Shown: in pieces, positions 1-64,000 of the stretch
Numbering within the stretch: the first letter of the stretch is position 1
Layout of the letters: every line of letters begins with the position of its first letter
Assembly: GCF_026230195.1 (NCBI RefSeq)
Contig: NZ_CP036501.1
Span: 310,001 to 374,000 of the forward strand
Length of the DNA: 64,000 nucleotides
Direction: 5' to 3'
DNA from: Candidatus Paraluminiphilus aquimaris
GTDB lineage: Bacteria > Pseudomonadota > Gammaproteobacteria > Pseudomonadales > Halieaceae
Notes under the pieces: generated by a model
Told to the model about the DNA's origin: nothing
Databases searched by the model: none
The model's input: only the letters and a program-made list of their open reading frames with translations
Translations under genes and position numbers: made by a program

Positions 1-1078
1 CCCACTTGCCAAAAATCTTCAACGTGACCCAGGGCGCAGCGACACGCTTTTGCATCCTTCCCATTGGTGTGCCGTGACGACTAATAGCTTCTGCCATTTG
101 CTTTGCCGATTTGATAGCAAGCTCTGAGCTACCCTGCATGGTCGCTGCATAGCGAACAAAGTCGAGTGCGTGCCCAGCATGTATTTTGTGCGACAGTGGG
201 TAGGTGCCTATATTGGGAAGCGGTCGATCACCCCAATGCTCTGCGAACTCTTTATCCACGGCGAGCGAGCGAAGATTGTTGTCAATGGCTCGCTGATAAT
301 CACCCACACGAACGAAAATGTGCGCGGGCATGTGCACCACGTGCCCCCCAATGGGCAGAGTTGCCTCTAAAGCATCCGCAGACACCATAGCCCGCTCGGG
401 TTCAAGCGATGCTTCGATGAGGTGAATATGAAGATGGTAAACCCCAGGGTGTGGATCGCCAGTGTTGATCACATGCTCAAGCGCCTCGGCGACGGCCAAC
501 GTCTCGCCTTTGGCATCACCGTTTTTGTCCCAATAATCCCAGCGCCGAATCGACATAAAGCTACCGGCATAGAGCGCCGCGATATCGGGATCATCTGGGT
601 ACTGCTCATTCAAACTACGCATCGCTGCAAGATAAGCCTGATCCCGCTCGCGGGGATCAGGAATACTTTCAGCATCATAGAAAACAAACAGCGCCTTGAT
701 CAGCGAGGCCTCCATTGCGGTGGCACGATCGATACGAGCAAGCGCCGCTTTAATGGCTTTTAAACCTGCACCTTGAGGATCATCGGGCATCTGTGCGTAA
801 CGGGAATTGGGGTTGGGTCCTGCCGCGTGAGCAATTCCCCAAAAGGGCATGGGATGCTCTGGCGCTAGCCTCGATGCTTCTTGGTACGAAGCAATGGACT
901 CGGGGAAATAAAAACCCCAGGCAAAGCGTAAGCCTTGATCAAAAAATTGTTGCGCCGCCGTGTCACCGACAGAGATGGTCCGCGAGTAGGAACCCGACTT
1001 AGGCATCAGGATTGCAGACGACGATGTCTCTTGGCCAAACGCGGTACTCGAGGCAATTAACAGCACACTCACAAACAA
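1..1078 (-). CDS. Secreted TPR-repeat protein, 3' partial, apparent frameshift in signal peptide
   Basis: The frame is open from about 1078 to the left edge, about 359 codons, with the C-terminus missing. It encodes helical-repeat protein with His-rich motifs (GVYHLHIHLIEAS and HVVHMPAHIF) typical of a family of exported TPR proteins of unknown function. In the main frame the only starts are TTG 1078 or GTG 1072/1066, giving a hydrophobic N-terminus with no basic residues. An ATG at 1098 with a good GAGGTGGG ribosome site begins MIFLKR in another frame and stops after nine codons. Removing one GC from the CGCGC at about 1079-1083 would fuse MIFLKR to LFVSVLLIASSTAFG, a textbook signal peptide. 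I therefore infer a 2-base insertion, either a real lesion or a sequence error. The TPR assignment is moderately sure; the function is unknown. Confidence 0.6.
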   Translation of the reverse strand, partial: MFVSVLLIASSTAFGQETSSSAILMPKSGSYSRTISVGDTAAQQFFDQGLRFAWGFYFPESIASYQEASRLAPEHPMPFWGIAHAAGPNPNSRYAQMPDDPQGAGLKAIKAALARIDRATAMEASLIKALFVFYDAESIPDPRERDQAYLAAMRSLNEQYPDDPDIAALYAGSFMSIRRWDYWDKNGDAKGETLAVAEALEHVINTGDPHPGVYHLHIHLIEASLEPERAMVSADALEATLPIGGHVVHMPAHIFVRVGDYQRAIDNNLRSLAVDKEFAEHWGDRPLPNIGTYPLSHKIHAGHALDFVRYAATMQGSSELAIKSAKQMAEAISRHGTPMGRMQKRVAAPWVTLKIFGKW

Positions 1079-1505
1079 GCGCTTCAAAAATATCATGCCC
1101 ACCTCACGTAGATTATTTTGTTCTATTAAGCCTAACGGTAACCCGCGCGGCTCGGGGGCGCCAGCATTCGCGACCCGCCACCCTGTCACGCTCAGCCTCA
1201 TATCCACCTCTCGCTTACAACAATCGCGTTCTGATACACGCGTGCTGATAATCGATGGCGTAATCGTCGAAAAAAGCAGTTCAGTCAGTTGGTTTGAGTT
1301 CTTATGCGAAAAATAGCTAGGTCGACTTTAAGCAGTGCTGTGAAAGCGCATCACAGGCTTACGGTCGACCTCAACACGTTATTGGCACTGCGCAACCAGT
1401 TGCAGTTAATGTCCGTAACTGTCTAAGGTCTGAAGGTGCAGCGGGCTTGGGTTTTACCGAAAGACAAATTTGGCCGCGACCTTGGATAATTGGGAGTCAG
1501 CGCGA
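1079..1505. other. Intergenic region between divergent genes
   Basis: This stretch of about 430 bases separates the left-going TPR gene from the right-going MpaB-family gene, so it should hold both promoters. Short open frames here have poor coding character and no convincing ribosome sites, apart from the GAGGTGGG at 1100-1107 that belongs to the TPR gene. I see no RNA gene or repeat. Confidence 0.5.
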
Positions 1506-2849
1506 ATGGAACAAACAAATCGAACCGGTTTTGCAGACGCCGTTACTCAGCAGAAAACTCGCATACCGGAAATCTATGGCAGTGTGGACTTCAACCAGTA
1601 CCCCGAGCGCTATGTCTCCGACTTTAATCTCGACGCGCTTCGACCCTCGAGACACCGCGACTACTGTGAACGCGTTCTTCAAAACGCTGACCTGAGGGAC
1701 CGAATTCGCAAATACACGATGATGGGTGACGCGGTGGCCGATGCCTATGCGGCGTTAATACCTAAATACGGATTCAGAGCATTGGTGACGATGCTTGAAA
1801 CAGCCTGCGAAAAGGGGCTTGAGAACGTGGAAGATCCACCCAAGGAGCTCAGCGATTTCATAGGCGCCATGGAAGCTACGCCCGACTGGGTGGATATGGC
1901 GCTTATTGAAGAAGGTGCCAAGCACGAGCGTGTCCCACTTGCCACGATATCCCCCTTTGCCATCCGCGGCGCGTTCATCGCCACTTTTATGAATAAGTAC
2001 ACTGCCCTGCCAATGACAATGACGGGCACGCTAACTGATGACAAATCAGTTCGCCGGGTCTTTGAGACCGCCAGCTTTTTTACAGCAACGGCCATGCCGC
2101 ATGCGATGGCGCGTTTTAACCCTGGCTTTAAGGCAGCTGCAAAAGTGCGGCTCATGCATTCCATGGTGCGCTTTAATATCATGCGAACCGGAAAATGGGA
2201 TGTATCCACATACGGCATTCCGATTCCGCAGGTTGATCAGATGCCGGCGGGGCTTATCGGTATCTTTCTGCTGTCCTACAAGCTTTTGGCGCAAGGTCGT
2301 ACCGATTTCACGCCCGCCGAGCGTGCGCGTGTTGAAATGGCGAGATACCGATGTTTCCTATTGGGTCTGCCCGAAGAACTTTTAGGTGAAACACCGCAGG
2401 AAATCGTTGATCTAATGACAGCGAGGGGTATGTCTCTGCGCGAGACCTATGACGATGAAACGTGCGGTGAATTGGTACGAGGTACGATGGATGCCGAGCT
2501 GTTCACTGACCCGAGTGCAATGGGGCGCTTCCATCGATGGATGGAACGCGGTTTTTCTAAATACTTCCTGATAAAAAACTTCTGCGAAGGTAAAACCGCT
2601 CGCGCAAACGCCATGGGCGTGCATTTTGGCTTTAATGACAAAATTGCCACAGCCTGCGCGCTAGCTACCATCGTAGGGAGCTCCAATCTTTGCAGTGTCG
2701 GCATGAAAATCCCGGTAATTCGCAATTGGCTCGACCAGCGATTAACGCGCAAGTTGGAACAGTTACTTAAAACCTACGGCCACGCCGATTTTATTACCGA
2801 TGCCAGCGAGTACAAGCTAGTAGGTGCCTCGCCGTCGGTGGGTAGCTAG
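1506..2849 (+). CDS. MpaB/latex-clearing-type oxygenase family protein (DUF2236)
   Basis: A 447-residue protein of the family that includes fungal MpaB and rubber oxygenase Lcp, thought to be heme-dependent oxygenases acting on hydrophobic chains. The mostly helical middle carries the family-like stretches PDWVDMALIEEGAKH, a Gly/Thr-rich segment (MTMTGTL) and LMHSMVRFN, in which the His followed by Arg fits the conserved heme-region motif. I chose ATG 1506 because GGGAG lies nine bases upstream; a TTG at 1470 would add 12 residues without a ribosome site. There is no signal peptide. It is a single-gene unit convergent with the crotonase gene. The substrate cannot be told from sequence; the family call is fairly sure. 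Confidence 0.75.
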   Translation: MEQTNRTGFADAVTQQKTRIPEIYGSVDFNQYPERYVSDFNLDALRPSRHRDYCERVLQNADLRDRIRKYTMMGDAVADAYAALIPKYGFRALVTMLETACEKGLENVEDPPKELSDFIGAMEATPDWVDMALIEEGAKHERVPLATISPFAIRGAFIATFMNKYTALPMTMTGTLTDDKSVRRVFETASFFTATAMPHAMARFNPGFKAAAKVRLMHSMVRFNIMRTGKWDVSTYGIPIPQVDQMPAGLIGIFLLSYKLLAQGRTDFTPAERARVEMARYRCFLLGLPEELLGETPQEIVDLMTARGMSLRETYDDETCGELVRGTMDAELFTDPSAMGRFHRWMERGFSKYFLIKNFCEGKTARANAMGVHFGFNDKIATACALATIVGSSNLCSVGMKIPVIRNWLDQRLTRKLEQLLKTYGHADFITDASEYKLVGASPSVGS

Positions 2850-2893
2850 CGGCTTTCAGCGCTTAAGCCCGCGGGTTGAATCCCGCACTTTGA

Positions 2894-3721
2894 CTACCGC
2901 CCTTCAAATACTGGGGCGCGCTTTTCGATAAATGCTTCAACCGCGTTTTTATGATCATCAGTCCCGCCGCAATGGATATGGTGCGAGGCTTCCAAATCGA
3001 GACAATCATGAACATCGGCCGATGTAAGGGCGCGTGCAAGATTCTCTTTCATGTAACTGTAGGCAACCGTGGGGCCGTTGGCTAATTTCTGCGCTATGCC
3101 GGCCGCACTTTCCTGCAACGCTTCAGGCTCAACCACCCAATTGGTGAGACCCAAGTCCTCAGCCTCTTTTGCACTGATTCGATCGGAGAGGAAATACAGT
3201 TCGCGCGCTTTGGCGGTCCCCACAAGCTGCGACATAAAGAGCGAACCGCCGTAATCCCCCGCAAAGCCCACTTTGGCAAACGCCGTTGTCATAAACGCGG
3301 TCGATGACATGATTCTCAGATCACACGCGAGGGCAATCGAAAGACCTGCACCTGCAGCCGGCCCCGGTAAGACCGCCAGGGTGGGCTTAGGCATTTTATA
3401 CAGTCGACCACTGGTGGCGCGCTGGTTTAAGCGCTGCCTCTGAATGAGCGTATCCAACGTACTTTTTGCGCCGTTGGAATTTGTTTCTGACATGGCTTTC
3501 ACGTCACCGCCGGCACAAAACGCAGCCCCTGTTCCTGTGATAACCACGCACCGAACCTCGGGATTAATTTCCCCATCGGCGAGCTGACTACCCAGTGCCT
3601 GAAGAAGCTCACTCGATAGCGCATTTCGTGCCTCGGGTCGATTGAACGTCAGAGTGAGAATGCCTCCCGTGAGATTCGCAAGTAAGTGATCTGTTCCCGT
3701 ATCGATTACCCCTGACGACAT
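2894..3721 (-). CDS. Enoyl-CoA hydratase/isomerase (crotonase) family protein
   Basis: A 275-residue crotonase-fold protein with the CoA-binding motif (AFCAGGDVKAM) and the oxyanion-hole GAGLS region. Both catalytic glutamates of true enoyl-CoA hydratases are absent: the first position (GGGCE in hydratases) is Ser in GAGLS, and the second (QPE) is Ala in TTAFAKVG. An Asp in GFAGDYGG remains, the pattern seen in isomerase-type members such as PaaG, so isomerase is more likely than hydratase. ATG 3721 has GGAGG eight bases upstream. It follows the VOC-domain gene by 27 bases on the same strand, so the two are probably one transcript. The acyl-CoA substrate is unknown. Confidence 0.85.
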   Translation of the reverse strand: MSSGVIDTGTDHLLANLTGGILTLTFNRPEARNALSSELLQALGSQLADGEINPEVRCVVITGTGAAFCAGGDVKAMSETNSNGAKSTLDTLIQRQRLNQRATSGRLYKMPKPTLAVLPGPAAGAGLSIALACDLRIMSSTAFMTTAFAKVGFAGDYGGSLFMSQLVGTAKARELYFLSDRISAKEAEDLGLTNWVVEPEALQESAAGIAQKLANGPTVAYSYMKENLARALTSADVHDCLDLEASHHIHCGGTDDHKNAVEAFIEKRAPVFEGR

Positions 3722-3748
3722 TTTCCCTCCCAATTCTCTAAGGACCGC

Positions 3749-4489
3749 TCAACAAAAATTAAACTCTACGCCACAGACACTGACAACACGATCGCGTCGA
3801 CTCAAGCCAAGCTCGTCTGCAACGGCGCAGATAGCCCGAAAGTCTAGGGTGTCAAAGTCGATGGCTCTGAGTGCTGGCTCGTTGGATTTCGAATCGAGAA
3901 CAAAACGAATCTCGGTATTTCCCAGCGACAAGCACCAATGTTTGCCGTCTTGCTGCAGCGCTTTACCATAAGCTTTGGCCCAGCAATTTCCTGTCTCCCG
4001 CGGGCTATCCGAAGCTATCTCCACAGCCTTTATGTCACCCACATGTCTCGCCGCGCGTGCCTCCCAACCATCACCCGCCCACAGCCATGACTCAGGCGGT
4101 GTCATTTCGTCGAGAGAAGGAATGGCGCCAGGAACGTCTTTAGGGTGCAAATGAATAGCCTTTGCGACGCCGCGATCATCTGAGAAAACGGTGCGAATGC
4201 CTGTGTGTTCGAGCCGCTTTTTCTCACGCTCAAGATCTTCCACCTGTACGATCACCATATAACCGCCATCAGTGCCGCGCCGCTCTAAGAAACGACCCGC
4301 TGCTGCGCCTGGCTGAGCAGGACTGACCACCTCAAGGAAAGTATCGCCAACTGTGTAGAGCCGATTTTGTAGCCCGAAGTAAATGATCTCACGATCGATA
4401 TAACCCTCAGCACAACCTAACAGCCGACACAGCGTCTCATCAGCCATCATAAGGTCTGAAGAAGCCAGGGCTACTTGTCTTATCCGCAT
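3749..4489 (-). CDS. VOC (glyoxalase-like) family protein
   Basis: A 246-residue protein with two betaalpha-beta-beta-beta-like halves, as in the vicinal-oxygen-chelate/glyoxalase-like family. The N-terminal half (QVALASSDL, TFLEVVSP) and the GGYMVIVQVEDLE segment are characteristic. Candidate metal ligands are scattered His and Glu (AIHLHP, EVVSP), but I cannot assign a complete metal site. It is the first gene of a two-gene unit with the crotonase. Such pairs often act on acyl-CoA or dicarbonyl intermediates, but that is inference. The exact reaction is not recognisable. Confidence 0.65.
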   Translation of the reverse strand: MRIRQVALASSDLMMADETLCRLLGCAEGYIDREIIYFGLQNRLYTVGDTFLEVVSPAQPGAAAGRFLERRGTDGGYMVIVQVEDLEREKKRLEHTGIRTVFSDDRGVAKAIHLHPKDVPGAIPSLDEMTPPESWLWAGDGWEARAARHVGDIKAVEIASDSPRETGNCWAKAYGKALQQDGKHWCLSLGNTEIRFVLDSKSNEPALRAIDFDTLDFRAICAVADELGLSRRDRVVSVCGVEFNFC

Positions 4490-4637
4490 CCACTACCCCT
4501 CACCTTTTGCAGGTTACTGCTACCGCGGAATCGCTACACTCTCCACCACAACTCGCCGCATTCAAATAGTGCGCACATCAAAATAGAGCGCTTCAATTCG
4601 CGCAATTATTATGTCCACCGTCACTCGTCCTTCTCGA

Positions 4638-5528
4638 TCACGGCACCTCGTGACCCAGTGCGGACTCGTAAAGAAAGAACCAATCCTGTCGGTCAAGCTC
4701 TACCTTCTCGGCGTCGGACAGCATGGAAATTCTCTCCAGATTATTGGTTCCCATCACCGGCGTAATCCTCGCTGGATGAGCTAATAAAAATGCGGCAGCG
4801 ACCGCCGCACGGTCAACATCAAAGCGCTTAGCAATGGCATCGAGGCGACGCGTCAACTCATTCGATGCAGTCATCAAATCGCCTCCCCCGAGAGGCGACC
4901 ACGCCATGACCACATGATCGTGTTGTTGATGAAACGCCAGATCACCATTGATAAAAGGGGACGTTTCTTTGAGGCTTAGCTCGATCTGATTAGTGACCAG
5001 TTTGTGCCGCATAGCGGACTGGAGTAACTGCCAATCCCAGGGTCTAAAATTGGAAACCCCCACAGCACGCGCTTTTCCGTCATCAATCAAAGCATCGAGC
5101 GCTGACCCGGTCTCGTGATGGTCCATTAGCGGGTCGGGGCGATGAATCAGTACGACGTCGACAAAGTCGGTTCCTAAGGCTGTAAGCGACTGGTTCACAC
5201 TCTCGTGAATATGCGCTCTGGTTGTATCGTAGTGCTTTACTCGTGCGCCTGAGTGACGACCCGCGTCAATAACGATGTCGCACTTGGTGATAATTTCCAT
5301 TTGATGGCGAAGAGAGGGATTAGCTTTCAGCGCAGTCCCCATCACGTCTTCTGCTGTGTAGCCGCCGTAAATATCTGCCTGATCAAAGGTCGTAATACCC
5401 TGGCCAAGCGCCGCCTGAATTTTAGCTTCAACGTGCTTCACTGAAATATCAGCATCATCCGCTAAGCGCCACATTCCATAAACGAGCCGGCTGAATTCCA
5501 ATCCATCAGCAATCTGAAGACGTTCCAT
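4638..5528 (-). CDS. Aldo/keto reductase (YdhF-like)
   Basis: A 296-residue NAD(P)H-dependent aldo/keto reductase. The catalytic tetrad is visible: Asp49 and Tyr54 in FDQADIYGGY, Lys82 in ITKCDI, and His in VLIHRPDP. The C-terminal ITPVMGTNNLERI segment fits the cofactor phosphate-binding loop. Sequence style is closest to the YdhF branch. ATG 5528 has AAGGGGAA seven bases upstream. It is transcribed away from the selenoprotein gene that follows, with about 146 bases between their starts. The substrate is unknown, as usual for this family. Confidence 0.88.
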   Translation of the reverse strand: MERLQIADGLEFSRLVYGMWRLADDADISVKHVEAKIQAALGQGITTFDQADIYGGYTAEDVMGTALKANPSLRHQMEIITKCDIVIDAGRHSGARVKHYDTTRAHIHESVNQSLTALGTDFVDVVLIHRPDPLMDHHETGSALDALIDDGKARAVGVSNFRPWDWQLLQSAMRHKLVTNQIELSLKETSPFINGDLAFHQQHDHVVMAWSPLGGGDLMTASNELTRRLDAIAKRFDVDRAAVAAAFLLAHPARITPVMGTNNLERISMLSDAEKVELDRQDWFFLYESALGHEVP

Positions 5529-5674
5529 AGTTTCCCCTTCAAGTGTGCCAATCAGTCTACGCCTTAATCATCGTAAAGTGTTGCCCGATCGTCCCGTGAG
5601 GCACTGACAGCTCTGGTAGCCTTGACACAACCGTCAGGGTTGGCGATAAAGACATTAAGAGATTGAGGTTTTTC

Positions 5675-6211
5675 ATGATTGAATTTCTAAACCCAGATGC
5701 GGCCGTTGGTGTTGAGCAAACACCCTACAATTTGTCGGTGTCCGTCGACGGTAGTGCGCAAACGACCATCGGCTTGTTGGCCAATGGATTCCCTGACTCC
5801 GTGGAATTTCTTAACCAAGTTGGCGAGGCCGTAGCCCGTCGCAGACCCGGCATCAATCTCAAAGCCTATAACAAAGGAAATGCCACCATCGCTGCACCTG
5901 AGAAGCTGCTTGGGGAAATTGGTGGCGACTGCGTTGGCGTCATCGCAGCCTACGGGCACTGAGGCTCCTGCACTACCGGCACCGTGCGTGACGGCATAAA
6001 CCTCGCAAAACTGGGTATTCCTGCAGTGGCACTAGTCACCGAGGAGTTTTGGTCCCAAGGCAACTTTGTTGCCGAATCACTCGGCATGTCTGACGTGCCT
6101 CGTGTTCAACTCCCCCACCCTGTTGCCGGTACGGGTTCTCAGAATATGACAGCGGTTGCCGATTCAGTGGCCGAGCAAATTCTGACGGCGCTTGAGGCGA
6201 CAAGTGACTGA
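5675..6211 (+). CDS. UGSC-motif selenoprotein, in-frame TGA read as selenocysteine 96
   Basis: Two open segments, 5675-5959 and 5963-6211, lie in the same frame and are separated only by TGA at 5960-5962. Read through, they give a 178-residue protein whose centre is AAYGH-U-GSCTTGTVRDG, the U-G-S-C motif that defines the UGSC (seleno)protein family. A hairpin with SECIS geometry begins 13 bases after the TGA. The sequence after TGA (INLAKLGIPAVALVTEEF) is clearly coding and collinear. ATG 5675 has GAGG about six bases upstream. The Sec/Cys pair two residues apart suggests a redox or thiol-binding site; the substrate is unknown. The stop codon overlaps the GTG of the next gene, indicating translational coupling. 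Ordinary gene finders would report two fragments or a pseudogene. Sec decoding depends on selA/selB/selC/selD elsewhere in the genome. Confidence 0.88.
5976..5994 (+). promoter_or_regulatory. Candidate bacterial SECIS hairpin
   Basis: In the mRNA just after the in-frame UGA, CCG (5976-5978) pairs with CGG (5992-5994), then a single G-A mismatch, then CAC (5980-5982) pairs with GUG (5988-5990). This leaves a five-base apical loop CGUGC (5983-5987) with G-U exposed at 5984-5985, 22-23 bases after the UGA. SelB-type elements need a small stem with a G-U in the apical loop at about this distance, so the fit is good. The assignment is by eye; no folding was computed. Confidence 0.7.
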
Positions 6212-7274
6212 TATTCTCTCCGCACGCGACGAGGAAGCGGCTCTTGAGGAACTCCACCGTCTAGGCTGCACGGATGGTTTGCCGGTTGTTATTCCCACCG
6301 CAGAACGTGTTTCTCGAATGGTGCTGGCCTCGGGGCTCGATGCGGACATGATGCTGGGAACAATGGGGCCTGGACACGGCATTGCCACCGTCGAAAAGGT
6401 CGCGATTGCCGCCGTTATGGCGGGATGTAAGCCAGATTACATGCCGGTTGTCGTGGCGGCTGTTAAAGCCGTCATCGAACCCGAGTTCGACCTCACCGAA
6501 ATGCAGGCCACCACGCACTGCACGGCACCCTTGATTATCGTCAATGGACCTGCGAGACACACCTGCGGACCTATTGCATCAGGCACGGGCGCCCTCGGCC
6601 CAGGCCACCGAGCGAACGCGACGATCGGTCGAGCGCTCAGACTCACTATGATCAATATTGGCAAGGCACGACCTGGCAGCTCTGATATGGCGCTCCTAGG
6701 TCATCCGGGAAAGTTCACCTTCTGTCTTGCAGAGGATGAGGAAGCCAGTCCTTTCACCCCACTTCACGTCAGCCGCGGCTTTGAGGCAGACGACAGTGTC
6801 GTAACTGTATTAGGTGCAGAGGCGCCCCACTCAGTTATCTATGCGGGTAATGGCGACGACCCCAATAGCTACAAATCCTTACTTGAGTTGCTGGCGATGG
6901 GACTTGCAAACCCCCCGAGTAATAACGGCACACTCACCGGCGGCTGCGCCACGGTCGTTCTTAACCCAGAGCACACAGCTATTTTGCATGGTGCCGGACT
7001 GACACGTGAGGACATCGCGCAAGAGCTGTATGAGCGTAGCTTTGTAGAAGCGAGTATCGTCAAGCGCCTATTCAGCCAATTCGCTGGGGCAAATCCGCAA
7101 GATCGCATGGCATTTAAAGGTCCGGAGCAAATTTTAATCCTGCAGGCGGGCGGCTCAGGCGTGTATTCGATGGTTATGCCATCTTGGTGTGTGGGAGCAC
7201 ACGCTAACGCAGCCGTCAGTGTTAAAGTGGAAGCTGATCTGTTCTGCGAGATCCCGGGTCTAGCAACTGCCTGA
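6204..7274 (+). CDS. Conserved partner protein of the UGSC selenoprotein, unknown family
   Basis: A 356-residue cytoplasmic protein starting at GTG 6204 (GAGG six bases upstream) and overlapping the selenoprotein stop by eight bases. I do not recognise a catalytic family. It is rich in motifs that look strongly constrained: GCTDGLPVVIPT near the N-terminus, MGPGHGIATVEK, MAGCKPDYMPVV, TTHCTAPLIIVNGP, HTCGPIASGTGALGPGH, a GHPGKFTFCLAEDEEASPF stretch and QAGGSG near the C-terminus. The repeated Cys, His and Gly-rich loops suggest a metal, thiol or cofactor site. The overlap with the UGSC gene argues that the two products act in one complex or on one substrate. There is no signal peptide or membrane segment. 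Function is unknown. Confidence 0.7.
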   Translation: MTDILSARDEEAALEELHRLGCTDGLPVVIPTAERVSRMVLASGLDADMMLGTMGPGHGIATVEKVAIAAVMAGCKPDYMPVVVAAVKAVIEPEFDLTEMQATTHCTAPLIIVNGPARHTCGPIASGTGALGPGHRANATIGRALRLTMINIGKARPGSSDMALLGHPGKFTFCLAEDEEASPFTPLHVSRGFEADDSVVTVLGAEAPHSVIYAGNGDDPNSYKSLLELLAMGLANPPSNNGTLTGGCATVVLNPEHTAILHGAGLTREDIAQELYERSFVEASIVKRLFSQFAGANPQDRMAFKGPEQILILQAGGSGVYSMVMPSWCVGAHANAAVSVKVEADLFCEIPGLATA

Positions 7275-7305
7275 GTACCCGTGCCGATTAGAGGCGTCTC
7301 GTGTC

Positions 7306-8466
7306 TCAGTTAGCCAACACTTCGCCGGCTTCGCCGTTACCATCCAGCACAAACATCTCTGGGTTGAGGCTAAAGCGCTCTGTGTAGGTGAGCAACTGTT
7401 CGCGTAACGTGTCGATCGAGTCTTTGTGAATGAGTGTCACGGTGCATCCACCAAACCCGGCGCCCGTCATGCGAGCCCCCAAAACACCCTCAACGCCACT
7501 TGCAATGTCAACCAGACAGTCGAGCTCAGCACAGCTCACCTCAAAGTCGTCTCGCAATGACAGATGTGATTGCGTCATCAGCGCGCCAAATTGGGTCAAG
7601 TTTCCCGCCCCAAGGGCCGCTGAGGCATCAAGCACGCGTGCAGTCTCTGTAATAACGTGACGGCAACGGCGGTACACCACCTCAGACAGCTCGCCACCAC
7701 AGGCCTCGAGTGCCTCAATACTTACATCCCGAAGTGCCTCAACGGTCGGATCCTTTTGTTTAAAGACTAAGACACCGTCCTCGCATTGTGATCGGCGCTC
7801 ATTGTAGGCAGAGGACGCGAGCTCACGTTTGACCTCGCTGGAAATAATCACAATGCGGTAGTCACCCAGTGCCACAGGGATGCTCACATGTGACAACGTT
7901 CTGCAATCGAGCAGCAAAGCATGACCTTTGCGCCCAAGACCACTGGCGAATTGATCCATGATGCCGCACATAACACCGGCATAACGGTGCTCGACGCGCT
8001 GGCATAGAATTGCAATGTCGATACGACTCATCTCAAACTTGAAAATCGTTTGAAGCGCCACCGCGGTCGCAATTTCAAGTGCCGCTGAAGAACTCAGTCC
8101 AGCGCCCAAGTTTAAATTACCGTCGATCACTGCCTCAAACCCTGTCGAGATCAATCCAAGCAATCTCAGCTCTTCCACAACGCCTAAGACATAACACGAC
8201 CAATGACCGGGTTCGGGCCTCTTAAAATCCCCCAACGAAACGTCAATCAGCTCGCCGAACCGGCTTGAGGCAATTCTAACTCGCTGATCCACTCGCGGAC
8301 GGATACCTAGGTAGACCCCCCGGTCGACCGTCATAGGAAGAACGAAGCCGTCGTTAAAGTCGGTGTATTCACCAATGAGATTGACCCGCCCCGGCGCCAT
8401 AATCACCCGGACGCCGTCCGCTGAACCAAAGGTATCTGAAAAATAAAGCCGAACCGTGTCGAGCAT
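7306..8466 (-). CDS. galK: Galactokinase
   Basis: A 386-residue GHMP kinase that phosphorylates galactose to galactose-1-phosphate in the Leloir pathway. The galactokinase signature GRVNLIGEYTDFNDGFVLP lies near the N-terminus, the ATP-binding GHMP motif is LGAGLSSSAALE, the CGIMDQFAS segment carries the catalytic Asp, and the C-terminal motif is ARMTGAGFGGCTV. Length is normal. GAGAAGA precedes ATG 8466. galT lies 1.2 kb away on the same strand, separated by an oppositely oriented lipoprotein gene, so the two are not co-transcribed. Confidence 0.97.
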   Translation of the reverse strand: MLDTVRLYFSDTFGSADGVRVIMAPGRVNLIGEYTDFNDGFVLPMTVDRGVYLGIRPRVDQRVRIASSRFGELIDVSLGDFKRPEPGHWSCYVLGVVEELRLLGLISTGFEAVIDGNLNLGAGLSSSAALEIATAVALQTIFKFEMSRIDIAILCQRVEHRYAGVMCGIMDQFASGLGRKGHALLLDCRTLSHVSIPVALGDYRIVIISSEVKRELASSAYNERRSQCEDGVLVFKQKDPTVEALRDVSIEALEACGGELSEVVYRRCRHVITETARVLDASAALGAGNLTQFGALMTQSHLSLRDDFEVSCAELDCLVDIASGVEGVLGARMTGAGFGGCTVTLIHKDSIDTLREQLLTYTERFSLNPEMFVLDGNGEAGEVLAN

Positions 8467-8548
8467 AGAGTCTTCTCAATGTGAGTTAGTACACGGGCCA
8501 TAACACCGCATGGATGATCGCCTCCTCAAAGCTCCGCGTAAATTGCGC

Positions 8549-9607
8549 ATGAAAACTACGATGTATCAAAAACTTCAACGCGTACATTTTGTGCCGATCT
8601 TGATGGCCTTGATGTTATCAGCTTGCGGCCTTGTGAGCGCAAAGCCCTACCCAGTCAGTGACCATTCCGATGGATCGCGGTTTTATAACCGAGATGGATC
8701 CGACAAGGGTTTAAGCGATATTAGCCGCTTCTTGTGGGAGAGTCTGTGGAATGAGTCGGAGTGGCCAGAAGCTCTTGCCAACCCCCCAGCACCGCCCATC
8801 CCCGATCGTGTTGAGCAGGGCATTCACACCACGCACATCAACCATGCAACGGTGCTGATACAGGTCGGCGGGCTGAATATCCTCACGGACCCGATTTGGT
8901 CCGAGCGCGCCAGCCCTGTCACCTTTGCCGGTCCGAAACGAATTCGACCGCCTGGCGTTGCGATCAGCGATCTGCCGGAGATAGATCTCATACTGATCAG
9001 CCATAACCACTACGACCACCTCGACACTGAGACACTGAAACAGTTGCGCCAGCGACAAAACAAGGAACCTGTCATCGTATCTGGCCTCGGCAATGCGGCA
9101 TTACTGAGGTCAATTGGCTACGAACAAGCGATCGAACTCGATTGGCGCGACAGCACGGCTGTCGAGAATGCCACAGTGCATTTTGTTGAGTGCCAACACC
9201 GATCGGCTCGAGGTGTCTTCGACCAAATGCGGACATTGTGGGGATCCTTTGTCGTAGAGACGAGCGAGGGGAATATCTACTTTGCTGGGGATACGGGCTA
9301 TTCGCCGCACTTCAAGGAACAAGGTGAACGCTTTGGCTCCTTCGCATTAAGTATTATCCCTATTGGCGCTTATGAGCCACGATGGTTTATGCAGGACATC
9401 CACTTAAATCCCAAAGAGGCCGTTCAAGCGCACATTGACCTTAACAGTAACCAGAGCGTAGGCATGCATTTTGGCGTCTTCCAATTAACCTGGGAGCCCG
9501 TGAATCAACCGCTAGTCGACTTAGATACTGCGTTGCGAGACGCCGAGATTGACGCGGAGAGCTTCTGGGCCTTGGAGCCCGGGCAAGCTCGGACCATCAG
9601 CCGCTGA
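8549..9607 (+). CDS. Metallo-beta-lactamase-fold lipoprotein (NAPE-PLD-like hydrolase)
   Basis: A 352-residue MBL-fold hydrolase with a lipoprotein signal ending in LMLSAC. The dinuclear metal motif HxHxDH is present as SHNHYDHLD, followed by a distal His region (FVECQHRS), the metal-bridging GDTGY, and a final His in GMHFGVF. This arrangement matches the family of N-acyl-phosphatidylethanolamine phospholipase D-like proteins, often membrane-anchored. I prefer ATG 8549, which puts a basic n-region before the hydrophobic stretch; ATG 8510 would add 13 residues and ATG 8561 would remove four. No start has a strong ribosome site. The substrate is unknown. It lies between galK and galT on the opposite strand. 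Confidence 0.82.
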   Translation: MKTTMYQKLQRVHFVPILMALMLSACGLVSAKPYPVSDHSDGSRFYNRDGSDKGLSDISRFLWESLWNESEWPEALANPPAPPIPDRVEQGIHTTHINHATVLIQVGGLNILTDPIWSERASPVTFAGPKRIRPPGVAISDLPEIDLILISHNHYDHLDTETLKQLRQRQNKEPVIVSGLGNAALLRSIGYEQAIELDWRDSTAVENATVHFVECQHRSARGVFDQMRTLWGSFVVETSEGNIYFAGDTGYSPHFKEQGERFGSFALSIIPIGAYEPRWFMQDIHLNPKEAVQAHIDLNSNQSVGMHFGVFQLTWEPVNQPLVDLDTALRDAEIDAESFWALEPGQARTISR

Positions 9608-9650
9608 GTGGGCGCTGACCCCAATCCATCCGGTGACAACAGCTTAGCCG

Positions 9651-10697
9651 TTAGCGCGTTTTGTAATGCACCTGTGAAACAGCGCGCAGTCTCGCGGCGC
9701 TCTCTTCTGGCGTTAAATCACGCTGCGGCTCAGCTAACATCTCATAGCCCACCATAAACTTTTTCACGGTCGCTGAGCGTAGTAAAGGCGGGTAGAAATG
9801 CATGTGCCAATCCCACTGGGGGTAGTCTGCCCCGTCCGTTGGCGACTGATGCATACCCGCTGAATAAGGGAAGCTGCACTCGAAAAGATTGTCATATCGG
9901 GTGGTCAGGTTCTTAATAATATCGGCAAGGGCGGAGCGTTCTTGTGTTGTCATCTCACCAAGATGACGCACCTGCCGCTTACACATCACAAGCGCCTCGA
10001 AAGGCCAATTAGCCCAAAACGGTACGAGAGCGACGAAACTTTGATTTTCACAAATAATCCGCTCACCGCGTTCCTGCTCGACCCGCCAGTAATCGCCCAA
10101 TAATGTCCGACCCGTTTTTTCGAGGTGTTCTCGCATTCGCTCAGACTCGAGTCGAACCTCATCCGGGATACTTCGCTGCGCCCAAATTTGACCGTGAGGA
10201 TGAGGATTACTGCACCCCATGATCTCGCCCTTATTTTCAAATATTTGAACGTGGTTAATGTTCTCTGTGGCGCTCAGCTCAAGGTACTGAGAGGTCCAGA
10301 GGTCCACCACTAAGCGGATATCTTCTACTGGCATCTCTGGCAGAGTTAGGTCGTGACGCGGCGAGAAACAGATCACCCGGCAAATGCCCGACTCGCCCTC
10401 GGAACGCAACAGTTCATGCTCATCGATGCGGTCCATAGACCCGTCAGGCAGCAGCGCGCTGAAGTCATTCTGAAAAACATGCGGCCCCGTGTAGACAGGG
10501 TTGCGCTCGCCACCGGCCCGTTCGTTGCCTGGGCAAAGGTAACAACCAGGGTCGAACGCAGCCCTCGAATCGCTGATCGTCGATTCTTGCTTTCCCTGCC
10601 AAGGACGCTGCGTACGATGTGGCGAGACCAATACCCAACGGCCGGTCAGCGGATTAAATCGGCGGTGAGAGTACTGGCTGGTATCGAAGGTGCCCAA
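9651..10697 (-). CDS. galT: Galactose-1-phosphate uridylyltransferase
   Basis: A 348-residue GalT that exchanges UMP between UDP-glucose and galactose-1-phosphate. The catalytic HPH motif is in [12 protein letters not shown], the N-terminal [17 protein letters not shown] is typical, and Cys-containing CYLCPG fits the zinc site. Conserved GMHQSPTDG and HMHFYPPLL follow. The start is an unusual TTG at 10697, supported by alignment to the expected N-terminus; an in-frame stop lies just upstream. It begins ten bases after the stop of the PhoD-like gene, so translation is probably coupled to that gene. Confidence 0.95.
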
Positions 10698-10707
10698 AAG
10701 ATGTTAC

Positions 10708-12357
10708 TCAGCTCAAAAGAAGTTTAATCACGCTTTGCATACGCCCATCTTCGAGGTCTGCCGCGTCATGTCCTCCACAGTTAACCAGCTGTGCCACCAC
10801 TTCGCTAGGCGTAATGTCCAATAATGTAAACCCGTTGATCTCCTGGGTCGCCGATAAGGTTTTGGTTCGTAACCAACCCGGTTGATTCGCTAAAATACCC
10901 CTCGCAAACGACGGCCAGGTAGCGGTAGACGTGCTGACGGGACCGACCAACAACGAGATCACGGGGCCGCCAGGAAGATCCTCAGCTCCCGATGCTTCAA
11001 TCGCAATTGCGCCTTGCGCATGGATATCACCCGAAAACGTAAACCGAGAACCTTGTCGTGACGAGAGCGCCTTCACCAATCGCTGGTGCTGTAACCACCA
11101 GCCTCGCTGCCATAGGTATTTTTGTGCACGCGTCGTGAGCGCACCTTTGGTGGCACCATCGAAGTTGAGTTCGTTGGTAACCAGACCTTCAAACCCTCTC
11201 GGCGCAACAACATCGGGATACCATTCGCGCCATTTACCTGCCGTCCAGCCTATCGGATGCGACGGTACTAGCGCGAAGTGTTTAGCTGGAGAGCGGTTGA
11301 TGCGACCAAGCACCCACTGTTCGATCGCTTCCGGGAACAGTCGTGCATTGTTTATATCCTGACCCTCGCGGTTATCCTCCGTAACATCCAAGCTGTCGGT
11401 CAAGGACAGCTCGCCTGCGCAATCGAGTAACGGAGCCTCGAATAGGTTTCCATATTTGAACAAGCCAAACGATCTAGCGGCATCAGGTGCCGGCGCGTAG
11501 GGCAGCGCAGGATAGTAGAGGTCAGCGACGGCGCTGTGCGCGTCACGGCTGAACGCGTCAGCTGGAAAGGTGACAAGATCTTTTTCCGCGTCGTCGTTCT
11601 CAAAGTAATCGTGATCATCGGAAATAAAGAAGACGGGGGTAGATCGGAATCGTGTGCCGTATAGCTCGGCAATCTGCTCGTCAGCAATGCGCTTGAGCAC
11701 AGCCTCGTTCGCCGATCCAATTAACGGTAAATCTCGATCAAAGGTCCCGTATTTGACGCGAAGATAAGCGCCAATAACCCAGCGAATCAGCGCTGATTTG
11801 CGACGCCCCAGAGGCGGTTTACTACCGCCACGAAGATCCCAATAAATATGATCGCCAATGGCAATGACTGCATCAGGCTCTCGCGACAGCAGGTCATCAA
11901 ATAGCCTCTGACGAAAGGCATGCGGCTTGAAGTACTCAAGACCATTAAAGCCAAATGCGTCACCCCCTCCCGCGCAAGTAAATGTAGCCAACCTGAGCGC
12001 GTCGACATCGGCATCTTCTGCAGGAAAGGTACTAAGGGACCACGCCTCGCCCACCCACGTTTCGCCATCAATGAGCTGCAACTTAAATTGGGTATCGGGC
12101 ACGAGGTCTTCTATAAAAAAGGACCAGTGGCATCCATGAGTGTCGCGTTTCGTACCCGCATAGACCTGGTCGTTAACACGCAGAAAAAGCGCGTCAGCAG
12201 GCTTAACAATGGAACAGGTTAGTGCGATCGTGGTGTCAGTTACACTCGGCAAAATATGCCTTATCGTCTGACGAGCGCCCGGGGTGCATCCGACCAAGCT
12301 CAGAAGCGGAGCACATGCTGCGGCGCCAGCAAGTAGTGTTCGACGAACTAACTTCAC
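10708..12357 (-). CDS. PhoD-like metallophosphatase, exported lipoprotein
   Basis: A 549-residue calcineurin-like phosphoesterase of the PhoD type. The N-terminus VRRTLLAGAAACAPLL followed by LVGC combines a twin-arginine-like pair with a lipobox, consistent with export, possibly by Tat, and lipid anchoring. Metal-binding motifs are AIGDHIYWD, ISDDHDYFE, and a late SGDIHAQG. PhoD enzymes hydrolyse phosphomonoesters or diesters outside the cytoplasm. It sits directly upstream of galT and 73 bases downstream of the molybdopterin oxidoreductase on the same strand. No Pho box was recognised. The substrate is not known. Confidence 0.8.
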   Translation of the reverse strand: MKLVRRTLLAGAAACAPLLSLVGCTPGARQTIRHILPSVTDTTIALTCSIVKPADALFLRVNDQVYAGTKRDTHGCHWSFFIEDLVPDTQFKLQLIDGETWVGEAWSLSTFPAEDADVDALRLATFTCAGGGDAFGFNGLEYFKPHAFRQRLFDDLLSREPDAVIAIGDHIYWDLRGGSKPPLGRRKSALIRWVIGAYLRVKYGTFDRDLPLIGSANEAVLKRIADEQIAELYGTRFRSTPVFFISDDHDYFENDDAEKDLVTFPADAFSRDAHSAVADLYYPALPYAPAPDAARSFGLFKYGNLFEAPLLDCAGELSLTDSLDVTEDNREGQDINNARLFPEAIEQWVLGRINRSPAKHFALVPSHPIGWTAGKWREWYPDVVAPRGFEGLVTNELNFDGATKGALTTRAQKYLWQRGWWLQHQRLVKALSSRQGSRFTFSGDIHAQGAIAIEASGAEDLPGGPVISLLVGPVSTSTATWPSFARGILANQPGWLRTKTLSATQEINGFTLLDITPSEVVAQLVNCGGHDAADLEDGRMQSVIKLLLS

Positions 12358-12430
12358 CTACAAGAGCACCTTAATACGAAACACCCTTTCAGCAGCGAGC
12401 CTCGCCAAAATGCGTTGCTTAATACCAATG

Positions 12431-14677
12431 TCAGGCTACCGCCTCGATTCTTGCCGGCACAAACTTATGGTGTGGCGTACCCGCAAATTTATCGCAGTCG
12501 GCAAGCGACGTTAGCTCATTGGGCGCAACACCCGATCGCGTGCCATCCTCATTATCGAGACCAAAACCATTCGGGATTGCGACATGACCCGGCAACATTC
12601 GGTCAGTCACCTCGACTCGGGCCATCGCGGACCCGACCGCCGTCACAATACGTGCTTGATCACCAGTCTCCAGGCCAATATCAGCCGCATCGTCTGGACT
12701 GATTCTAAGCGACCCGTCGGGATCCTTCCGGCGCCAGCCAAAATCACGGTAAATGGTATTGGCGGTGTAATCTCGACGCTCGCCCGCACTGAGTGCAAAC
12801 GGGAACTCGGTTGATGCCCTTTGTATAGGCCCTGCTTCGAGAACCGACAGCTCATCGAGCAGCGAGGGCAATGCCAGTTGGATGCCTCCCTCTTGCCCCA
12901 TTCTTTCCCACGCAGTCGACATGTCGTCTCGCGAGAATACGACACCGGAGTGGCCGGCAATAATGGCATCAAACAGCTTTTCGGCCTGCGTGATCGGGTC
13001 ACCTTCATAGCCGGCACGCGCCAAGCTCGCGCTGTCTCGCATGGCAAAACCGAGCGTCAGTGGCCACATAACCGCGCCCTCTTTTGCCCCCTCGGGTAAT
13101 ACTTCGCCGAGCGTTCGATAGAGAATAACCGGTGCAAGTTTGGACACCATGCCGTCCTCGGCCATCGCCTGCATGAACCGTTCGCGGAACGCCGCTCTCC
13201 CCCCATCTCTTAATAAGCCGCGCAGCTCGTCCACCAACTCGGTTGGCATCACGCCTGCCGCCTCAACAAGGCGCGCGTGAATCTCAGCCTCTGACAGCGA
13301 CTCTCCCAGTGGTTCGAACAGTGGCTTTCGTAAGTGAAAATAATTTTCAGGGAATTCAAAGTTGAAGAATGTTGCCTCCCACTTCTCAAACTGGGTAGAG
13401 GCAGGTAGTACGTAATCGGCCTCACGTGCGCTTTCGGTCATCGCGATATCGATGGCCACCACCAACTCCATTGAGCGAAGCGCCTCGCGCATGCGGTTGC
13501 TGTCAGCCAATGAGTGCACGGGATTCGCTGACTCGATGAGCATGGCGCGGTAACGGTCGGGATGATCCGTGAGAATCTCATCAGCAATAACATTACAGGG
13601 CACCATACCGCTGATAATGGGTGCCTTAGCCACAGGCGTTTTACGAGAGCTCCGACCACTGCCCGCGATATTCTGTAAGTACGCAGGCACATACTGACCG
13701 CCTTCCTTGCCAAAGTGTCCGCAGAGAACCCAAACCAGTTTTTCAAGGTAGCTAATGAGGGTTGAGTGGTGATTCATCTGAACCCCCAAGTCCTCGAACA
13801 TGGCCATGCCTTTGGCATTCGCAATGGCGTCTACCGCTGTACGGACTTCCTCCACCGTCAGCCCGGCATGCGCGCAATAATCCGCTACTGAAATATCAGC
13901 AAAGGCACTTTTGATCTCCTCAATGCCTTGCGTGTGCTCCTCGACCCACGCTGAGGCATGGCGCTCGTCCTGAATGAGCATGGCCACCATTGCTGCGAGC
14001 ATCCATGCATCCGTTCCGGGTTTCACTCGAAGGTGAATGTCGGCCATTTTCGCCGTTTCCGTCACCACCGGATCGACAACAATCATGGTTTTACTCGGGT
14101 CTTTCGCGAAGTCGCGCAGGAATACACGCGCTCTGGGAATACCGTGGGTGTGCCAGGGGTTTTTACCTAGAAAAAACGCAACGTCGCAGTGGTGGAAGTC
14201 CCCTTTGACCATGGACCCAAACATCTGACCGTTGACCCAAAACTCACCGGTCTTTTCCTGCGCCAATGCACTGGAGCGGTAGACGCTACCCAGTACTGAC
14301 CGAGTCGCACTTGAGTAGGCGCCGGGCAAGTGATTTCCCTGACCGCCACCACCGTAATAAAAGATCTTGTCACCGCCGTGTGTATCGCGAATGGCGGCGA
14401 AGCGCTCCATGATTTCACGGGTCGCTGTGTCCCAATCGATCTCCTCGAACGAGCCGTCGGACTTGCGCCGGAGGGGCGAAGTTATGCGGTCTTTGCCGTT
14501 TTGATAGTGATTTAAGCCTGACGCCTTCTGGCAGAGGTAGCCTTTCGACGCGGGGTGATCCTCGTCCCCACGAATACGCACAATCTCGCGATCACTTTCG
14601 CCGCCGGCCTGAACTTTGATGCCACAGTTCAGCTCACAGAGGATGCATGCGCTGGTCATCCATTCTTCGTTAGACAT
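12431..14677 (-). CDS. Molybdopterin oxidoreductase with N-terminal [4Fe-4S] site
   Basis: A 748-residue member of the DMSO reductase/formate dehydrogenase superfamily (bis-MGD molybdenum enzymes). The [4Fe-4S] site is Cys11, Cys14, Cys18 and Cys49 (C-x2-C-x3-C-x30-C). Cofactor-binding segments include FYYGGGGQGNHL, FFLGKNPWHTHG, VVDPVVTETA and MLIESANPVHS, and the C-terminal domain has GDQARIVTAVG and HVAIPNGFG. At the usual Mo-ligand position (before KTGEFW) I see no Cys or Sec; the local residues are SALAQE. There is no Tat signal, so it is probably cytoplasmic. CGGAG precedes ATG 14677. No electron-transfer partner is adjacent. The substrate is unknown. Confidence 0.85.
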   Translation of the reverse strand: MSNEEWMTSACILCELNCGIKVQAGGESDREIVRIRGDEDHPASKGYLCQKASGLNHYQNGKDRITSPLRRKSDGSFEEIDWDTATREIMERFAAIRDTHGGDKIFYYGGGGQGNHLPGAYSSATRSVLGSVYRSSALAQEKTGEFWVNGQMFGSMVKGDFHHCDVAFFLGKNPWHTHGIPRARVFLRDFAKDPSKTMIVVDPVVTETAKMADIHLRVKPGTDAWMLAAMVAMLIQDERHASAWVEEHTQGIEEIKSAFADISVADYCAHAGLTVEEVRTAVDAIANAKGMAMFEDLGVQMNHHSTLISYLEKLVWVLCGHFGKEGGQYVPAYLQNIAGSGRSSRKTPVAKAPIISGMVPCNVIADEILTDHPDRYRAMLIESANPVHSLADSNRMREALRSMELVVAIDIAMTESAREADYVLPASTQFEKWEATFFNFEFPENYFHLRKPLFEPLGESLSEAEIHARLVEAAGVMPTELVDELRGLLRDGGRAAFRERFMQAMAEDGMVSKLAPVILYRTLGEVLPEGAKEGAVMWPLTLGFAMRDSASLARAGYEGDPITQAEKLFDAIIAGHSGVVFSRDDMSTAWERMGQEGGIQLALPSLLDELSVLEAGPIQRASTEFPFALSAGERRDYTANTIYRDFGWRRKDPDGSLRISPDDAADIGLETGDQARIVTAVGSAMARVEVTDRMLPGHVAIPNGFGLDNEDGTRSGVAPNELTSLADCDKFAGTPHHKFVPARIEAVA

Positions 14678-15023
14678 GATTAATCTCCGAGTGTTTTGGG
14701 CAACGCTACCTCGTTATTATTTATTTACGTTGGGAAAACAAGACTATCTCATTGCAGGTCAGACAACAGCCTTTTATGGATTATGGCGCCTGCATGGGAG
14801 ACGGCAATCAAGGCGGGTTAGCAACTAAAGGGCCGCAGCGTCGCTGCGCGATGCCCTGCAGAAGCGCCTAGCTACAGATCCCGCATGAGCCTTATCGCTA
14901 GCTGCTGTGGTTTCGCGCCGTTGGCAAGCGAAACGGCCCGACGTGTGGGCACGTAGCGGTCTGGTCCCTCTGGATTATTTGGCTCTTCTGCTTGGTTGTC
15001 TCAGAGACATACCATGTGCTGAC
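14678..15023. other. Intergenic region
   Basis: About 345 bases between two genes on the minus strand. It should contain the promoter of the molybdopterin oxidoreductase. An imperfect hairpin-forming stretch (TTTCGC at about 14910 with GCGAAA at about 14927) may mark the end of the upstream operon, but no T-run follows. I see no gene. Confidence 0.4.
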
Positions 15024-16271
15024 TTAATCACTGTCCACGATGGGGTTCGCCGCTTTCACATAAGCACCGTCTTTATCGATTGCCCAGTTCCCGGTCGATC
15101 GCTTGAGTTGCTCCCGCGAGGCAATGACCCGAATAAACGGGTGGTTAGGATCCTTCGCTTCGAAGTGATTAACGTAATGAACAATCAATTCTCCCAGCAC
15201 CGTGTCATCAAAAATCAGTGCATCCGAATAACCCGCTTCATAGTCGCCCGGCTGCGCGGTAATGGCTTCTGAATAAAACGACTTAAGATCCTCGAGCGCC
15301 ATTTTTAACCACAAAGGCTCAGGGAACGACTGCGTAACGTCATCAGCCCAGGACGTCAAACCCTCAACGATGTCGGGAATAGGAGACTCACATACCCCAA
15401 CCGTTGTGCGTCCTCGCCGCTTTAAACTAAGTTCATACCAAGGGGTTAACGCACCGACTTCTTGAGAAAGACGTCCCAGCCAGGACTCGTCATCGCGCTT
15501 GCGCTGAAAACTCACGGGGCAGGCAGGCGGTGGTGTATCGATGTCAGGGAGGTCGATGGGATAGTCCTTGAGAACCGGCCCCTGCTCAGCGTCGAGTAAT
15601 GCCAAGGCACGCTTTATGACCCCGGTTTGAAAAGCTTTATCAGAAGGTTTCCCAAGTGGTCTACCCAACGGAAAACTGACCCAGAGAATACGCGGTGGCT
15701 TCATGGCCTCGGCAATTTCACGGAACAGGGCAATGCCCGCGGTCTGAATGCCCTCAGACTCAAGGTAGTAGGAAATACCGCAGACAGTCCTCGAGCAGTT
15801 GGGACAAACAGGGACAATGAAGGCGGCATCAACACCGTCAGCCTTCAGTAGCTTTGCGAGACCTCGCACATTGGCTTCGTAGACATCGGGCAGCATACCG
15901 CCACCCATAAAACTGTAATTGACGTCCGCGAGACGACCAATGACTCCCTCTGACTCAAGCTCTTTGAATCGATCAACAGGGAACACCACGTTGATATCTT
16001 CCTGAAAACCGCTTCGGTCGTAATTCACCGAGGCGTGGGTCATTAAGATGTCAGACGAGGCAAGGTCTCTCGGTAAGGCTCGGTAGCTCGAATCGGCAAA
16101 TTCGAAGTTAGTGTCCTCGCGAAAATTAAGCCCTGCGGTGGTGATGATCGCGATTTTCTTTTCCGAGAGAGGCTTAGTGTTTGCCACCCAGGGGAGCTCA
16201 CCCAAGGGAGGCAGTAGCTTGCTCATTAGGTGATTGCGCTCGTACTCAGGCAGATCCACTAGCTTTACCAT
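15024..16271 (-). CDS. Glycine/sarcosine/betaine reductase component B-like protein, Cys form
   Basis: A 415-residue protein resembling GrdB, the selenoprotein B subunit of glycine, sarcosine and betaine reductases. The family pattern runs THASVNYDRSGF, VVFPVDRFKELESEGVIG, FMGGGMLPD and LLKADGVDAAFIVPVCPNCSRT. In Clostridia the active site carries selenocysteine in a UxxC motif; here it is Cys156 and Cys159 (VCPNC), so no recoding is needed. Cys164 and a Cys in VGVCESP may also take part. Aerobic bacteria lack the rest of the reductase, and none is seen here, so an alternative thiol-based role is likely. It is the last gene of a three-gene operon with the VTT protein and the dioxygenase, with gaps under 50 bases. 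Confidence 0.78.
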   Translation of the reverse strand: MVKLVDLPEYERNHLMSKLLPPLGELPWVANTKPLSEKKIAIITTAGLNFREDTNFEFADSSYRALPRDLASSDILMTHASVNYDRSGFQEDINVVFPVDRFKELESEGVIGRLADVNYSFMGGGMLPDVYEANVRGLAKLLKADGVDAAFIVPVCPNCSRTVCGISYYLESEGIQTAGIALFREIAEAMKPPRILWVSFPLGRPLGKPSDKAFQTGVIKRALALLDAEQGPVLKDYPIDLPDIDTPPPACPVSFQRKRDDESWLGRLSQEVGALTPWYELSLKRRGRTTVGVCESPIPDIVEGLTSWADDVTQSFPEPLWLKMALEDLKSFYSEAITAQPGDYEAGYSDALIFDDTVLGELIVHYVNHFEAKDPNHPFIRVIASREQLKRSTGNWAIDKDGAYVKAANPIVDSD

Positions 16272-16289
16272 CGCGATACAAACCCCACG

Positions 16290-16958
16290 TTACGTGTCCA
16301 AACCAAGCAGTAGTCGTCGTGTCTTACGATGAAGGAACGGAAGAATCATCAGCACGACGCAGCCAAGCGTAATTTGCGCGATGAGCCAGAGATCAAACTC
16401 GAGCACGGCACCTCCGAGAACCGCATAGATACTCGCTCGAATCGGTGAAGCAACCATCATAGTCATTACAAACTTTGCAAACTGAAATCGGACCGCGCCC
16501 GCCACGATGGTCATGGGGCTCTGTGGCCCGAGCGGGTGCACTGTGATGAGAAAAAGTGCGGGCACCCCACTGCGCGACAAAATGCGTTGCATCCGCTCGT
16601 TTTTGTCACCCAGTCGCTTCGTGACCCAGTCACTTCCCAGGTAGTAACCTAATCCGTACTGAACGACGCCCGAGAGCGTCAGCCCTACGCCTCCCCAAAT
16701 GATGGCTTCAGTCAGCCCAAATGCGACGCCACCGAGCGTGAGTACGACGTGTGTTGAGAGGCCGAGAAAAAGCCGAATCACCACGAGAACCACGTAGGCC
16801 AGAGGGCCCCACCAGCCTATGGCGTCAATCCAATCACGAAAATCATGAACCGAGTCGAGTGTCAGCTCGATACCAAAATAATCAGCCAATAGACGGCCGA
16901 CCATCACTAGCGCTATCAATGCGCCAATAAAGGTAAAGAGTGGCAACCACCCTCTCAT
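16290..16958 (-). CDS. TVP38/TMEM64 (VTT domain) membrane protein
   Basis: A 222-residue inner-membrane protein of the DedA-related VTT family. Several hydrophobic spans are evident, with the signature region around VVLTLGGVAFG, the GYYLGSDW segment, and the LITVHPLGPQSPMTIVAGAV re-entrant motif. I chose ATG 16958 because GCGAGG precedes it by seven bases; GTG 16979 would add seven residues. Family members are linked to lipid or metabolite transport and membrane maintenance, without a firm substrate. It is the middle gene of the dioxygenase/VTT/GrdB-like operon, which suggests it handles the membrane passage of that pathway's compound. Confidence 0.85.
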   Translation of the reverse strand: MRGWLPLFTFIGALIALVMVGRLLADYFGIELTLDSVHDFRDWIDAIGWWGPLAYVVLVVIRLFLGLSTHVVLTLGGVAFGLTEAIIWGGVGLTLSGVVQYGLGYYLGSDWVTKRLGDKNERMQRILSRSGVPALFLITVHPLGPQSPMTIVAGAVRFQFAKFVMTMMVASPIRASIYAVLGGAVLEFDLWLIAQITLGCVVLMILPFLHRKTRRLLLGLDT

Positions 16959-16997
16959 GAAAAACCTCGCAAAACGCACCTCATAAATAGCGATCCC

Positions 16998-17858
16998 TCA
17001 AGCGGTGCGCGCTAATACCTGACAGCGGAGCAATAGCCGCCGCTGTGAAGGGTCTATCGACGTTCGCTTGTGCAGACACCGTCGATTATCCCAAATGATC
17101 ACATCACCTGGCGTCCAGTTCTGCTCGACAACGAAACCGGCGGGAATCGCATAGGACCACAACTCATCGAGCAAAGCCTCACTTTCATCCAACGACAGAC
17201 CGGGAATGTATGCCCACTCGCGACGCCCTAGATACAAACAAGCCTCCCCCGTCTCATTATGTTTTCGAACGATCGGATGAACGGCACCCGGCGCATCTCG
17301 AGGATCATCAAACCGCTCGAAACCCGGCCTTAACTTGCCAACACTGTCGTGCGCCGCATTGTGCTTTATCGTCAAGCCGTCGATACGCTGGCGTAGCGTA
17401 TCGGGCAGCGACGCGAGCGCCGCGCGCTGATCGGCAAAATAGGTATCGCCGCCATTTTGCGGAATCTCAACACCGAGCAAGACACTGGCGGGCGGGGGTA
17501 GCTCGACGTAGGTCATATCGGAATGCCACGTTGCTTCGGCGTCACCCAAGCCGCCGATGGGTTTCCCGTCGACCTTGATATTCGAGATAGGCGTCACGAA
17601 GAGATTGCCCAGCCGCGCCTTTTGCTCCTCGGTCATACGCCCTGTAGGAATTTGCTCCAGTGGTCCAAAGCGCTGGCTGAACGCCTGAAGCGAGTCCTTG
17701 TTGAGTGTCTGTCCTTTAAACCGGAGCACACCGAAGGTTAACCATGCGTGGTAAATCGCTTCAAAACCGTTATCTGTGAGGTTCGCGAGATCGACACCTG
17801 TGATATCTGCACCAAAACCGTTGCAATCAGGACCTTGGCAAATAGGAAACACGTTCAT
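16998..17858 (-). CDS. TauD/TfdA-type Fe(II)/2-oxoglutarate dioxygenase
   Basis: A 286-residue dioxygenase. The iron site is His and Asp in WHSDMTY plus a distal His in RRCLHKR; the 2-oxoglutarate-binding Arg is in RRLLLRCQV. Regions GFGADITGVDL near the N-terminus and NGGDTYFAD after the HxD motif fit the TauD/TfdA/TS-type family. Members cleave sulfonates, aryloxy acids, or quaternary amines such as carnitine precursors. It is the first gene of the operon with the VTT and GrdB-like genes. The substrate is not predictable, but the GrdB-like partner makes a small amine, betaine-like or sulfonated compound worth testing. Confidence 0.88.
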   Translation of the reverse strand: MNVFPICQGPDCNGFGADITGVDLANLTDNGFEAIYHAWLTFGVLRFKGQTLNKDSLQAFSQRFGPLEQIPTGRMTEEQKARLGNLFVTPISNIKVDGKPIGGLGDAEATWHSDMTYVELPPPASVLLGVEIPQNGGDTYFADQRAALASLPDTLRQRIDGLTIKHNAAHDSVGKLRPGFERFDDPRDAPGAVHPIVRKHNETGEACLYLGRREWAYIPGLSLDESEALLDELWSYAIPAGFVVEQNWTPGDVIIWDNRRCLHKRTSIDPSQRRLLLRCQVLARTA

Positions 17859-18018
17859 CGGTCGTTGGCCTTTCTGTTATTAGCTATGTCGCACTAACGA
17901 TTACGGTTATACGATGTAGGGACATTTGTGGCCATCTCATTTTGGCCAATGGCAAATAATATGGCATGCGCTATGTCAAAATAAAAGAGCGCTCATTTGA
18001 GAAGGAAGCACCTCACTA

Positions 18019-18420
18019 ATGAACATCGACGGAGCCTGCCATTGCGGCAACATTACCTGGAAAGCGGTTGCGAACCCCGACATGGTCGCCATCTGTTACT
18101 GCACCGACTGTCAGACTTTCGGATCATCAGCCTTTCAATATACCGCCCGTATCAAGCGCGATGACTTCGAAATCACTAGCGGGAAACTGAAAGAGTACGG
18201 AAAGCTCGCCGACAGTGGTAACGAGCGCTATTACAGTTTCTGTGGCGATTGTGGCTCGGGTGTGCATACCAGCAACATCGATGGTCAAGGCTTGTTGTCC
18301 CTGCGCTTGGGTGGCTGCCACCAGAAGGATTTACTGCCTCCCAAGCTACAGATTTGGTGTTGTTCCGCCCCCTCCTGGGTATCGGTGGAGAGCGATATCA
18401 AACTCGACAAGCAAGGCTAG
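18019..18420 (+). CDS. GFA family zinc protein
   Basis: A 133-residue protein of the glutathione-dependent formaldehyde-activating (GFA) family. The zinc-binding cysteines are in ACHCGNITW, CYCTDCQ and SFCGDCGSGVH, in the standard order. Most members have no proven activity with formaldehyde. AAGGAAG lies upstream of ATG 18019. It is transcribed alone, divergent from the dioxygenase operon and convergent with trmL. A second GFA gene lies at 24.7 kb. Confidence 0.9.
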   Translation: MNIDGACHCGNITWKAVANPDMVAICYCTDCQTFGSSAFQYTARIKRDDFEITSGKLKEYGKLADSGNERYYSFCGDCGSGVHTSNIDGQGLLSLRLGGCHQKDLLPPKLQIWCCSAPSWVSVESDIKLDKQG

Positions 18421-18441
18421 AGAGCTGTTTATCGGGATCGT

Positions 18442-18915
18442 TTATCTACCGGCGTAACCTAGCTGTCGCCAGGCCTCAAAAACGGCAACCGCAACGGCGT
18501 TCGATAGGTTGAGACTTCGGCTACCCGGCAGCATGGGTAAACGAACAATATGACTAGGGTCAAAGAGTGCAAGCAACTCGGGTGACAAGCCTTTGGTTTC
18601 GGAGCCAAAAACCAGTGAGTCACCGGGCTGGTATGTGAGATCGGAGTGAGCCACCTCGCCACAGGTCTCTACCGCGATGAGTCGACGATCCCCGTTAGCA
18701 TCAACATAACTTGGCAGCGAGTCCCAGGTTCGAACATTGGCAAACTCATGATAATCGAGCCCTGCACGGCGCAGCCGTTTGTCGTCCATCTCAAACCCCA
18801 GAGGCTTGATGATATGAAGCGACGCCCCCGTATTGGCACAGAGGCGAATGATATTGCCCGTATTGGGCGGAATCTCGGGCTGGCAAAGTACGATGTGCAG
18901 CGTCGGCTCGCTCAT
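18442..18915 (-). CDS. trmL: tRNA (cytidine(34)-2'-O)-methyltransferase
   Basis: A 157-residue SPOUT-class methyltransferase that 2'-O-methylates the wobble base of leucine tRNAs. N-terminal [19 protein letters not shown] and the SAM-binding trefoil-knot motifs [12 protein letters not shown] and [16 protein letters not shown] are all present, and length is that of E. coli TrmL. The ribosome site is weak. It stands alone at the end of a convergent pair with the GFA gene. Confidence 0.96.
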
Positions 18916-18988
18916 TAAAAAAATCCCGTTTTTAATTCGGTGTCCGCAAGAGACACGAGGCCACCTGAGCGAGCGACGAATACCCTAC

Positions 18989-19294
18989 TTACAAATCGAG
19001 CTTAGCACCCAGCCGCTGAATGGTAACGCCATTATCCCAGCCCCCATCGATGATGCTCGCCGTCGCCTCTTTGATGCCAGTATCGATGCGCCACTGAAGG
19101 TAAGCATCGTAGTGGGCAACGCTCTCCCACTCTTCGATGAGTGTGTAGGTATTGGCCGACTCCTCAACATAAACATCAAGACCAATACAGCCGTCAAAGC
19201 CCCGTGTCGCACCCAGCGATGCCTTGAATACCTCGGCCATCTGGGCGAGCTTCCCTTCTTGTGCTTTAAAGTGCGCAATGATTATTGCTGCCAT
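18989..19294 (-). CDS. Antibiotic biosynthesis monooxygenase (ABM) domain protein
   Basis: A 101-residue single-domain ferredoxin-like protein of the ABM family. The pattern of an N-terminal beta strand (IIIAHFKAQEGK), the helix LAQMAEVFKAS, GCIGLDVYVEE, and the LIEEWESVAHYDAYLQW segment is typical. Members include small quinol or heme oxygenases and LsrG-like isomerases; without a defined active site the reaction stays open. GAGGGGGAA lies just upstream of ATG 19294. It is downstream of trmL's start on the opposite side of a 73-base gap and not clearly in an operon. Confidence 0.85.
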   Translation of the reverse strand: MAAIIIAHFKAQEGKLAQMAEVFKASLGATRGFDGCIGLDVYVEESANTYTLIEEWESVAHYDAYLQWRIDTGIKEATASIIDGGWDNGVTIQRLGAKLDL

Positions 19295-19351
19295 GACTTT
19301 CCCCCTCGTTAGCTACACCTTTGATATCTATCACCCCTTTTCGTTAATGGG

Positions 19352-20992
19352 TCAAGACTCGTCGTCTTTGATACAGACACCGAAACTCCACCAGCGCTTT
19401 GAGCAGGCATACACCAATCGACCTCGCTGCCCGTGCTGCATATCCAAAATACGTTGAATCGATTCGGTGGGTGCCATGCCTAAGATTTCGTGGTCCTGCA
19501 ATTCATCGAGGGGTCGCGGATAACTTGCCCAGTCTCTGGGTGGACGCCACCCCGGAGGAGGAATCAGCACCGATCGCGTTCCGCTGATCGGGTAAAGGGC
19601 GCGCCAATCAACTATCGCCCGCGCCATCTTATCGACCACGTCGGGGTACTCGGACGCTAAATTACTGTATTCGTTTGGATCCTCTGCAATGCGGAACAAA
19701 TAGTTGGTCACCGAGGTCGAGAGCTGATCCTGCTCCATTTCTTGGACCAACTTCCACTCATCATCGAAGGCCGTAAGCTTAAAACTCCCATAAATCGGTA
19801 TCTCGGAAGCGAACATCACAAGCTCGTCACGCTGATGAACGACGCCCTCTTTTATCGACGGCCACATACTTTTCCCGTCAAACTTAAAGGTATTTCGGGT
19901 CTCAATACCCGCTGCATCAGCCAGTGTTGGGAAAACATCCATCACGGTCATGACTTGATCAAATGTCTGCGCAGGCGCCAACTGCTCAGGCCAACGCATC
20001 AGTGATACAACGCGAATACCACCCTCAAACGTCTCTCCTTTGCCGCCGCGCAGCGGCGCATTATCGGCGCCTCCGTAGGAATAAGCCGCACCACCGTTAT
20101 CGCTGAAAAACAGTACGATGGTGTTCTCTGCGAGGCCCTCCGCGTCGAGCGTATCTAGGACCTGACCGATTGCCTGATCCATGGCGTCTACGACCGCGGC
20201 ATACATGGGACGAGCGCTTTCGCGCATCATCAGCTTCGACATGCGACGTGTGGAATCCGTCTGGTTAGACCGCGCGGGTGCCAGGTCGGTTTCAATATCT
20301 CTGTACTTCTCTTTCAGTTCCTCTGGTGCATCGAGTGGCGTGTGAGGTGCAATGAAAGGCATGTACACGAAAAAGGGCTTTTCCTTATCGCGTTCTCGAA
20401 TATACCGACTGACCTCATCAGCGAGCAGGTAAGTTTCGTACCCCTCATCGTCAATGGAGACACCGTTTTCCTGAAAATCCTTGCCGCCGACATTGGCAAA
20501 AGGCGGATAAAAGCCAACCTCGGTGTGAAGGTGCCCATAAAAGTGCTCAAAGCCGCGCTGGTTTGGGTGGTAAGTCATCTGGGCATGGCCCAAATGCCAC
20601 TTCCCAACCATTGCTGTCTGGTATCCCGCCGCTTGAAATGACTGCGGCATAAAATGCTCAGCCGGATTCACACCGATATTATCCCAGGGAAGAATGACAC
20701 CGTAGGCAATGCCCAAGCGCATCGGATCGCGCCCTGTCATGAGGGCCGCGCGGGTCGGTGAACAAATGGGCGTCGTATAAAAGCGGTTTAGCTGAACACC
20801 CTGCTCTGCGAGTTTATCAAGCGATGGCGTATCGATATTCCCACCGTGGTAGCCCACGTCGGCCCAGCCTAAGTCATCTGCCACCATGACGATTACATTT
20901 GGACGATCAACATCGCTAGCGAGAGCAGGGGGAGCGAGGCTGAGAGATAAGAGGACTGTTATGAAACCAAGAGAACGAATTAGCGCACACAT
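19352..20992 (-). CDS. Secreted arylsulfatase-type sulfatase
   Basis: A 546-residue type I sulfatase with an N-terminal signal peptide ending near PPALAS. The metal motif VADDLGWADVGYHG is followed by the formylglycine site ICSPTRAALMTGR (C-x-P-x-R), so activity would need a formylglycine-generating enzyme encoded elsewhere. Further family motifs are GKWHLGH, YMPFIAPHTPLDAP and FFSDNGGA. The length suits arylsulfatases acting on sulfated carbohydrates or aryl sulfates. In a marine bacterium with a GH3 enzyme nearby, algal sulfated glycans are plausible substrates, but this is inference. Confidence 0.93.
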   Translation of the reverse strand: MCALIRSLGFITVLLSLSLAPPALASDVDRPNVIVMVADDLGWADVGYHGGNIDTPSLDKLAEQGVQLNRFYTTPICSPTRAALMTGRDPMRLGIAYGVILPWDNIGVNPAEHFMPQSFQAAGYQTAMVGKWHLGHAQMTYHPNQRGFEHFYGHLHTEVGFYPPFANVGGKDFQENGVSIDDEGYETYLLADEVSRYIRERDKEKPFFVYMPFIAPHTPLDAPEELKEKYRDIETDLAPARSNQTDSTRRMSKLMMRESARPMYAAVVDAMDQAIGQVLDTLDAEGLAENTIVLFFSDNGGAAYSYGGADNAPLRGGKGETFEGGIRVVSLMRWPEQLAPAQTFDQVMTVMDVFPTLADAAGIETRNTFKFDGKSMWPSIKEGVVHQRDELVMFASEIPIYGSFKLTAFDDEWKLVQEMEQDQLSTSVTNYLFRIAEDPNEYSNLASEYPDVVDKMARAIVDWRALYPISGTRSVLIPPPGWRPPRDWASYPRPLDELQDHEILGMAPTESIQRILDMQHGQRGRLVYACSKRWWSFGVCIKDDES

Positions 20993-21113
20993 ATTTTTGT
21001 CTTTTATCGTTTTTATAAAATAGTCGAGAGCGGTTTGGCCCTCTTCACAAGCGATACTCTCTCCGAATCAGAAATTGAGCAACGCACAAACGGACGTGAA
21101 AACGTAGCGTCAC

Positions 21114-22865
21114 TCATTCCCCCCGACGGCTAACCGGTGTCAATCGGACACGCCCCCAAGGTGTTCCGTAGTGAATACGCCCGTCTTCATCGATAGACGT
21201 TCCGGAGTACATTACGTTGTAGCGCTGCCCGCCGATAACATAATGAAAGTCGGCTTCACCGGTACTCCAGTCCAGTGCTTCAAGCGTGAACCGGTTATCT
21301 CTGGCACCGATGAAGTAGACCCGGTCTGACAATATGCCCACCGTCGGCACACTGCTGGGCGAGCTGATCTCCCGGTTAACCCATGCGTAATCAAGGGTCT
21401 GCGTGTCCGGATTCCAGATAAATTTCTGAAGCCCATAGGGCTGATACTCGGGATGACTACCCAGGTAACCCACTAACAGCCCCGTAGCGCGCTCCGGTAG
21501 ATACCAGGGAATATTTCGCGGCGCGTTATTGACGACCATCGCACCATAGCCAGACACCACAACGGATTGCTCTGATTGAATCTGTGTAAGCGATGCGTCA
21601 CCCATCGTCACCGGTAATTGGCCAGCAATTCGTCGATTAGGTGTATTGGGGAGCTGTTGCCAATTTTGGGGAATACCGTTTCGCCAAAAAAGGAGCATGT
21701 TCATTTGAGGCTGGCCATCTGTGATGACAACAAACTGATCCTCCTCGCCAAAGCCCATCAGCGAGGGTGTTGCTCCGGTACCGTGTCCCCAGCCGTTTAA
21801 GTACTCGGCTGTCCACGCACCGTCGGTTTCATTGACACTCAACCGGTCTCCCGTCCATATCACTTTGTGCATATGCGATTGTGAGGCAATGTAAATACCG
21901 CCATCCTCGTCAATAGCAAACGCATTGCGAATCCAGCCATAACCCGTGGGCTTCGTTGCTTTGTCCTCGGCGCCCTCGCTGTGCTTTAAGCGCACCCAAT
22001 GAAATTGACTAAGATCACGACTCACCGCAACGATGTAGCCATGTTCAGTGGCTGCAATCAGCCAACCGTCATAGGTCATGCTCAGTCCCATAACAGGACC
22101 TGTTACCGAATCGGGAAATTGGAATTCACCCTTTTTAACAATTCGTGAGCGAGAATCGCGGGGGTCCTCATCCCCAAACACCAATATTTGCCCGGTTTTA
22201 CTCCCAATGTAATAGTTGTGATCACGATCGAGCACCGTGTATAGATTGGCGAGATCTCGCAGTTTCCCCGCTTCCTGAAACGCATGAATCAGTGCAAAAA
22301 ACCCCGAGTTGTTCTCGTCAAAACGCGCGATAGACGCCTCAGCTCTCGCCTCGTCGTAGTACGTTGTGCCCGGAAAAGGGTACTCGTCGATCATCTCGTA
22401 GGTGTCGTAATCGACTTTTACAATGCGATCGATACCGTTACCCCAAAAGACACGCTTACCGTCGGCATACTCACCTGAGATCACCTGCCCAAAGTGTGCA
22501 GGTCCTGTATGCAAATACTGGATTTCATGATCGCCAAGTTGGCGTGATAAACCCGAAGGACCTGCCAACATCTGCGCGTCTTGTTGCGCGGGATCGTTGT
22601 GTGCCATGGCATTGTGACTGTCGGCTAAAAAGAGATTCCGACTCGGTAGGTTTGCGGCCGCGGCTGTTTCTAATAAAAACACCTCGGTGAGGACCAAGAA
22701 CAACCAGATAACACGTGAAACGCTCGCACGAGAAAAGCCTCGAAGACGCCGGATCGCGGGGGATTGGAAGGTTGAGACCACCCCACTCGTCGGGGGTTTA
22801 GAGTGCGAATGAATCTGCTCAGGCCCCGGTGAAATTCTGCCTATCGTGCTCATTATTATATTCAT
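21114..22865 (-). CDS. Secreted or membrane-anchored beta-propeller-like protein, unknown function
   Basis: About 583 residues, unrecognised family. After a basic stretch of about 45 residues a single hydrophobic segment (VIWLFLVLTEVFLLETAAAA) suggests an export signal or anchor. The rest is beta-rich with repeated short units such as WGNGIDRIVKVDYDTYEM, GWLIAATEHGYIVAV, AIDEDGGIYIASQ and DEDGRIHYGTPWG, as in YVTN or quinoprotein-like propellers. I use ATG 22865; GTG 22877 and ATG 22853 are alternatives and none has a strong ribosome site. It lies downstream of an unrelated divergent unit, with the sulfatase on the same strand 121 bases away. A role in periplasmic oxidation or binding is possible but unproved. 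Confidence 0.6.
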   Translation of the reverse strand: MNIIMSTIGRISPGPEQIHSHSKPPTSGVVSTFQSPAIRRLRGFSRASVSRVIWLFLVLTEVFLLETAAAANLPSRNLFLADSHNAMAHNDPAQQDAQMLAGPSGLSRQLGDHEIQYLHTGPAHFGQVISGEYADGKRVFWGNGIDRIVKVDYDTYEMIDEYPFPGTTYYDEARAEASIARFDENNSGFFALIHAFQEAGKLRDLANLYTVLDRDHNYYIGSKTGQILVFGDEDPRDSRSRIVKKGEFQFPDSVTGPVMGLSMTYDGWLIAATEHGYIVAVSRDLSQFHWVRLKHSEGAEDKATKPTGYGWIRNAFAIDEDGGIYIASQSHMHKVIWTGDRLSVNETDGAWTAEYLNGWGHGTGATPSLMGFGEEDQFVVITDGQPQMNMLLFWRNGIPQNWQQLPNTPNRRIAGQLPVTMGDASLTQIQSEQSVVVSGYGAMVVNNAPRNIPWYLPERATGLLVGYLGSHPEYQPYGLQKFIWNPDTQTLDYAWVNREISSPSSVPTVGILSDRVYFIGARDNRFTLEALDWSTGEADFHYVIGGQRYNVMYSGTSIDEDGRIHYGTPWGRVRLTPVSRRGE

Positions 22866-22993
22866 CACTGTCTGCACACGAAGACTCTACGATACTTTTA
22901 TCAAAAAAGAACAGGGACGGTGTTTGAGCCGACATATTGATTTAGCCGTGAAACTCGCTGAAGCTTCCAGACAAATAATAAAAGAGTGTTTGG

Positions 22994-23875
22994 ATGGAGC
23001 GCCTTTTCACACTGAACAATGGAGAACTGTGCTTTACGGCCGTCGAAGAAGGTCAAGGCCCTTTGGTACTGTGTCTTCATGGATTTCCTGACTGCTATAA
23101 GTCCTTTCGGTACCAGCTGCCTCTTCTCGCAGAGCAAGGCTATCGTGCTATTTCGGTCAGTCTTCGTGGGTATGAGCCAAGCTCCCAACCCGTTGAGGGG
23201 GATTACTCCCTCGAGTCAATAGCCAGTGACGTCATTGCCTTTATGGACGAGCTGGGGGAGGAAAAGGCACATCTTGTTGGCCATGACTGGGGCGCCGCTA
23301 TTGTCTACACCGCAGGTGCTGCAGCACCGGAACGATTTTACAGCCTTACCACGATGGCCGTACCGCACTCGGGCCGCTTCGTGAACGATGCGTTTTTCAA
23401 ACCAAAACAGGCCTTACTGTCGTGGTATATGGTGTTTTTCCAACTGCGGGGCATTGCCGATTTTACGGTTCGACGAGATAACTTCGCCTTCATCCGCTGG
23501 CTATGGAAGGTGTGGAGCCCTAACTGGCATCCCGGTGAGGAAGCCTTATCAGAGGTACTCGATACCCTTCGACAACCCGGCGTACAGCGAGCCTCTCTGG
23601 CCTACTATCGTGAGGCGTTGAGTCCAAAACAACTTCCACTGACCCCAGCACGAAGAGCCGCCAACGCCTACCCGGTCCCCGTACCCACGCTCGCGATAAC
23701 TGGCAGAAATGATGGCTGTATCGATAGCGATATTTTCCAGGCCCTGTGCAAAAGCGAAGACTTCCCCATGGGCCTTGAGGTACGTGTTGTTGAGAACGCA
23801 GGTCACTTCCTACACCAGGAGCAGCCGGAGGCCGTCAATGAACTTCTGTTGAGTTGGCTCCGCCGGCACCCGTGA
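22994..23875 (+). CDS. Alpha/beta-hydrolase, probable epoxide hydrolase
   Basis: A 293-residue alpha/beta-hydrolase. The oxyanion motif is HGFPD (His29-Asp33), the nucleophile is Asp98 in VGHDWGAA, an Asp in GRNDGCID lies in the right place for the acid, and the catalytic His is in ENAGHFLHQEQP. The Asp nucleophile and HGFP motif are typical of epoxide hydrolases and haloalkane dehalogenases; the SLRGYEPSSQP segment fits epoxide hydrolases better. It is 58 bases upstream of the halohydrin dehalogenase on the same strand. The pair would convert an epoxide made by that enzyme into a diol. Confidence 0.82.
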   Translation: MERLFTLNNGELCFTAVEEGQGPLVLCLHGFPDCYKSFRYQLPLLAEQGYRAISVSLRGYEPSSQPVEGDYSLESIASDVIAFMDELGEEKAHLVGHDWGAAIVYTAGAAAPERFYSLTTMAVPHSGRFVNDAFFKPKQALLSWYMVFFQLRGIADFTVRRDNFAFIRWLWKVWSPNWHPGEEALSEVLDTLRQPGVQRASLAYYREALSPKQLPLTPARRAANAYPVPVPTLAITGRNDGCIDSDIFQALCKSEDFPMGLEVRVVENAGHFLHQEQPEAVNELLLSWLRRHP

Positions 23876-23933
23876 TCCGATCACTGGCAAAAATCAAAGA
23901 ATAAAGACACCTAAGACAAGGAAACCAAAGATC

Positions 23934-24614
23934 ATGCATAAGCGCTTAGACGGGAAACGGGTTTTGATCACGCAAGCCAATGACTACATGGGTCCCGCCA
24001 TTAGTGAATTGTTTTCGGAGCACGGAGCCGAGGTCATTGCCGATACCCGCGATCTGACCCAAGCGGGCGCGGTCGAGTCGCTCATTGAAGCCGTCGGGGA
24101 CATAGACGTGCTCGTCGCGAATCTAGCCGCTTCCGCTCATTTAGGCTTGTCCGTTACAGAAACGGATGACGCGACGTGGGCTCAAGCGTTTGATGTGATG
24201 GTACACCCGCTGCATCGGCTCTTCAGATCGGTGCTACCCCAAATGTATCAGCGCGAGCACGGGAAAATCGTCGTCATTGGGAGTGCGACCGGACTCAAGG
24301 CCCTTGAGGGTGTCGTTGCCTATGGTGCCGCTCGACATGCGCAGGTTGGCTACGTTCGAGCAGCCGGCATTGAAGCTGCACGACACAATGTCCAGATCAA
24401 TTTAATCGCACAAAACTTTGTGGAGAACCCCGCGTACTTTCCGCCTGAGTTCACCGAAACAGATGCGTTCAAGCAGTTACTTGCAACACATGTCCCGCTG
24501 GGAAGATTAGCAACAGCCCAAGAAGACGCACTGTTCGCACTTTTCCTCGCATCAGACGAGAGTGACTTTTTTGTCGGTCAAGCCATACCCTTCAGCGGTG
24601 GTTGGGTACAGTAA
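23934..24614 (+). CDS. Halohydrin dehalogenase (SDR-fold lyase)
   Basis: A 226-residue SDR-fold protein that lacks the TGxxxGxG cofactor motif and the YxxxK of true dehydrogenases. Instead it has both diagnostic motifs of halohydrin dehalogenases: T-x4-[FY]-x-G, seen as Thr13, Tyr18, Gly20 (TQANDYMG), which builds the halide pocket, and S-x12-Y-x3-R, seen as Ser117, Tyr130, Arg134. The ENPAYFPPEF region resembles the halide/active-site loop of this family. These enzymes convert vicinal haloalcohols to epoxides with release of halide, without NAD(P)H. AAGGAAA precedes ATG 23934. The adjacent epoxide hydrolase is a natural next step. I am confident of the family, not of the substrate. Confidence 0.87.
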   Translation: MHKRLDGKRVLITQANDYMGPAISELFSEHGAEVIADTRDLTQAGAVESLIEAVGDIDVLVANLAASAHLGLSVTETDDATWAQAFDVMVHPLHRLFRSVLPQMYQREHGKIVVIGSATGLKALEGVVAYGAARHAQVGYVRAAGIEAARHNVQINLIAQNFVENPAYFPPEFTETDAFKQLLATHVPLGRLATAQEDALFALFLASDESDFFVGQAIPFSGGWVQ

Positions 24615-24649
24615 CGAAGCCAAGCAATGGGCTCGTACTCATTGAAACA

Positions 24650-24684
24650 GGGGCCGAAACGCCCCATCAAAAGGCGCTTTTAAA
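24650..24684. terminator. Candidate bidirectional terminator
   Basis: GGGGC (24650-24654) and GCCCC (24661-24665) form a hairpin with a six-base loop, followed by an AAAAGGCGCTTTT element that can also fold. It lies between the convergent halohydrin dehalogenase and GFA genes. No long T-run follows, so it is only a candidate. Confidence 0.35.
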
Positions 24685-24738
24685 TGCAGTCGCATGAACA
24701 CCAAAGCACTGCATCAGGCGTTCGCTGGCTAGCCAGTC

Positions 24739-25149
24739 TCAGCCAGGCGGATTTTGCTCAAACGCCGGCACATCAGGATTCAACTCAACCCAACCCTGCT
24801 TAGCACTAGACCAGCAGTGGAACATGGCGACAAAATCATCAGTATCGTCCAAGGTGCCGGTTTTTAAATAGGCCATTTCGGGTTGCGCAGATATTTCAGA
24901 ATACAAAGGCGATCCACAGGTACCGCAAAAAAAGCGCTTAACCGTGTTGCCCGTATCCGTGTCGCTGTCCTCGTACAAAGACAACTCACCTGAAAACGCG
25001 AGGTCCGCCTTTTGAAAAGCGGCGAGCGTAGAAAACGCCGTGCCCGCTTGCTTCTGACAGTTTTTACAATGACAGACACCTGTCATTAAGGGATCCGCAT
25101 TTGCCTCATACCGCACTTTGCCGCATAGACACCCGCCGCTTCTCGCCAT
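24739..25149 (-). CDS. GFA family zinc protein (second copy type)
   Basis: A 136-residue GFA-family protein, with zinc cysteines in GGCLCGKVRYE, CHCKNCQK and FFCGTCGSPLYS. It differs clearly from the GFA protein at 18.0 kb, so it is not a recent duplicate. GAGGAAA precedes ATG 25149. The fhs gene begins at 26875 and ends 40 bases upstream of this start on the same strand, so the two could be co-transcribed. If GFA has any role in formaldehyde handling, pairing with formate-tetrahydrofolate ligase would make sense; that is inference. Confidence 0.9.
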   Translation of the reverse strand: MARSGGCLCGKVRYEANADPLMTGVCHCKNCQKQAGTAFSTLAAFQKADLAFSGELSLYEDSDTDTGNTVKRFFCGTCGSPLYSEISAQPEMAYLKTGTLDDTDDFVAMFHCWSSAKQGWVELNPDVPAFEQNPPG

Positions 25150-25189
25150 GGTCTTTCCTCGCTGCTTTGCTCGAACGTAGTCGACCTAA

Positions 25190-26875
25190 TCAGAACAAAC
25201 CAACGATCTGCCCGTCAACAACGTCGATATTTTGGCTGGCAGGTACCTTAGGGAGGCCCGGCATTGTCATGACATCACCACAAATGGCTACGACGAAACC
25301 GGCACCAACTGACAGCCTGACCTCGCGAATGTCCATCGAGTGCCCCGAAGGCGCGCCTTTGAGCGCTGGATCTGTCGAAAATGAGTACGGCGTTTTGGCA
25401 ATGCAGACGGGTAAATGTCCGTAGCCGCCTTCGGTGAGCTCACGCAGGCGATCGCGCACTTTACTGCTACCGGTAATCTCTGAGGCACCATAAATTGTGG
25501 TCGCGACCGACTCGATTTTGTCCCAAAGGGTTGCCGAATCTTCGTAAACAAATGAATTGTGAGGGGCATTAGCCGGGGTAGTGTCACCCTCACAGATCTC
25601 AGCCACCATCTGTGCGAGCTCAGTCGCTCCGGCGCCACCGTTCGCCCAGTGGCTCGATAGCGCCACCTGAATACCACGAACGCGGCAATGCTCGACAATG
25701 AGGTCAATTTCCGCCTCGGTATCCGCAATGAACTGATTAATGGATACAACCGCTGGGACACCGTAGTTGTCGCGAATATTCGTGATGTGCCGATCAAGAT
25801 TAGTAAGCCCCTTTTCCAGCGCAGAGAGGTTTTCATCACTGAGGTTTTCTCTCGCCACACCACCGTGGAATTTGAGCGCCCTCACCGTTGCGACTAGGAC
25901 AGCTGCGGAGGGACGAATGCCCGCCGATCGACACTTAATATCGATAAACTTCTCCGCCCCTAAGTCAGCCCCGAAACCTGCTTCAGTGACGACGTAGTCG
26001 GCCAGGCGCAGGCCAGCTGTGGTCGCGATCACGCTGTTACAGCCATGCGCAATATTCGCGAAAGGTCCGCCATGGACAAAGGCTGGTGTGCCCTCGAGTG
26101 TTTGAACCAAATTTGGTGCTAACGCGTCTTTGAGGACTGCAGTGAGCGCACCCTCTGCTTTTAGGTCAGCCGCGGTCACCGGCTGGCGATCGCGAGTGTA
26201 CGCCACAACAATACGACCCAAGCGCGCTTTCAAATCGTCGAGGTCAGTCGCTAAGCAGAAGATCGCCATAATTTCAGAGGCAACAACAATGTCGAAACCG
26301 TCTTGTCGCGGATAACCATTTCCAGGGCCACCCAGCGACACCGTAATGTCACGAAGCGCCCGGTCATTCATATCGAGGACCCGCTTCCAGGTGACTCGTC
26401 GCACATCGATGTCCAATGCATTACCGTGGTGCACATGATTATCTAAGAGTGCGGCCAACAAATTGTTCGCAACGCCAATGGCGTGCAAGTCGCCATTGAA
26501 ATGCAGGTTAATATCCTCCATTGGGATGACCTGCGCGTGACCACCACCGGCAGCACCACCCTTCATACCAAAGACGGGACCTAAAGACGGTTCACGCAAA
26601 CAAATAACGGCATCTTTACCGATTTGCTTTAAGGCATCGCCCAGCCCGACTGTTGTCGTGGTCTTCCCCTCACCCGCCGGGGTTGGACTAATTGCAGTCA
26701 CCAAAACCATCCGAGCAGAATCACGAATAGGCTGCTCTAGCAGCCAGTCGAGGTTAACCTTGCCTTTGATACGACCATAAGGCTCAAGCGCCTCCTCCGG
26801 AATGTGGAGTTGATCGGCAATTTGCGCGATCGGCCGAGGTGTCGCTGCTTGAGCGATTTCAATATCAGATGCCAT
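25190..26875 (-). CDS. fhs: Formate--tetrahydrofolate ligase
   Basis: A 561-residue ATP-dependent enzyme making 10-formyl-tetrahydrofolate from formate. The P-loop is [46 protein letters not shown] and the downstream [14 protein letters not shown] segment are characteristic family blocks. Length is normal. It feeds formate into C1 metabolism, for purines or serine and methionine synthesis. The following GFA gene on the same strand may share the transcript. No riboswitch was recognised in the leader. Confidence 0.98.
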
Positions 26876-27113
26876 GATGGAGTCCCCTGGTTCAGCTTTT
26901 TATTAGTCGTTTTTAGCCGATGTTATGTATCGCGCCACGCTAAAACCAAACCTTGCCGCGAGCAATAGATTGGAACTGATAATTTCAGTGAAAAGTTGGC
27001 CTAAATCAGGGTGGGCTTAAGCCCCCTATTGCCTGTGGGTGTGAGAGTCGCGGGCCACATGATCAATATGCTACCGTCCTCGTTGACGAGCCAAATAAAA
27101 ACACGCAAGAACA

Positions 27114-28400
27114 ATGACAGACTCGGTAAGTTCAAACTGGCAAAACTGGTCAAAATCGCTACCGCCATCCAAGGCGGAGGTGCACACCCCTGAGAGTATC
27201 GACGCGCTCTCGACACTACTGAAGGCACACAAAAGCGGTGTTCGCCCCGCAGGTTCGGGTCACAGCTGGATGCCGCTCATTCCGAGCAAAACTGCCATCG
27301 TAAAACTCGACCACTTCGCCGGCGTCGGTGATGTGGATCCTCAGACACAACAAGCCTGGCTCGGTGCAGGCGGGCGGCTCCACGACCTCTCACCCGCCTT
27401 GGCAGACAGGGGTTATGCTTTCAGAAACCTCGGTGATATCGACGTGCAAACGCTGGCCGGCGCCACCAGTACAGGTACGCACGGCACAGGCCAGACGCTA
27501 CCGGGACTCGCAGCGGACATTCAAGGTCTTCGCTTGGTGACAGGCACGGGTGAGCACATTGAGATAAGCGCCGATGACAATCCAGAGTGGCTTGATGGCG
27601 GGCGGGTGGCTCTGGGCGCACTTGGCATTCTCACTGAGATAAAGATGCAGCTGGTCGAGCGCTTTAAATTGCACCGCCAGGTTTGGCCCGAGTCGCATGC
27701 ACACACCCTTGAGCATGCCGAGCGCTATTGGCGGGAAAACCGTAACTTCGAGTTTTTCTATATCCCCTTTTCCGATACGGATTTATTGATAACACACAAC
27801 ACAAGTGACGCACCGGTGACACCGCCTTTGGATGATGACAGCACCTCTGCGGTAATGGAGCTTAAATCGCTACGTGATGCGCTGAAGTGGTGCTCACCGC
27901 TTCGACGCTGGCTGTTGAAACGCGCAATTTCAAAAGCGCCAACAGAAAATATCGTGGGTGAGAGCTGGGATATGCTCGCCAGCGAGCGAAATGTGCTGTT
28001 CAACGAAATGGAGTACCACCTTCCTGTCGACAAAGGCCTGGAGGCCCTGGAGGAAGTTCGTCACTACATCGAGAAAAAGCGGCCGGATGTGTTTTTTCCC
28101 TTCGAGGCACGACAAACCGCCAGCGACACCGCTTGGTTATCGCCTTTTAACGGTGGCGGGCGCATTTCAATCGCGGTGCACTGCTATCATAAGGACGCTT
28201 TCGATTTCCTCTTTACCGATGTCGAACCGATTTTCCAAAAATACGGTGGCCGACCACATTGGGGGAAGCTCAATAGTATGACGGCCGAACAGGCACGCGC
28301 TTGGTACCCAAATTTTGAGAAATTCGCGGCGCTGAGACGCGAGCTTGACCCCGATGGACGATTACTCAACGGTTACTTGTCGGACTTATTTTTGAGATGA
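27114..28400 (+). CDS. FAD-linked sugar-1,4-lactone oxidase (aldonolactone oxidase family)
   Basis: A 428-residue flavoprotein of the vanillyl-alcohol oxidase fold, similar to D-arabinono-1,4-lactone and L-gulono-1,4-lactone oxidases. The N-terminal FAD domain has VRPAGSGHSW, GAGGRLHDL, and TLAGATSTGTHGTG; the C-terminal HWGK tetrad in GRPHWGK is the family's catalytic motif. It would oxidise a sugar lactone or an alditol. The stop overlaps the ATG of the next gene (ATGA at 28397-28400), a sign of translational coupling. The exact substrate and electron acceptor are open. Confidence 0.85.
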   Translation: MTDSVSSNWQNWSKSLPPSKAEVHTPESIDALSTLLKAHKSGVRPAGSGHSWMPLIPSKTAIVKLDHFAGVGDVDPQTQQAWLGAGGRLHDLSPALADRGYAFRNLGDIDVQTLAGATSTGTHGTGQTLPGLAADIQGLRLVTGTGEHIEISADDNPEWLDGGRVALGALGILTEIKMQLVERFKLHRQVWPESHAHTLEHAERYWRENRNFEFFYIPFSDTDLLITHNTSDAPVTPPLDDDSTSAVMELKSLRDALKWCSPLRRWLLKRAISKAPTENIVGESWDMLASERNVLFNEMEYHLPVDKGLEALEEVRHYIEKKRPDVFFPFEARQTASDTAWLSPFNGGGRISIAVHCYHKDAFDFLFTDVEPIFQKYGGRPHWGKLNSMTAEQARAWYPNFEKFAALRRELDPDGRLLNGYLSDLFLR

Positions 28401-29596
28401 GTAATAACCCCTTGTCCGCTAACTACTTTCAACAGCTCCACAGCGCGTTAGTGCGCGCGCAATTAGCCGAGCCGCTCTTGGTCATCGATCGCGACCGCCT
28501 TGACACCAATATCAATACCCTCCGAGCGGCACTCCCCACGGGTATGGCCTATCGTATTGTTGCAAAATCGCTGCCGTGTGCACCGCTTATCGAGCACATT
28601 GCGCATCGCATGGGTACAAACAGGCTTATGAGCTTTAATACCAATATGGTTGAGCAGCTGCTAGCGACCATGCCAACGGCTGATCAGCTACTTGGAAAAC
28701 CTATTCCAATTACCGCGGTTCAGGGTGTTTTTAGTCGCGCGAATACATCCACAGCCGCACTGCTTCAACATCAGGTGCAGTGGCTAGTTGATACCCCCAA
28801 ACGTCTGATGCAATACGAGGACTTTGCCGCAAGCAGCCAGCTAAATCTCCGAATTAATCTTGAGATTGACGTGGGATTACACCGCGGTGGAATGGAGCCC
28901 GGAGCATCACTGGCATCTGCCCTTGAGATCATCGACAAAAGCCAGAACCTTCATCTATCTGGACTGATGGGCTACGAGCCGCATCTTACCAAGCTCCCAA
29001 ATCTTGCAGGCTGGCCCAAACGGGCCAAGCAAGGTGCAGCCGATCGCTTTCGTGAGGCGCTTACCCAAGTCTCTGCGATTTTTGGGGAGGACTGTAGCAA
29101 GACAATAGTCAGGAATATGGCCGGCAGCCCCACCTTTAAGCTTTACGAAGACACAGAACTTGCCAATGAGATTGCAGCAGGCTCGGCGCTGGTAAAGCCC
29201 AGCGACTTCGATTTACCCATTCTCAAAGACTTTTTACCCGCAAGCTTCATTGCCACGCCGGCCATTAAGGTGAGTGCCGGTGTTCGCCTCCCAGGCCTTG
29301 AATATGCAAATCGTGCGCTGGGTAAACCCCAGTCAGGAAAAACGATATTCCTGCACGGTGGTTATTGGAAAGCCGATCCCGTCTATCCCAGAGGCCTCAA
29401 GAACAGCAGTCTATTTGGTCGCTCCAGTAACCAGGAAATGCTGGTGGCACCCAAGAACGCCTCAATTAACGTCGACGATTTTGTTTTCTTGCGCCCAACA
29501 CAAAGCGAAGCCGTTTTTCTCCAGTTCCCCAAACTCCTCATTTTTTCAGAAGGGGAAATTAAGGATATCTGGTCTCCGCTGGCAGTTACCGCTTAA
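28397..29596 (+). CDS. Alanine racemase-like PLP enzyme (DSD1/D-threonine aldolase-related)
   Basis: A 399-residue fold-type III PLP enzyme. The N-terminal alanine-racemase barrel starts at LLVIDRDRLDTNI and the PLP lysine is probably Lys in IVAKSLP. The C-terminal beta domain ends FLRPTQSEAVFLQFP; the His and Cys that bind zinc in D-serine dehydratases are not there, so it is probably neither a typical DSD nor a metal-dependent D-threonine aldolase. It may be a racemase, aldolase or lyase. The ATG overlaps the stop of the lactone oxidase, so the two probably act in one pathway. The function is not assigned. Confidence 0.75.
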   Translation: MSNNPLSANYFQQLHSALVRAQLAEPLLVIDRDRLDTNINTLRAALPTGMAYRIVAKSLPCAPLIEHIAHRMGTNRLMSFNTNMVEQLLATMPTADQLLGKPIPITAVQGVFSRANTSTAALLQHQVQWLVDTPKRLMQYEDFAASSQLNLRINLEIDVGLHRGGMEPGASLASALEIIDKSQNLHLSGLMGYEPHLTKLPNLAGWPKRAKQGAADRFREALTQVSAIFGEDCSKTIVRNMAGSPTFKLYEDTELANEIAAGSALVKPSDFDLPILKDFLPASFIATPAIKVSAGVRLPGLEYANRALGKPQSGKTIFLHGGYWKADPVYPRGLKNSSLFGRSSNQEMLVAPKNASINVDDFVFLRPTQSEAVFLQFPKLLIFSEGEIKDIWSPLAVTA

Positions 29597-29832
29597 AAAT
29601 CGACACCAAGATCGCGACAGTGTCGTCGCCTAAGCCGCCTAAGCGATCGCCTGAAGGTTTTAAGCGACCTATTCTCACCGCGCTTAGCTTGCCGGCCAAG
29701 CAGGCCTAATCGATTTACGGCATACGCTCGATTCACACCGCTTGGCCCCTCGCACACTCACTTTGCTAGCGAAAGCCCCTGGGCGGCATTCGCACTGAAG
29801 AGGCCCAAAAGGCTCACGACAGATCCGATCCC

Positions 29833-31407
29833 TTACATTGAATAGAACACGCTTGCACCCGGGCCAAGTGGCAAGTCGAGAACGACCCAGAAAATCGTCA
29901 TCGCAAGTCCCGATATCAGTAAACCGATCGAATAAGGCAGCATCGTGGCCGCCAAGCTTCCGAGACCAAAGTTACTCTGCCACCGCTGACAGAAAATTAA
30001 GATCAACGGGAAGTACACCATCAGCGGCGTGATGATATTGGTTGCACCGTCACCCACACGGTAGGCGGCTGTCGCCATCTCGGGTGAAATACCCAGGAGC
30101 ATGAGCATCGGCACCATCACTGGCGCAATCAGTGCCCATTTTGCACTCGCAGAGCCGACAAAAAGGTTGAGCAGAGACGAGACCAGAATAATGGATGTAA
30201 GCAACGCCCAGGCGGGCATGTTCGTCGAGCTTAAAAAGTCAGCGCCATGAACCGCTAAAATCAGCCCTAAGTTGGACCACGAAAACATGGCCACGAAGTG
30301 TGCAGCTGCGAACGCCAGCACCAAATAGTAGGCTAAGTCTTCCATTGCACCGGTCATCATCTTCACAAGATCGCGGTGATCGTTAATGGTGCCAGCGCCC
30401 TTCCCGTAGGCCCATCCGGCCAGCAAGAAAAGCACAAAAAATGCTGCTACGAGACTTTTATAAAATGGCGCCATTTGCGCTTCGGCTGATGCGCTCTCGT
30501 CAATCAGCGGTGTGCCCGGACCAATCGTGAAATAGGTCCAGAGGCCAACCACAAATAGCACCGCCCACCCGGCATTCTTAAGACCCTTGCGCTCTGCATC
30601 GGTTAGCGGGCGATCACTTTCATCTTCGGCCCCGGTAGCCGCTGCAAACGATGGGTCAAAGGCCCCCAAGCGAGGCTCGATCATTCGGTCAGTGACGTAC
30701 CAGATGACCGGTAAAAAGACGAAAGTCATACCCGCAATAAAGAACCAGTTGCCAGCAATATTTGCTGTGAAACCATCGAATACGGTGGCCACGCTTGCTT
30801 CGGTAATGCCGAACAGTAGGGCGTCCAGCTGACCCGGTAATAAGTTTGCAGAGAAACCACCTGAAACCCCTGCGAACGCCGCAGCGATGCCAGCGATCGG
30901 ATGCCTTCCTGCCGCGTGAAAGATGATGCCCGCTAGGGGAATTAGGACCACATACGCAGCGTCGGCCGCGAGATTCCCAATCATACCCACGAGCACAACC
31001 GTCGGTGTTAAAAGCGCATTGGGCACGTCCCGAACGCCGGCTCGCATGGCCGTACCAAATAGACCCACGCGCTCGGCAACACCCGCACCTAACATCACCA
31101 CCAGCACATAACCCAGGGGGTGGAAGTGTGTGAAGGTCTTGGGCATATCCACCCAGAGCTTAGCGATGTTCTCAGCAGAAAGGAGGCTCGTGGCGGAGAT
31201 GATTTGATTTGTCCCCGTCGCGGGATCAATTTTTGTCGGGTGTGCGGCCGAAACACCGGTCATTGCCGCCAGCACCGAGATGGCAACCAGACCGAGAATC
31301 AGCCAGAAAAATAAAAAGACAGGATCTGGCAGTTTATTGCCGCTGCGCTCTATCCAACCTAAAAATCCACCCATGCCCTGCTGGGCATCGCTCGTCGACG
31401 TATTCAT
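29833..31407 (-). CDS. AbgT-family transporter
   Basis: A 524-residue polytopic membrane protein of the AbgT family, which imports p-aminobenzoyl-glutamate or, in some members, exports sulfonamides. The N-terminal segment GWIERSGNKLPDPVFLFFW, the ADAAYVVLIPLAG motif, GFSANLLPGQLDALL and the GDGATNIITPLMVYFPLIL region are signatures. GGGGAG precedes ATG 31407. An amidase gene lies upstream on the same strand with 131 bases between them, suggesting use of an imported amide or peptide-like substrate. Confidence 0.92.
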   Translation of the reverse strand: MNTSTSDAQQGMGGFLGWIERSGNKLPDPVFLFFWLILGLVAISVLAAMTGVSAAHPTKIDPATGTNQIISATSLLSAENIAKLWVDMPKTFTHFHPLGYVLVVMLGAGVAERVGLFGTAMRAGVRDVPNALLTPTVVLVGMIGNLAADAAYVVLIPLAGIIFHAAGRHPIAGIAAAFAGVSGGFSANLLPGQLDALLFGITEASVATVFDGFTANIAGNWFFIAGMTFVFLPVIWYVTDRMIEPRLGAFDPSFAAATGAEDESDRPLTDAERKGLKNAGWAVLFVVGLWTYFTIGPGTPLIDESASAEAQMAPFYKSLVAAFFVLFLLAGWAYGKGAGTINDHRDLVKMMTGAMEDLAYYLVLAFAAAHFVAMFSWSNLGLILAVHGADFLSSTNMPAWALLTSIILVSSLLNLFVGSASAKWALIAPVMVPMLMLLGISPEMATAAYRVGDGATNIITPLMVYFPLILIFCQRWQSNFGLGSLAATMLPYSIGLLISGLAMTIFWVVLDLPLGPGASVFYSM

Positions 31408-31538
31408 GGTGTGCTCCCCAGTCGCTGAATCGAGTGACTCAACGTGCCATGTATTTTTTGATTTCCTCGGGCAGTGTACCCGTGTCGCTTTTCATTGCCA
31501 GCCAATCCATCCATCCGCACACCAAGGTGAGTCGCCTT

Positions 31539-32987
31539 TTACTGATAGCCCTCGGCCAACGTCGTGACATGCCCCGCCTCCTCTAACCAGCGCGCCACCG
31601 CCATCGTCGTTCTATCCGCATATTCAGGGCCAATAATCTGAAGCCCAAAAGGTAGGCCATCACTGTGCCTACCGACGGGCACTGCTGTGGATGGCAGCCC
31701 ACAGAGGGTGGCTACCCCGGCCCAGACCACATTATCTGAATAGGGCCGAGCGTCTCCGTTGACCCATATTTTGCGGGCGCCATACGACGTCTCCTGATCA
31801 TGTTGCATTGCAGTGGTGGGTGTAACGGGACAAATGAGGACATCGTAATTCTCAAAGAAAGAACGCCATTGATCTCCTATGTGCGCACGGATTTCATTCC
31901 ACACTAACCACTCCCGATGCACCAAGAGAGCGCCGCGAGCCTGCAGCGTACTCGGCGACTTATCTTCAGGGTCACTGGCGCCCGCGATCTGCTGCATGAG
32001 GTTCATCTCGCGTGGACCAAATCCCGACGCAATAATGGGCGATAAGTGCATCAGGTACGTCTCATGATGCTCAGCCAAACTAAAACTGGGCCTCGCTTCT
32101 TCCACGCAGGCACCCATGACTTCAAGCGTGCGCGCAGCTTGCTCGATACCTAAAAGGATTTCTCGATCTACAGGACAATAATCATCACCTAGCCACAGTC
32201 CAACTCTGACCTGTTTCAGTGAATCTACTCGTGAGGCGGGCAATTCAAGCCGCAGACCTGAGCCGCGTTGTTCATCGAGACCCACTGTGAGGTCAAACGC
32301 CAACTCAAGGTCATCAACGGAACGCGCCAATGGTCCCATTACAGTTAAGGCGCCGGTTGTTCTGGCACCATGCCTTGGGGGCACATGCCCTCGCTGCGGG
32401 ATAATGTCAAAGGTTGGCTTGTGGCCAAACAGCCCACAGAAATGGGAGGGTGTGCGAATTGACCCACCGATATCGCTACCAAACTCGAGAGGCGTCATTC
32501 CCGATGCCAAAGCCGCTGCAGCACCCCCGGAGGAGCCTCCGGGCGTGCGAGCAACATCGTGCGGGTTATTGGTCGTCCCGTGGATCGCGTTATAGGTTTG
32601 AAGGTCAGCACAGTGAAGCGGCGTATTTGTCTTACCTAAAATAATCGCCCCTGCTGCTCGCAATCGCTGAACAACAACCGCATCCCTATCGGAGACTCGT
32701 CCTTTGAAAGGAAGATGCCCGACCTCACAGGTAAGACCGGTCACCTCGTAGGCATCTTTGATGGTCATCGGTAATCCATGGAGAGCACCCAAAGGCTCTC
32801 CGCGTCGCACCTTCTTATCCGCCTGTCGAGCCTCGTCGAGTGCAGCCTCAAATCGTTCTGCAATCACTGCATTGATCGTTGGGTTGTGCTTCTCAATTCG
32901 GTCTATGTAGAACTGTGTTACTTCAACGGATGAAAGCTCTCCCGTCCCCATACGCATAGCAAGTTCTTTAGCGCTGGTATTCAGCAT
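31539..32987 (-). CDS. Amidase (amidase signature family)
   Basis: A 482-residue amidase signature enzyme. The Ser-cisSer-Lys triad is present as Lys in MTIKDAYEV, the Gly/Ser-rich GGSSGGAAAALASG, and Ser in FGSDIGGSIRTPSHFCG. Other motifs (ILGKTNTPLHCADLQTYN, GPLARSVDDLELAF) and the C-terminal PFGLQIIGP are typical of this broad family. It hydrolyses an amide of unknown identity in the cytoplasm. AAGGAG precedes ATG 32987. It lies upstream of the AbgT transporter gene, which could supply its substrate. Confidence 0.93.
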   Translation of the reverse strand: MLNTSAKELAMRMGTGELSSVEVTQFYIDRIEKHNPTINAVIAERFEAALDEARQADKKVRRGEPLGALHGLPMTIKDAYEVTGLTCEVGHLPFKGRVSDRDAVVVQRLRAAGAIILGKTNTPLHCADLQTYNAIHGTTNNPHDVARTPGGSSGGAAAALASGMTPLEFGSDIGGSIRTPSHFCGLFGHKPTFDIIPQRGHVPPRHGARTTGALTVMGPLARSVDDLELAFDLTVGLDEQRGSGLRLELPASRVDSLKQVRVGLWLGDDYCPVDREILLGIEQAARTLEVMGACVEEARPSFSLAEHHETYLMHLSPIIASGFGPREMNLMQQIAGASDPEDKSPSTLQARGALLVHREWLVWNEIRAHIGDQWRSFFENYDVLICPVTPTTAMQHDQETSYGARKIWVNGDARPYSDNVVWAGVATLCGLPSTAVPVGRHSDGLPFGLQIIGPEYADRTTMAVARWLEEAGHVTTLAEGYQ

Positions 32988-33096
32988 GTTGTCTTGCTCC
33001 TTGCCGTTGTTTTTATTGGACGCTCGGGGCCATGCGTTTTACCTTAACCCAACCGGTCGTGACTGAATACTTCCGACGGGGGCAGGAGGTCTTCAT

Positions 33097-35034
33097 ATGA
33101 AAACAATAATTAAGCTTGTGGTTCGCGTTTTGATCATTGCTGTCGTTGTTGCAGCACTTTACGCCGCGAACCTTTTCCTAAAACCCATCAGCAAGATGAA
33201 AGCGTCGCTCGCACAGTCATCGATCGCCCCAAGCATCAGGGCGGATGGAGAGGCTTTTCGCGACTTAAACCGCAACGGCTCGCTTGACCCCTACGAGGAT
33301 TACCGCATCGCAACGGCCGATCGGGTAGAAGATCTCTTAAGTCAAATGACCCTCGAAGAAAAAGTCGGTCAAATGTTTCACCCGCCCGTGCTGGTTGAGC
33401 CAGACCCCCTATTCCGAGTCTTTCTTGAAGCGATGAATGCGGGTACCGCCATCGAGGAACTCATTACACGGAAATCACTGACTCACTTTAATTTTTATGG
33501 CGGTGCCAGCCCAGAGAACATCGCCAAGCGACTCAACGAATTGCAGCAAGTTGCCGAACGTACACGTCTCGGTATTCCACTCTCTATCAGTAGCGACCCG
33601 GTTCACGAAGTCCCGAGGGGCGGCGGGATTGCTTCGTTTACATTAAGCGGCGTCTCTAAATGGCCATCGCAGCTAGGCTTTGCTGCCGGCCGCGACGCGA
33701 GCATGCTCGAGGCCTTTGGCAAAATCGCTGCTGCTGAGTACCGCGCGATGGGCTTCACCACAGCGCTCCACCCCATGAGCGACATGGCAACCGAGCCACG
33801 ATGGGCAAGAAACTTTGGCACCTTTGGCTCAAATGCAGCGCTGTCAGCTGAAATGACCGTTGCCTATATGAAAGGCTTTCAGGGAGAGAGCCTGAGCAAT
33901 CGAAGCGTCATGACCATGGTCAAACATTTCCCGGGCGGCGGACCCCAGTTGGATGGTCTAGACCCACACCTCAAATCTGGCGAGAGCCAGGTATATCCGG
34001 GTAACAACTTTGACTATCACCTCGCCCCCTTTATCGCCGCCATTGAGAACGACATGCGTGTCGTCATGCCCTATTACGGCATTCCCACCGGGCAGACCGA
34101 TGAGGACGTAGCCATGGCATTCAATCGTTACATTTTGACCGACCTCCTCCGCGACGAGCTCGGCTTTGAGGGTGTCATCTGTACCGACTGGGGGGTTATT
34201 ACGGGTCGCATATGGGGCGTTGAGCCACTCACCGTGGAAGAACGTTATCTCAAATCGATCGAGGCTGGTGTTGATCAATACGGCGGGGAGAGCGAGCCCG
34301 AATACATCGTGGATTTGGTGAATCAAGGGGTCATTAGCGAAGTACGCATCGACGAGTCAGTTCGCAGAATTTTGAAAAACAAATTCGACCTAGGGCTTTT
34401 CGAGTCGCCGTTCGTCGATGAAACCGCAGTTGAAGAGGCAGTGAATCTGCCCCAGTACGTCGCACTCGGAATGACCGCGCAGCGAAACGCTGTGGTGTTG
34501 CTGGACAATGGTAGTAGCGCGCTACCATTAGCCGCTGAGACACGGATCTTCGTCGATGGCCTAGAGCCCAGTGTCGCAGCCAACTACGGAACGGTAGTCG
34601 ATACACCCGAGCAGGCCGACGTCGTATTGCTATTCCTCAACACCGTCTTTAATGGCAACCAACCAGCCGGTACCGACAGCACCTTCGATCAGATGATGGC
34701 CACACGCTTTCCCGACACCAATCTTGCGTTTAGCGATGAGATTCTTGCCAAAGCCGCGTCCTACAGTGATGTCAGTCAGCTGGTGACCTTGGTTGACCTC
34801 AACCGACCCGCGGTCCTGACCGAACTTAAGGGCATGAGTGGCGCGCTGGTAGGAACCTTTGGGGTATCCGATGAAGCCATGCTGGATATCCTCTTCGGCA
34901 AGCACAATCCAGTGGGCAAACTCCCATTTGAACTTCCCTCCTCGATGGCCGAGGTCGAAGCGCAGTTAGAGGACGTGCCAGACGATACTGCCAACCCGCT
35001 GTTTCCCTATGGCTGGGGTTTGAGCTATCAGTAG
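33097..35034 (+). CDS. Glycoside hydrolase family 3 enzyme, membrane-anchored
   Basis: A 645-residue GH3 protein. Residues 5-29 form a signal anchor. The catalytic Asp nucleophile is in FEGVICTDWG, preceded by MTMVKHFPGGG and SISSDPVHE, which fit the GH3 substrate-binding sequence. An EF-hand-like loop at residues 56-67 (D-x-N-x-N-G-x-x-D-x-x-E) precedes the catalytic domain. The C-terminal alpha/beta domain ends NPLFPYGWGLSY, typical of GH3 beta-glucosidases. Probable periplasmic beta-glycosidase; the sugar is unknown. GGAGG precedes ATG 33097. It is a single gene convergent with the biotinyl carrier. Confidence 0.88.
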   Translation: MKTIIKLVVRVLIIAVVVAALYAANLFLKPISKMKASLAQSSIAPSIRADGEAFRDLNRNGSLDPYEDYRIATADRVEDLLSQMTLEEKVGQMFHPPVLVEPDPLFRVFLEAMNAGTAIEELITRKSLTHFNFYGGASPENIAKRLNELQQVAERTRLGIPLSISSDPVHEVPRGGGIASFTLSGVSKWPSQLGFAAGRDASMLEAFGKIAAAEYRAMGFTTALHPMSDMATEPRWARNFGTFGSNAALSAEMTVAYMKGFQGESLSNRSVMTMVKHFPGGGPQLDGLDPHLKSGESQVYPGNNFDYHLAPFIAAIENDMRVVMPYYGIPTGQTDEDVAMAFNRYILTDLLRDELGFEGVICTDWGVITGRIWGVEPLTVEERYLKSIEAGVDQYGGESEPEYIVDLVNQGVISEVRIDESVRRILKNKFDLGLFESPFVDETAVEEAVNLPQYVALGMTAQRNAVVLLDNGSSALPLAAETRIFVDGLEPSVAANYGTVVDTPEQADVVLLFLNTVFNGNQPAGTDSTFDQMMATRFPDTNLAFSDEILAKAASYSDVSQLVTLVDLNRPAVLTELKGMSGALVGTFGVSDEAMLDILFGKHNPVGKLPFELPSSMAEVEAQLEDVPDDTANPLFPYGWGLSYQ

Positions 35035-35040
35035 AGCGAA

Positions 35041-35253
35041 CTACTCGATTTCGAGAGCCAGATCGTCCTCAGAAACAGCATCACCCTCGGCGATATGTAG
35101 CGCGGTGATCGTACCTGAGTGAGGTGCCTCGTAGGGCACCTCCATCTTCATCACTTCAAGGATAAACAGGGTCTGACCTTCTTCGACTGCATCCCCCTCT
35201 GCGACAAGAAGCTTCCAAACAGAGCCACCGGTCTCTAATTCAATTTTTGTCAT
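35041..35253 (-). CDS. Biotin/lipoyl attachment domain protein (biotinyl carrier)
   Basis: A 70-residue single-domain biotinyl carrier. The biotinylation site is Lys in EVMKME, flanked by the barrel strands ELETGGSVWKLLVAEGD and APHSGTITALHIAEGDAV. GGAGAG precedes ATG 35253. It starts 18 bases after the carboxyltransferase gene on the same strand, so it is the carrier for that enzyme. It lacks any fused biotin carboxylase domain. Confidence 0.92.
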   Translation of the reverse strand: MTKIELETGGSVWKLLVAEGDAVEEGQTLFILEVMKMEVPYEAPHSGTITALHIAEGDAVSEDDLALEIE

Positions 35254-35271
35254 TGTTCTCTCCAGTGCGTC

Positions 35272-36825
35272 TCAAGGTCTAATAGCAAACGCTGTGGGAC
35301 CCAAGAGTTCGGGTAATAGCGGTTGTACCCGCACCAACCACTTACACAGTTCGGGTCGTGTCTCCCGCGGGTCGATTAGGTCATGAACCGCCAGCGCCTC
35401 CGCACGGGGAAACGGCGACTGTTTTGCGGCTAACATCTCTTCGAGTTCGCGACGCTTGGCATCAGGATCGGGTGCTGCCTCGATCTCACGGCGGAAGGCC
35501 ACAGCAACGCCACCCTCGACCGGCAGAGGTCCGCTCTCAGCCGATGGCCAGGCCAGTACGTACGCCTCGGGACCATAGTGCGCTGCCTGCGCAACGCCAA
35601 ACGAGCGGCGCACCATAACTGCGGCCCAGGGCACGGTGGTCATTGCGGCTGTCAGCACCGCAGACGTCCCGTGCCGAATCGTCGCCTCTTGCTCGGCCTG
35701 GCTACCAATCATGAATCCGGGCTCATCCACCAAGGTGATTATCGGGAAACTGAAGGTCTCACAAAGTTCCATAAACCGACGCGCTTTATGTGCGCCGTCT
35801 GCGGTCATGGAGCCCGCGAGGAATTTACAGTCGTTACCCCAAACCCCAACCGTCTGCCCGTTTAGCCGCGCAAGTCCAGTGATCTGGGAACGGCCATAGC
35901 CTTTACCCATTTCAAAAAAACTACCCTCATCAAAAACGGCTTTGATGACCTTGCGCATCTCGAACGCTACACGTCGATCACGCGGCACGACTTCAAGTAG
36001 CGACTCCTCGCAGCGATCGACGGGGTCATCACAATCAATGACGGGCGCAAGCTGATTGATGTTGTCAGGCATGTACGAGAGAAAGCGTTTGATCTCCTCG
36101 ATGCAGGCGCGCTCATCGTCCGCACCGTTATCAACGGTGCCGTTTTTCGTATGTACCTTCCAGCCACCGAGCTCATCTTTGGTCTTCTTCTCGCCCATGG
36201 CACGCTCGACCACAGCGGGACCCGCTGTGATGATTTGTGCCGTGCTCTTGGACATAACTGAGAAGTGCGAGGCAACAAGTCTTCCTGCCGGAAGCCCAGC
36301 CACCGCCCCCATCGCCGCGGTCGCCACCGGCACGGTCGCCATCGCTTTTGCTACAGACCGAAAACGAGAAGGCGCATTCACCGGACCGGGAAGATTTGGG
36401 CCTTTACCGCCGGTGCCCCCAACACTGCCACCCGAGCCCTCGTGCAAGCGAATTAGGGGTACTTTGTATTGAACGGCAAGGTCCTCAGCGTAAACACTTT
36501 TTCGAAGCCCCGCCGGCGAGGGCGAACCACCACGCATGGTAAAGTCCTCGCCCCCCACAATGACACGACGACCGTTCACTTTGCCAAAGCCAAGGATGAA
36601 GTTTGCCGGATCGTAACTGACGAGCTCCCCGGCCTCGTTGTAGACCGGCGTTCCCGCAACCGGACCCAGCTCCTCGAATGAACCGGAGTCCAGTAGCTGA
36701 TCGACCCGTTCGCGTATGGTCAGTCGGTTCTGACTGTGCTGTTTCGCAACCGCGTCCGGCCCGCCCTGACCCAGTGCGAGTGCTCGGCGCTGCTTAATCT
36801 CATCGACTTCAGGTTTCCAGGTCAT
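35272..36825 (-). CDS. Acyl-CoA carboxylase, carboxyltransferase subunit
   Basis: A 517-residue carboxyltransferase of the propionyl-CoA/methylcrotonyl-CoA type. The N-terminal half has the QNRLTIRERVDQLLD start and LHEGSGGSVGG; the C-terminal half has FLAGSMTADGAHKARRF, ITLVDEPGFMIGSQAE and VVRRSFGVAQAAHYGPEAYVLAWPSAE-like segments that bind biotin and acyl-CoA. Length is that of an AccB-type beta subunit. A biotinyl carrier follows, but no biotin carboxylase gene is present in the window. The acyl-CoA substrate cannot be read from the sequence. Confidence 0.92.
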   Translation of the reverse strand: MTWKPEVDEIKQRRALALGQGGPDAVAKQHSQNRLTIRERVDQLLDSGSFEELGPVAGTPVYNEAGELVSYDPANFILGFGKVNGRRVIVGGEDFTMRGGSPSPAGLRKSVYAEDLAVQYKVPLIRLHEGSGGSVGGTGGKGPNLPGPVNAPSRFRSVAKAMATVPVATAAMGAVAGLPAGRLVASHFSVMSKSTAQIITAGPAVVERAMGEKKTKDELGGWKVHTKNGTVDNGADDERACIEEIKRFLSYMPDNINQLAPVIDCDDPVDRCEESLLEVVPRDRRVAFEMRKVIKAVFDEGSFFEMGKGYGRSQITGLARLNGQTVGVWGNDCKFLAGSMTADGAHKARRFMELCETFSFPIITLVDEPGFMIGSQAEQEATIRHGTSAVLTAAMTTVPWAAVMVRRSFGVAQAAHYGPEAYVLAWPSAESGPLPVEGGVAVAFRREIEAAPDPDAKRRELEEMLAAKQSPFPRAEALAVHDLIDPRETRPELCKWLVRVQPLLPELLGPTAFAIRP

Positions 36826-36872
36826 TAGTTACTCACTTCCCTCGAACGACTCAGAGACCTTAACGTGTACCG

Positions 36873-38759
36873 CTAGGAAATTTCGAGTCCTTTTAAATCA
36901 CCCGCCTCGCGCCACTTCGCCATGAGGTTGAAAAACTCTATGGGGCCACCACCGTAAAAGGTGTTTTGGGACTCAAACTCAACGTGACCCTCGTTATTGT
37001 AATAACCGGGCGTGCAGGACTTCTGGAATTCCTCAGTTTGTCTCGCAACGCGCTTGATGGTGTTAATCCAAGCTTTCTCGGCCTTTTCTGAGGCGTCAAT
37101 GCGCGTCGCACCACGTTTCTTCAGTTCACCCAAAATGTAGGCGGTCTGCATCGCGTTCTCATCGAGGGCAAATGTGTAGGTCGCTGTAAAGCCCGATTGC
37201 TGGGGACCAAAGAAAAAAGCGTTGGGAAAGCCGCGTGTGTGGAGGCCGTGAAACGTCGCCATGCCATCGGCCCATTTATCAGAGATCGTCAAACCGCCGA
37301 CCCCCGTAACGGAGTAACCCGCGCGACGAGAGTAGTCAGTTCCGACCTCAAAACCCGTTGCAAAGACAATACAATCGACTTCAAACTCCTGTCCGTTCGC
37401 GACGATACCCTTTGCCGTGAAGGCCTCAACACCTTTTCCCTCGGTATCGACCAACCTTACGTTGGCATTATTAAAGGCCTGTAAGTATTCGTCGTGGAAG
37501 CAGGGGCGCTTACAAAACTGACGGTAATAAGGTTTGAGCGATTCGGCGGTTTCTGTGTCCTCTACCACTGAGTCGGCACGTGCCCGCACTTTTTCCATTT
37601 TGGCGAAGTCGGCCATTTCCATTTTCTCCTGGAGACCCATTTCAATCATGGCCTTATCGGTCAAGTACTGCTTAATACCGCGCTCTTTACGCGCGCTGGA
37701 GAGCGCCCACCCTAAACTCCATAACAACAGACGCCAGCCACTGGGGCGATACTGGCGAACACCCCCAAAGATATCCCTGAAGGCCTCAGTCCAACCGTCG
37801 TGCACCAGGTCTTCTTTGACCGGCATTCCGGCAAGAAGAGACTCAAAATTCGTTCGGCGCTTGTGATGCCAACCAGGCGGCTGACTCTTTAGCCAGTCAC
37901 CGTCAATTTGCGTGTTATTTCGAACATCAATCGACGAGGGTGTACGTTGAAAAACATACAGTTCCTTGGCCGATGCAGCGAGGTGAGGTACACACTGCAC
38001 CGCTGTAGCGCCGGTGCCTATAACAGCCACGCGCTTATCAGCGAGCTTGTCGAGCCCACCGAAGGGTCCACCGCCTGTATAGCGATAATCCCAGCGACTG
38101 GTGTGAAAGGTGTGCCCGGTGAACTTATCGATACCGGGTATAGCGGGCAATTTAGGGCGATTCAGCGGCCCATTTGAATGAATCACGAAGTTGGCTTTTA
38201 TGCTGTCCCCTCGATTTGTGCGAGCAACCCACAGCTTCTCTTCCTCCGACCAGTCGGTACTGAGAATCTGCGTTTGCATGAGCGCAATGTCATTGAGCTT
38301 GTATTGCTCCGCGATAAGTTGACAGTACTCGAGTGTCTCCGTGGCGTTCGTGTAGCGCTGCTTGGGAATAAATCCAGTCTCCTCAAGAAGGGGAAAATAA
38401 ACGAGAGACTCAATATCACACGAGGCTCCGGGGTAGCGATTCCAGTACCAGGTACCACCAAAGCCGCCACCTTTTTCGACAATCATTAGGTCATTAATTC
38501 CGGCATCACGAAGTCGCGCCGCGGCGAGCATGCCGCCGAAACCACCACCGATAATCAGAACGTCTACTTGTGTCGTCACAGGAGCGCGTTCAAAACCCGG
38601 TTCAACGTAAGGGTCGTCGACATAGTGTGAAAAATCGCCAGTGACCTCGATGTACTGATCATTACCGTCAGAGCGGATGCGCTTATCACGCTCCTGTCTG
38701 TATTTTTCTCGCAACTGATCGGGGTCGAAGTGGAGATTGCCAGATACTGCCGCTGTCAT
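36873..38759 (-). CDS. Baeyer-Villiger-type flavin monooxygenase
   Basis: A 628-residue class B flavoprotein. The N-terminal Rossmann motif IGGGFGGMLAAARL is followed by GGTWYWNRYPGASCD, the BVMO fingerprint FTGHTFHTSRWDY (F-x-G-x3-H-x3-W-[PD]) and a second Rossmann motif AVIGTGATAVQ for NADPH. It inserts oxygen into a ketone to give an ester or lactone. GAGGA precedes ATG 38759. Its promoter region is shared with a divergent 4-hydroxybutyryl-CoA dehydratase-like gene. Substrate unknown. Confidence 0.92.
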   Translation of the reverse strand: MTAAVSGNLHFDPDQLREKYRQERDKRIRSDGNDQYIEVTGDFSHYVDDPYVEPGFERAPVTTQVDVLIIGGGFGGMLAAARLRDAGINDLMIVEKGGGFGGTWYWNRYPGASCDIESLVYFPLLEETGFIPKQRYTNATETLEYCQLIAEQYKLNDIALMQTQILSTDWSEEEKLWVARTNRGDSIKANFVIHSNGPLNRPKLPAIPGIDKFTGHTFHTSRWDYRYTGGGPFGGLDKLADKRVAVIGTGATAVQCVPHLAASAKELYVFQRTPSSIDVRNNTQIDGDWLKSQPPGWHHKRRTNFESLLAGMPVKEDLVHDGWTEAFRDIFGGVRQYRPSGWRLLLWSLGWALSSARKERGIKQYLTDKAMIEMGLQEKMEMADFAKMEKVRARADSVVEDTETAESLKPYYRQFCKRPCFHDEYLQAFNNANVRLVDTEGKGVEAFTAKGIVANGQEFEVDCIVFATGFEVGTDYSRRAGYSVTGVGGLTISDKWADGMATFHGLHTRGFPNAFFFGPQQSGFTATYTFALDENAMQTAYILGELKKRGATRIDASEKAEKAWINTIKRVARQTEEFQKSCTPGYYNNEGHVEFESQNTFYGGGPIEFFNLMAKWREAGDLKGLEIS

Positions 38760-38907
38760 GTGATGTCCTCACTACTCATTATTATTCAAAGGCATCGCGT
38801 CGCCTGAGAGCAATGTAGCAAAGTCTGACAAAAATCGGCGGATCGCTGTCATTGCTCTGCACCGATATTTCTGCTTTAACTGATGGCAAATAAAAAGGAC
38901 ATCAGCC

Positions 38908-40437
38908 ATGAACGACCTTACCCAAGGCCAGCGCAAAGAACTCACCGCCGAGCAACAATGGCAGCAATTCTCTGAGCTCAAAACGGCGCAAGACTATATT
39001 GAGAGTCTCAGAGGGAGAAAACTCGAGGTATTCCTGTTGGGCGAGCGCGTCGAAGAGCCCGTTGATCACCCGATCATCCGGCCCTCCATCAACGCCATGG
39101 CGGAGTCTTATATCCTCGCAGACGAAGATCCGCAGCTCGCAACTGTTTGGTCGTCAATTGCACAACAGCAGATCAACCGATTTTTGCATGTGCCCGAGTC
39201 ACCGCAGGACCTTGTTCAGAAAAACAAAATGCAACGGCGCATGGGCCAGCTCACAGGCACCTGTTTTCAACGCTGCGCCGGCCTCGACACCTTGAGCGTA
39301 CTCTTTTCCATTACCTACGATATCGACAAGTCACACGGTACGCGCTACCACCAACGTTATGTCGACTTCCTGAAAAAAGCACAAAAACGCAATCTGATTG
39401 TGGGCGCCGGCATGACCGACCCCAAAGGTGATCGGAGCAAGCGTCCAAGCGATCAGGCAGACCCCGATCTCTTCATGCATGTCACGCGTCGAACCGAGAA
39501 AGGTCTCTACGTGACAGGCGCGAAGGCCCATATGACAGGCGGACTCAACTCACACTGGATCTGCGTCATGCCCACCATGAATATGCGAGAGGCCGATAAG
39601 GACTACGCGGTCATTGGCATGATTCCAGCCACCGCACCGGGCCTCACCTATATTTACGGGCGACAGTCCTGTGATACCCGGGCGCTCGAGGTGGGTGACA
39701 TCGACAAAGGCAACGCGAAGTATGGCGGCCAGGAAACACTCGTTATTTTTGACGATGTATTCATCCCATGGGAACACGTACTGATGGACGGCGAATACGA
39801 ATTTGCGCAGGAACTCGTCTCTCGATTTACCGCCTACCACCGAGCCAGCTATGTCTGCAAAACAGGACTCGGTGACGTTATGATTGGCGCCGCTTCGAGT
39901 GTTGCCGAAATGAACGGTGCCGAAACAGCGAGTCATGTGCGCGATAAACTGGTGGAGATGACTCACCTTAACGAGACCATCTACTCCTCGGGCATCGCAT
40001 CGTCTTATGAAGCGACACAGCACGAAAGTGGTGCCTTCATAAATGATCCCATCCTCGCGAATATTTGTAAGCACAACGTGACGCGCTTTCCCTACGAGAT
40101 ATCCCGACTCGCTCAAGACCTAGCCGGTGGTCTTATGGTCACACTGCCCTCTCAAGCAGATTTCGAGCACGAAACAATTGGCCCAAAACTCGATAAGTAC
40201 CTTCAGGGTAAAACCTCAGTCAGCACTGAAGATCGGACGAGAATGCTCCGTCTTATCGAAAATATGACTTTAGGGAGAAATGCGGTCGGTTATCTCACAG
40301 AGTCAATGCACGGTGCCGGGTCGCCCCAAGCACAGCGCATTCAAGTCCTCAGAGAGACCGACTTTGGAAAAAAACAGTCGCTAGCTAAGCGTCTGGCAGG
40401 CATTATCGCCACTGACGCGGATTCCCATTTGGGATAA
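38908..40437 (+). CDS. 4-hydroxybutyryl-CoA dehydratase-like flavoprotein
   Basis: A 509-residue member of the 4-hydroxyphenylacetate 3-hydroxylase/acyl-CoA dehydrogenase fold. The pattern LTGTCFQRCAGLDTL (C-x3-C), DPKGDRS, ADPDLFMHV, GAKAHMTGGLNSH, IYGRQSCDTR and YHRASYVCKTGLGD follows 4-hydroxybutyryl-CoA dehydratase/vinylacetyl-CoA isomerase (AbfD), which binds FAD and an [4Fe-4S] cluster by three Cys and one His. All four ligand types are present, though the His-to-Cys spacing in HRASYVC is one residue shorter than in AbfD as I recall it. The reaction would give crotonyl-CoA from 4-hydroxybutyryl-CoA; a related substrate is possible. AAGGA precedes ATG 38908. Confidence 0.78.
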   Translation: MNDLTQGQRKELTAEQQWQQFSELKTAQDYIESLRGRKLEVFLLGERVEEPVDHPIIRPSINAMAESYILADEDPQLATVWSSIAQQQINRFLHVPESPQDLVQKNKMQRRMGQLTGTCFQRCAGLDTLSVLFSITYDIDKSHGTRYHQRYVDFLKKAQKRNLIVGAGMTDPKGDRSKRPSDQADPDLFMHVTRRTEKGLYVTGAKAHMTGGLNSHWICVMPTMNMREADKDYAVIGMIPATAPGLTYIYGRQSCDTRALEVGDIDKGNAKYGGQETLVIFDDVFIPWEHVLMDGEYEFAQELVSRFTAYHRASYVCKTGLGDVMIGAASSVAEMNGAETASHVRDKLVEMTHLNETIYSSGIASSYEATQHESGAFINDPILANICKHNVTRFPYEISRLAQDLAGGLMVTLPSQADFEHETIGPKLDKYLQGKTSVSTEDRTRMLRLIENMTLGRNAVGYLTESMHGAGSPQAQRIQVLRETDFGKKQSLAKRLAGIIATDADSHLG

Positions 40438-40473
40438 ACGCACCCCAAAAACAACCAAGGTAGTTGTGCAGAG

Positions 40474-40492
40474 GGCCCTCTATACGAGGGCC
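40474..40492 (+). terminator. Strong intergenic hairpin
   Basis: GGCCCTC (40474-40480) pairs perfectly with GAGGGCC (40486-40492) around a TATAC loop, with one flanking G-U pair. It lies between the dehydratase-like gene and the DMT transporter gene on the same strand. The following CTGGTTTAAA has only a short T-run, so it may attenuate or protect RNA ends rather than terminate fully. Confidence 0.5.
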
Positions 40493-40509
40493 TGCCTGGT
40501 TTAAACCCT

Positions 40510-41415
40510 ATGTCGCAGTATCACAGCTTTATTCGATCACCCTATTTGCATGCGGCCGCTGCGATCTTTTTCGCCTCGTGCATGAACGCCATGATAAAGG
40601 GACTGTCAATCCACGAGAGCGTGATCGTGGTTACGGCTTGGCGCTACTCGCTTGGCGCCTGCTTGGCGATCCTTCTGTGGAGCCTATTTCGGCCCAAGCT
40701 TCCGGGGTGGCAGGCAGTGCCGTTTCACTTACTCCGTGGCTTTTTCCAGATCATGTCCGCGGGGCTCTTTTTCTGGGGTGTTTCCGTTATTCCCCTAGCC
40801 ACCGCCGCCGCCCTAGGACTAACAGGCACCTTGATGGTCGGGCCACTCGCTTGGCTACTTCTGAAAGAGCCCCTCAAGCGCGACGTGATCATCGGAACGC
40901 TACTCGGATTCAGTGGCGCGCTTTATATTATTCACTTCGAGGCGAATCTCTTTTCCGCCAATCTCGAGGGACCACTATTTGGTTATCTGGCACCAATCTT
41001 TGCGTCGCTGTTTCACTCTGTCTCGGTCGTGCTACTCCGCTTTAGATCCCAGAGCGAGGACCCCATTGTCGTGGCTTTTTTTGCCAACACCTTACCTGCG
41101 CTTTACGTATTGCCCATCTTTTTCCTAATGGATATACAGCCACTTGAGGGGCTATTTACCGGCTACGCTATTGCGGCTTTATTAGGGGTCAGCTTTTGGT
41201 CTCTGACGACCCTTGCCTACTCGGGCGCTCCCGCCGCAAAGCTTGCGCCGTTCACCTACACGCAGCTTATTTGGTCCGCCCTAATCGGACTCACCCTATT
41301 CGGGGAGTGGCCCGGCATAAATACGTGGATAGGCGCATCGATTATTGTTGCCGCTTGCCTCTACGTGATGCGCGCATCCTCATCCAATACAAGCCCGCTT
41401 CGCGAGAAAAAATGA
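40510..41415 (+). CDS. EamA/DMT-family transporter
   Basis: A 301-residue inner-membrane protein with about ten hydrophobic spans in two EamA repeats. The first repeat ends near residue 135 (PLAWLLLKEPLKRDV) and the second near WPGINTWIGASIIV; both have the family's glutamate/proline-rich helix ends. It would export or import a small metabolite. The stop overlaps the ATG of the thioesterase gene by four bases. It follows the dehydratase-like gene with a hairpin between them. Confidence 0.88.
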   Translation: MSQYHSFIRSPYLHAAAAIFFASCMNAMIKGLSIHESVIVVTAWRYSLGACLAILLWSLFRPKLPGWQAVPFHLLRGFFQIMSAGLFFWGVSVIPLATAAALGLTGTLMVGPLAWLLLKEPLKRDVIIGTLLGFSGALYIIHFEANLFSANLEGPLFGYLAPIFASLFHSVSVVLLRFRSQSEDPIVVAFFANTLPALYVLPIFFLMDIQPLEGLFTGYAIAALLGVSFWSLTTLAYSGAPAAKLAPFTYTQLIWSALIGLTLFGEWPGINTWIGASIIVAACLYVMRASSSNTSPLREKK

Positions 41416-42170
41416 GTTTTTGGACACCCATGGCCTCTACGACCGTTGACGGTAGATTCTCAGTGACGGCGACACGCGCTATGTGCGTTGGTCCCGAGGA
41501 TGTGGAGTTCGTCATGGGGGGCGTGGCCCAAGCGATCGCCATTGATGCGGCTGAAATGGCGACGAATAAACCCATGCTGTGGAGCACAATTCAATTCAAC
41601 GCAGCCGCTCGAAATCACCAGCTAATTGACGTTGATACCTCGCTACAAAGCGGTGGCAACAGTTTGAGCCAAGTTCGTCTTGATATAAGTGCCGACGGCA
41701 AACCCGTGCAATCGATGTTTGCAGCGCTTGGCGCACGCCCCGGCATCTCCAGACAGTTTATCCAGATGCCCGAGGTCGATAGCCCCAAGAACTGCCCCAA
41801 AAAGGACGACCCGTTGATACAGACCGACGGAAATCTCATCTTTGAGTTCGATCGACGGACTGCGCTCGAAGATCCTGATGCAGGACTTGAGTACATGTGG
41901 ATCAAGCCCATTCGCGACATCCCCATCACGTCTGGACTGTTGGCTCTTACGTCAGACTTTATGCTGGGGGCACATCGCAATACTCGCGGGGGCACAAGCC
42001 TCGACAACACCCTGCGAATCTTTTCTGTTGAGCCAACGGATTGGATTTTGTGTATTACGCAAATGTCAGGCTTTCGTGAGGGCGTTGCCATGGGCGTCAC
42101 TCACCAGTTCACCGAGGAAGGGCGTCTGCTGTCGACCTCCAGTCAAACCGGTTTGTTACCGAGACGGTAG
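41412..42170 (+). CDS. Acyl-CoA thioesterase family protein (hot-dog fold)
   Basis: A 252-residue protein of the thioesterase-like superfamily, with two hot-dog halves. The N-terminal half has FVMGGVAQAIAIDAAEMAT and PMLWSTIQFNAAA, the second half has GLLALTSDFMLGAHR and SLDNTLRIFS, the latter two resembling the TesB catalytic region. ATG 41412 overlaps the stop of the transporter gene in an ATGA, indicating translational coupling. It would hydrolyse an acyl-CoA, perhaps a product of the upstream enzymes. The substrate is unknown. Confidence 0.78.
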   Translation: MSFWTPMASTTVDGRFSVTATRAMCVGPEDVEFVMGGVAQAIAIDAAEMATNKPMLWSTIQFNAAARNHQLIDVDTSLQSGGNSLSQVRLDISADGKPVQSMFAALGARPGISRQFIQMPEVDSPKNCPKKDDPLIQTDGNLIFEFDRRTALEDPDAGLEYMWIKPIRDIPITSGLLALTSDFMLGAHRNTRGGTSLDNTLRIFSVEPTDWILCITQMSGFREGVAMGVTHQFTEEGRLLSTSSQTGLLPRR

Positions 42171-42270
42171 GCGAGAGGATCTAGGATGGTCTTCTATCGC
42201 GACCCCACCCGTGGGCGTGTTGGTCAGCTAACCGGGAGACGCGAGACCTGTCCTGATTCAAAAACCGAGA

Positions 42271-43692
42271 CTAGGAGCGCTTAGCGAGCGTTTCCAAATT
42301 CGCCTCATGCCTGTGCCGGTCAACCGAATAAAGTGACAGGCAGGCGACCATAATCATCCACAATCCAAAAATCACCGGCACATAGAGCCAACCAAATGTC
42401 GTCAGCACGGCCTCAGGTACTTGGTCGGGTGTAGCGCCTGCGGGAAATTGGCTGATTGTCAGTAACACCCCTGCAACCGCCGCACCAATACCTTGGGTCA
42501 CCTTTCTGACAAAGGTCACTGACGCAAAAAAGACACCCTCGCTCCTGCGCTGCGTTTTAATTTCTGCCTCTTCCACCAAGTCCGCAATCATGGAAGAGGA
42601 GAGTGTCTGGTAGGCAATAATCAAAGCCACATCTACAACGATAATGCTGAGAACAAGTGGAAAAAGCATTGGGTCACTGTTTTCAGGCATGAGTCCAAGC
42701 AAGCGCATGAGAATGGGGGCAGGAGCTACGGTAAATGCCATTAGGCCAATGGTTATTGCGCCGCGTTTTTTACCAAGACGACGCGAGATGGCCGGCGATA
42801 TAAAAAACGCCATGAGCGCTGAAATCACTACACTCAAGGAGATCAGACCAATCTGTTCAGTGGAAAACCCCCAGAAGAAAGTGGAGAAATAAAAGCTGAG
42901 CGTTGTTGAAACACCTGAAGCAACCGCACCAAAAAGCGCGGCCAAGAAAAGCGCGAGAAACGAGCGACTTGCCAGCGTTTCAAACACCTCACGATAGATC
43001 AACATCAAACTCAGCTTTCGGGCCGGCGGAGGGGGCTTCAGGTCGGGAATCATTTTGTGGGTGCCCAGTGCCGAAATCATGATGGCCAGAAAGATACTCA
43101 TTGCCGCAATCGCGCCGACCTGGCCATGCCCCTCAACGTTGAACATGCCATTTTGCACGGTCGCCGTCGGCACCAAAATGAAAATGGTGGCGAAAGCCCC
43201 CATGAGCGTACCGCCCGTCCACCCGAAGAAATAGCGGTAGCTCAGCATGCTGGTGCGCTCGTCGTAATCATCGGACATTTCGGCCACTAAAGACGAACTC
43301 GGAATCTCGTAGACGGTAATCAAGGTTCTTACCAAGATGGCTATCGTGACGATATAAGGGAAGAGCGCATCGCCCTCAAGACCCGCTGGCGGATTCCATA
43401 CAAAGTAATACGCCACAGCCGCCGGTATCGCAGCGGCGTACATAAATGGATGGCGCCTACCCCAGCGCGAACGCGTATTATCGGAGAGATACCCAATGAG
43501 CGGGTCGCTCAACGCATCCACCATCAGTGCAATCATCAGCGCAAGGCTGACCAAATAAGCACTGACACCCATCACCTGGCTGTAGAAAATCAGGAAAAAA
43601 TAGTCGAAGCCGTTGCTCTTGACGCCGAAAGCCACCGAACCAAAGCCATAGGCCACTTTGCGCCCTACACTAACGCTTCCCTTTGTCGACAT
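42271..43692 (-). CDS. GPH (MelB-type) sugar:cation symporter family transporter
   Basis: A 473-residue protein of the glycoside-pentoside-hexuronide symporter family with about 12 membrane spans. The MelB-like motifs ALMVDALSDPLIGYLSDNTRSRWGRR-type (first cytoplasmic loop) and YEIPSSSLVAEMSDDYDERT are evident. It would import a sugar or glycoside with H+ or Na+. AGGAG precedes ATG 43692. It is divergent from the M14 carboxypeptidase gene. The substrate is not known. Confidence 0.9.
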   Translation of the reverse strand: MSTKGSVSVGRKVAYGFGSVAFGVKSNGFDYFFLIFYSQVMGVSAYLVSLALMIALMVDALSDPLIGYLSDNTRSRWGRRHPFMYAAAIPAAVAYYFVWNPPAGLEGDALFPYIVTIAILVRTLITVYEIPSSSLVAEMSDDYDERTSMLSYRYFFGWTGGTLMGAFATIFILVPTATVQNGMFNVEGHGQVGAIAAMSIFLAIMISALGTHKMIPDLKPPPPARKLSLMLIYREVFETLASRSFLALFLAALFGAVASGVSTTLSFYFSTFFWGFSTEQIGLISLSVVISALMAFFISPAISRRLGKKRGAITIGLMAFTVAPAPILMRLLGLMPENSDPMLFPLVLSIIVVDVALIIAYQTLSSSMIADLVEEAEIKTQRRSEGVFFASVTFVRKVTQGIGAAVAGVLLTISQFPAGATPDQVPEAVLTTFGWLYVPVIFGLWMIMVACLSLYSVDRHRHEANLETLAKRS

Positions 43693-43958
43693 CGATACTC
43701 CTCGTCTGGTGACCGTAAGGAGTCGTTGTCACGGCAGTTATTGTTATGGTGACACGCGCCCTCGTTAAGAGAGTACCGAATACAGTTGCCACATAAAAGC
43801 ACGCCGCACCAACTGAGCGCAGTCGGCGCAACATTGCTGAACGTTGAAAGACACGACGTCCAAATACCCTAAGCACGGTTAATGCACGCTCCAGAATCCG
43901 GGTGGCTTGACGCAAAATGAGGGGGTACTCACTTCTGGCTCGAAACTGGCTATTATCA

Positions 43959-43983
43959 GGGGGTGATTGACTTGAGAACCCCC
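43959..43983 (+). promoter_or_regulatory. Inverted repeat enclosing the ribosome-binding region
   Basis: GGGGGT (43959-43964) can pair with ACCCCC (43978-43983), ending directly at the ATG of the M14 carboxypeptidase. The start has no good Shine-Dalgarno outside this hairpin. Translation could be limited by it, but this is inference from one structure. Confidence 0.35.
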
Positions 43984-46578
43984 ATGAAACGCCTACTGCT
44001 CCCCTTACTTCTGATTTTCAACGCCCCGGCTTTTGCTCAAAGCCTGACACTCAGCGACATCTTCGATAAACCGCCTGTCGTCAATGCTTCGATTCCTACA
44101 CCCGAGGAAGTCACCGGAGTGCGAGTGGGAGAGCGCCACTGGTATCACTACGAGATCGTGAATTACTTAAACGCCTTAGCAGAGGCGTCACCTCGCATGG
44201 TGGCGCTTGGCGAGCATGCGCGCAGCTACGGCGGCAGGCCTCTCGTCAGCTACGCCCTGTCCACACCGGAGAATCTCGCGCGCCTCGACGAGATCAAGCG
44301 CGCCCGATCCGCCATTATCGACCCCGAAGCTGACGTAGACCTGAACAGGCAGCCCGCTGTGCTGCATATGATGTACAGCATTCACGGAAACGAGCCAAGT
44401 GGTGCAAATGCAACGCCATTAGTCGCCTATTATTTAAACGCTGCCTTGGACGATGCGCTGCTTGCGCAACTCGAAGACGTCGTCATTATCTTCAACCCCA
44501 TGCTGAATCCTGACGGGCTCGATCGATTTGCTTACTGGAGTAACGCACACCGTGGTGTGAACCCCAGCTTTGATTCAAATGACCGTGAGCACGTTCAGTC
44601 AGTACCCAATGGGAGAACCAATTATTATTGGTTTGACCTAAACCGCGACTGGCTGCCTCACCAGCACCCAGAGAGTCGTGGACGGCTGGCTTTATTTCAC
44701 GAGTGGAAGCCTAATGTGCAGCTGGATTTTCATGAGCAGGGCAGTAACAGCAACTTCTTTTTCATGCCGGGAAAACCCGAGCGCACCAATCCACTAACGC
44801 CCAAAATCAACCAGTTACTGACGGCTAAGATTGGCGAGTACCATGCGGCAGCGTTCGATGCTGAGGGAGTTCGCTTTTTTACCGAAGAGGGTTACGACGA
44901 CTTCTTCATGGGTAAAGGCTCAACCTACCCTGATCTGTTTGGCACCGTAGGCATTTTATTCGAACAACCCTCTTCGCGCGGTGCGGGTCAGAGCACACTT
45001 AACGGAGAACTGACCTTCCCATTTAGCATTTCCAATCAATTTAGGGCGTCACTTTCGTCGCTCAAAGCAACCGCTGAGCTCAAAGACGATTTACTGGACT
45101 ATCAGCGCAATTTCTACGCCAAGCAAAAGCGCTCACGCGGGCATTACCTTGCGAGCACCGAGGGCGATAGCACGCGCTTACAAGAATTCGTACGAATTCT
45201 GAAGGGCCATCAGATTGAGGTCGAGACGCTGGCCAACGATGTCACCGCAGAAGGTCAAGTGTTCAAGGCAGGTCAGGCCATTGCCATACCACTCGATCAA
45301 CCACAGGCGACCTATTTAGAGACGCTCTGGCGAGCGCAGTTGGAATTTGAGGAGAACGTCTTTTACGACGTCTCAACGTGGACACTCCCCTGGGCCTTCA
45401 ACCTCTCGCATACCCGTGAACCCGTGAGAAACGCAAAGACGAAAGCGCTGGCCCCCTCTGAAGCGGGTCAGGCATTGGCTCTTGCTGAGTCTCCCATTGG
45501 CTACCTTATTGACTGGCGTGACGCAAACAGCCCCGCACTGCTTTACGACTTACTCGAAGCAGGCGCCAATGTAAGAGTTGCGAAAGCACCCTTTACGGCA
45601 CTGACCACCAACGAGGGCGCCGTTAACTTCGGCTATGGTACGCTGTTTGTGGCGCCCGAACTCCAAGAGTCGATTCCAGAGGCGGCGCTGTCGCGGCTGT
45701 CCGAGGCAGTTTCAAAAGGCTTAGGTGTTTATCCGGCAGCTAGCAGTTACACGCCCGAGGGAATTGATCTGGGCAGTCGTGACTTTGATGTACTCTCGCT
45801 TCCAAACGTCGTCTTAGTTACGGGGCCGGGCACCTCCGCCTATGGCACTGGTGAAATCTGGCACCTTCTCGATACGCGCGTCGATATGCCGATAACGATG
45901 GTCGACAGCCATAACCTGAAGCGCGTTGAACTTGATCGATACACGCATGTCATCATGACCACACCACTCCGAGCGGCTGGCGCCACGGCACAACTGGATG
46001 CGTTCGTGAAAAACGGTGGCGTGTTGTGGCTACAAGGTGCATCAACGGTGGCTTGGGCAGCAGGCGAGGGTTTGACCGAGGCAACCTGGCGCGAGACGCC
46101 TGCACAACGGCAAGCTGCTGAATTGAAACGTGCGAGGAACAACAAGGCGAGCCCCGAAGCTCAAGGTGCCCTGCTCCCAGAGCGCAAGCCTTTCTCAACT
46201 GCCTCGGACGAGTACGCCTTTACACTGGTGCGTGGTGCGATCTTGCAGGGCAACCTCGATACCTCACATCCCTTGGGCTACGGCTATACCTCCAGCGAGC
46301 TCGCGGTCTTTAGAACCACAAACCGGTTCATGAATCCGTCGTCAAATGCCTATTCTTCACCCATTGTATACACCGATTCGCCCTTGCTGTCGGGTTATAT
46401 GTCGGAGGAAAATCGGACGCTAGTTGCCAATTCGGCGGGGCTGGTGGTGGATGAGCGAGGGCAAGGTGCCGTCGTTCTCAGTCTGGACAGCCCTACCTTC
46501 CGCGCTTTCTGGTGGGGAACTCAGCGATTGCTGGTAAACGGTATCTTCTTCGGCGACCTTCTCGAGGAACCTCGCTAA
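43984..46578 (+). CDS. Secreted M14-family zinc carboxypeptidase
   Basis: An 864-residue exported protein with a signal peptide ending near APAFAQ. The M14 metal site is His and Glu in SIHGNEPSGAN with a distal His in LDFHEQGS; the DLNRDW motif carries the substrate-binding Asn-Arg, and the catalytic Glu is in ILFEQPSS. A C-terminal domain of about 300 residues (THVIMTTPLRAAG, NGGVLWLQGAST) looks like a class I glutamine amidotransferase/DJ-1 fold. It has a related gene at 58.0 kb. ATG 43984 begins right after a CCCCC that can pair with upstream GGGGG. It cleaves peptides outside the cell. Confidence 0.9.
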   Translation: MKRLLLPLLLIFNAPAFAQSLTLSDIFDKPPVVNASIPTPEEVTGVRVGERHWYHYEIVNYLNALAEASPRMVALGEHARSYGGRPLVSYALSTPENLARLDEIKRARSAIIDPEADVDLNRQPAVLHMMYSIHGNEPSGANATPLVAYYLNAALDDALLAQLEDVVIIFNPMLNPDGLDRFAYWSNAHRGVNPSFDSNDREHVQSVPNGRTNYYWFDLNRDWLPHQHPESRGRLALFHEWKPNVQLDFHEQGSNSNFFFMPGKPERTNPLTPKINQLLTAKIGEYHAAAFDAEGVRFFTEEGYDDFFMGKGSTYPDLFGTVGILFEQPSSRGAGQSTLNGELTFPFSISNQFRASLSSLKATAELKDDLLDYQRNFYAKQKRSRGHYLASTEGDSTRLQEFVRILKGHQIEVETLANDVTAEGQVFKAGQAIAIPLDQPQATYLETLWRAQLEFEENVFYDVSTWTLPWAFNLSHTREPVRNAKTKALAPSEAGQALALAESPIGYLIDWRDANSPALLYDLLEAGANVRVAKAPFTALTTNEGAVNFGYGTLFVAPELQESIPEAALSRLSEAVSKGLGVYPAASSYTPEGIDLGSRDFDVLSLPNVVLVTGPGTSAYGTGEIWHLLDTRVDMPITMVDSHNLKRVELDRYTHVIMTTPLRAAGATAQLDAFVKNGGVLWLQGASTVAWAAGEGLTEATWRETPAQRQAAELKRARNNKASPEAQGALLPERKPFSTASDEYAFTLVRGAILQGNLDTSHPLGYGYTSSELAVFRTTNRFMNPSSNAYSSPIVYTDSPLLSGYMSEENRTLVANSAGLVVDERGQGAVVLSLDSPTFRAFWWGTQRLLVNGIFFGDLLEEPR

Positions 46579-46752
46579 TACAGGGCTCTGAAAGAGAAAA
46601 AGACGCCCGCTAAACGGCGCAAGGCACCGCTCACCGCAAAAGTGGGTCATCTGTGGAAAAGTAACCTAGGGTTTACCGGTCTTCTCGGATACCCTGCGGC
46701 CGCATAAACGCTGGCAAATATAGCCACGATACTTTTCATGAGGGGGTTCGCC

Positions 46753-48495
46753 GTGGGCGAGAAAATCAAGGTCGAAAAGCCACTTGTTGTGCTGCACGGC
46801 GACGAAATGGCACAAGTCGCATTTACCGAAATATTGGCGCGTTTCGTCTCGCTGCCACTCGATATTGAGCTTGTGGAAATAGATCTCTCTGCACCCAATC
46901 GTTTCACGAGTAACGGGAAGGTAATTCACGACGCAATTTCGGCATTGAAAGAGCACGGGGTCGGCATTAAAAATGCGGGCATGACCGTCAACCGTGCGCA
47001 GCTTGATGACCTCCTGGCCAAGCACCCTGACATCAAAGAAGCCGAGCTCGACCCACTTGCGACGAAGTCGCCGAATGGCGCCATCCGTAAAGGTATCAGT
47101 GGCAACATCACCCGCGAGGATATCGAGTTCAAGAACCTCAAGAGCGTCCGACCCGATTGGATCGGTCGTGACATTGAAGTAGACACCATGGAAACAGGTG
47201 GCTTGGACTTCAGTTATAGCGAACTCTCAAACGCCACAGGCGTGGCGAAGGTTGTATTTGTCGGCTCAAGCGGCGACCCGGTTGAACTTCATCGACGCTC
47301 GCTAAACAAAGGCGACCCCTGGATGTTGGCTACCAATGATCTTGAGGATGTCAAAGCCTGGGCGCATCGCTTCTTCCAGCGTGCAATTGATGAGCAGCGA
47401 GATATTTATCTTGGCCTTAAAGATACGGTCGTTTCTGGCTACGACGGTGTTATGCGCACGGCTATCGAAGAAATTTACGAGCAAGACTACAAAGCAAAGG
47501 TTGCGAAGGCAGGTCTTAGCTACCACTACGAACTCATCGATGCACAGGCTGCTCGTATTGTTTCAAACCCACCTGCGCGGGCGCTATGGGGTATACCCGA
47601 TAACGTGAGCGGCATGAAGCTCTTCAAACTCGTTCAGCAGCTCAAGCGTTATGGTCTCCCCGAGCGCAAAGCGCATGTATCGATATCGAGAATGAGCGCA
47701 GGCGGCGGTGACCAGTACGGCAGTTACAACTTGCCAGCACCCGAAAAAGGTGTGATCAAGGTGATCGTCGACGGTGAAGAGAAACACGCCCGCTACGTGG
47801 ACGAGGGCGACCCCATCCTCTTTATGTCGAACGACCGCGAAGCAATCAAAGACTGGGTTAGCCAAGTCTTTAAAGATGCGGCGGCGAATAAGAAAGAAGT
47901 CTATTTCGGTCTGAAGCGAGAGTTCGTCAACTACGACGAAGTTTACAGTTCGATCATTTTAGAGATTCGAAAAGAGCTGGCAGCGCTCGACACCCCCCCA
48001 CCTTCTTTCATGATCATGCGACCCTCGCGTCAGCTCAGTAAGATGATCTGCGATCCGCCTCGCTGGGGGCTCTACCCTGCCCAAAATCTTGACGGCGATA
48101 TCTTCTCGGATATATCCGCCGCCCTCGGTGGGAGTCTTGCGACCGCAAGCTCAGCAATTATCAGTAAAGACGGTACTAAGCTGTTCGAAGCACCACACGG
48201 AACGGCGCACGATCTCTACATGCGATACCTCGAAACCGAGGGTAAAGAGGCAAACTTCAACTCATCAGCGCTCATTTTTGCCGTCGCCAGTGCGTTAGAG
48301 GAACTCGCGTTGAGAGAAGCCAACCAAGCCCTCAACGATTACGCAGAGCGACTCAAAGGGGCTCTCATCGAGACTGTGGCACAAGGCATCATTACGGGTG
48401 ATTTAAAAGGTAAAACTACTCACCCTGAAAAGGAGCGCATTGTCGACATGAACGGTTTCCTCGATGCGATCGCTAAGAACCTAAAAACCGACTGA
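46753..48495 (+). CDS. Isocitrate dehydrogenase family protein with internal duplication
   Basis: A 580-residue relative of the eukaryote-type NADP isocitrate dehydrogenases, which are near 410 residues. Active-site elements are present: LHGDEMAQV, KSPNGAIR and NITRED (substrate Arg), IGRD, GGGDQYGSYN, and NLDGDIFSD with APHGTAHD (metal and NADP site). The extra length comes from a repeat: about residues 187-284 (KGDPW... to ...GIPDN) and 352-447 (GDPIL... to ...NLDGD) are homologous, sharing ND-x3-(I/V)-K, Y-x-GLK and a PP-R-xxWG element. I use GTG 46753, with AGGGGG nine bases upstream; ATG 46738 adds five residues. It probably oxidises isocitrate, but the duplication could change oligomer state or regulation. 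Confidence 0.82.
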   Translation: MGEKIKVEKPLVVLHGDEMAQVAFTEILARFVSLPLDIELVEIDLSAPNRFTSNGKVIHDAISALKEHGVGIKNAGMTVNRAQLDDLLAKHPDIKEAELDPLATKSPNGAIRKGISGNITREDIEFKNLKSVRPDWIGRDIEVDTMETGGLDFSYSELSNATGVAKVVFVGSSGDPVELHRRSLNKGDPWMLATNDLEDVKAWAHRFFQRAIDEQRDIYLGLKDTVVSGYDGVMRTAIEEIYEQDYKAKVAKAGLSYHYELIDAQAARIVSNPPARALWGIPDNVSGMKLFKLVQQLKRYGLPERKAHVSISRMSAGGGDQYGSYNLPAPEKGVIKVIVDGEEKHARYVDEGDPILFMSNDREAIKDWVSQVFKDAAANKKEVYFGLKREFVNYDEVYSSIILEIRKELAALDTPPPSFMIMRPSRQLSKMICDPPRWGLYPAQNLDGDIFSDISAALGGSLATASSAIISKDGTKLFEAPHGTAHDLYMRYLETEGKEANFNSSALIFAVASALEELALREANQALNDYAERLKGALIETVAQGIITGDLKGKTTHPEKERIVDMNGFLDAIAKNLKTD

Positions 48496-48609
48496 GCGCT
48501 AGCGGACTGAATTAAAGGTTTGATTAACAGCGGCATAAGACGGGGCGGACCAAACCAAGATGCTCGCTAAAGCACAGAAACGTTAGGGCTCTGTGCTCCG
48601 GTTAGCTGT

Positions 48610-48662
48610 TGGCTTGACCCTCATTGCCTCACCCTAACTGGCTTGACTCTTACTGGCTTGAC
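48610..48662. repeat. Short direct repeats TGGCTTGAC
   Basis: TGGCTTGAC occurs at 48610-48618, 48639-48647 and 48654-48662. The last two lie in the 3' end of the ABA4-like gene, where they encode a repeated GQAS/SQAS tail, and the first lies just past its stop. The cluster suggests slippage or recombination at the end of the gene. Confidence 0.5.
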
Positions 48663-49074
48663 CCTTCATAGCGCGCAGTAACAGATACAACAGCAGGCCG
48701 ATCGGTCCGGCCATCAAGGTTAAAAACAGGCACGGAATGACCAGGAAGTGATTGATCTGATGGGACTGACTGTCTCTTAGAATCCATGCGCCGATAAAAA
48801 GATCGAATACCAAATAGTGAATCCATCCTGCGAGCAAGAGTGCATCGACGCTAAACAGGGCTTTTACTTCCTCGAGTGTGCCAAAGCCACCCTCTGCAGG
48901 TGCCTCTCCTTGGAAGCTAATCATCAAATAGGCATACACCAGACCTAACATGACTGGCGCCACAAGCGAGGGATACAAGCGCCGAGCAAGGTCTGTGGTC
49001 GGAGCCACAACTAGCCCCAGCCAACCCAGCATGGCCAAAGCACCGCATAGACTAAAAATTGTTTCGAGTGACAT
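48634..49074 (-). CDS. ABA4-like (DUF4281) membrane protein
   Basis: A 146-residue protein with four hydrophobic segments and the motif SVDALLLAGWIHYLVFDLFIG, seen in ABA4 proteins, including plant ABA4 involved in neoxanthin synthesis. Bacterial members have unknown roles, sometimes with carotenoid genes. ATG 49074 is preceded by AAGGA about ten bases upstream, though a longer upstream frame exists. The last codons repeat a sequence (see the direct repeats at 48.61-48.66 kb). The next gene is a divergent SDR. Confidence 0.75.
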   Translation of the reverse strand: MSLETIFSLCGALAMLGWLGLVVAPTTDLARRLYPSLVAPVMLGLVYAYLMISFQGEAPAEGGFGTLEEVKALFSVDALLLAGWIHYLVFDLFIGAWILRDSQSHQINHFLVIPCLFLTLMAGPIGLLLYLLLRAMKGQASKSQAS

Positions 49075-49181
49075 GGGCCTATCCTTATTTTTCACAAACA
49101 CTTTCAGTGTCACCATAGTAGCTACTGTCGCCAGTTCGAGCGAGACTAGGCGGCTACAAGCCCCCAACGAGAAGGTGCCTC

Positions 49182-50156
49182 ATGAGTATTTCTGAACAGC
49201 AACATTCCATCGAAACAGGTTTTGGAAGTAAATCCGAGGCGAGCGAGGTCATGTCGGGCATCGACCTATCAGGAAAAGTGGCCCTGGTGACCGGTGGCTA
49301 TTCTGGAATTGGTTTTGAAACAGTCAGAGCACTAACAGGTGCCGGCGCAAAAGTTATTGTTCCCTCGCGCGATGTCGATCGCGCTGTGACAACCTTAGAC
49401 GGTGTCATTGGGGCTGAGCAAATCGGGTTTATGGACCTGAGCGACTTGCCAAGCGTTACGCGTTTTGGCGAGGCTATCGCGGCGAACCATCCAAAAATCG
49501 ATATTGCCATTTTTAACGCAGGTGTCATGGCCTGCCCGCTGTATCGAACGCAGCAAGGACTTGAGTGGCAGCTAGGTGTCAACCATGTAGGTCATTATGT
49601 CCTCTTACAAACCTTGCTACCCGCCCTTCGCGCAGCCCGCGGTGCTCGCTTAGTTACCTTGTCGTCGATCGCACACCGCATGAGTGCGGTCCGCTTCGAT
49701 GACATGAACTATACCGACCGGGAGTACGACAAATGGCAGGCCTACGGACAAGCTAAATCGGCACAGTCGCTCATGGCCGTTGAGTTGGATCGCCGTGAAG
49801 CAGGTAACGGCATCCGCGGCTTTTCTGTGCACCCCGGTGGCATTTTCACCCCGTTGCAACGCCACTTAGGGAATGCAGAGATGGCAGAGTTTGGCTGGAC
49901 TGATACGGACGGTCGCCCCTCTCCCGTAGCTGAAAAACTGTTCAAAACGACAACGCAGGGCTGCGCAACCTCCCTATGGGCAGCCACCCACAGCTTGCTT
50001 GATAATATCGGCGGTGTTTACTGCGAAGACTGCAACGTATCCGACGTGGTTCCCGATGAGAGCAACGCTTTCACTGGCGTGCGGCAATGGGCTATCGATT
50101 CAGAAACGGCCCAACGCACTTGGACAGAAACCGAGGCTCTGATAAGTCGTCTGTGA
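49182..50156 (+). CDS. SDR-family oxidoreductase (retinol dehydrogenase-like)
   Basis: A 324-residue classical/extended SDR. It has TGGYSGIGFE, the NAG motif, an LSSIAHRMS block with the catalytic Ser, and AYGQAKSA (Tyr-x3-Lys). The long C-terminus with GGIFTPLQ fits retinol-dehydrogenase/WW-domain-oxidoreductase-like proteins. GAAGGTG precedes ATG 49182. It stands alone and divergent from the ABA4-like gene. NAD(P)-dependent oxidation of an alcohol is certain in type; the substrate is not. Confidence 0.88.
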   Translation: MSISEQQHSIETGFGSKSEASEVMSGIDLSGKVALVTGGYSGIGFETVRALTGAGAKVIVPSRDVDRAVTTLDGVIGAEQIGFMDLSDLPSVTRFGEAIAANHPKIDIAIFNAGVMACPLYRTQQGLEWQLGVNHVGHYVLLQTLLPALRAARGARLVTLSSIAHRMSAVRFDDMNYTDREYDKWQAYGQAKSAQSLMAVELDRREAGNGIRGFSVHPGGIFTPLQRHLGNAEMAEFGWTDTDGRPSPVAEKLFKTTTQGCATSLWAATHSLLDNIGGVYCEDCNVSDVVPDESNAFTGVRQWAIDSETAQRTWTETEALISRL

Positions 50157-50185
50157 CAAAGGTGGTTCATGAAACACTAGGATTT

Positions 50186-50219
50186 AGGCGTTAAAAAGTA
50201 TGTCCGCATCACGCCTTTT
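50186..50219 (+). terminator. Candidate terminator
   Basis: AGGCGT (50186-50191) pairs with ACGCCT (50211-50216), followed by TTTT. It lies about 30 bases after the SDR stop. The 19-base loop makes it a weak candidate. Confidence 0.35.
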
Positions 50220-50302
50220 AGCGCGCACTTTTTCTAAGCTCATTTACGTCGGCGCGTCTTTCAACCGGCGCAGATCGATTCTCTGGGGATTTTGACAAGA
50301 CA

Positions 50303-50785
50303 ATGAAGATTCAATTCATCTCAACCGGCGGTACGATCGACAAGATCTACTTCGATGCGCTGAGCCAATTTGAAGTGGGCGATTCAATCGCCACAGCGAT
50401 TTTGACCGATGCCCTAGTGGACTTTGACTACGATGTTGTTGCCCTGATGAAAAAAGACAGCATCGAAATGACGAAAACGGATCGCGAGAGCATTCGAGCG
50501 CATATCGAGAACGACCCAAATACGCACTTCGTTATTACCCATGGCACGGACACCATGCCTGAGACCGCGAAAGCCCTCGAGGGCATCACGGACAAGACGG
50601 TTGTCCTAACCGGCGCATTGACGCCAGCCCGTTTTCGAACCACTGACGCAGTGTTCAATTTGGGCATGGCCGTAGCCGCCGTGCAAATAGCTAAACCGGG
50701 TGTTTACATTGCTATGAGCGGTCAGATTTTTGAGGCCAGTCGCGTACGAAAAAATCGTGAAGCAAATCGTTTCGAAGCGACTTAG
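50303..50785 (+). CDS. Short asparaginase-domain protein
   Basis: A 160-residue protein that matches the N-terminal domain of type I/II L-asparaginases: STGGTIDK with the catalytic Thr and THGTDTM with the Thr/Asp pair. Normal enzymes have a second domain and are about 330 residues; this one ends after GVYIAMSGQIFEASRV. Such short forms occur as a separate family, so it need not be truncated. It may bind or hydrolyse a small amide. It is convergent with the homocysteine methyltransferase gene. Confidence 0.85.
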   Translation: MKIQFISTGGTIDKIYFDALSQFEVGDSIATAILTDALVDFDYDVVALMKKDSIEMTKTDRESIRAHIENDPNTHFVITHGTDTMPETAKALEGITDKTVVLTGALTPARFRTTDAVFNLGMAVAAVQIAKPGVYIAMSGQIFEASRVRKNREANRFEAT

Positions 50786-50801
50786 TCGCCCGTATCGGCA
50801 T

Positions 50802-51812
50802 TTAACCCTGTCGCCTTCGCGATCGGCGTCCACCACCTGCGCTACCTCGATCTGACAGATCGGGCCACGGCTTACCCAGCGCTTGCGTCATAGCAAGCGG
50901 GTCAAACACGCGAGAGGGGGTTGAATTGAGTGCCTCAACCATCGCGGCTAAATGCTCCGGCGTCGTTCCGCAGCACCCACCGATAACCGTGGCCCCCGCG
51001 TCTCGCGCATGCAACGCATACTGTGCCATGAGTTCAGGACTGCCATGAAAGTGAATCTCACCATCGACATACTGAGGGATACCGCAGTTCCCTTTAGCGA
51101 TAATCGGTAAACCACTGTTGGCATTTAACAGCTCTGTCGTCGAATCCATGAGCTCGGCGGGACCGATTCCGCAGTTTGAGCCAATCAGATCGAGTCCAAC
51201 TTCCTGAGCAAAGCTTGCATATTCAGTGGGAGTGACGCCCATCATCGAGCGACGCGCCGTATCGAAGGTCAGCGTCGCTGCAACGGGTAAACCCGTTTTC
51301 TTTGCGGCCTCAACGGCGGCTGCAACCTCCTCCGTTGACGACATGGTCTCGATCCAAAGCGCATCGGCACCCCCTTCGGCGAGCGCCTCTGCCTGCTCGG
51401 TAAAAAAGGCGACCGTCGACTCGTGGGTAAGCTCGCCCATGGGTGCGAAAAGCTCGCCGGTAGGCCCCATTGATCCGGCAACAACGGCTATATGCCCACT
51501 GATATCTGCAAATTCTGAAACCGCCTGTCGGGCCAGTTGTGCCGCGGCTTTGTTTATTTCGTGAACACGGTGCTCGCTCTTGTGGAGCTTTAAACGCGGC
51601 GCGTTAGACCCAAAACTATTGGTGAGAATAAGGTCTGCGCCGGCCTTCAAAAATTCGCCGTGCAACCAGAGAACTTCCTCAGGCCGCTCGAGACACCAAA
51701 GTTCGGGGGGATATCCTGCTTCAAGTCCTCGACCAAAAAAATTGGAGCCCGTAGCGCCATCAGTGACACACCATCCCTTTCGCGCAATGACATCCAAAAT
51801 TGGATTAGACAT
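50802..51812 (-). CDS. Homocysteine (betaine-type) S-methyltransferase
   Basis: A 336-residue zinc-dependent enzyme of the betaine/methylmethionine-homocysteine methyltransferase family. Zinc cysteines are in IGSNCGIGP and VIGGCCGTTPEH; the N-terminal TDGATGSNFFGRG and LTNSFGSN motifs bind the thiol substrate. It makes methionine from homocysteine with betaine or a sulfonium donor; which one is not clear. Its C-terminus is Arg/Gly-rich and unusual. It lies 2.9 kb from the GrdB-like operon only in theme, not in a unit. Confidence 0.9.
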   Translation of the reverse strand: MSNPILDVIARKGWCVTDGATGSNFFGRGLEAGYPPELWCLERPEEVLWLHGEFLKAGADLILTNSFGSNAPRLKLHKSEHRVHEINKAAAQLARQAVSEFADISGHIAVVAGSMGPTGELFAPMGELTHESTVAFFTEQAEALAEGGADALWIETMSSTEEVAAAVEAAKKTGLPVAATLTFDTARRSMMGVTPTEYASFAQEVGLDLIGSNCGIGPAELMDSTTELLNANSGLPIIAKGNCGIPQYVDGEIHFHGSPELMAQYALHARDAGATVIGGCCGTTPEHLAAMVEALNSTPSRVFDPLAMTQALGKPWPDLSDRGSAGGGRRSRRRQG

Positions 51813-52000
51813 CCGACAGTTCCCTTATCCAAAACCCATAGTTTACATGCCTTTTAATCGCCGTGGACGTAGGCACAACGAGGTGGGACCCGAGGCACGA
51901 AGCGTGTTGGGGTCTTATACACTTTATGCACAGCGCGAGCTCCGGCTTGCGCCCGGACCATTTGCACTTTTTGCGTGCTGAGGGCGCTTAGATATCGCCA

Positions 52001-52027
52001 TAAGGTCTCAATTGAGACGGGGCCTTA
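52001..52027. promoter_or_regulatory. Palindromic element upstream of the methyltransferase gene
   Basis: GTCTCAATTGAGAC (52005-52018) is a perfect 14-base palindrome, flanked by TAAGG (52001-52005) and CCTTA (52023-52027). It lies about 190 bases upstream of the methyltransferase start. It could be an operator for a dimeric regulator or part of a bidirectional terminator. Confidence 0.45.
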
Positions 52028-52042
52028 TCCGTTAAAACGCTC

Positions 52043-52073
52043 AAAAAAAAGGGGATTGTTATTCAGCCCCCTT
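52043..52073 (-). terminator. Rho-independent terminator of the metalloprotease gene
   Basis: On the minus strand, AAGGGG and CCCCTT form a stem with a 12-to-14-base loop, followed by a run of eight T (the A-run at 52043-52050 on the plus strand). It lies 30 to 60 bases after the stop of the metalloprotease gene at 52104, the expected place for its terminator. Confidence 0.75.
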
Positions 52074-52103
52074 CTCGATAAGCCGCAGTGTCTCGCGCTG
52101 CGA

Positions 52104-54740
52104 TTACTCGTTATCCATCGCTCGATCAATATTCATCACCAGCAACTTGGCATGCGCTTGGGAGACCCGATCTCCGCGGCGCTTGTTCGCTAACTGCTCT
52201 CGTAGCTCTGACAAGGTCAAAACCGCCAGTGCTTGTGCGGTGCTGTGATACTTCGATGCACCTTCCTCACTCGCCATCATGGCAAGGCGATCAACATACT
52301 CGACCTGTAAGTTACGACGGAAGCTGTTAACGCTGCCGCGTGCATCCGCTGCAAATACCGCATCGGTGAGGTCTTCGAATACCTCTACCAATGGGTATTC
52401 ATTTCCATAAAGCTCAGTATCTGTGATTCGCTTGAGGACAGTGGAGTTCAGTAAGTGATCGAACACGCGCTTTTGCGAAGACAATACTGCGCGATGGATT
52501 TTAGGGTCTTCCGTACTACCACCGTGCTCAAAGCCGCGACGCTCAGGTGCCGCCTGGCGCCATAGCGCGCCATCGATCTCAAAGGCCTCCGGGCTAAACA
52601 GCTGATCACTAAGTGCTGCCATCGCCGCTTTTTGACGCTCCCGCTCAACAGGCCTGAAGGGCTCCGTCGCACCTTCTTGTCCAACTACGGCCCGGTCGAC
52701 GTACACACCGCCAATCCATCGCGAAATCACGCCCGCATTTGTACCCCAAAGACGAACCAGCAAGGCCACACCATCGACCACATCCTCGTAGGAGTCACCC
52801 TCATCGGGTGTCCACTTTGCTGTCTTGTTCAACGTGTCGTGCATAAGCTTCATTTGAGTCGACGCGTAAGCAATCGAGTCAGAGCTGTTGTCATAAATAT
52901 TGACGCGCGGGTCCATACCTCTGCCCGGGCTGCGCATGTCATCGGCGTCGTTACCAAATGACAAAGCATGTTCGGTTGACCGCGCTGCAATTGCCTCGAG
53001 TCGCTCAACTTCTCTGTCAGCGTTCGATAAACCGGGCGAGTAGGCGTATTCGATGTACCAATCGTCATAAGGTCCCGGCGCAATGGTGTAGAACAGTGTT
53101 TGATCATCGCGGTCAGGGGCATAATTCACTGCGGGATAGTCCATCACTGAGCCCGAAATAACACCCGACTCAAGTACCTCTGGGTCCGCGAGTTGCGCGG
53201 GACTGAGCAGTTGAGTGGCCTTCATATTGTGGTTCATACCCAGTGTGTGGCCCAACTCATGAAGAATCAGGTAGTACAGGCGATCGCGCTTGAGCTGTTC
53301 CTCGATGTCCGCATCACCACCGTCCATTTGAAGGGCGATATCAGCCATGAGCCCGCCCTCGGCGATTGCATGTCCAACAGAACAAAGGCGCGCGTCGTGA
53401 CCACCCAGCATCATGGGCTCCACAGCCTCACCTTGGATCAACTCGCGCGTTAGCTTTGAGCGATTAAGGAAGGAGTACTCGAGCATGATGTCGGCACCGA
53501 GTAGCTGACCGGTTCGCGGATTAGAAAAGCTCGGTCCATACCCACCAAACGGGGGTCGTGGCGATGAAGTCCAACGCAATACGTTGTAGCGAATATCACC
53601 CGCGTCCCAGTCAGCGTCGTCGGGCTGTACTTTAACGACCATAGCGTTGCTGAACCCTGCGTGCTCAAACGCCTTATTCCACTCGAGCGCCGCTCCCATA
53701 ATCAGGTCACGCCATTCGATAGGGGTCGTGTTTTCAATCCACCACGTTATCGGCTCAACGGGGTCTGATATCTCAGCCGAGGGATCCTTCTTCACCAAAT
53801 GCCAGCGCTCCAGTAAATCGCGGTAGGGTGCTGAATCAGTGGAGGTAAGATCTGTTACCTGTACGTTAAACGATCCGAGTCTCGCATCAGCGAAGCGAGG
53901 CTGGTAATCGTTCTCTGGCACTTCTATCCACGTATGGCGGACGGTGATAGATACGTTGCGTGCATCGGTTACCGCATCGCTCCCGCCACGCTTAGGCTTG
54001 GGATTGTTAAACACATACTCGACTTCAACCGCTGTATTTTCGGGGTAGTTACGCAAGTCAAGAATTTGGCTCTTTTCCGGATCCAAGCCGCCAAGCGTAA
54101 AGCGATCACCCGGATCATCACCGCCGTAGTAAGTGACATTGGCAAATGCCTCAGACAAGAAAAGCGCGTCTGAGTCGATTAAGACCTCGCCGGTTTCCTC
54201 GTTCTCGGCAGCAATCGCGGTGACTGCCAACACGGCTCGCGAAATATTAGCCTGTGATGCCCTCGAGATAGCGTTATCAGGGTCAAAATAGTAGGCCGTG
54301 TTCTGCCGAACGAACTGTAATTTGTCGAATCGTCGCTCGATGGTGAAGATGTATTGATCGCCGTAGGAGCCCGTGAAAGCACCGGCATCGGTGACACCAT
54401 TCATGGTGTGCTTGAAGTAAATGAACTCACTATTGAGCTGGTCGCCTTGAAGCAGCATTTTAGTGGCGCCGGTTTTGGGGTCGCGAAAAAGCGTAAATAG
54501 CCCGTCGATTCGGTCCATCTCCTCGGTGAGCTCGGCGATGGTTTTGGGCTTTTCCTCTTCCTCTTCTTCACCCGCTTCGGATTCCGCCTCATCATCAGAG
54601 GCCTTCTCCGACACTTCTTCGGCCTTCACATCAGGTGTTTCACCGCCCTCGGGCGTGTCGTGCGCCAGCGCGTTAACTGACAGTGTTAACGACAGCGGTA
54701 AGACGAGCAGCAAGAGCTTCCACAGGTCAGTACGGTTCAT
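52104..54740 (-). CDS. Secreted zinc metalloprotease (DUF5117/DUF4953 type)
   Basis: An 878-residue exported protein. The signal peptide (LLLLVLPLSLTLSVNALA) is followed by an acidic low-complexity stretch (about residues 35-60, rich in Glu and Asp). The catalytic motif HELGHTLGMNH (HExxHxxGxxH) lies near the middle. The order N-terminal domain, metzincin-like domain and C-terminal helical domain matches the DUF5118/DUF5117/DUF4953 architecture. ATG 54740 has AAGGAAT upstream; an earlier ATG at 54851 lacks both signal logic and a ribosome site. It digests protein outside the cell, or processes envelope proteins. Confidence 0.88.
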   Translation of the reverse strand: MNRTDLWKLLLLVLPLSLTLSVNALAHDTPEGGETPDVKAEEVSEKASDDEAESEAGEEEEEEKPKTIAELTEEMDRIDGLFTLFRDPKTGATKMLLQGDQLNSEFIYFKHTMNGVTDAGAFTGSYGDQYIFTIERRFDKLQFVRQNTAYYFDPDNAISRASQANISRAVLAVTAIAAENEETGEVLIDSDALFLSEAFANVTYYGGDDPGDRFTLGGLDPEKSQILDLRNYPENTAVEVEYVFNNPKPKRGGSDAVTDARNVSITVRHTWIEVPENDYQPRFADARLGSFNVQVTDLTSTDSAPYRDLLERWHLVKKDPSAEISDPVEPITWWIENTTPIEWRDLIMGAALEWNKAFEHAGFSNAMVVKVQPDDADWDAGDIRYNVLRWTSSPRPPFGGYGPSFSNPRTGQLLGADIMLEYSFLNRSKLTRELIQGEAVEPMMLGGHDARLCSVGHAIAEGGLMADIALQMDGGDADIEEQLKRDRLYYLILHELGHTLGMNHNMKATQLLSPAQLADPEVLESGVISGSVMDYPAVNYAPDRDDQTLFYTIAPGPYDDWYIEYAYSPGLSNADREVERLEAIAARSTEHALSFGNDADDMRSPGRGMDPRVNIYDNSSDSIAYASTQMKLMHDTLNKTAKWTPDEGDSYEDVVDGVALLVRLWGTNAGVISRWIGGVYVDRAVVGQEGATEPFRPVERERQKAAMAALSDQLFSPEAFEIDGALWRQAAPERRGFEHGGSTEDPKIHRAVLSSQKRVFDHLLNSTVLKRITDTELYGNEYPLVEVFEDLTDAVFAADARGSVNSFRRNLQVEYVDRLAMMASEEGASKYHSTAQALAVLTLSELREQLANKRRGDRVSQAHAKLLVMNIDRAMDNE

Positions 54741-54907
54741 TGTTATTCCTTGGTCATGCATGAGTGCAATCGATCTTTTTGAGTGCAGGAAAGATACTCT
54801 CAGCCACCGGTAGAAATCAAAAAAAACAGGTCTAAAAACGAATAAATCCATCGATTAAAACGCCACAAGAGCAGTACACTTTCATCAAACCACTCGGACA
54901 TTTAGCG

Positions 54908-55855
54908 ATGCGCGCGCTCTACCCTCCTCTACAACCCTCTCACAGCGGCTGGCTCGATGTGGGAGACGGTCATCAGGTGTATTTTGAGGAGTCGGGCAAC
55001 CCGAACGGCAAGCCCTGCATTTTTGTTCACGGTGGTCCTGGTGGGGGCTCATCTCCAGCGGCACGACAATTCTTTAACCCTGAACGCTATCGCATCATTC
55101 TCTTTGATCAACGCGGTTGCGGTCGGTCTCTGCCGCATGCGTCGCTGGACGCAAATACCACCTGGCATTTAATAGCCGACATGGAACAGCTCCGCGAGCA
55201 CCTCGGCATCGATCGTTGGCTCGTTTTCGGTGGCTCCTGGGGCAGTACGCTGAGCATTGCCTACGCGCAAACACACCCTGAGCGCGTTACCGAACTCGTT
55301 TTGAGAGGTATTTTCCTGCTACGCCCCGAGGAAATCAGATGGTTCTACCAGGAAGGTGCCAGCGCCATGTACCCGGACACCTGGCAGAACTACCTGGCCC
55401 CGATTCCCGAAGAAGAGCGTTCGGATCTTGTCAGTGCCTTTCACAAGCGCTTAACCAGTGATGATGAAGCCGTGCGTTTGGCTGCCGCGCGTGCATGGTC
55501 GGTATGGGAAGCATCGACGAGTTTCCTGCACCAAAACAGTGACTTCATGGAACAGTTAGATGAGCCAGAGGCAGCACTTGCGATGGCGCGTATCGAGTGC
55601 CATTACTTTGTGAATGGCGGCTTTTTTGAAACACCTAATCAACTCCTCGAAAATATCGATTCGATTCGCCATATACCCACCGAGATCGTTCAGGGTCGTT
55701 ACGATGTTGTCTGCCCGCCGACCACCGCTTGGGCGCTGCACGAGGCTTGGCCCGAGGCGACGTTTACCCTGGTTCAAAATGCGGGGCACTCGGCTTTTGA
55801 TCCTGCGAATGCCCGTGCGCTGATTGCAGCCACAGATCGATTTGCCGATCGTTAA
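54908..55855 (+). CDS. pip: Proline iminopeptidase
   Basis: A 315-residue alpha/beta-hydrolase releasing N-terminal proline from peptides. HGGPGGGSS near the N-terminus, the DQRGCGRS motif, the nucleophile in GGSWGSTLS, the Asp in GRYDVVCPP and His in NAGHSAFDP are all present. Length is that of bacterial Pip. It fits the peptidases in this part of the window. It is divergent from the metalloprotease gene with about 170 bases between starts. Confidence 0.96.
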   Translation: MRALYPPLQPSHSGWLDVGDGHQVYFEESGNPNGKPCIFVHGGPGGGSSPAARQFFNPERYRIILFDQRGCGRSLPHASLDANTTWHLIADMEQLREHLGIDRWLVFGGSWGSTLSIAYAQTHPERVTELVLRGIFLLRPEEIRWFYQEGASAMYPDTWQNYLAPIPEEERSDLVSAFHKRLTSDDEAVRLAAARAWSVWEASTSFLHQNSDFMEQLDEPEAALAMARIECHYFVNGGFFETPNQLLENIDSIRHIPTEIVQGRYDVVCPPTTAWALHEAWPEATFTLVQNAGHSAFDPANARALIAATDRFADR

Positions 55856-55887
55856 CGCTGAGCCTTTTATGGATACAAAATACTGTC

Positions 55888-56664
55888 TCAGCTCACAGGC
55901 TTGATCGAGCGCACCGCGACGAAACTTTTAATGAGTCGGTCAATAGGCTCGCTGCCACCCCAATCGTCCTCGTAAAGGCCTGCAATTAAAAACCCGGCAT
56001 CGAGCTGTCCGCCAAGCTGATCGTCGAGCGAGTGCACGAACTCAATCGGCGCGTGGTCACCGAACCATTGCGCGCGATCCGCCTCACTCACTTTGAGATC
56101 GGAATGTGGCATCGAAAACTTCAGCTGAAAAATACCTTGCTTATCAAGCGCTGGGTCAAAAAGTCCATGAAAGGGCTGAACAAACCCACTTACGATTGAG
56201 CCGCCCGGGCGAAGTACGCGGTAGGCTTCCTGCCAAATAGGTCGGATTGCCTCGGCAAAACAGTTCGAACAGGGGTGGAAAATAAAATCAAACGCCTCAT
56301 CGTCGAAGCATGCTAGATCCGCCATATCGCCCTCTATGGTCTCTAATGACAGCCCTTCACGGCGGGCGACAAATTGATCTTGCTCAAGCTGTTTGGCTGA
56401 GGCGTCAAAAACGGTCACCTCTGCACCTGCCGCCGCCAAGATTGGACCTTGTTGCCCGCCACCAGAGGAAAGGCAGAGTAGGCGACAGCCCCGCAGGTCA
56501 GGAAACCAGGTATGAGGGACCGGCAGCGAGGGCGTGAGCAGAACCTGCCAGTCTCCCTCACGCGCCCGCTTAATGTCGTCAGAACTCACGGGAACAGTCC
56601 ATCGATTTCCCGACTCAACCAGCTCATCCCAAGCGCGTCGATTAAACTCGAAAATAGTCACCAC
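55888..56664 (-). CDS. Class I SAM-dependent methyltransferase
   Basis: A 258-residue Rossmann-fold methyltransferase. Motif I is LLCLSSGGGQQGP, motif II EVTVFDASAKQLEQ, and motif III FDFIFHPCSNC; a GG-rich VLRPGGSIVSG follows. The substrate is not recognised. The start is GTG 56664 (or GTG 56661). The downstream neighbour upstream of it on the same strand, the FMN dehydrogenase, is 24 bases away, so they may share a transcript. Confidence 0.88.
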   Translation of the reverse strand: MVTIFEFNRRAWDELVESGNRWTVPVSSDDIKRAREGDWQVLLTPSLPVPHTWFPDLRGCRLLCLSSGGGQQGPILAAAGAEVTVFDASAKQLEQDQFVARREGLSLETIEGDMADLACFDDEAFDFIFHPCSNCFAEAIRPIWQEAYRVLRPGGSIVSGFVQPFHGLFDPALDKQGIFQLKFSMPHSDLKVSEADRAQWFGDHAPIEFVHSLDDQLGGQLDAGFLIAGLYEDDWGGSEPIDRLIKSFVAVRSIKPVS

Positions 56665-56688
56665 AAGCTTTGCACTCTTTAACGCGCC

Positions 56689-57837
56689 CTACCGGTAGCG
56701 CAAATTATCTCTGCTGAGCTCGCTGAGGTGTTTGACGCCCATTAAGCGCATATCGCGCTCGATCTCTGCACGCAGGTTACCCAATGCGCGCTCGACGCCG
56801 GGCTGCCCTGCAGCGGCTAAGGCGTATAAATAAAGTCGACCACCCGATACCGCCTTGGCGCCTACCGACAGCGCTTTCAACACGTGAGTACCGCGTTGAA
56901 TACCCCCCTCACAAATAACATCAATTTTGTCGCCCACGGCATCACAAATTTCAGCCAGTTGATCGAAGGGGGCGCGCGACCCATCGAGCTGACGCCCACC
57001 ATGATTTGAGACCATAATCCCGGTACAACCAATATCGACCGCACGCTTGGCATCCTCCACTGACATGATGCCCTTGAGTGCGAACTGACCGTTCCACTGC
57101 GCGCAGAGTTTTTCCGCGTCCTTCCAGGACATCGTTGGATCGAGCATGCTTGAAAAATACTCACCAACAGAAACAGCCACATTCGTCCCTTGATCGACAT
57201 GCCCGGAAAGATGCGGCATATCAAATTTTTCTTTGGTAAAGAAATTCCATGCCCAGGCGGGATGCGTTGCAAAACTCCAGGCGGACTGAAGATTTAGTTT
57301 CGGTGGGGAGGTGAAACCGGTCCGTAAATCTCGTTCGCGGTTACCACCGGTAATCGTATCTACCGTGAGGGCCATCACATTGAAGTTAGCGGCTCGCGCC
57401 CGTTCAAGTAGCGCGTCATTAAGCCCACGGTCTTTGTGAAAATAAAATTGAAACATCTTCGGCCCAGGCGCAAGCGCAGCAATCTCCTCGACCGCAACCG
57501 TTGCCAAGGAAGATACGCCGAACATCGTTCCAAACTCAGTCGCGGCCCTACCCACCGCGCGCTCACCGTCATGATGGAACAAACGCTGAAGCGCTGTGGG
57601 CGCACAGTAGAGGGGCATATCGAGCTTCTGTCCCATAACGGTGACAGACATATCGACCGCGTCGACCCCATTTAAAACATTGGGGACTAAATCGACGGTC
57701 TCGTAAGCCTCAGTGTTGCGTCGGTAAGTGACTTCATCATCAGCGGCACCATCAATGTAGTGGAAAATCGGACCGGGTAGCCGTTTTTTGGCCAGGCGCC
57801 TAAAGTCGGCAAAATTATGACAGTCCGTTAATCGCAT
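56689..57837 (-). CDS. FMN-dependent alpha-hydroxy acid dehydrogenase (LldD-like)
   Basis: A 382-residue TIM-barrel flavoenzyme. The active-site His and Arg are in MVSNHGGRQLDGSRAP, and FFHHDGERAV-like and VVALTVDTITGGNRERDLR-type segments carry the FMN site (see LTVDTITGGNRERDLR). It would oxidise L-lactate or a related 2-hydroxy acid with a quinone or oxygen acceptor. AGGAAAG precedes ATG 57837. It is followed within 24 bases by the methyltransferase gene. The substrate within the family is not decided. Confidence 0.92.
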   Translation of the reverse strand: MRLTDCHNFADFRRLAKKRLPGPIFHYIDGAADDEVTYRRNTEAYETVDLVPNVLNGVDAVDMSVTVMGQKLDMPLYCAPTALQRLFHHDGERAVGRAATEFGTMFGVSSLATVAVEEIAALAPGPKMFQFYFHKDRGLNDALLERARAANFNVMALTVDTITGGNRERDLRTGFTSPPKLNLQSAWSFATHPAWAWNFFTKEKFDMPHLSGHVDQGTNVAVSVGEYFSSMLDPTMSWKDAEKLCAQWNGQFALKGIMSVEDAKRAVDIGCTGIMVSNHGGRQLDGSRAPFDQLAEICDAVGDKIDVICEGGIQRGTHVLKALSVGAKAVSGGRLYLYALAAAGQPGVERALGNLRAEIERDMRLMGVKHLSELSRDNLRYR

Positions 57838-58003
57838 GACGCTTTCCTATTTACTGTGCTGATCCGTTTACAGCGCGGCACTATTTTCAATGCAGCCGTT
57901 GCACGGCATGATAAAACACTTACAGCGCATCGTACCGTAAAGCTCAAAAGCCGCAGTTTGTGAGTAGGCTACGTATCCCATCGATGATAGGAAAGAGATC
58001 ACC

Positions 58004-60868
58004 ATGCTAATGATTAGAAACCTGCTACTCGCCTTTGTTACGGCCGTCCTTACCCAGAATGCATGGGCGGGCTTGCTTATGAAACCAACGGCGGACCCAG
58101 ACCTCGTATACGATGGGAACATTCTTGAGGGAACTTACTCAGACACCGTCTCAGACCCTGCGACGTTCCTCGGATTTGAAGCGGGTCAACGCGTTGCCAA
58201 TCCGGCACAAATCACTGCAGCAATCATGGCATGGCAGGGTCAGTCAGATCGGCTCAAAGTTATCGAATACGCCCAAACTCACGAGGGTCGGCCGCTTTTC
58301 GCAGTCTTTATCTCATCGCCCACAAACCTAGCCCGACTCGACGATATTGAAGCGCAAATTAATAAATTGGCGGACGCCAGAACCCTCGATAATACAGAGG
58401 CTAACGCCATCATAGAGTCGCTACCTGCCGTCGCTTGGATGGCATATTCGATTCATGGCAACGAGACGTCGGGCGCTGACGCTGCGCTAGCAAGTATTTA
58501 CCATCTGATTGCGAGTACCGATGACGATACCGCATCGATGCTCGACAACATGATCGTCGTCATCGACCCCATGATGAACCCAGACGGGCGAGCACGTTTT
58601 GCGAAATCACTCGAGCAATACCGCGGTACCGCGCCCAATGTGGATGATCAGTCCCTTCTTCACACCGGAGACTGGCCTTTTGGACGAACCAATCACTACC
58701 TTTTTGACCTCAACCGAGATTTTTTCTTGCTGACCCAGCCTGAAACACAGGGGCGCGTTGCCCTGATTAATTCATGGCGCCCGCAGCTCATTATCGATGG
58801 ACACGAAATGGGTTCGCAGAGCACCTTTTTGATGGGGCCACCGCGAGAGCCTCTCAACGCTAATATCGACAACGACCTGCAGAAATGGGCTCGCGTGTTC
58901 TCTGAAGAGCAAGGCGCGGCGTTTGATGACCGTGCTTGGCGCTATTTCACCGGTGAGTGGTTCGAGAACTGGTATCCCGGGTACTCCAACTACGCTGAGT
59001 ATCGCGGCAGCATGCATATCTTGTATGAGCAATCTCGTATGGCAGAGGACGGCGTCCGCCGCCCGGAGGGCACGGTGCAGACCTACATGGAGTCAGTGCA
59101 TCACCAATTCGTGAGTACCATGGCTAATCTCGCCTCGCTCCAGACCCACTCACAGGCCATGTACAGAGACTACTGGGATGGCCGAAAGTACAACGTTTCC
59201 GCAAAGAGTGAGTTTGCCAATCGAAGCTACGTCTTTTTAGCCAATGAAAACCACGGACGAATGAATGCCTTGGTCGATCGATTAGAGGCTCAGGGCATCG
59301 AGCTTTTTACCAACAAGTCGCCGATCAAGGTCGACTCAGCGATAACCCAGCTAGGAGAGACGAAAAAGCAATTTGAAATCCCAGCCGGCAGTCTCATTGT
59401 TCCCAACCGCCAACCGGATGCTCCGCTTGTTGCGGCGATTTTGGAGTTTGATGCCGACGTTAAAAAGTCTGTTCTCATTGAAGAGCGCCAACGTACGCTT
59501 CGCGATGGCTCCTCGTTGATGTATGACACTACCGCTTGGAACTTCAGCATGATGTTTGGACTTCCATCCGTTACGGTGCCGACACACCTATCCAAGGGCC
59601 TCTCTCCCTGGCAGTCCCACACACCGATGCAGTCGGTCGACGAAGCAGCCATCGCCTGGGCGGTAAGTGGCGAGGATGATCGTTCCGTGGCATTTGCCGC
59701 AAGACTCATGGAACAAGGCGTAAAGGTTCGTGTGATCGACAAAGCAACAGCGCTGTCAGATCAAGCTCTCCCTCGGGGTACTGTCTTCGTCACCGCCATG
59801 GATAACCCGAAAAGTGAGAACTTAGTCGAACTCATAAGCGCTGAGGCGAAAATGCTGAATATCGACCTCGTCTCAGTGGGCTCAGGCTATGGTGCCGGTG
59901 ACTTACCTGACTGGGGAGGCGCGCATTTCCGTCTTCTCACGCAACCACAAATCGCCATTCTCAGTCAGCAGGGCTTCAGCAGTTATGACGTCGGCTCGAG
60001 CTGGTGGGCCATCGACACTCACCTCGGCATTCGTCACAGCCAGATTGATACAGCGTACTTGTCGCGCGCAGATCTGAGGCGCTACAACACTATCGTGATG
60101 CCCAACGGCTATCGCCCAATGAATAGTGCCGAAACGAGTGCGCTCAAAGACTGGGTTAAACAAGGCGGTACGCTGATTGCGCATGACAACAGTGCAGCTC
60201 AGATAGCGCGAGATAACGGTATCGGACAAGTGCGCTCTATCGGTGATGTGCTCGACAGCGCGCAGGACTACGACATCGCATTACAACGCGAGCGTCTCTC
60301 AACAAGTGATCAACTCGACATGGCGGCCGTCAGTGCGCACAACGTCAGTACCGTAGTCGATTACCCTTGGGAGCAAGGTGCAAAGGCCTTATCAGCCGAC
60401 GAACTAAAGCGGCGTGAAGCTTGGCAGAAGCGCTTTATGCCCTCAGGGGCCATGGTCGCAGGTCAAGTCGACATCCTGCACTGGATGAGCTTTGGATCAC
60501 CCGAGATGTTGCCGCTACTTTACGAAAATCAACCCGCATTGATGACCAAAGGCAGTCAACAAGCGGTCGTTCGTGTCGGCGTTATGACCAAAGACCCCAG
60601 TGCTCGCGAGGCGCAAGCCATTAATTGGTCAACCGTCCCGGAGGGTCACGCGCTCACAGTCAGGATGAGTGGATTGATTTGGCCTGAAGCTGCGTCGCGA
60701 ATCGCGAACTCGGCATACGTCACCCGAGAGCGCGTAGGTAAAGGCCAAGTTATTTTGTTCTCAGGCCAGCCCAATTTCCGAGGCTCGACTCGTGGCGTCG
60801 GTCGAATCTGGCTAAATGCCTTGGTCTACGGTGCAGGCCTTGGCACCTCTGCCAAAGTAGCGCTCTAG
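58004..60868 (+). CDS. Secreted M14-family zinc carboxypeptidase (second)
   Basis: A 954-residue exported protein with a signal peptide ending at NAWAG. The metal site is in YSIHGNETSGAD and the distal His in IIDGHEMGSQS; DLNRDFF carries the Asn-Arg pair and the catalytic Glu lies in ILYEQSRMAED. As in the protein at 44.0 kb, a C-terminal domain (TIVMPNGYRPMNSAE, KQGGTLIAHDNSA) resembles a class I glutamine amidotransferase/DJ-1 fold. The two proteins are paralogs with the same domain order. AGGAAAGAGA precedes ATG 58004. Confidence 0.9.
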   Translation: MLMIRNLLLAFVTAVLTQNAWAGLLMKPTADPDLVYDGNILEGTYSDTVSDPATFLGFEAGQRVANPAQITAAIMAWQGQSDRLKVIEYAQTHEGRPLFAVFISSPTNLARLDDIEAQINKLADARTLDNTEANAIIESLPAVAWMAYSIHGNETSGADAALASIYHLIASTDDDTASMLDNMIVVIDPMMNPDGRARFAKSLEQYRGTAPNVDDQSLLHTGDWPFGRTNHYLFDLNRDFFLLTQPETQGRVALINSWRPQLIIDGHEMGSQSTFLMGPPREPLNANIDNDLQKWARVFSEEQGAAFDDRAWRYFTGEWFENWYPGYSNYAEYRGSMHILYEQSRMAEDGVRRPEGTVQTYMESVHHQFVSTMANLASLQTHSQAMYRDYWDGRKYNVSAKSEFANRSYVFLANENHGRMNALVDRLEAQGIELFTNKSPIKVDSAITQLGETKKQFEIPAGSLIVPNRQPDAPLVAAILEFDADVKKSVLIEERQRTLRDGSSLMYDTTAWNFSMMFGLPSVTVPTHLSKGLSPWQSHTPMQSVDEAAIAWAVSGEDDRSVAFAARLMEQGVKVRVIDKATALSDQALPRGTVFVTAMDNPKSENLVELISAEAKMLNIDLVSVGSGYGAGDLPDWGGAHFRLLTQPQIAILSQQGFSSYDVGSSWWAIDTHLGIRHSQIDTAYLSRADLRRYNTIVMPNGYRPMNSAETSALKDWVKQGGTLIAHDNSAAQIARDNGIGQVRSIGDVLDSAQDYDIALQRERLSTSDQLDMAAVSAHNVSTVVDYPWEQGAKALSADELKRREAWQKRFMPSGAMVAGQVDILHWMSFGSPEMLPLLYENQPALMTKGSQQAVVRVGVMTKDPSAREAQAINWSTVPEGHALTVRMSGLIWPEAASRIANSAYVTRERVGKGQVILFSGQPNFRGSTRGVGRIWLNALVYGAGLGTSAKVAL

Positions 60869-60902
60869 TCGATGCCCCCGTCAAAGAGAATTCGGCGTTG
60901 CA

Positions 60903-60920
60903 ATTCAAGCGCGCTTGAAT
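60903..60920. promoter_or_regulatory. 18-base perfect palindrome, candidate operator
   Basis: ATTCAAGCGCGCTTGAAT is a perfect palindrome 86 bases upstream of the HSD10-type dehydrogenase gene. A second, smaller inverted repeat, TGAGTG-TCAT-CACTCA (60943-60958), lies 22 bases further on. Both sit where a promoter operator would be. The protein that binds is unknown; a TetR-type regulator of acyl-CoA or fatty-acid genes is plausible. Confidence 0.5.
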
Positions 60921-61005
60921 GACCCTGCGGGGTACTAAAAAATGAGTGTCATCACTCAGAAAAATACAAGATCACACTGTTAAGCACACTATAAGGAGAA
61001 GCGGT

Positions 61006-61785
61006 ATGCCGCGAGTAAATTTAGAAGGAAGCTCTTCCATCGTAACCGGGGGCGCCTCGGGAATTGGAGAGGCTTGCGCGCGACAATTGGCAGAGCTCGG
61101 CTCAAAAGTTGTTGTTGCCGACCTTAACGAAGAGCGCGGCACAAAAGTCGCTGACGAAATCGGTGGTAAGTTTGTTAAGTGCGATGTCTCCAGCATCGAA
61201 GACGCCGACGCAGCCATTGCCGCTGCAGCGGAGATGGGTCCATTGCGTGCCTGTGTGAATTCAGCGGGCCTCGGCGCAGCCGGTCGCACAGTGAGTCGCG
61301 ACGGTGAGCCCTTCCCACTTGATAAGTTCAGCTTTGTCATCAAGGTAAACCTAATCGGGACCTTTAACATGCTGAGCCGTGCGGCGGCTGAAATGTCAAA
61401 GAACGAGCCACTCGATGATGACGGTGGGCGCGGTGCGATTGTAAACCTCGCTTCAGCAGCCGCTTTTGATGGCCAAATCGGGCAATGTGCTTATTCGGCC
61501 TCTAAAGCGGGTGTTGTTGGTATGGCACTCCCCATCGCACGCGACCTTGCTGCGGTTGGCGTTCGTGTGAATACGGTAGCACCGGGCCTGATCGATACAC
61601 CCATTTATGGCGAGGGCCCAGAATCGGAGGCGTTTAAAGCACACCTTGGTAAATCCGTTCTTTTTCCCAAGCGTCTGGGCTCCGCTGAAGAGTTAGCCTT
61701 TGCTGTCATGGACTGCATCACTAACCCTTACATGAACGCGGAAGTGATTCGATTGGATGGCGGCATCCGTATGCCACCCAAATAA
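61006..61785 (+). CDS. SDR-family 3-hydroxyacyl-CoA dehydrogenase (HSD17B10-like)
   Basis: A 259-residue SDR with the classical TGGASGIGEA cofactor motif, NSAG, catalytic Ser in NLASAAA, and AYSASKAG (Tyr-x3-Lys). The insert GPLRACVNSAGL and the C-terminal EVIRLDGGIRMPP fit the type 2 3-hydroxyacyl-CoA dehydrogenase/HSD10 group, which acts in branched-chain amino acid and fatty-acid beta-oxidation. AAGGAGAA precedes ATG 61006. A palindrome upstream and a terminator at 61.83 kb frame it as a single-gene unit. Confidence 0.9.
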   Translation: MPRVNLEGSSSIVTGGASGIGEACARQLAELGSKVVVADLNEERGTKVADEIGGKFVKCDVSSIEDADAAIAAAAEMGPLRACVNSAGLGAAGRTVSRDGEPFPLDKFSFVIKVNLIGTFNMLSRAAAEMSKNEPLDDDGGRGAIVNLASAAAFDGQIGQCAYSASKAGVVGMALPIARDLAAVGVRVNTVAPGLIDTPIYGEGPESEAFKAHLGKSVLFPKRLGSAEELAFAVMDCITNPYMNAEVIRLDGGIRMPPK

Positions 61786-61831
61786 GTCGGTATATCACCG
61801 GGATTCATCCCGCGTGAATCGCTGTTATTTG

Positions 61832-61870
61832 AAAAGCCCTTGGCCATAAACGCTGAGGGCTTTTTTTTCA
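61832..61870 (+). terminator. Rho-independent terminator
   Basis: AAAAGCCCT and AGGGCTTTT form a stem around a loop of about 14 bases, followed by a run of eight T. It lies about 50 bases after the stop of the HSD10-type gene and is the clearest terminator in the window. Confidence 0.85.
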
Positions 61871-62008
61871 TTGAGTGCCCATAAATCCGGTCATCTACTG
61901 GGTTTCTGCGGGTATTGGTAAAAATAACCAGAAAAACACCCGAATTTTCTCCGTCAGGAAACGGCCATTTGCGGTCTAAGCCCGTACTATTTAACGCAAT
62001 AAGTCACA

Positions 62009-62043
62009 GAATCACCGGTCCGCTCATTTAGCTGTGGTGATTC
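62009..62043. promoter_or_regulatory. Inverted repeat upstream of maeB, candidate operator or leader hairpin
   Basis: GAATCACC (62009-62016) and GGTGATTC (62036-62043) are exact reverse complements with 19 bases between. The position, about 115-150 bases upstream of the maeB start, suits either an operator or an mRNA leader hairpin. No known regulator site is recognised. Confidence 0.35.
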
Positions 62044-62158
62044 GTGTTTCACTTAACAACATAAAGATATTATGCGTTAACGCTGCCACCCAGAGCGGCG
62101 CGGCGCGCAGACAACCCTCGTTGTCGCACCAGTTATCACTCATATATCGGAGTTCGGG

Positions 62159-64000
62159 ATGGATAAGCCCACGTTTAAAGAGGAATCGCTCAACTATCAC
62201 ATTGAGGGAAAACCGGGGAAGCTAGAGGTAAGAGCAACCACACCTCTTGAGACACAAGCCGACCTTTCAATGGCCTATTCGCCGGGTGTTGCGCACGCCT
62301 GTGAGTACATAGTCGAAGACCCATTAAACGCATCAAAGGTTACCGCCCGCGGCAACTTAGTAGCGGTTATCAGTAACGGTACCGCCGTATTGGGACTCGG
62401 TGCGATCGGCGCACTTGCATCCAAGCCAGTGATGGAAGGCAAGGCGGTGTTGATGAAGAAATTCTCAGACATCGACACCTTCGATTTAGAAATCGACGAA
62501 ACCGATCCCGAGAAGCTCGTTAATATTATCGCCTCGTTGGAACCCACGTTCGGCGGCATCGTACTCGAAGACATCAAGGCCCCTGAGTGTTTCTACGTCG
62601 AGCGGCAACTTCGCGAGCGGATGAACATCCCTGTGTTTCACGACGACCAACATGGGACCGCCGTAGTATCGACCGCGGCCGTGATCTCCTGGCTCAAGCT
62701 CACCAACAAAAAGATGGAAGAGGTCAAACTCGTTATCTCAGGTGCGGGCTCAGCGAGCATGTCTTGCGCGGACCTCATCGTGAGCCTTGGTCTGAAGCGC
62801 GAAAACGTCTTCATGTGTGACAGTAAGGGCCTCATTTATGAGGGCCGTCAGGAGGGCATGAATGAATTTAAAGCGCGTTACGCGCGACAGACTGATAAGC
62901 GAACCTTGGCCGAGGCCATGGAAGGCGCGGACATTTTCTTCGGCTTATCGACGGGTGACTGTGTAACCCAAGAGATGGTTAAGCAGATGGCACCCAATCC
63001 GCTCATTCTCGCGATGGCTAATCCCAACCCAGAGATACACCCTGACCTCACGCGCGAGGCGCGGCCCGATGCCATCATCGGTACCGGAAGATCGGATTTC
63101 CCAAATCAGGTAAACAACGTCCTTTGCTTCCCGTTCCTATTTCGCGGCGCCCTCGATTGCGGCGCGACCACCATTAACGACGAAATGAAGATTGCCTGCG
63201 CCTACGGACTCGTCGACCTTGCACAGCAAGAGGCCTCAGAAGAAGTCGCACTCGCCTACGACGGGCAGTCGCTGAAATTTGGCCCTGATTACATTATTCC
63301 AAAACCCTTCGACCCGCGACTCTTCGAACGTGTTCCCGTTGCCGTCGTCGAGGCGGCCATGCGAACAGGTGTGGCCAGTCGACCTATCGAGGATATGGAT
63401 GCCTACCGCCGAACGCTGAGCAAGCACGTGAACCGATCGGGCATGTTTATGCAGCCCGTTATCAATGCAGCCGCCAACAGTGGACTGAAACTCGTCTACT
63501 CCGATGCGGAGAACGAAACAGTCATTCGCGCCGTTCAAACGGTGGTCGATGAAGCCATTGCTCGCCCTATCCTCGTCGGACGACCCTCTGCGCTGAATGA
63601 GATTATCGAGGATCTCGGTTTGCGCATTCGTTTGGGAGAAGACGTTGATGTCATCAACCCACGAAGTTATGACAAATATGAAGAGTACTCACGGGACTAC
63701 CACCAGATAGCGGGACGCAGTGGCGTTTCGGTGGAGCGCAGTAGCGTTCTCCTTCGCACCGACAGCACGGTTATTGCGGCCATGGCGCTTCGTAATGGTG
63801 ACGCAGATGGCATGATCTGCGGTAAGGTTGGTCGCTTTACTGATCACTTTCAAACACTGCGCTCAGTGATTGGGACCCAAGGGACAGACGTGAGAGCGTC
63901 GACTCTAACAACGCTGTTATTCGATGATGGTCCCCTGTTTTTAACCGACTGTTTTATCGACTTAGACCCAACAGTTGATCAAATTGTGTCTAAGACACTG
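62159..64000 (+). CDS. maeB: NADP-dependent malic enzyme MaeB, 3' partial
   Basis: The first 614 codons of a MaeB-type malic enzyme, cut by the right edge. The N-terminal malic domain has [26 protein letters not shown] and [11 protein letters not shown] (NADP site), and [11 protein letters not shown]. After about residue 430 the phosphotransacetylase-like domain begins ([30 protein letters not shown]). It decarboxylates malate to pyruvate. CGGAG precedes ATG 62159. Usual length is about 750-780 residues, so about 150 residues lie outside the window. Confidence 0.96.

Follow-up and report, generated by a model that had tools for sequence, protein, structure and literature searches.

Glycine reductase holds a pyruvoyl group on a second subunit, GrdE, and the title of a reference indicates the same for proline reductase. 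In GrdB, the selenocysteine-containing subunit of the former, the pattern quoted is UxxCxxC, and thioredoxin takes part in the glycine reductase cycle (PMC13188914). A second group of selenoproteins, the UGSC-containing family, contributed 255 selenocysteine (Sec) and 21 cysteine sequences to the 2008 GOS survey, where it ranked high in abundance among selenoproteins, fifth in the survey's table; a fusion of UGSC to a conserved domain designated Unknown_1 was reported there as well (PMC2398784). A 2020 algal paper places UGSC among the least widespread selenoproteins in algae. The family is named in a review from 2022 and again in one from 2026, which counts it with those of largely uncharacterised function.

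Does a UGSC protein act by itself? Could it share more with GrdB than its selenocysteine? We analysed a UGSC gene of Candidatus Paraluminiphilus aquimaris together with its relatives in other genomes. The initial annotation had described this gene as a good entry into a redox or thiol system yet to be characterised, which is fair; the family itself is long known, with publications going back to at least 2008. The product, as a selenoprotein, falls within that known family; the present analysis adds a constant partner gene and a link to thioredoxin. The overlapping partner gene, the thioredoxin-fused forms among relatives and the distant likeness to GrdB and PrdB were all missed by that annotation, and none of the open-access titles found on UGSC, NF041046 or PF24696 concerns the partner or the thioredoxin fusion.

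The window, that is, the whole stretch of 64,000 nucleotides that was analysed, contains the UGSC gene at positions 5675 to 6211 of the forward strand. Read from the sequence and its translation, a single frame runs from ATG 5675, with a Shine-Dalgarno-like GAGG (5665–5668) six bases before it, across an in-frame TGA at 5960–5962 to a TGA stop at 6209–6211. It encodes 178 residues with Sec at position 96 and a cysteine, C99, at +3; the motif around the TGA is YGH-U-GSCTTG, as had been claimed. The proposed membership in the UGSC family is borne out by Pfam model PF24696, which matches with 137.2 bits against a cut-off of 25. The NCBIfam model NF041046 reaches 106.2 bits on the window protein, below its cut-off of 125. 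Since the latter is an equivalog model, narrower than PF24696, the branch represented by the window lies outside NCBI's narrower definition of the family and inside that of Pfam. The genome carries one UGSC gene.

Is the internal TGA translated? The initial annotation had argued from a reading frame that continues cleanly through it. The open frame is indeed present, but as an argument it is not decisive, since the window, both strands counted, has 2348 TGAs, of which 6 are equally open, with 95 codons upstream and 82 downstream; we therefore rejected openness as proof of selenocysteine. At the corresponding place in other loci the codon is TGA in 79 of 82 cases and TGC in three, in a set that includes the window itself (L024) and counts one TGC gene twice (L025, L028). 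A second set of copies, which shares at least five with the first and in which places occurring under two ids were used once, yielded 31 TGA, 4 TGC and 2 TGT codons; here 37 of 38 rows were scored, and a piece without a residue at the Sec place (L171) was set aside. Cysteine codons are thus the sole alternative to TGA among the 82 and the 37 scored copies, in agreement with the earlier expectation of Cys homologues. Homologues continue past this position rather than ending at it, and independent assemblies carry the same TGA. Sequence comparison strongly supports TGA 5960–5962 as an in-frame selenocysteine codon. One Cys-type copy (L025/L171, genome G277) has a TGA where its relatives have Trp, with its two halves in different frames, which suggests gene decay or a faulty assembly.

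A gene of this kind was also said to need the selenocysteine machinery. We tested for it as a set, and selA, selB, selC (tRNA-Sec) and selD are all present in the genome with scores over their cut-offs. selA scores 575.7 bits, selB 347.5 bits (393.2 together with its neighbour) and tRNA-Sec 72.5 bits against a cut-off of 47, and these three lie in one stretch, from 2,328,920 to 2,332,420; selD, at 1.81 Mb, scores 408.1 bits. Two of the three outcomes that would have spoken against the initial annotation, a genome lacking these genes and homologues that stop at the TGA, were looked for and are absent. The tRNA-Sec model matched nine further places in the genome, all under the cut-off. It also matched all 14 control genomes, five of them over the cut-off, so that the evidence lies in the score and in the neighbouring selA and selB, not in the bare match. 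Over their cut-offs, selA was found in one of the 14 controls, selB in two and selD in two.

Behind the TGA, a hairpin of the form CCG-G-CAC-(CGUGC)-GUG-A-CGG can be drawn at 5976–5994 of the forward strand, as the initial annotation had noted. Its stem arms CCG/CGG and CAC/GUG flank a G-A mismatch, and its apical loop, CGUGC (5983–5987), begins 20 nt after the UGA and has G in second place, followed by U. The bacterial SECIS model, as described in one source, has a loop of 3–9 nt with a G within its first two positions, a stem of 4–16 bp, a distance of 16–37 nt from the UGA and an energy of −7.5 kcal/mol or lower (PMC13188914). Set against this model, the hairpin has a loop of 5 nt with G second, six pairs with one mismatch, and a distance of 20 nt, in agreement with the rules for loop, stem and spacing. 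The hairpin and its G-U loop stand; its folding energy is ordinary and makes a weak argument alone. The 23-nt hairpin reaches −6.0 kcal/mol (z 0.26) against the −7.5 of the energy rule, and the 50-nt stretch reaches −9.8 kcal/mol, but in another fold (z 0.99). Folding energy was rejected as proof of a SECIS on these z values. A Cys homologue (L026) also folds strongly in the same stretch (z −2.55), so that a fold alone proves nothing. Rfam, searched around the UGSC gene, gave only two chance-like matches up to E 10.

It is comparison across loci, not energy or openness, that lifts the hairpin and the TGA above chance. Codons +6 to +10 after the TGA (GGC ACC GTG CGT GAC) are identical in 74 of 76 unique loci, and four of the five residues that they encode have four or six codons available. 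The two exceptions are distant copies, L022 and L023, which keep only GAC and have at the same place GUGCA-GUC-UGCAC, a stretch that could form a hairpin of its own; on folding, L023 forms it and the 37 nt of L022 prefer another fold. Codons +1, +3 and +11 are conserved as well (81–87%). Outside +1 to +11, within the 51 codons listed for the 76 unique loci, the commonest codon accounts for 30–75%, except at Met, Trp and codon −3 (88%). Pairing in the stem was followed in an alignment of 53 of 77 sequences (the 76 unique loci and the window; 44 distinct rows), and all 264 cells were paired. One of the six stem pairs, at alignment columns 18 and 34, covaries, with 32 C-G, 11 U-A and 1 U-G; the other five are invariant and hence uninformative on pairing. 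The U-A rows all come from loci not labelled Gammaproteobacteria, by group labels taken from record titles, and may reflect a single event. That the gene product is a true selenoprotein made by UGA recoding is strongly supported on these sequence grounds.

A second gene lies directly downstream, at 6204–7274 of the forward strand, and overlaps the UGSC gene by 8 bases. It encodes 356 residues if read from GTG 6204, six bases after a Shine-Dalgarno-like GAGG (6194–6197); TTG 6192 is an alternative possible start. No Pfam or NCBIfam model matches this partner gene, and 37 of its relatives produced only stray Pfam matches, with E 0.045 and worse. Relatives were taken as the best 80 of 168 from a scan of genome contigs, and alignments of 35 UGSC and 37 partner sequences were chosen from the sequences in hand (L025 was excluded from the 35). 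Among named genomes, the best match of the partner is a Halieaceae MAG, 99% identical. Two cysteines, C75 and C174, are invariant in the 37 aligned sequences, and C348 is found in 90% or more of them. Direct comparison of the partner with UGSC revealed no likeness, nor did its comparison with GRDB, the Pfam family PF07355.

How constant is the pair? UGSC lies upstream of the partner, within 72 bases, in 79 of 80 loci, four of which retain no more than the tail of UGSC because the contig begins there; the remaining locus (L098) starts at a contig end, inside the partner. Among 398 genomes taken, from the nearest record titles, to be of the window's phylum, five are matched by the UGSC model and the very same five by the partner profile, with the window's own genome among them, and the two genes are adjacent in each. 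In a sample of 396 genomes centred on an actinobacterial genome, again with phylum presumed, UGSC was found in 29 and over the cut-off in 27, some genomes having three to five matches. Both genes are adjacent, in either order, in 27 of the 30 loci fetched from this sample. The other three are L155, with a weak UGSC (29 bits) and a partner, and L156 and L157, which were under the cut-off and in which neither gene was found. Adjacency, co-occurrence, gene overlap and fusions lead us to infer that UGSC and its partner are two subunits. In L154 and L182 the two probably form a single fused gene, the sequence staying in frame throughout if the Sec TGA is translated, and the Unknown_1 domain of the 2008 survey may be this partner.

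Several loci depart from the simple arrangement. In L155 the partner is preceded in frame by a UGSC-like stretch seemingly without the Sec/Cys motif (GDMGTSSA), a UGSC that is degenerate at best. In L170 a single UGSC goes with two partner copies. An extra partner copy at L176:13110–14033 (reverse strand) has no UGSC beside it in the 1.1 kb and 5 kb of contig searched; the same contig also holds a normal UGSC-partner pair. Locus L090 comes from a MAG titled Klebsiella pneumoniae, which is unexpected for this pair and possibly a mislabelled bin.

The partner carries an N-terminal thioredoxin-like CxxC domain in 15 of the 37 scored copies of the second set. This extension spans about 115–180 residues, with CxxC and a later VP; L140 and L152 have CPTS in place of CxxC. 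A profile of the 15 domains matches solved thioredoxins with E values down to 3.3e-7, CxxC aligned on CxxC. Pfam models recognise the individual domains less uniformly: the thioredoxin model gives weak matches in 8 of 15 (best E 5.2e-4) and TraF matches 9 of 15 (best 3.2e-5). In the UGSC proteins that accompany these fused partners the motif is ADUGSCTSC in 13 of 15, ADUGSCMTC in L168 and SDCGSCTSC in L167, all of the form U/C-x-x-C-x-x-C; in the window protein a G stands where the third Cys would be. No thioredoxin domain is present on the window's own partner, and the same holds for the 80 loci as far as lengths show.

Two further observations concern these relatives. In L168 (genome G311), UGSC and the thioredoxin-fused partner adjoin genes that by eye are selB- and selA-like. 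Three flavoprotein disulphide reductases of the Pyr_redox_2 type are located no more than 3.5 kb from the partner, in loci L051, L167 and L184; these were picked by eye among 26 loci.

Apart from UGSC, the partner is the sole gene cluster common to all 80 loci. Gammaproteobacterial loci have crotonase and aldo-keto reductase genes as neighbours, and other loci have nitrile hydratase, SDR and others, many of these genes being named by eye. The neighbours differ by clade, and we rejected the neighbourhood as a source for naming the substrate. Nitrile hydratase alpha and beta genes, identified with Pfam, lie near the UGSC pair at L178:9861–11230 and elsewhere, and a nitrile hydratase alpha-like cluster occurs in 24 of the 40 loci not labelled Gammaproteobacteria. 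Further along the window, by eye, genes for a galactokinase and a galactose-1-phosphate uridylyltransferase occupy 7306–8466 and 9651–10697 of the reverse strand, and a metallo-hydrolase-like gene separates the two.

Given the constant partner and the thioredoxin link, a reductase of two subunits that depends on thioredoxin is the best working explanation, and we consider it fairly probable that UGSC is the Sec subunit of such an enzyme, made by UGA recoding. In outline, SelB would bring Sec-tRNA to the UGA at 5960–5962, guided by the hairpin at 5976–5994. UGSC would be the small catalytic subunit and the product of the overlapping downstream gene the other subunit. Sec96, placed at a helix start in an alpha/beta fold of roughly flavodoxin type, would act on a small substrate bound by the partner, attacking or reducing it. 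A selenenyl sulfide would then form, most simply between U96 and C99, and would be reduced by thioredoxin, a role suggested by the thioredoxin-like domain that is fused to the partner in relatives. The working principle would be close to that of glycine reductase and proline reductase; UGSC bears a weak resemblance to their Sec domain.

Could UGSC instead be an ordinary selenoprotein thiol oxidoreductase, a peroxidase or disulfide reductase working directly through U96-C99, with the partner as a protein substrate or scaffold? UxxC is a usual redox motif, and a Trx-like fold was expected for UGSC in the 2008 survey (PMC2398784). Contrary to that expectation, the structure model of UGSC (mean pLDDT 92.9) predicts a five-stranded alpha/beta fold in which Sec96 adjoins a helix start at residue 97. 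No thioredoxin appears among the best 50 of 1679 structure matches (E up to 10), and on this ground we rejected a thioredoxin fold for UGSC. The best matches in the PDB are flavodoxin-domain proteins (E 1.5e-4, TM 0.47), those among the 50 listed having TM 0.33–0.52, with TIR domains, lumazine synthase and others further down; at TM values mostly under 0.5, none of these PDB matches is convincing, and sequence relatives of UGSC in the PDB appear only at E 1.1 and worse. The UGSC profile finds no match in the fused thioredoxin-like domain (P 0.11). That domain, moreover, seems to fill the thioredoxin role already, and a plain thiol oxidoreductase would presumably not need pairing with one 356-residue protein. 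Direct thiol chemistry of this sort seems to us rather unlikely.

A transfer or lysis reaction is another alternative, and a quite improbable one. Here, Sec would be a nucleophile or ligand towards substrates such as metal-carbon or halogen compounds, and thioredoxin would do no more than keep it reduced. The two invariant and one nearly invariant cysteines of the partner would be in line with such chemistry, as would the catabolic neighbours found in some clades, such as nitrile hydratase and crotonase. The structure model of the partner (mean pLDDT 88.8) also shows, in Foldseek, a weak likeness to class I fumarase and cyclic amide hydrolases. These fold matches are poor, however, with TM under 0.3, and the search of the PDB with the partner model returned nothing convincing (best E 1.2e-3). 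HisF came up separately as a PDB sequence relative of the partner (E 0.0052 over a short stretch) and was taken as chance. Finally, the idea of a broken gene, with the TGA as a genuine stop codon or an error of sequencing, is hardly credible: frames open around a TGA are not rare in the window and the energy of the hairpin alone is unremarkable, but the TGA recurs in 79 of 82 loci with Cys codons as sole alternative, the codons at the hairpin are invariant, and selABCD are in the genome.

The preferred reading, a thioredoxin-dependent reductase of two subunits, raises the question of a relation to GrdB and PrdB. With HMMER filters on and E values up to 10 admitted, PF07355 had no match in the 35 UGSC members. 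Profile-profile alignment of UGSC with GRDB by hhalign gave P 9.6e-4 over 69 columns and, in a second alignment, 5.8e-4 over 59 columns, values reached only once both input alignments had been widened; the inputs were 70 UGSC and 17 GRDB sequences (17 of 20). The register places Sec on Sec and C+3 on C+3. The score of 28.7 in the first alignment compares with a maximum of 24.6 in 20 other families, and that of 29.9 in the second with a maximum of 24.9 in 150 column shuffles. The 21 decoys included the N-terminal piece of UGSC as a positive control (score 208), the partner, and several that are probably shadow frames. The hhalign probability of the likeness is 22–29%, and with smaller alignments it was not significant (E 0.2; 0.057 when trimmed). 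Among PDB sequences, no relative of GRDB scored better than 0.33. Common descent of UGSC with GrdB and PrdB is plausible from these alignments.

The window also encodes a GrdB/PrdB-like protein of its own, at 15024–16271 of the reverse strand (PF07355, 43.4 bits), with Cys (TGT) in the motif PVCPNC; its relatives in other genomes have TGA at that place. PF07355 relatives occur in 14 of the 20 UGSC-bearing genomes searched (L109–L128). Of 20 such loci 18 were scored at the Sec place, with TGA in 17 and TGT in one, that of the window's genome.

It is possible, and we put this forward only tentatively, that the pair is a selenoenzyme of aquatic bacteria, so far undescribed, with two subunits and a dependence on thioredoxin. 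It would be a distant branch of the glycine/proline reductase principle, with a second subunit of uncharacterised fold, and would reductively cleave a bond in a common dissolved metabolite. With its partner and its thioredoxin link, a family of uncharacterised function becomes a testable candidate for a two-subunit reductase, and the constant partner and the fused thioredoxin-like domain imply that the UGSC family should be assayed as a pair.

How does this locus compare with known systems? With the published UGSC family (PF24696; NF041046; PMC2398784) it shares the sequence family, the U-G-S-C motif, the existence of Cys homologues and the occurrence in aquatic bacteria, and it adds the constant partner and the thioredoxin fusion, both absent from the available part of the 2008 account (PMC2398784). 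With thioredoxin-like selenoproteins it has the UxxC motif in common, and the predicted fold differs. From GrdB and PrdB (PF07355, TIGR04483) it is set apart in that PF07355 does not match, the partner matches no known subunit family, the window UGSC has G where GrdB has its third Cys, and the host is presumably aerobic and marine. Like GrdB and PrdB, UGSC has its Sec in UxxC and a further subunit; its link to thioredoxin has a counterpart in the glycine reductase cycle, and many UGSC relatives display the full UxxCxxC pattern quoted for GrdB (PMC13188914).
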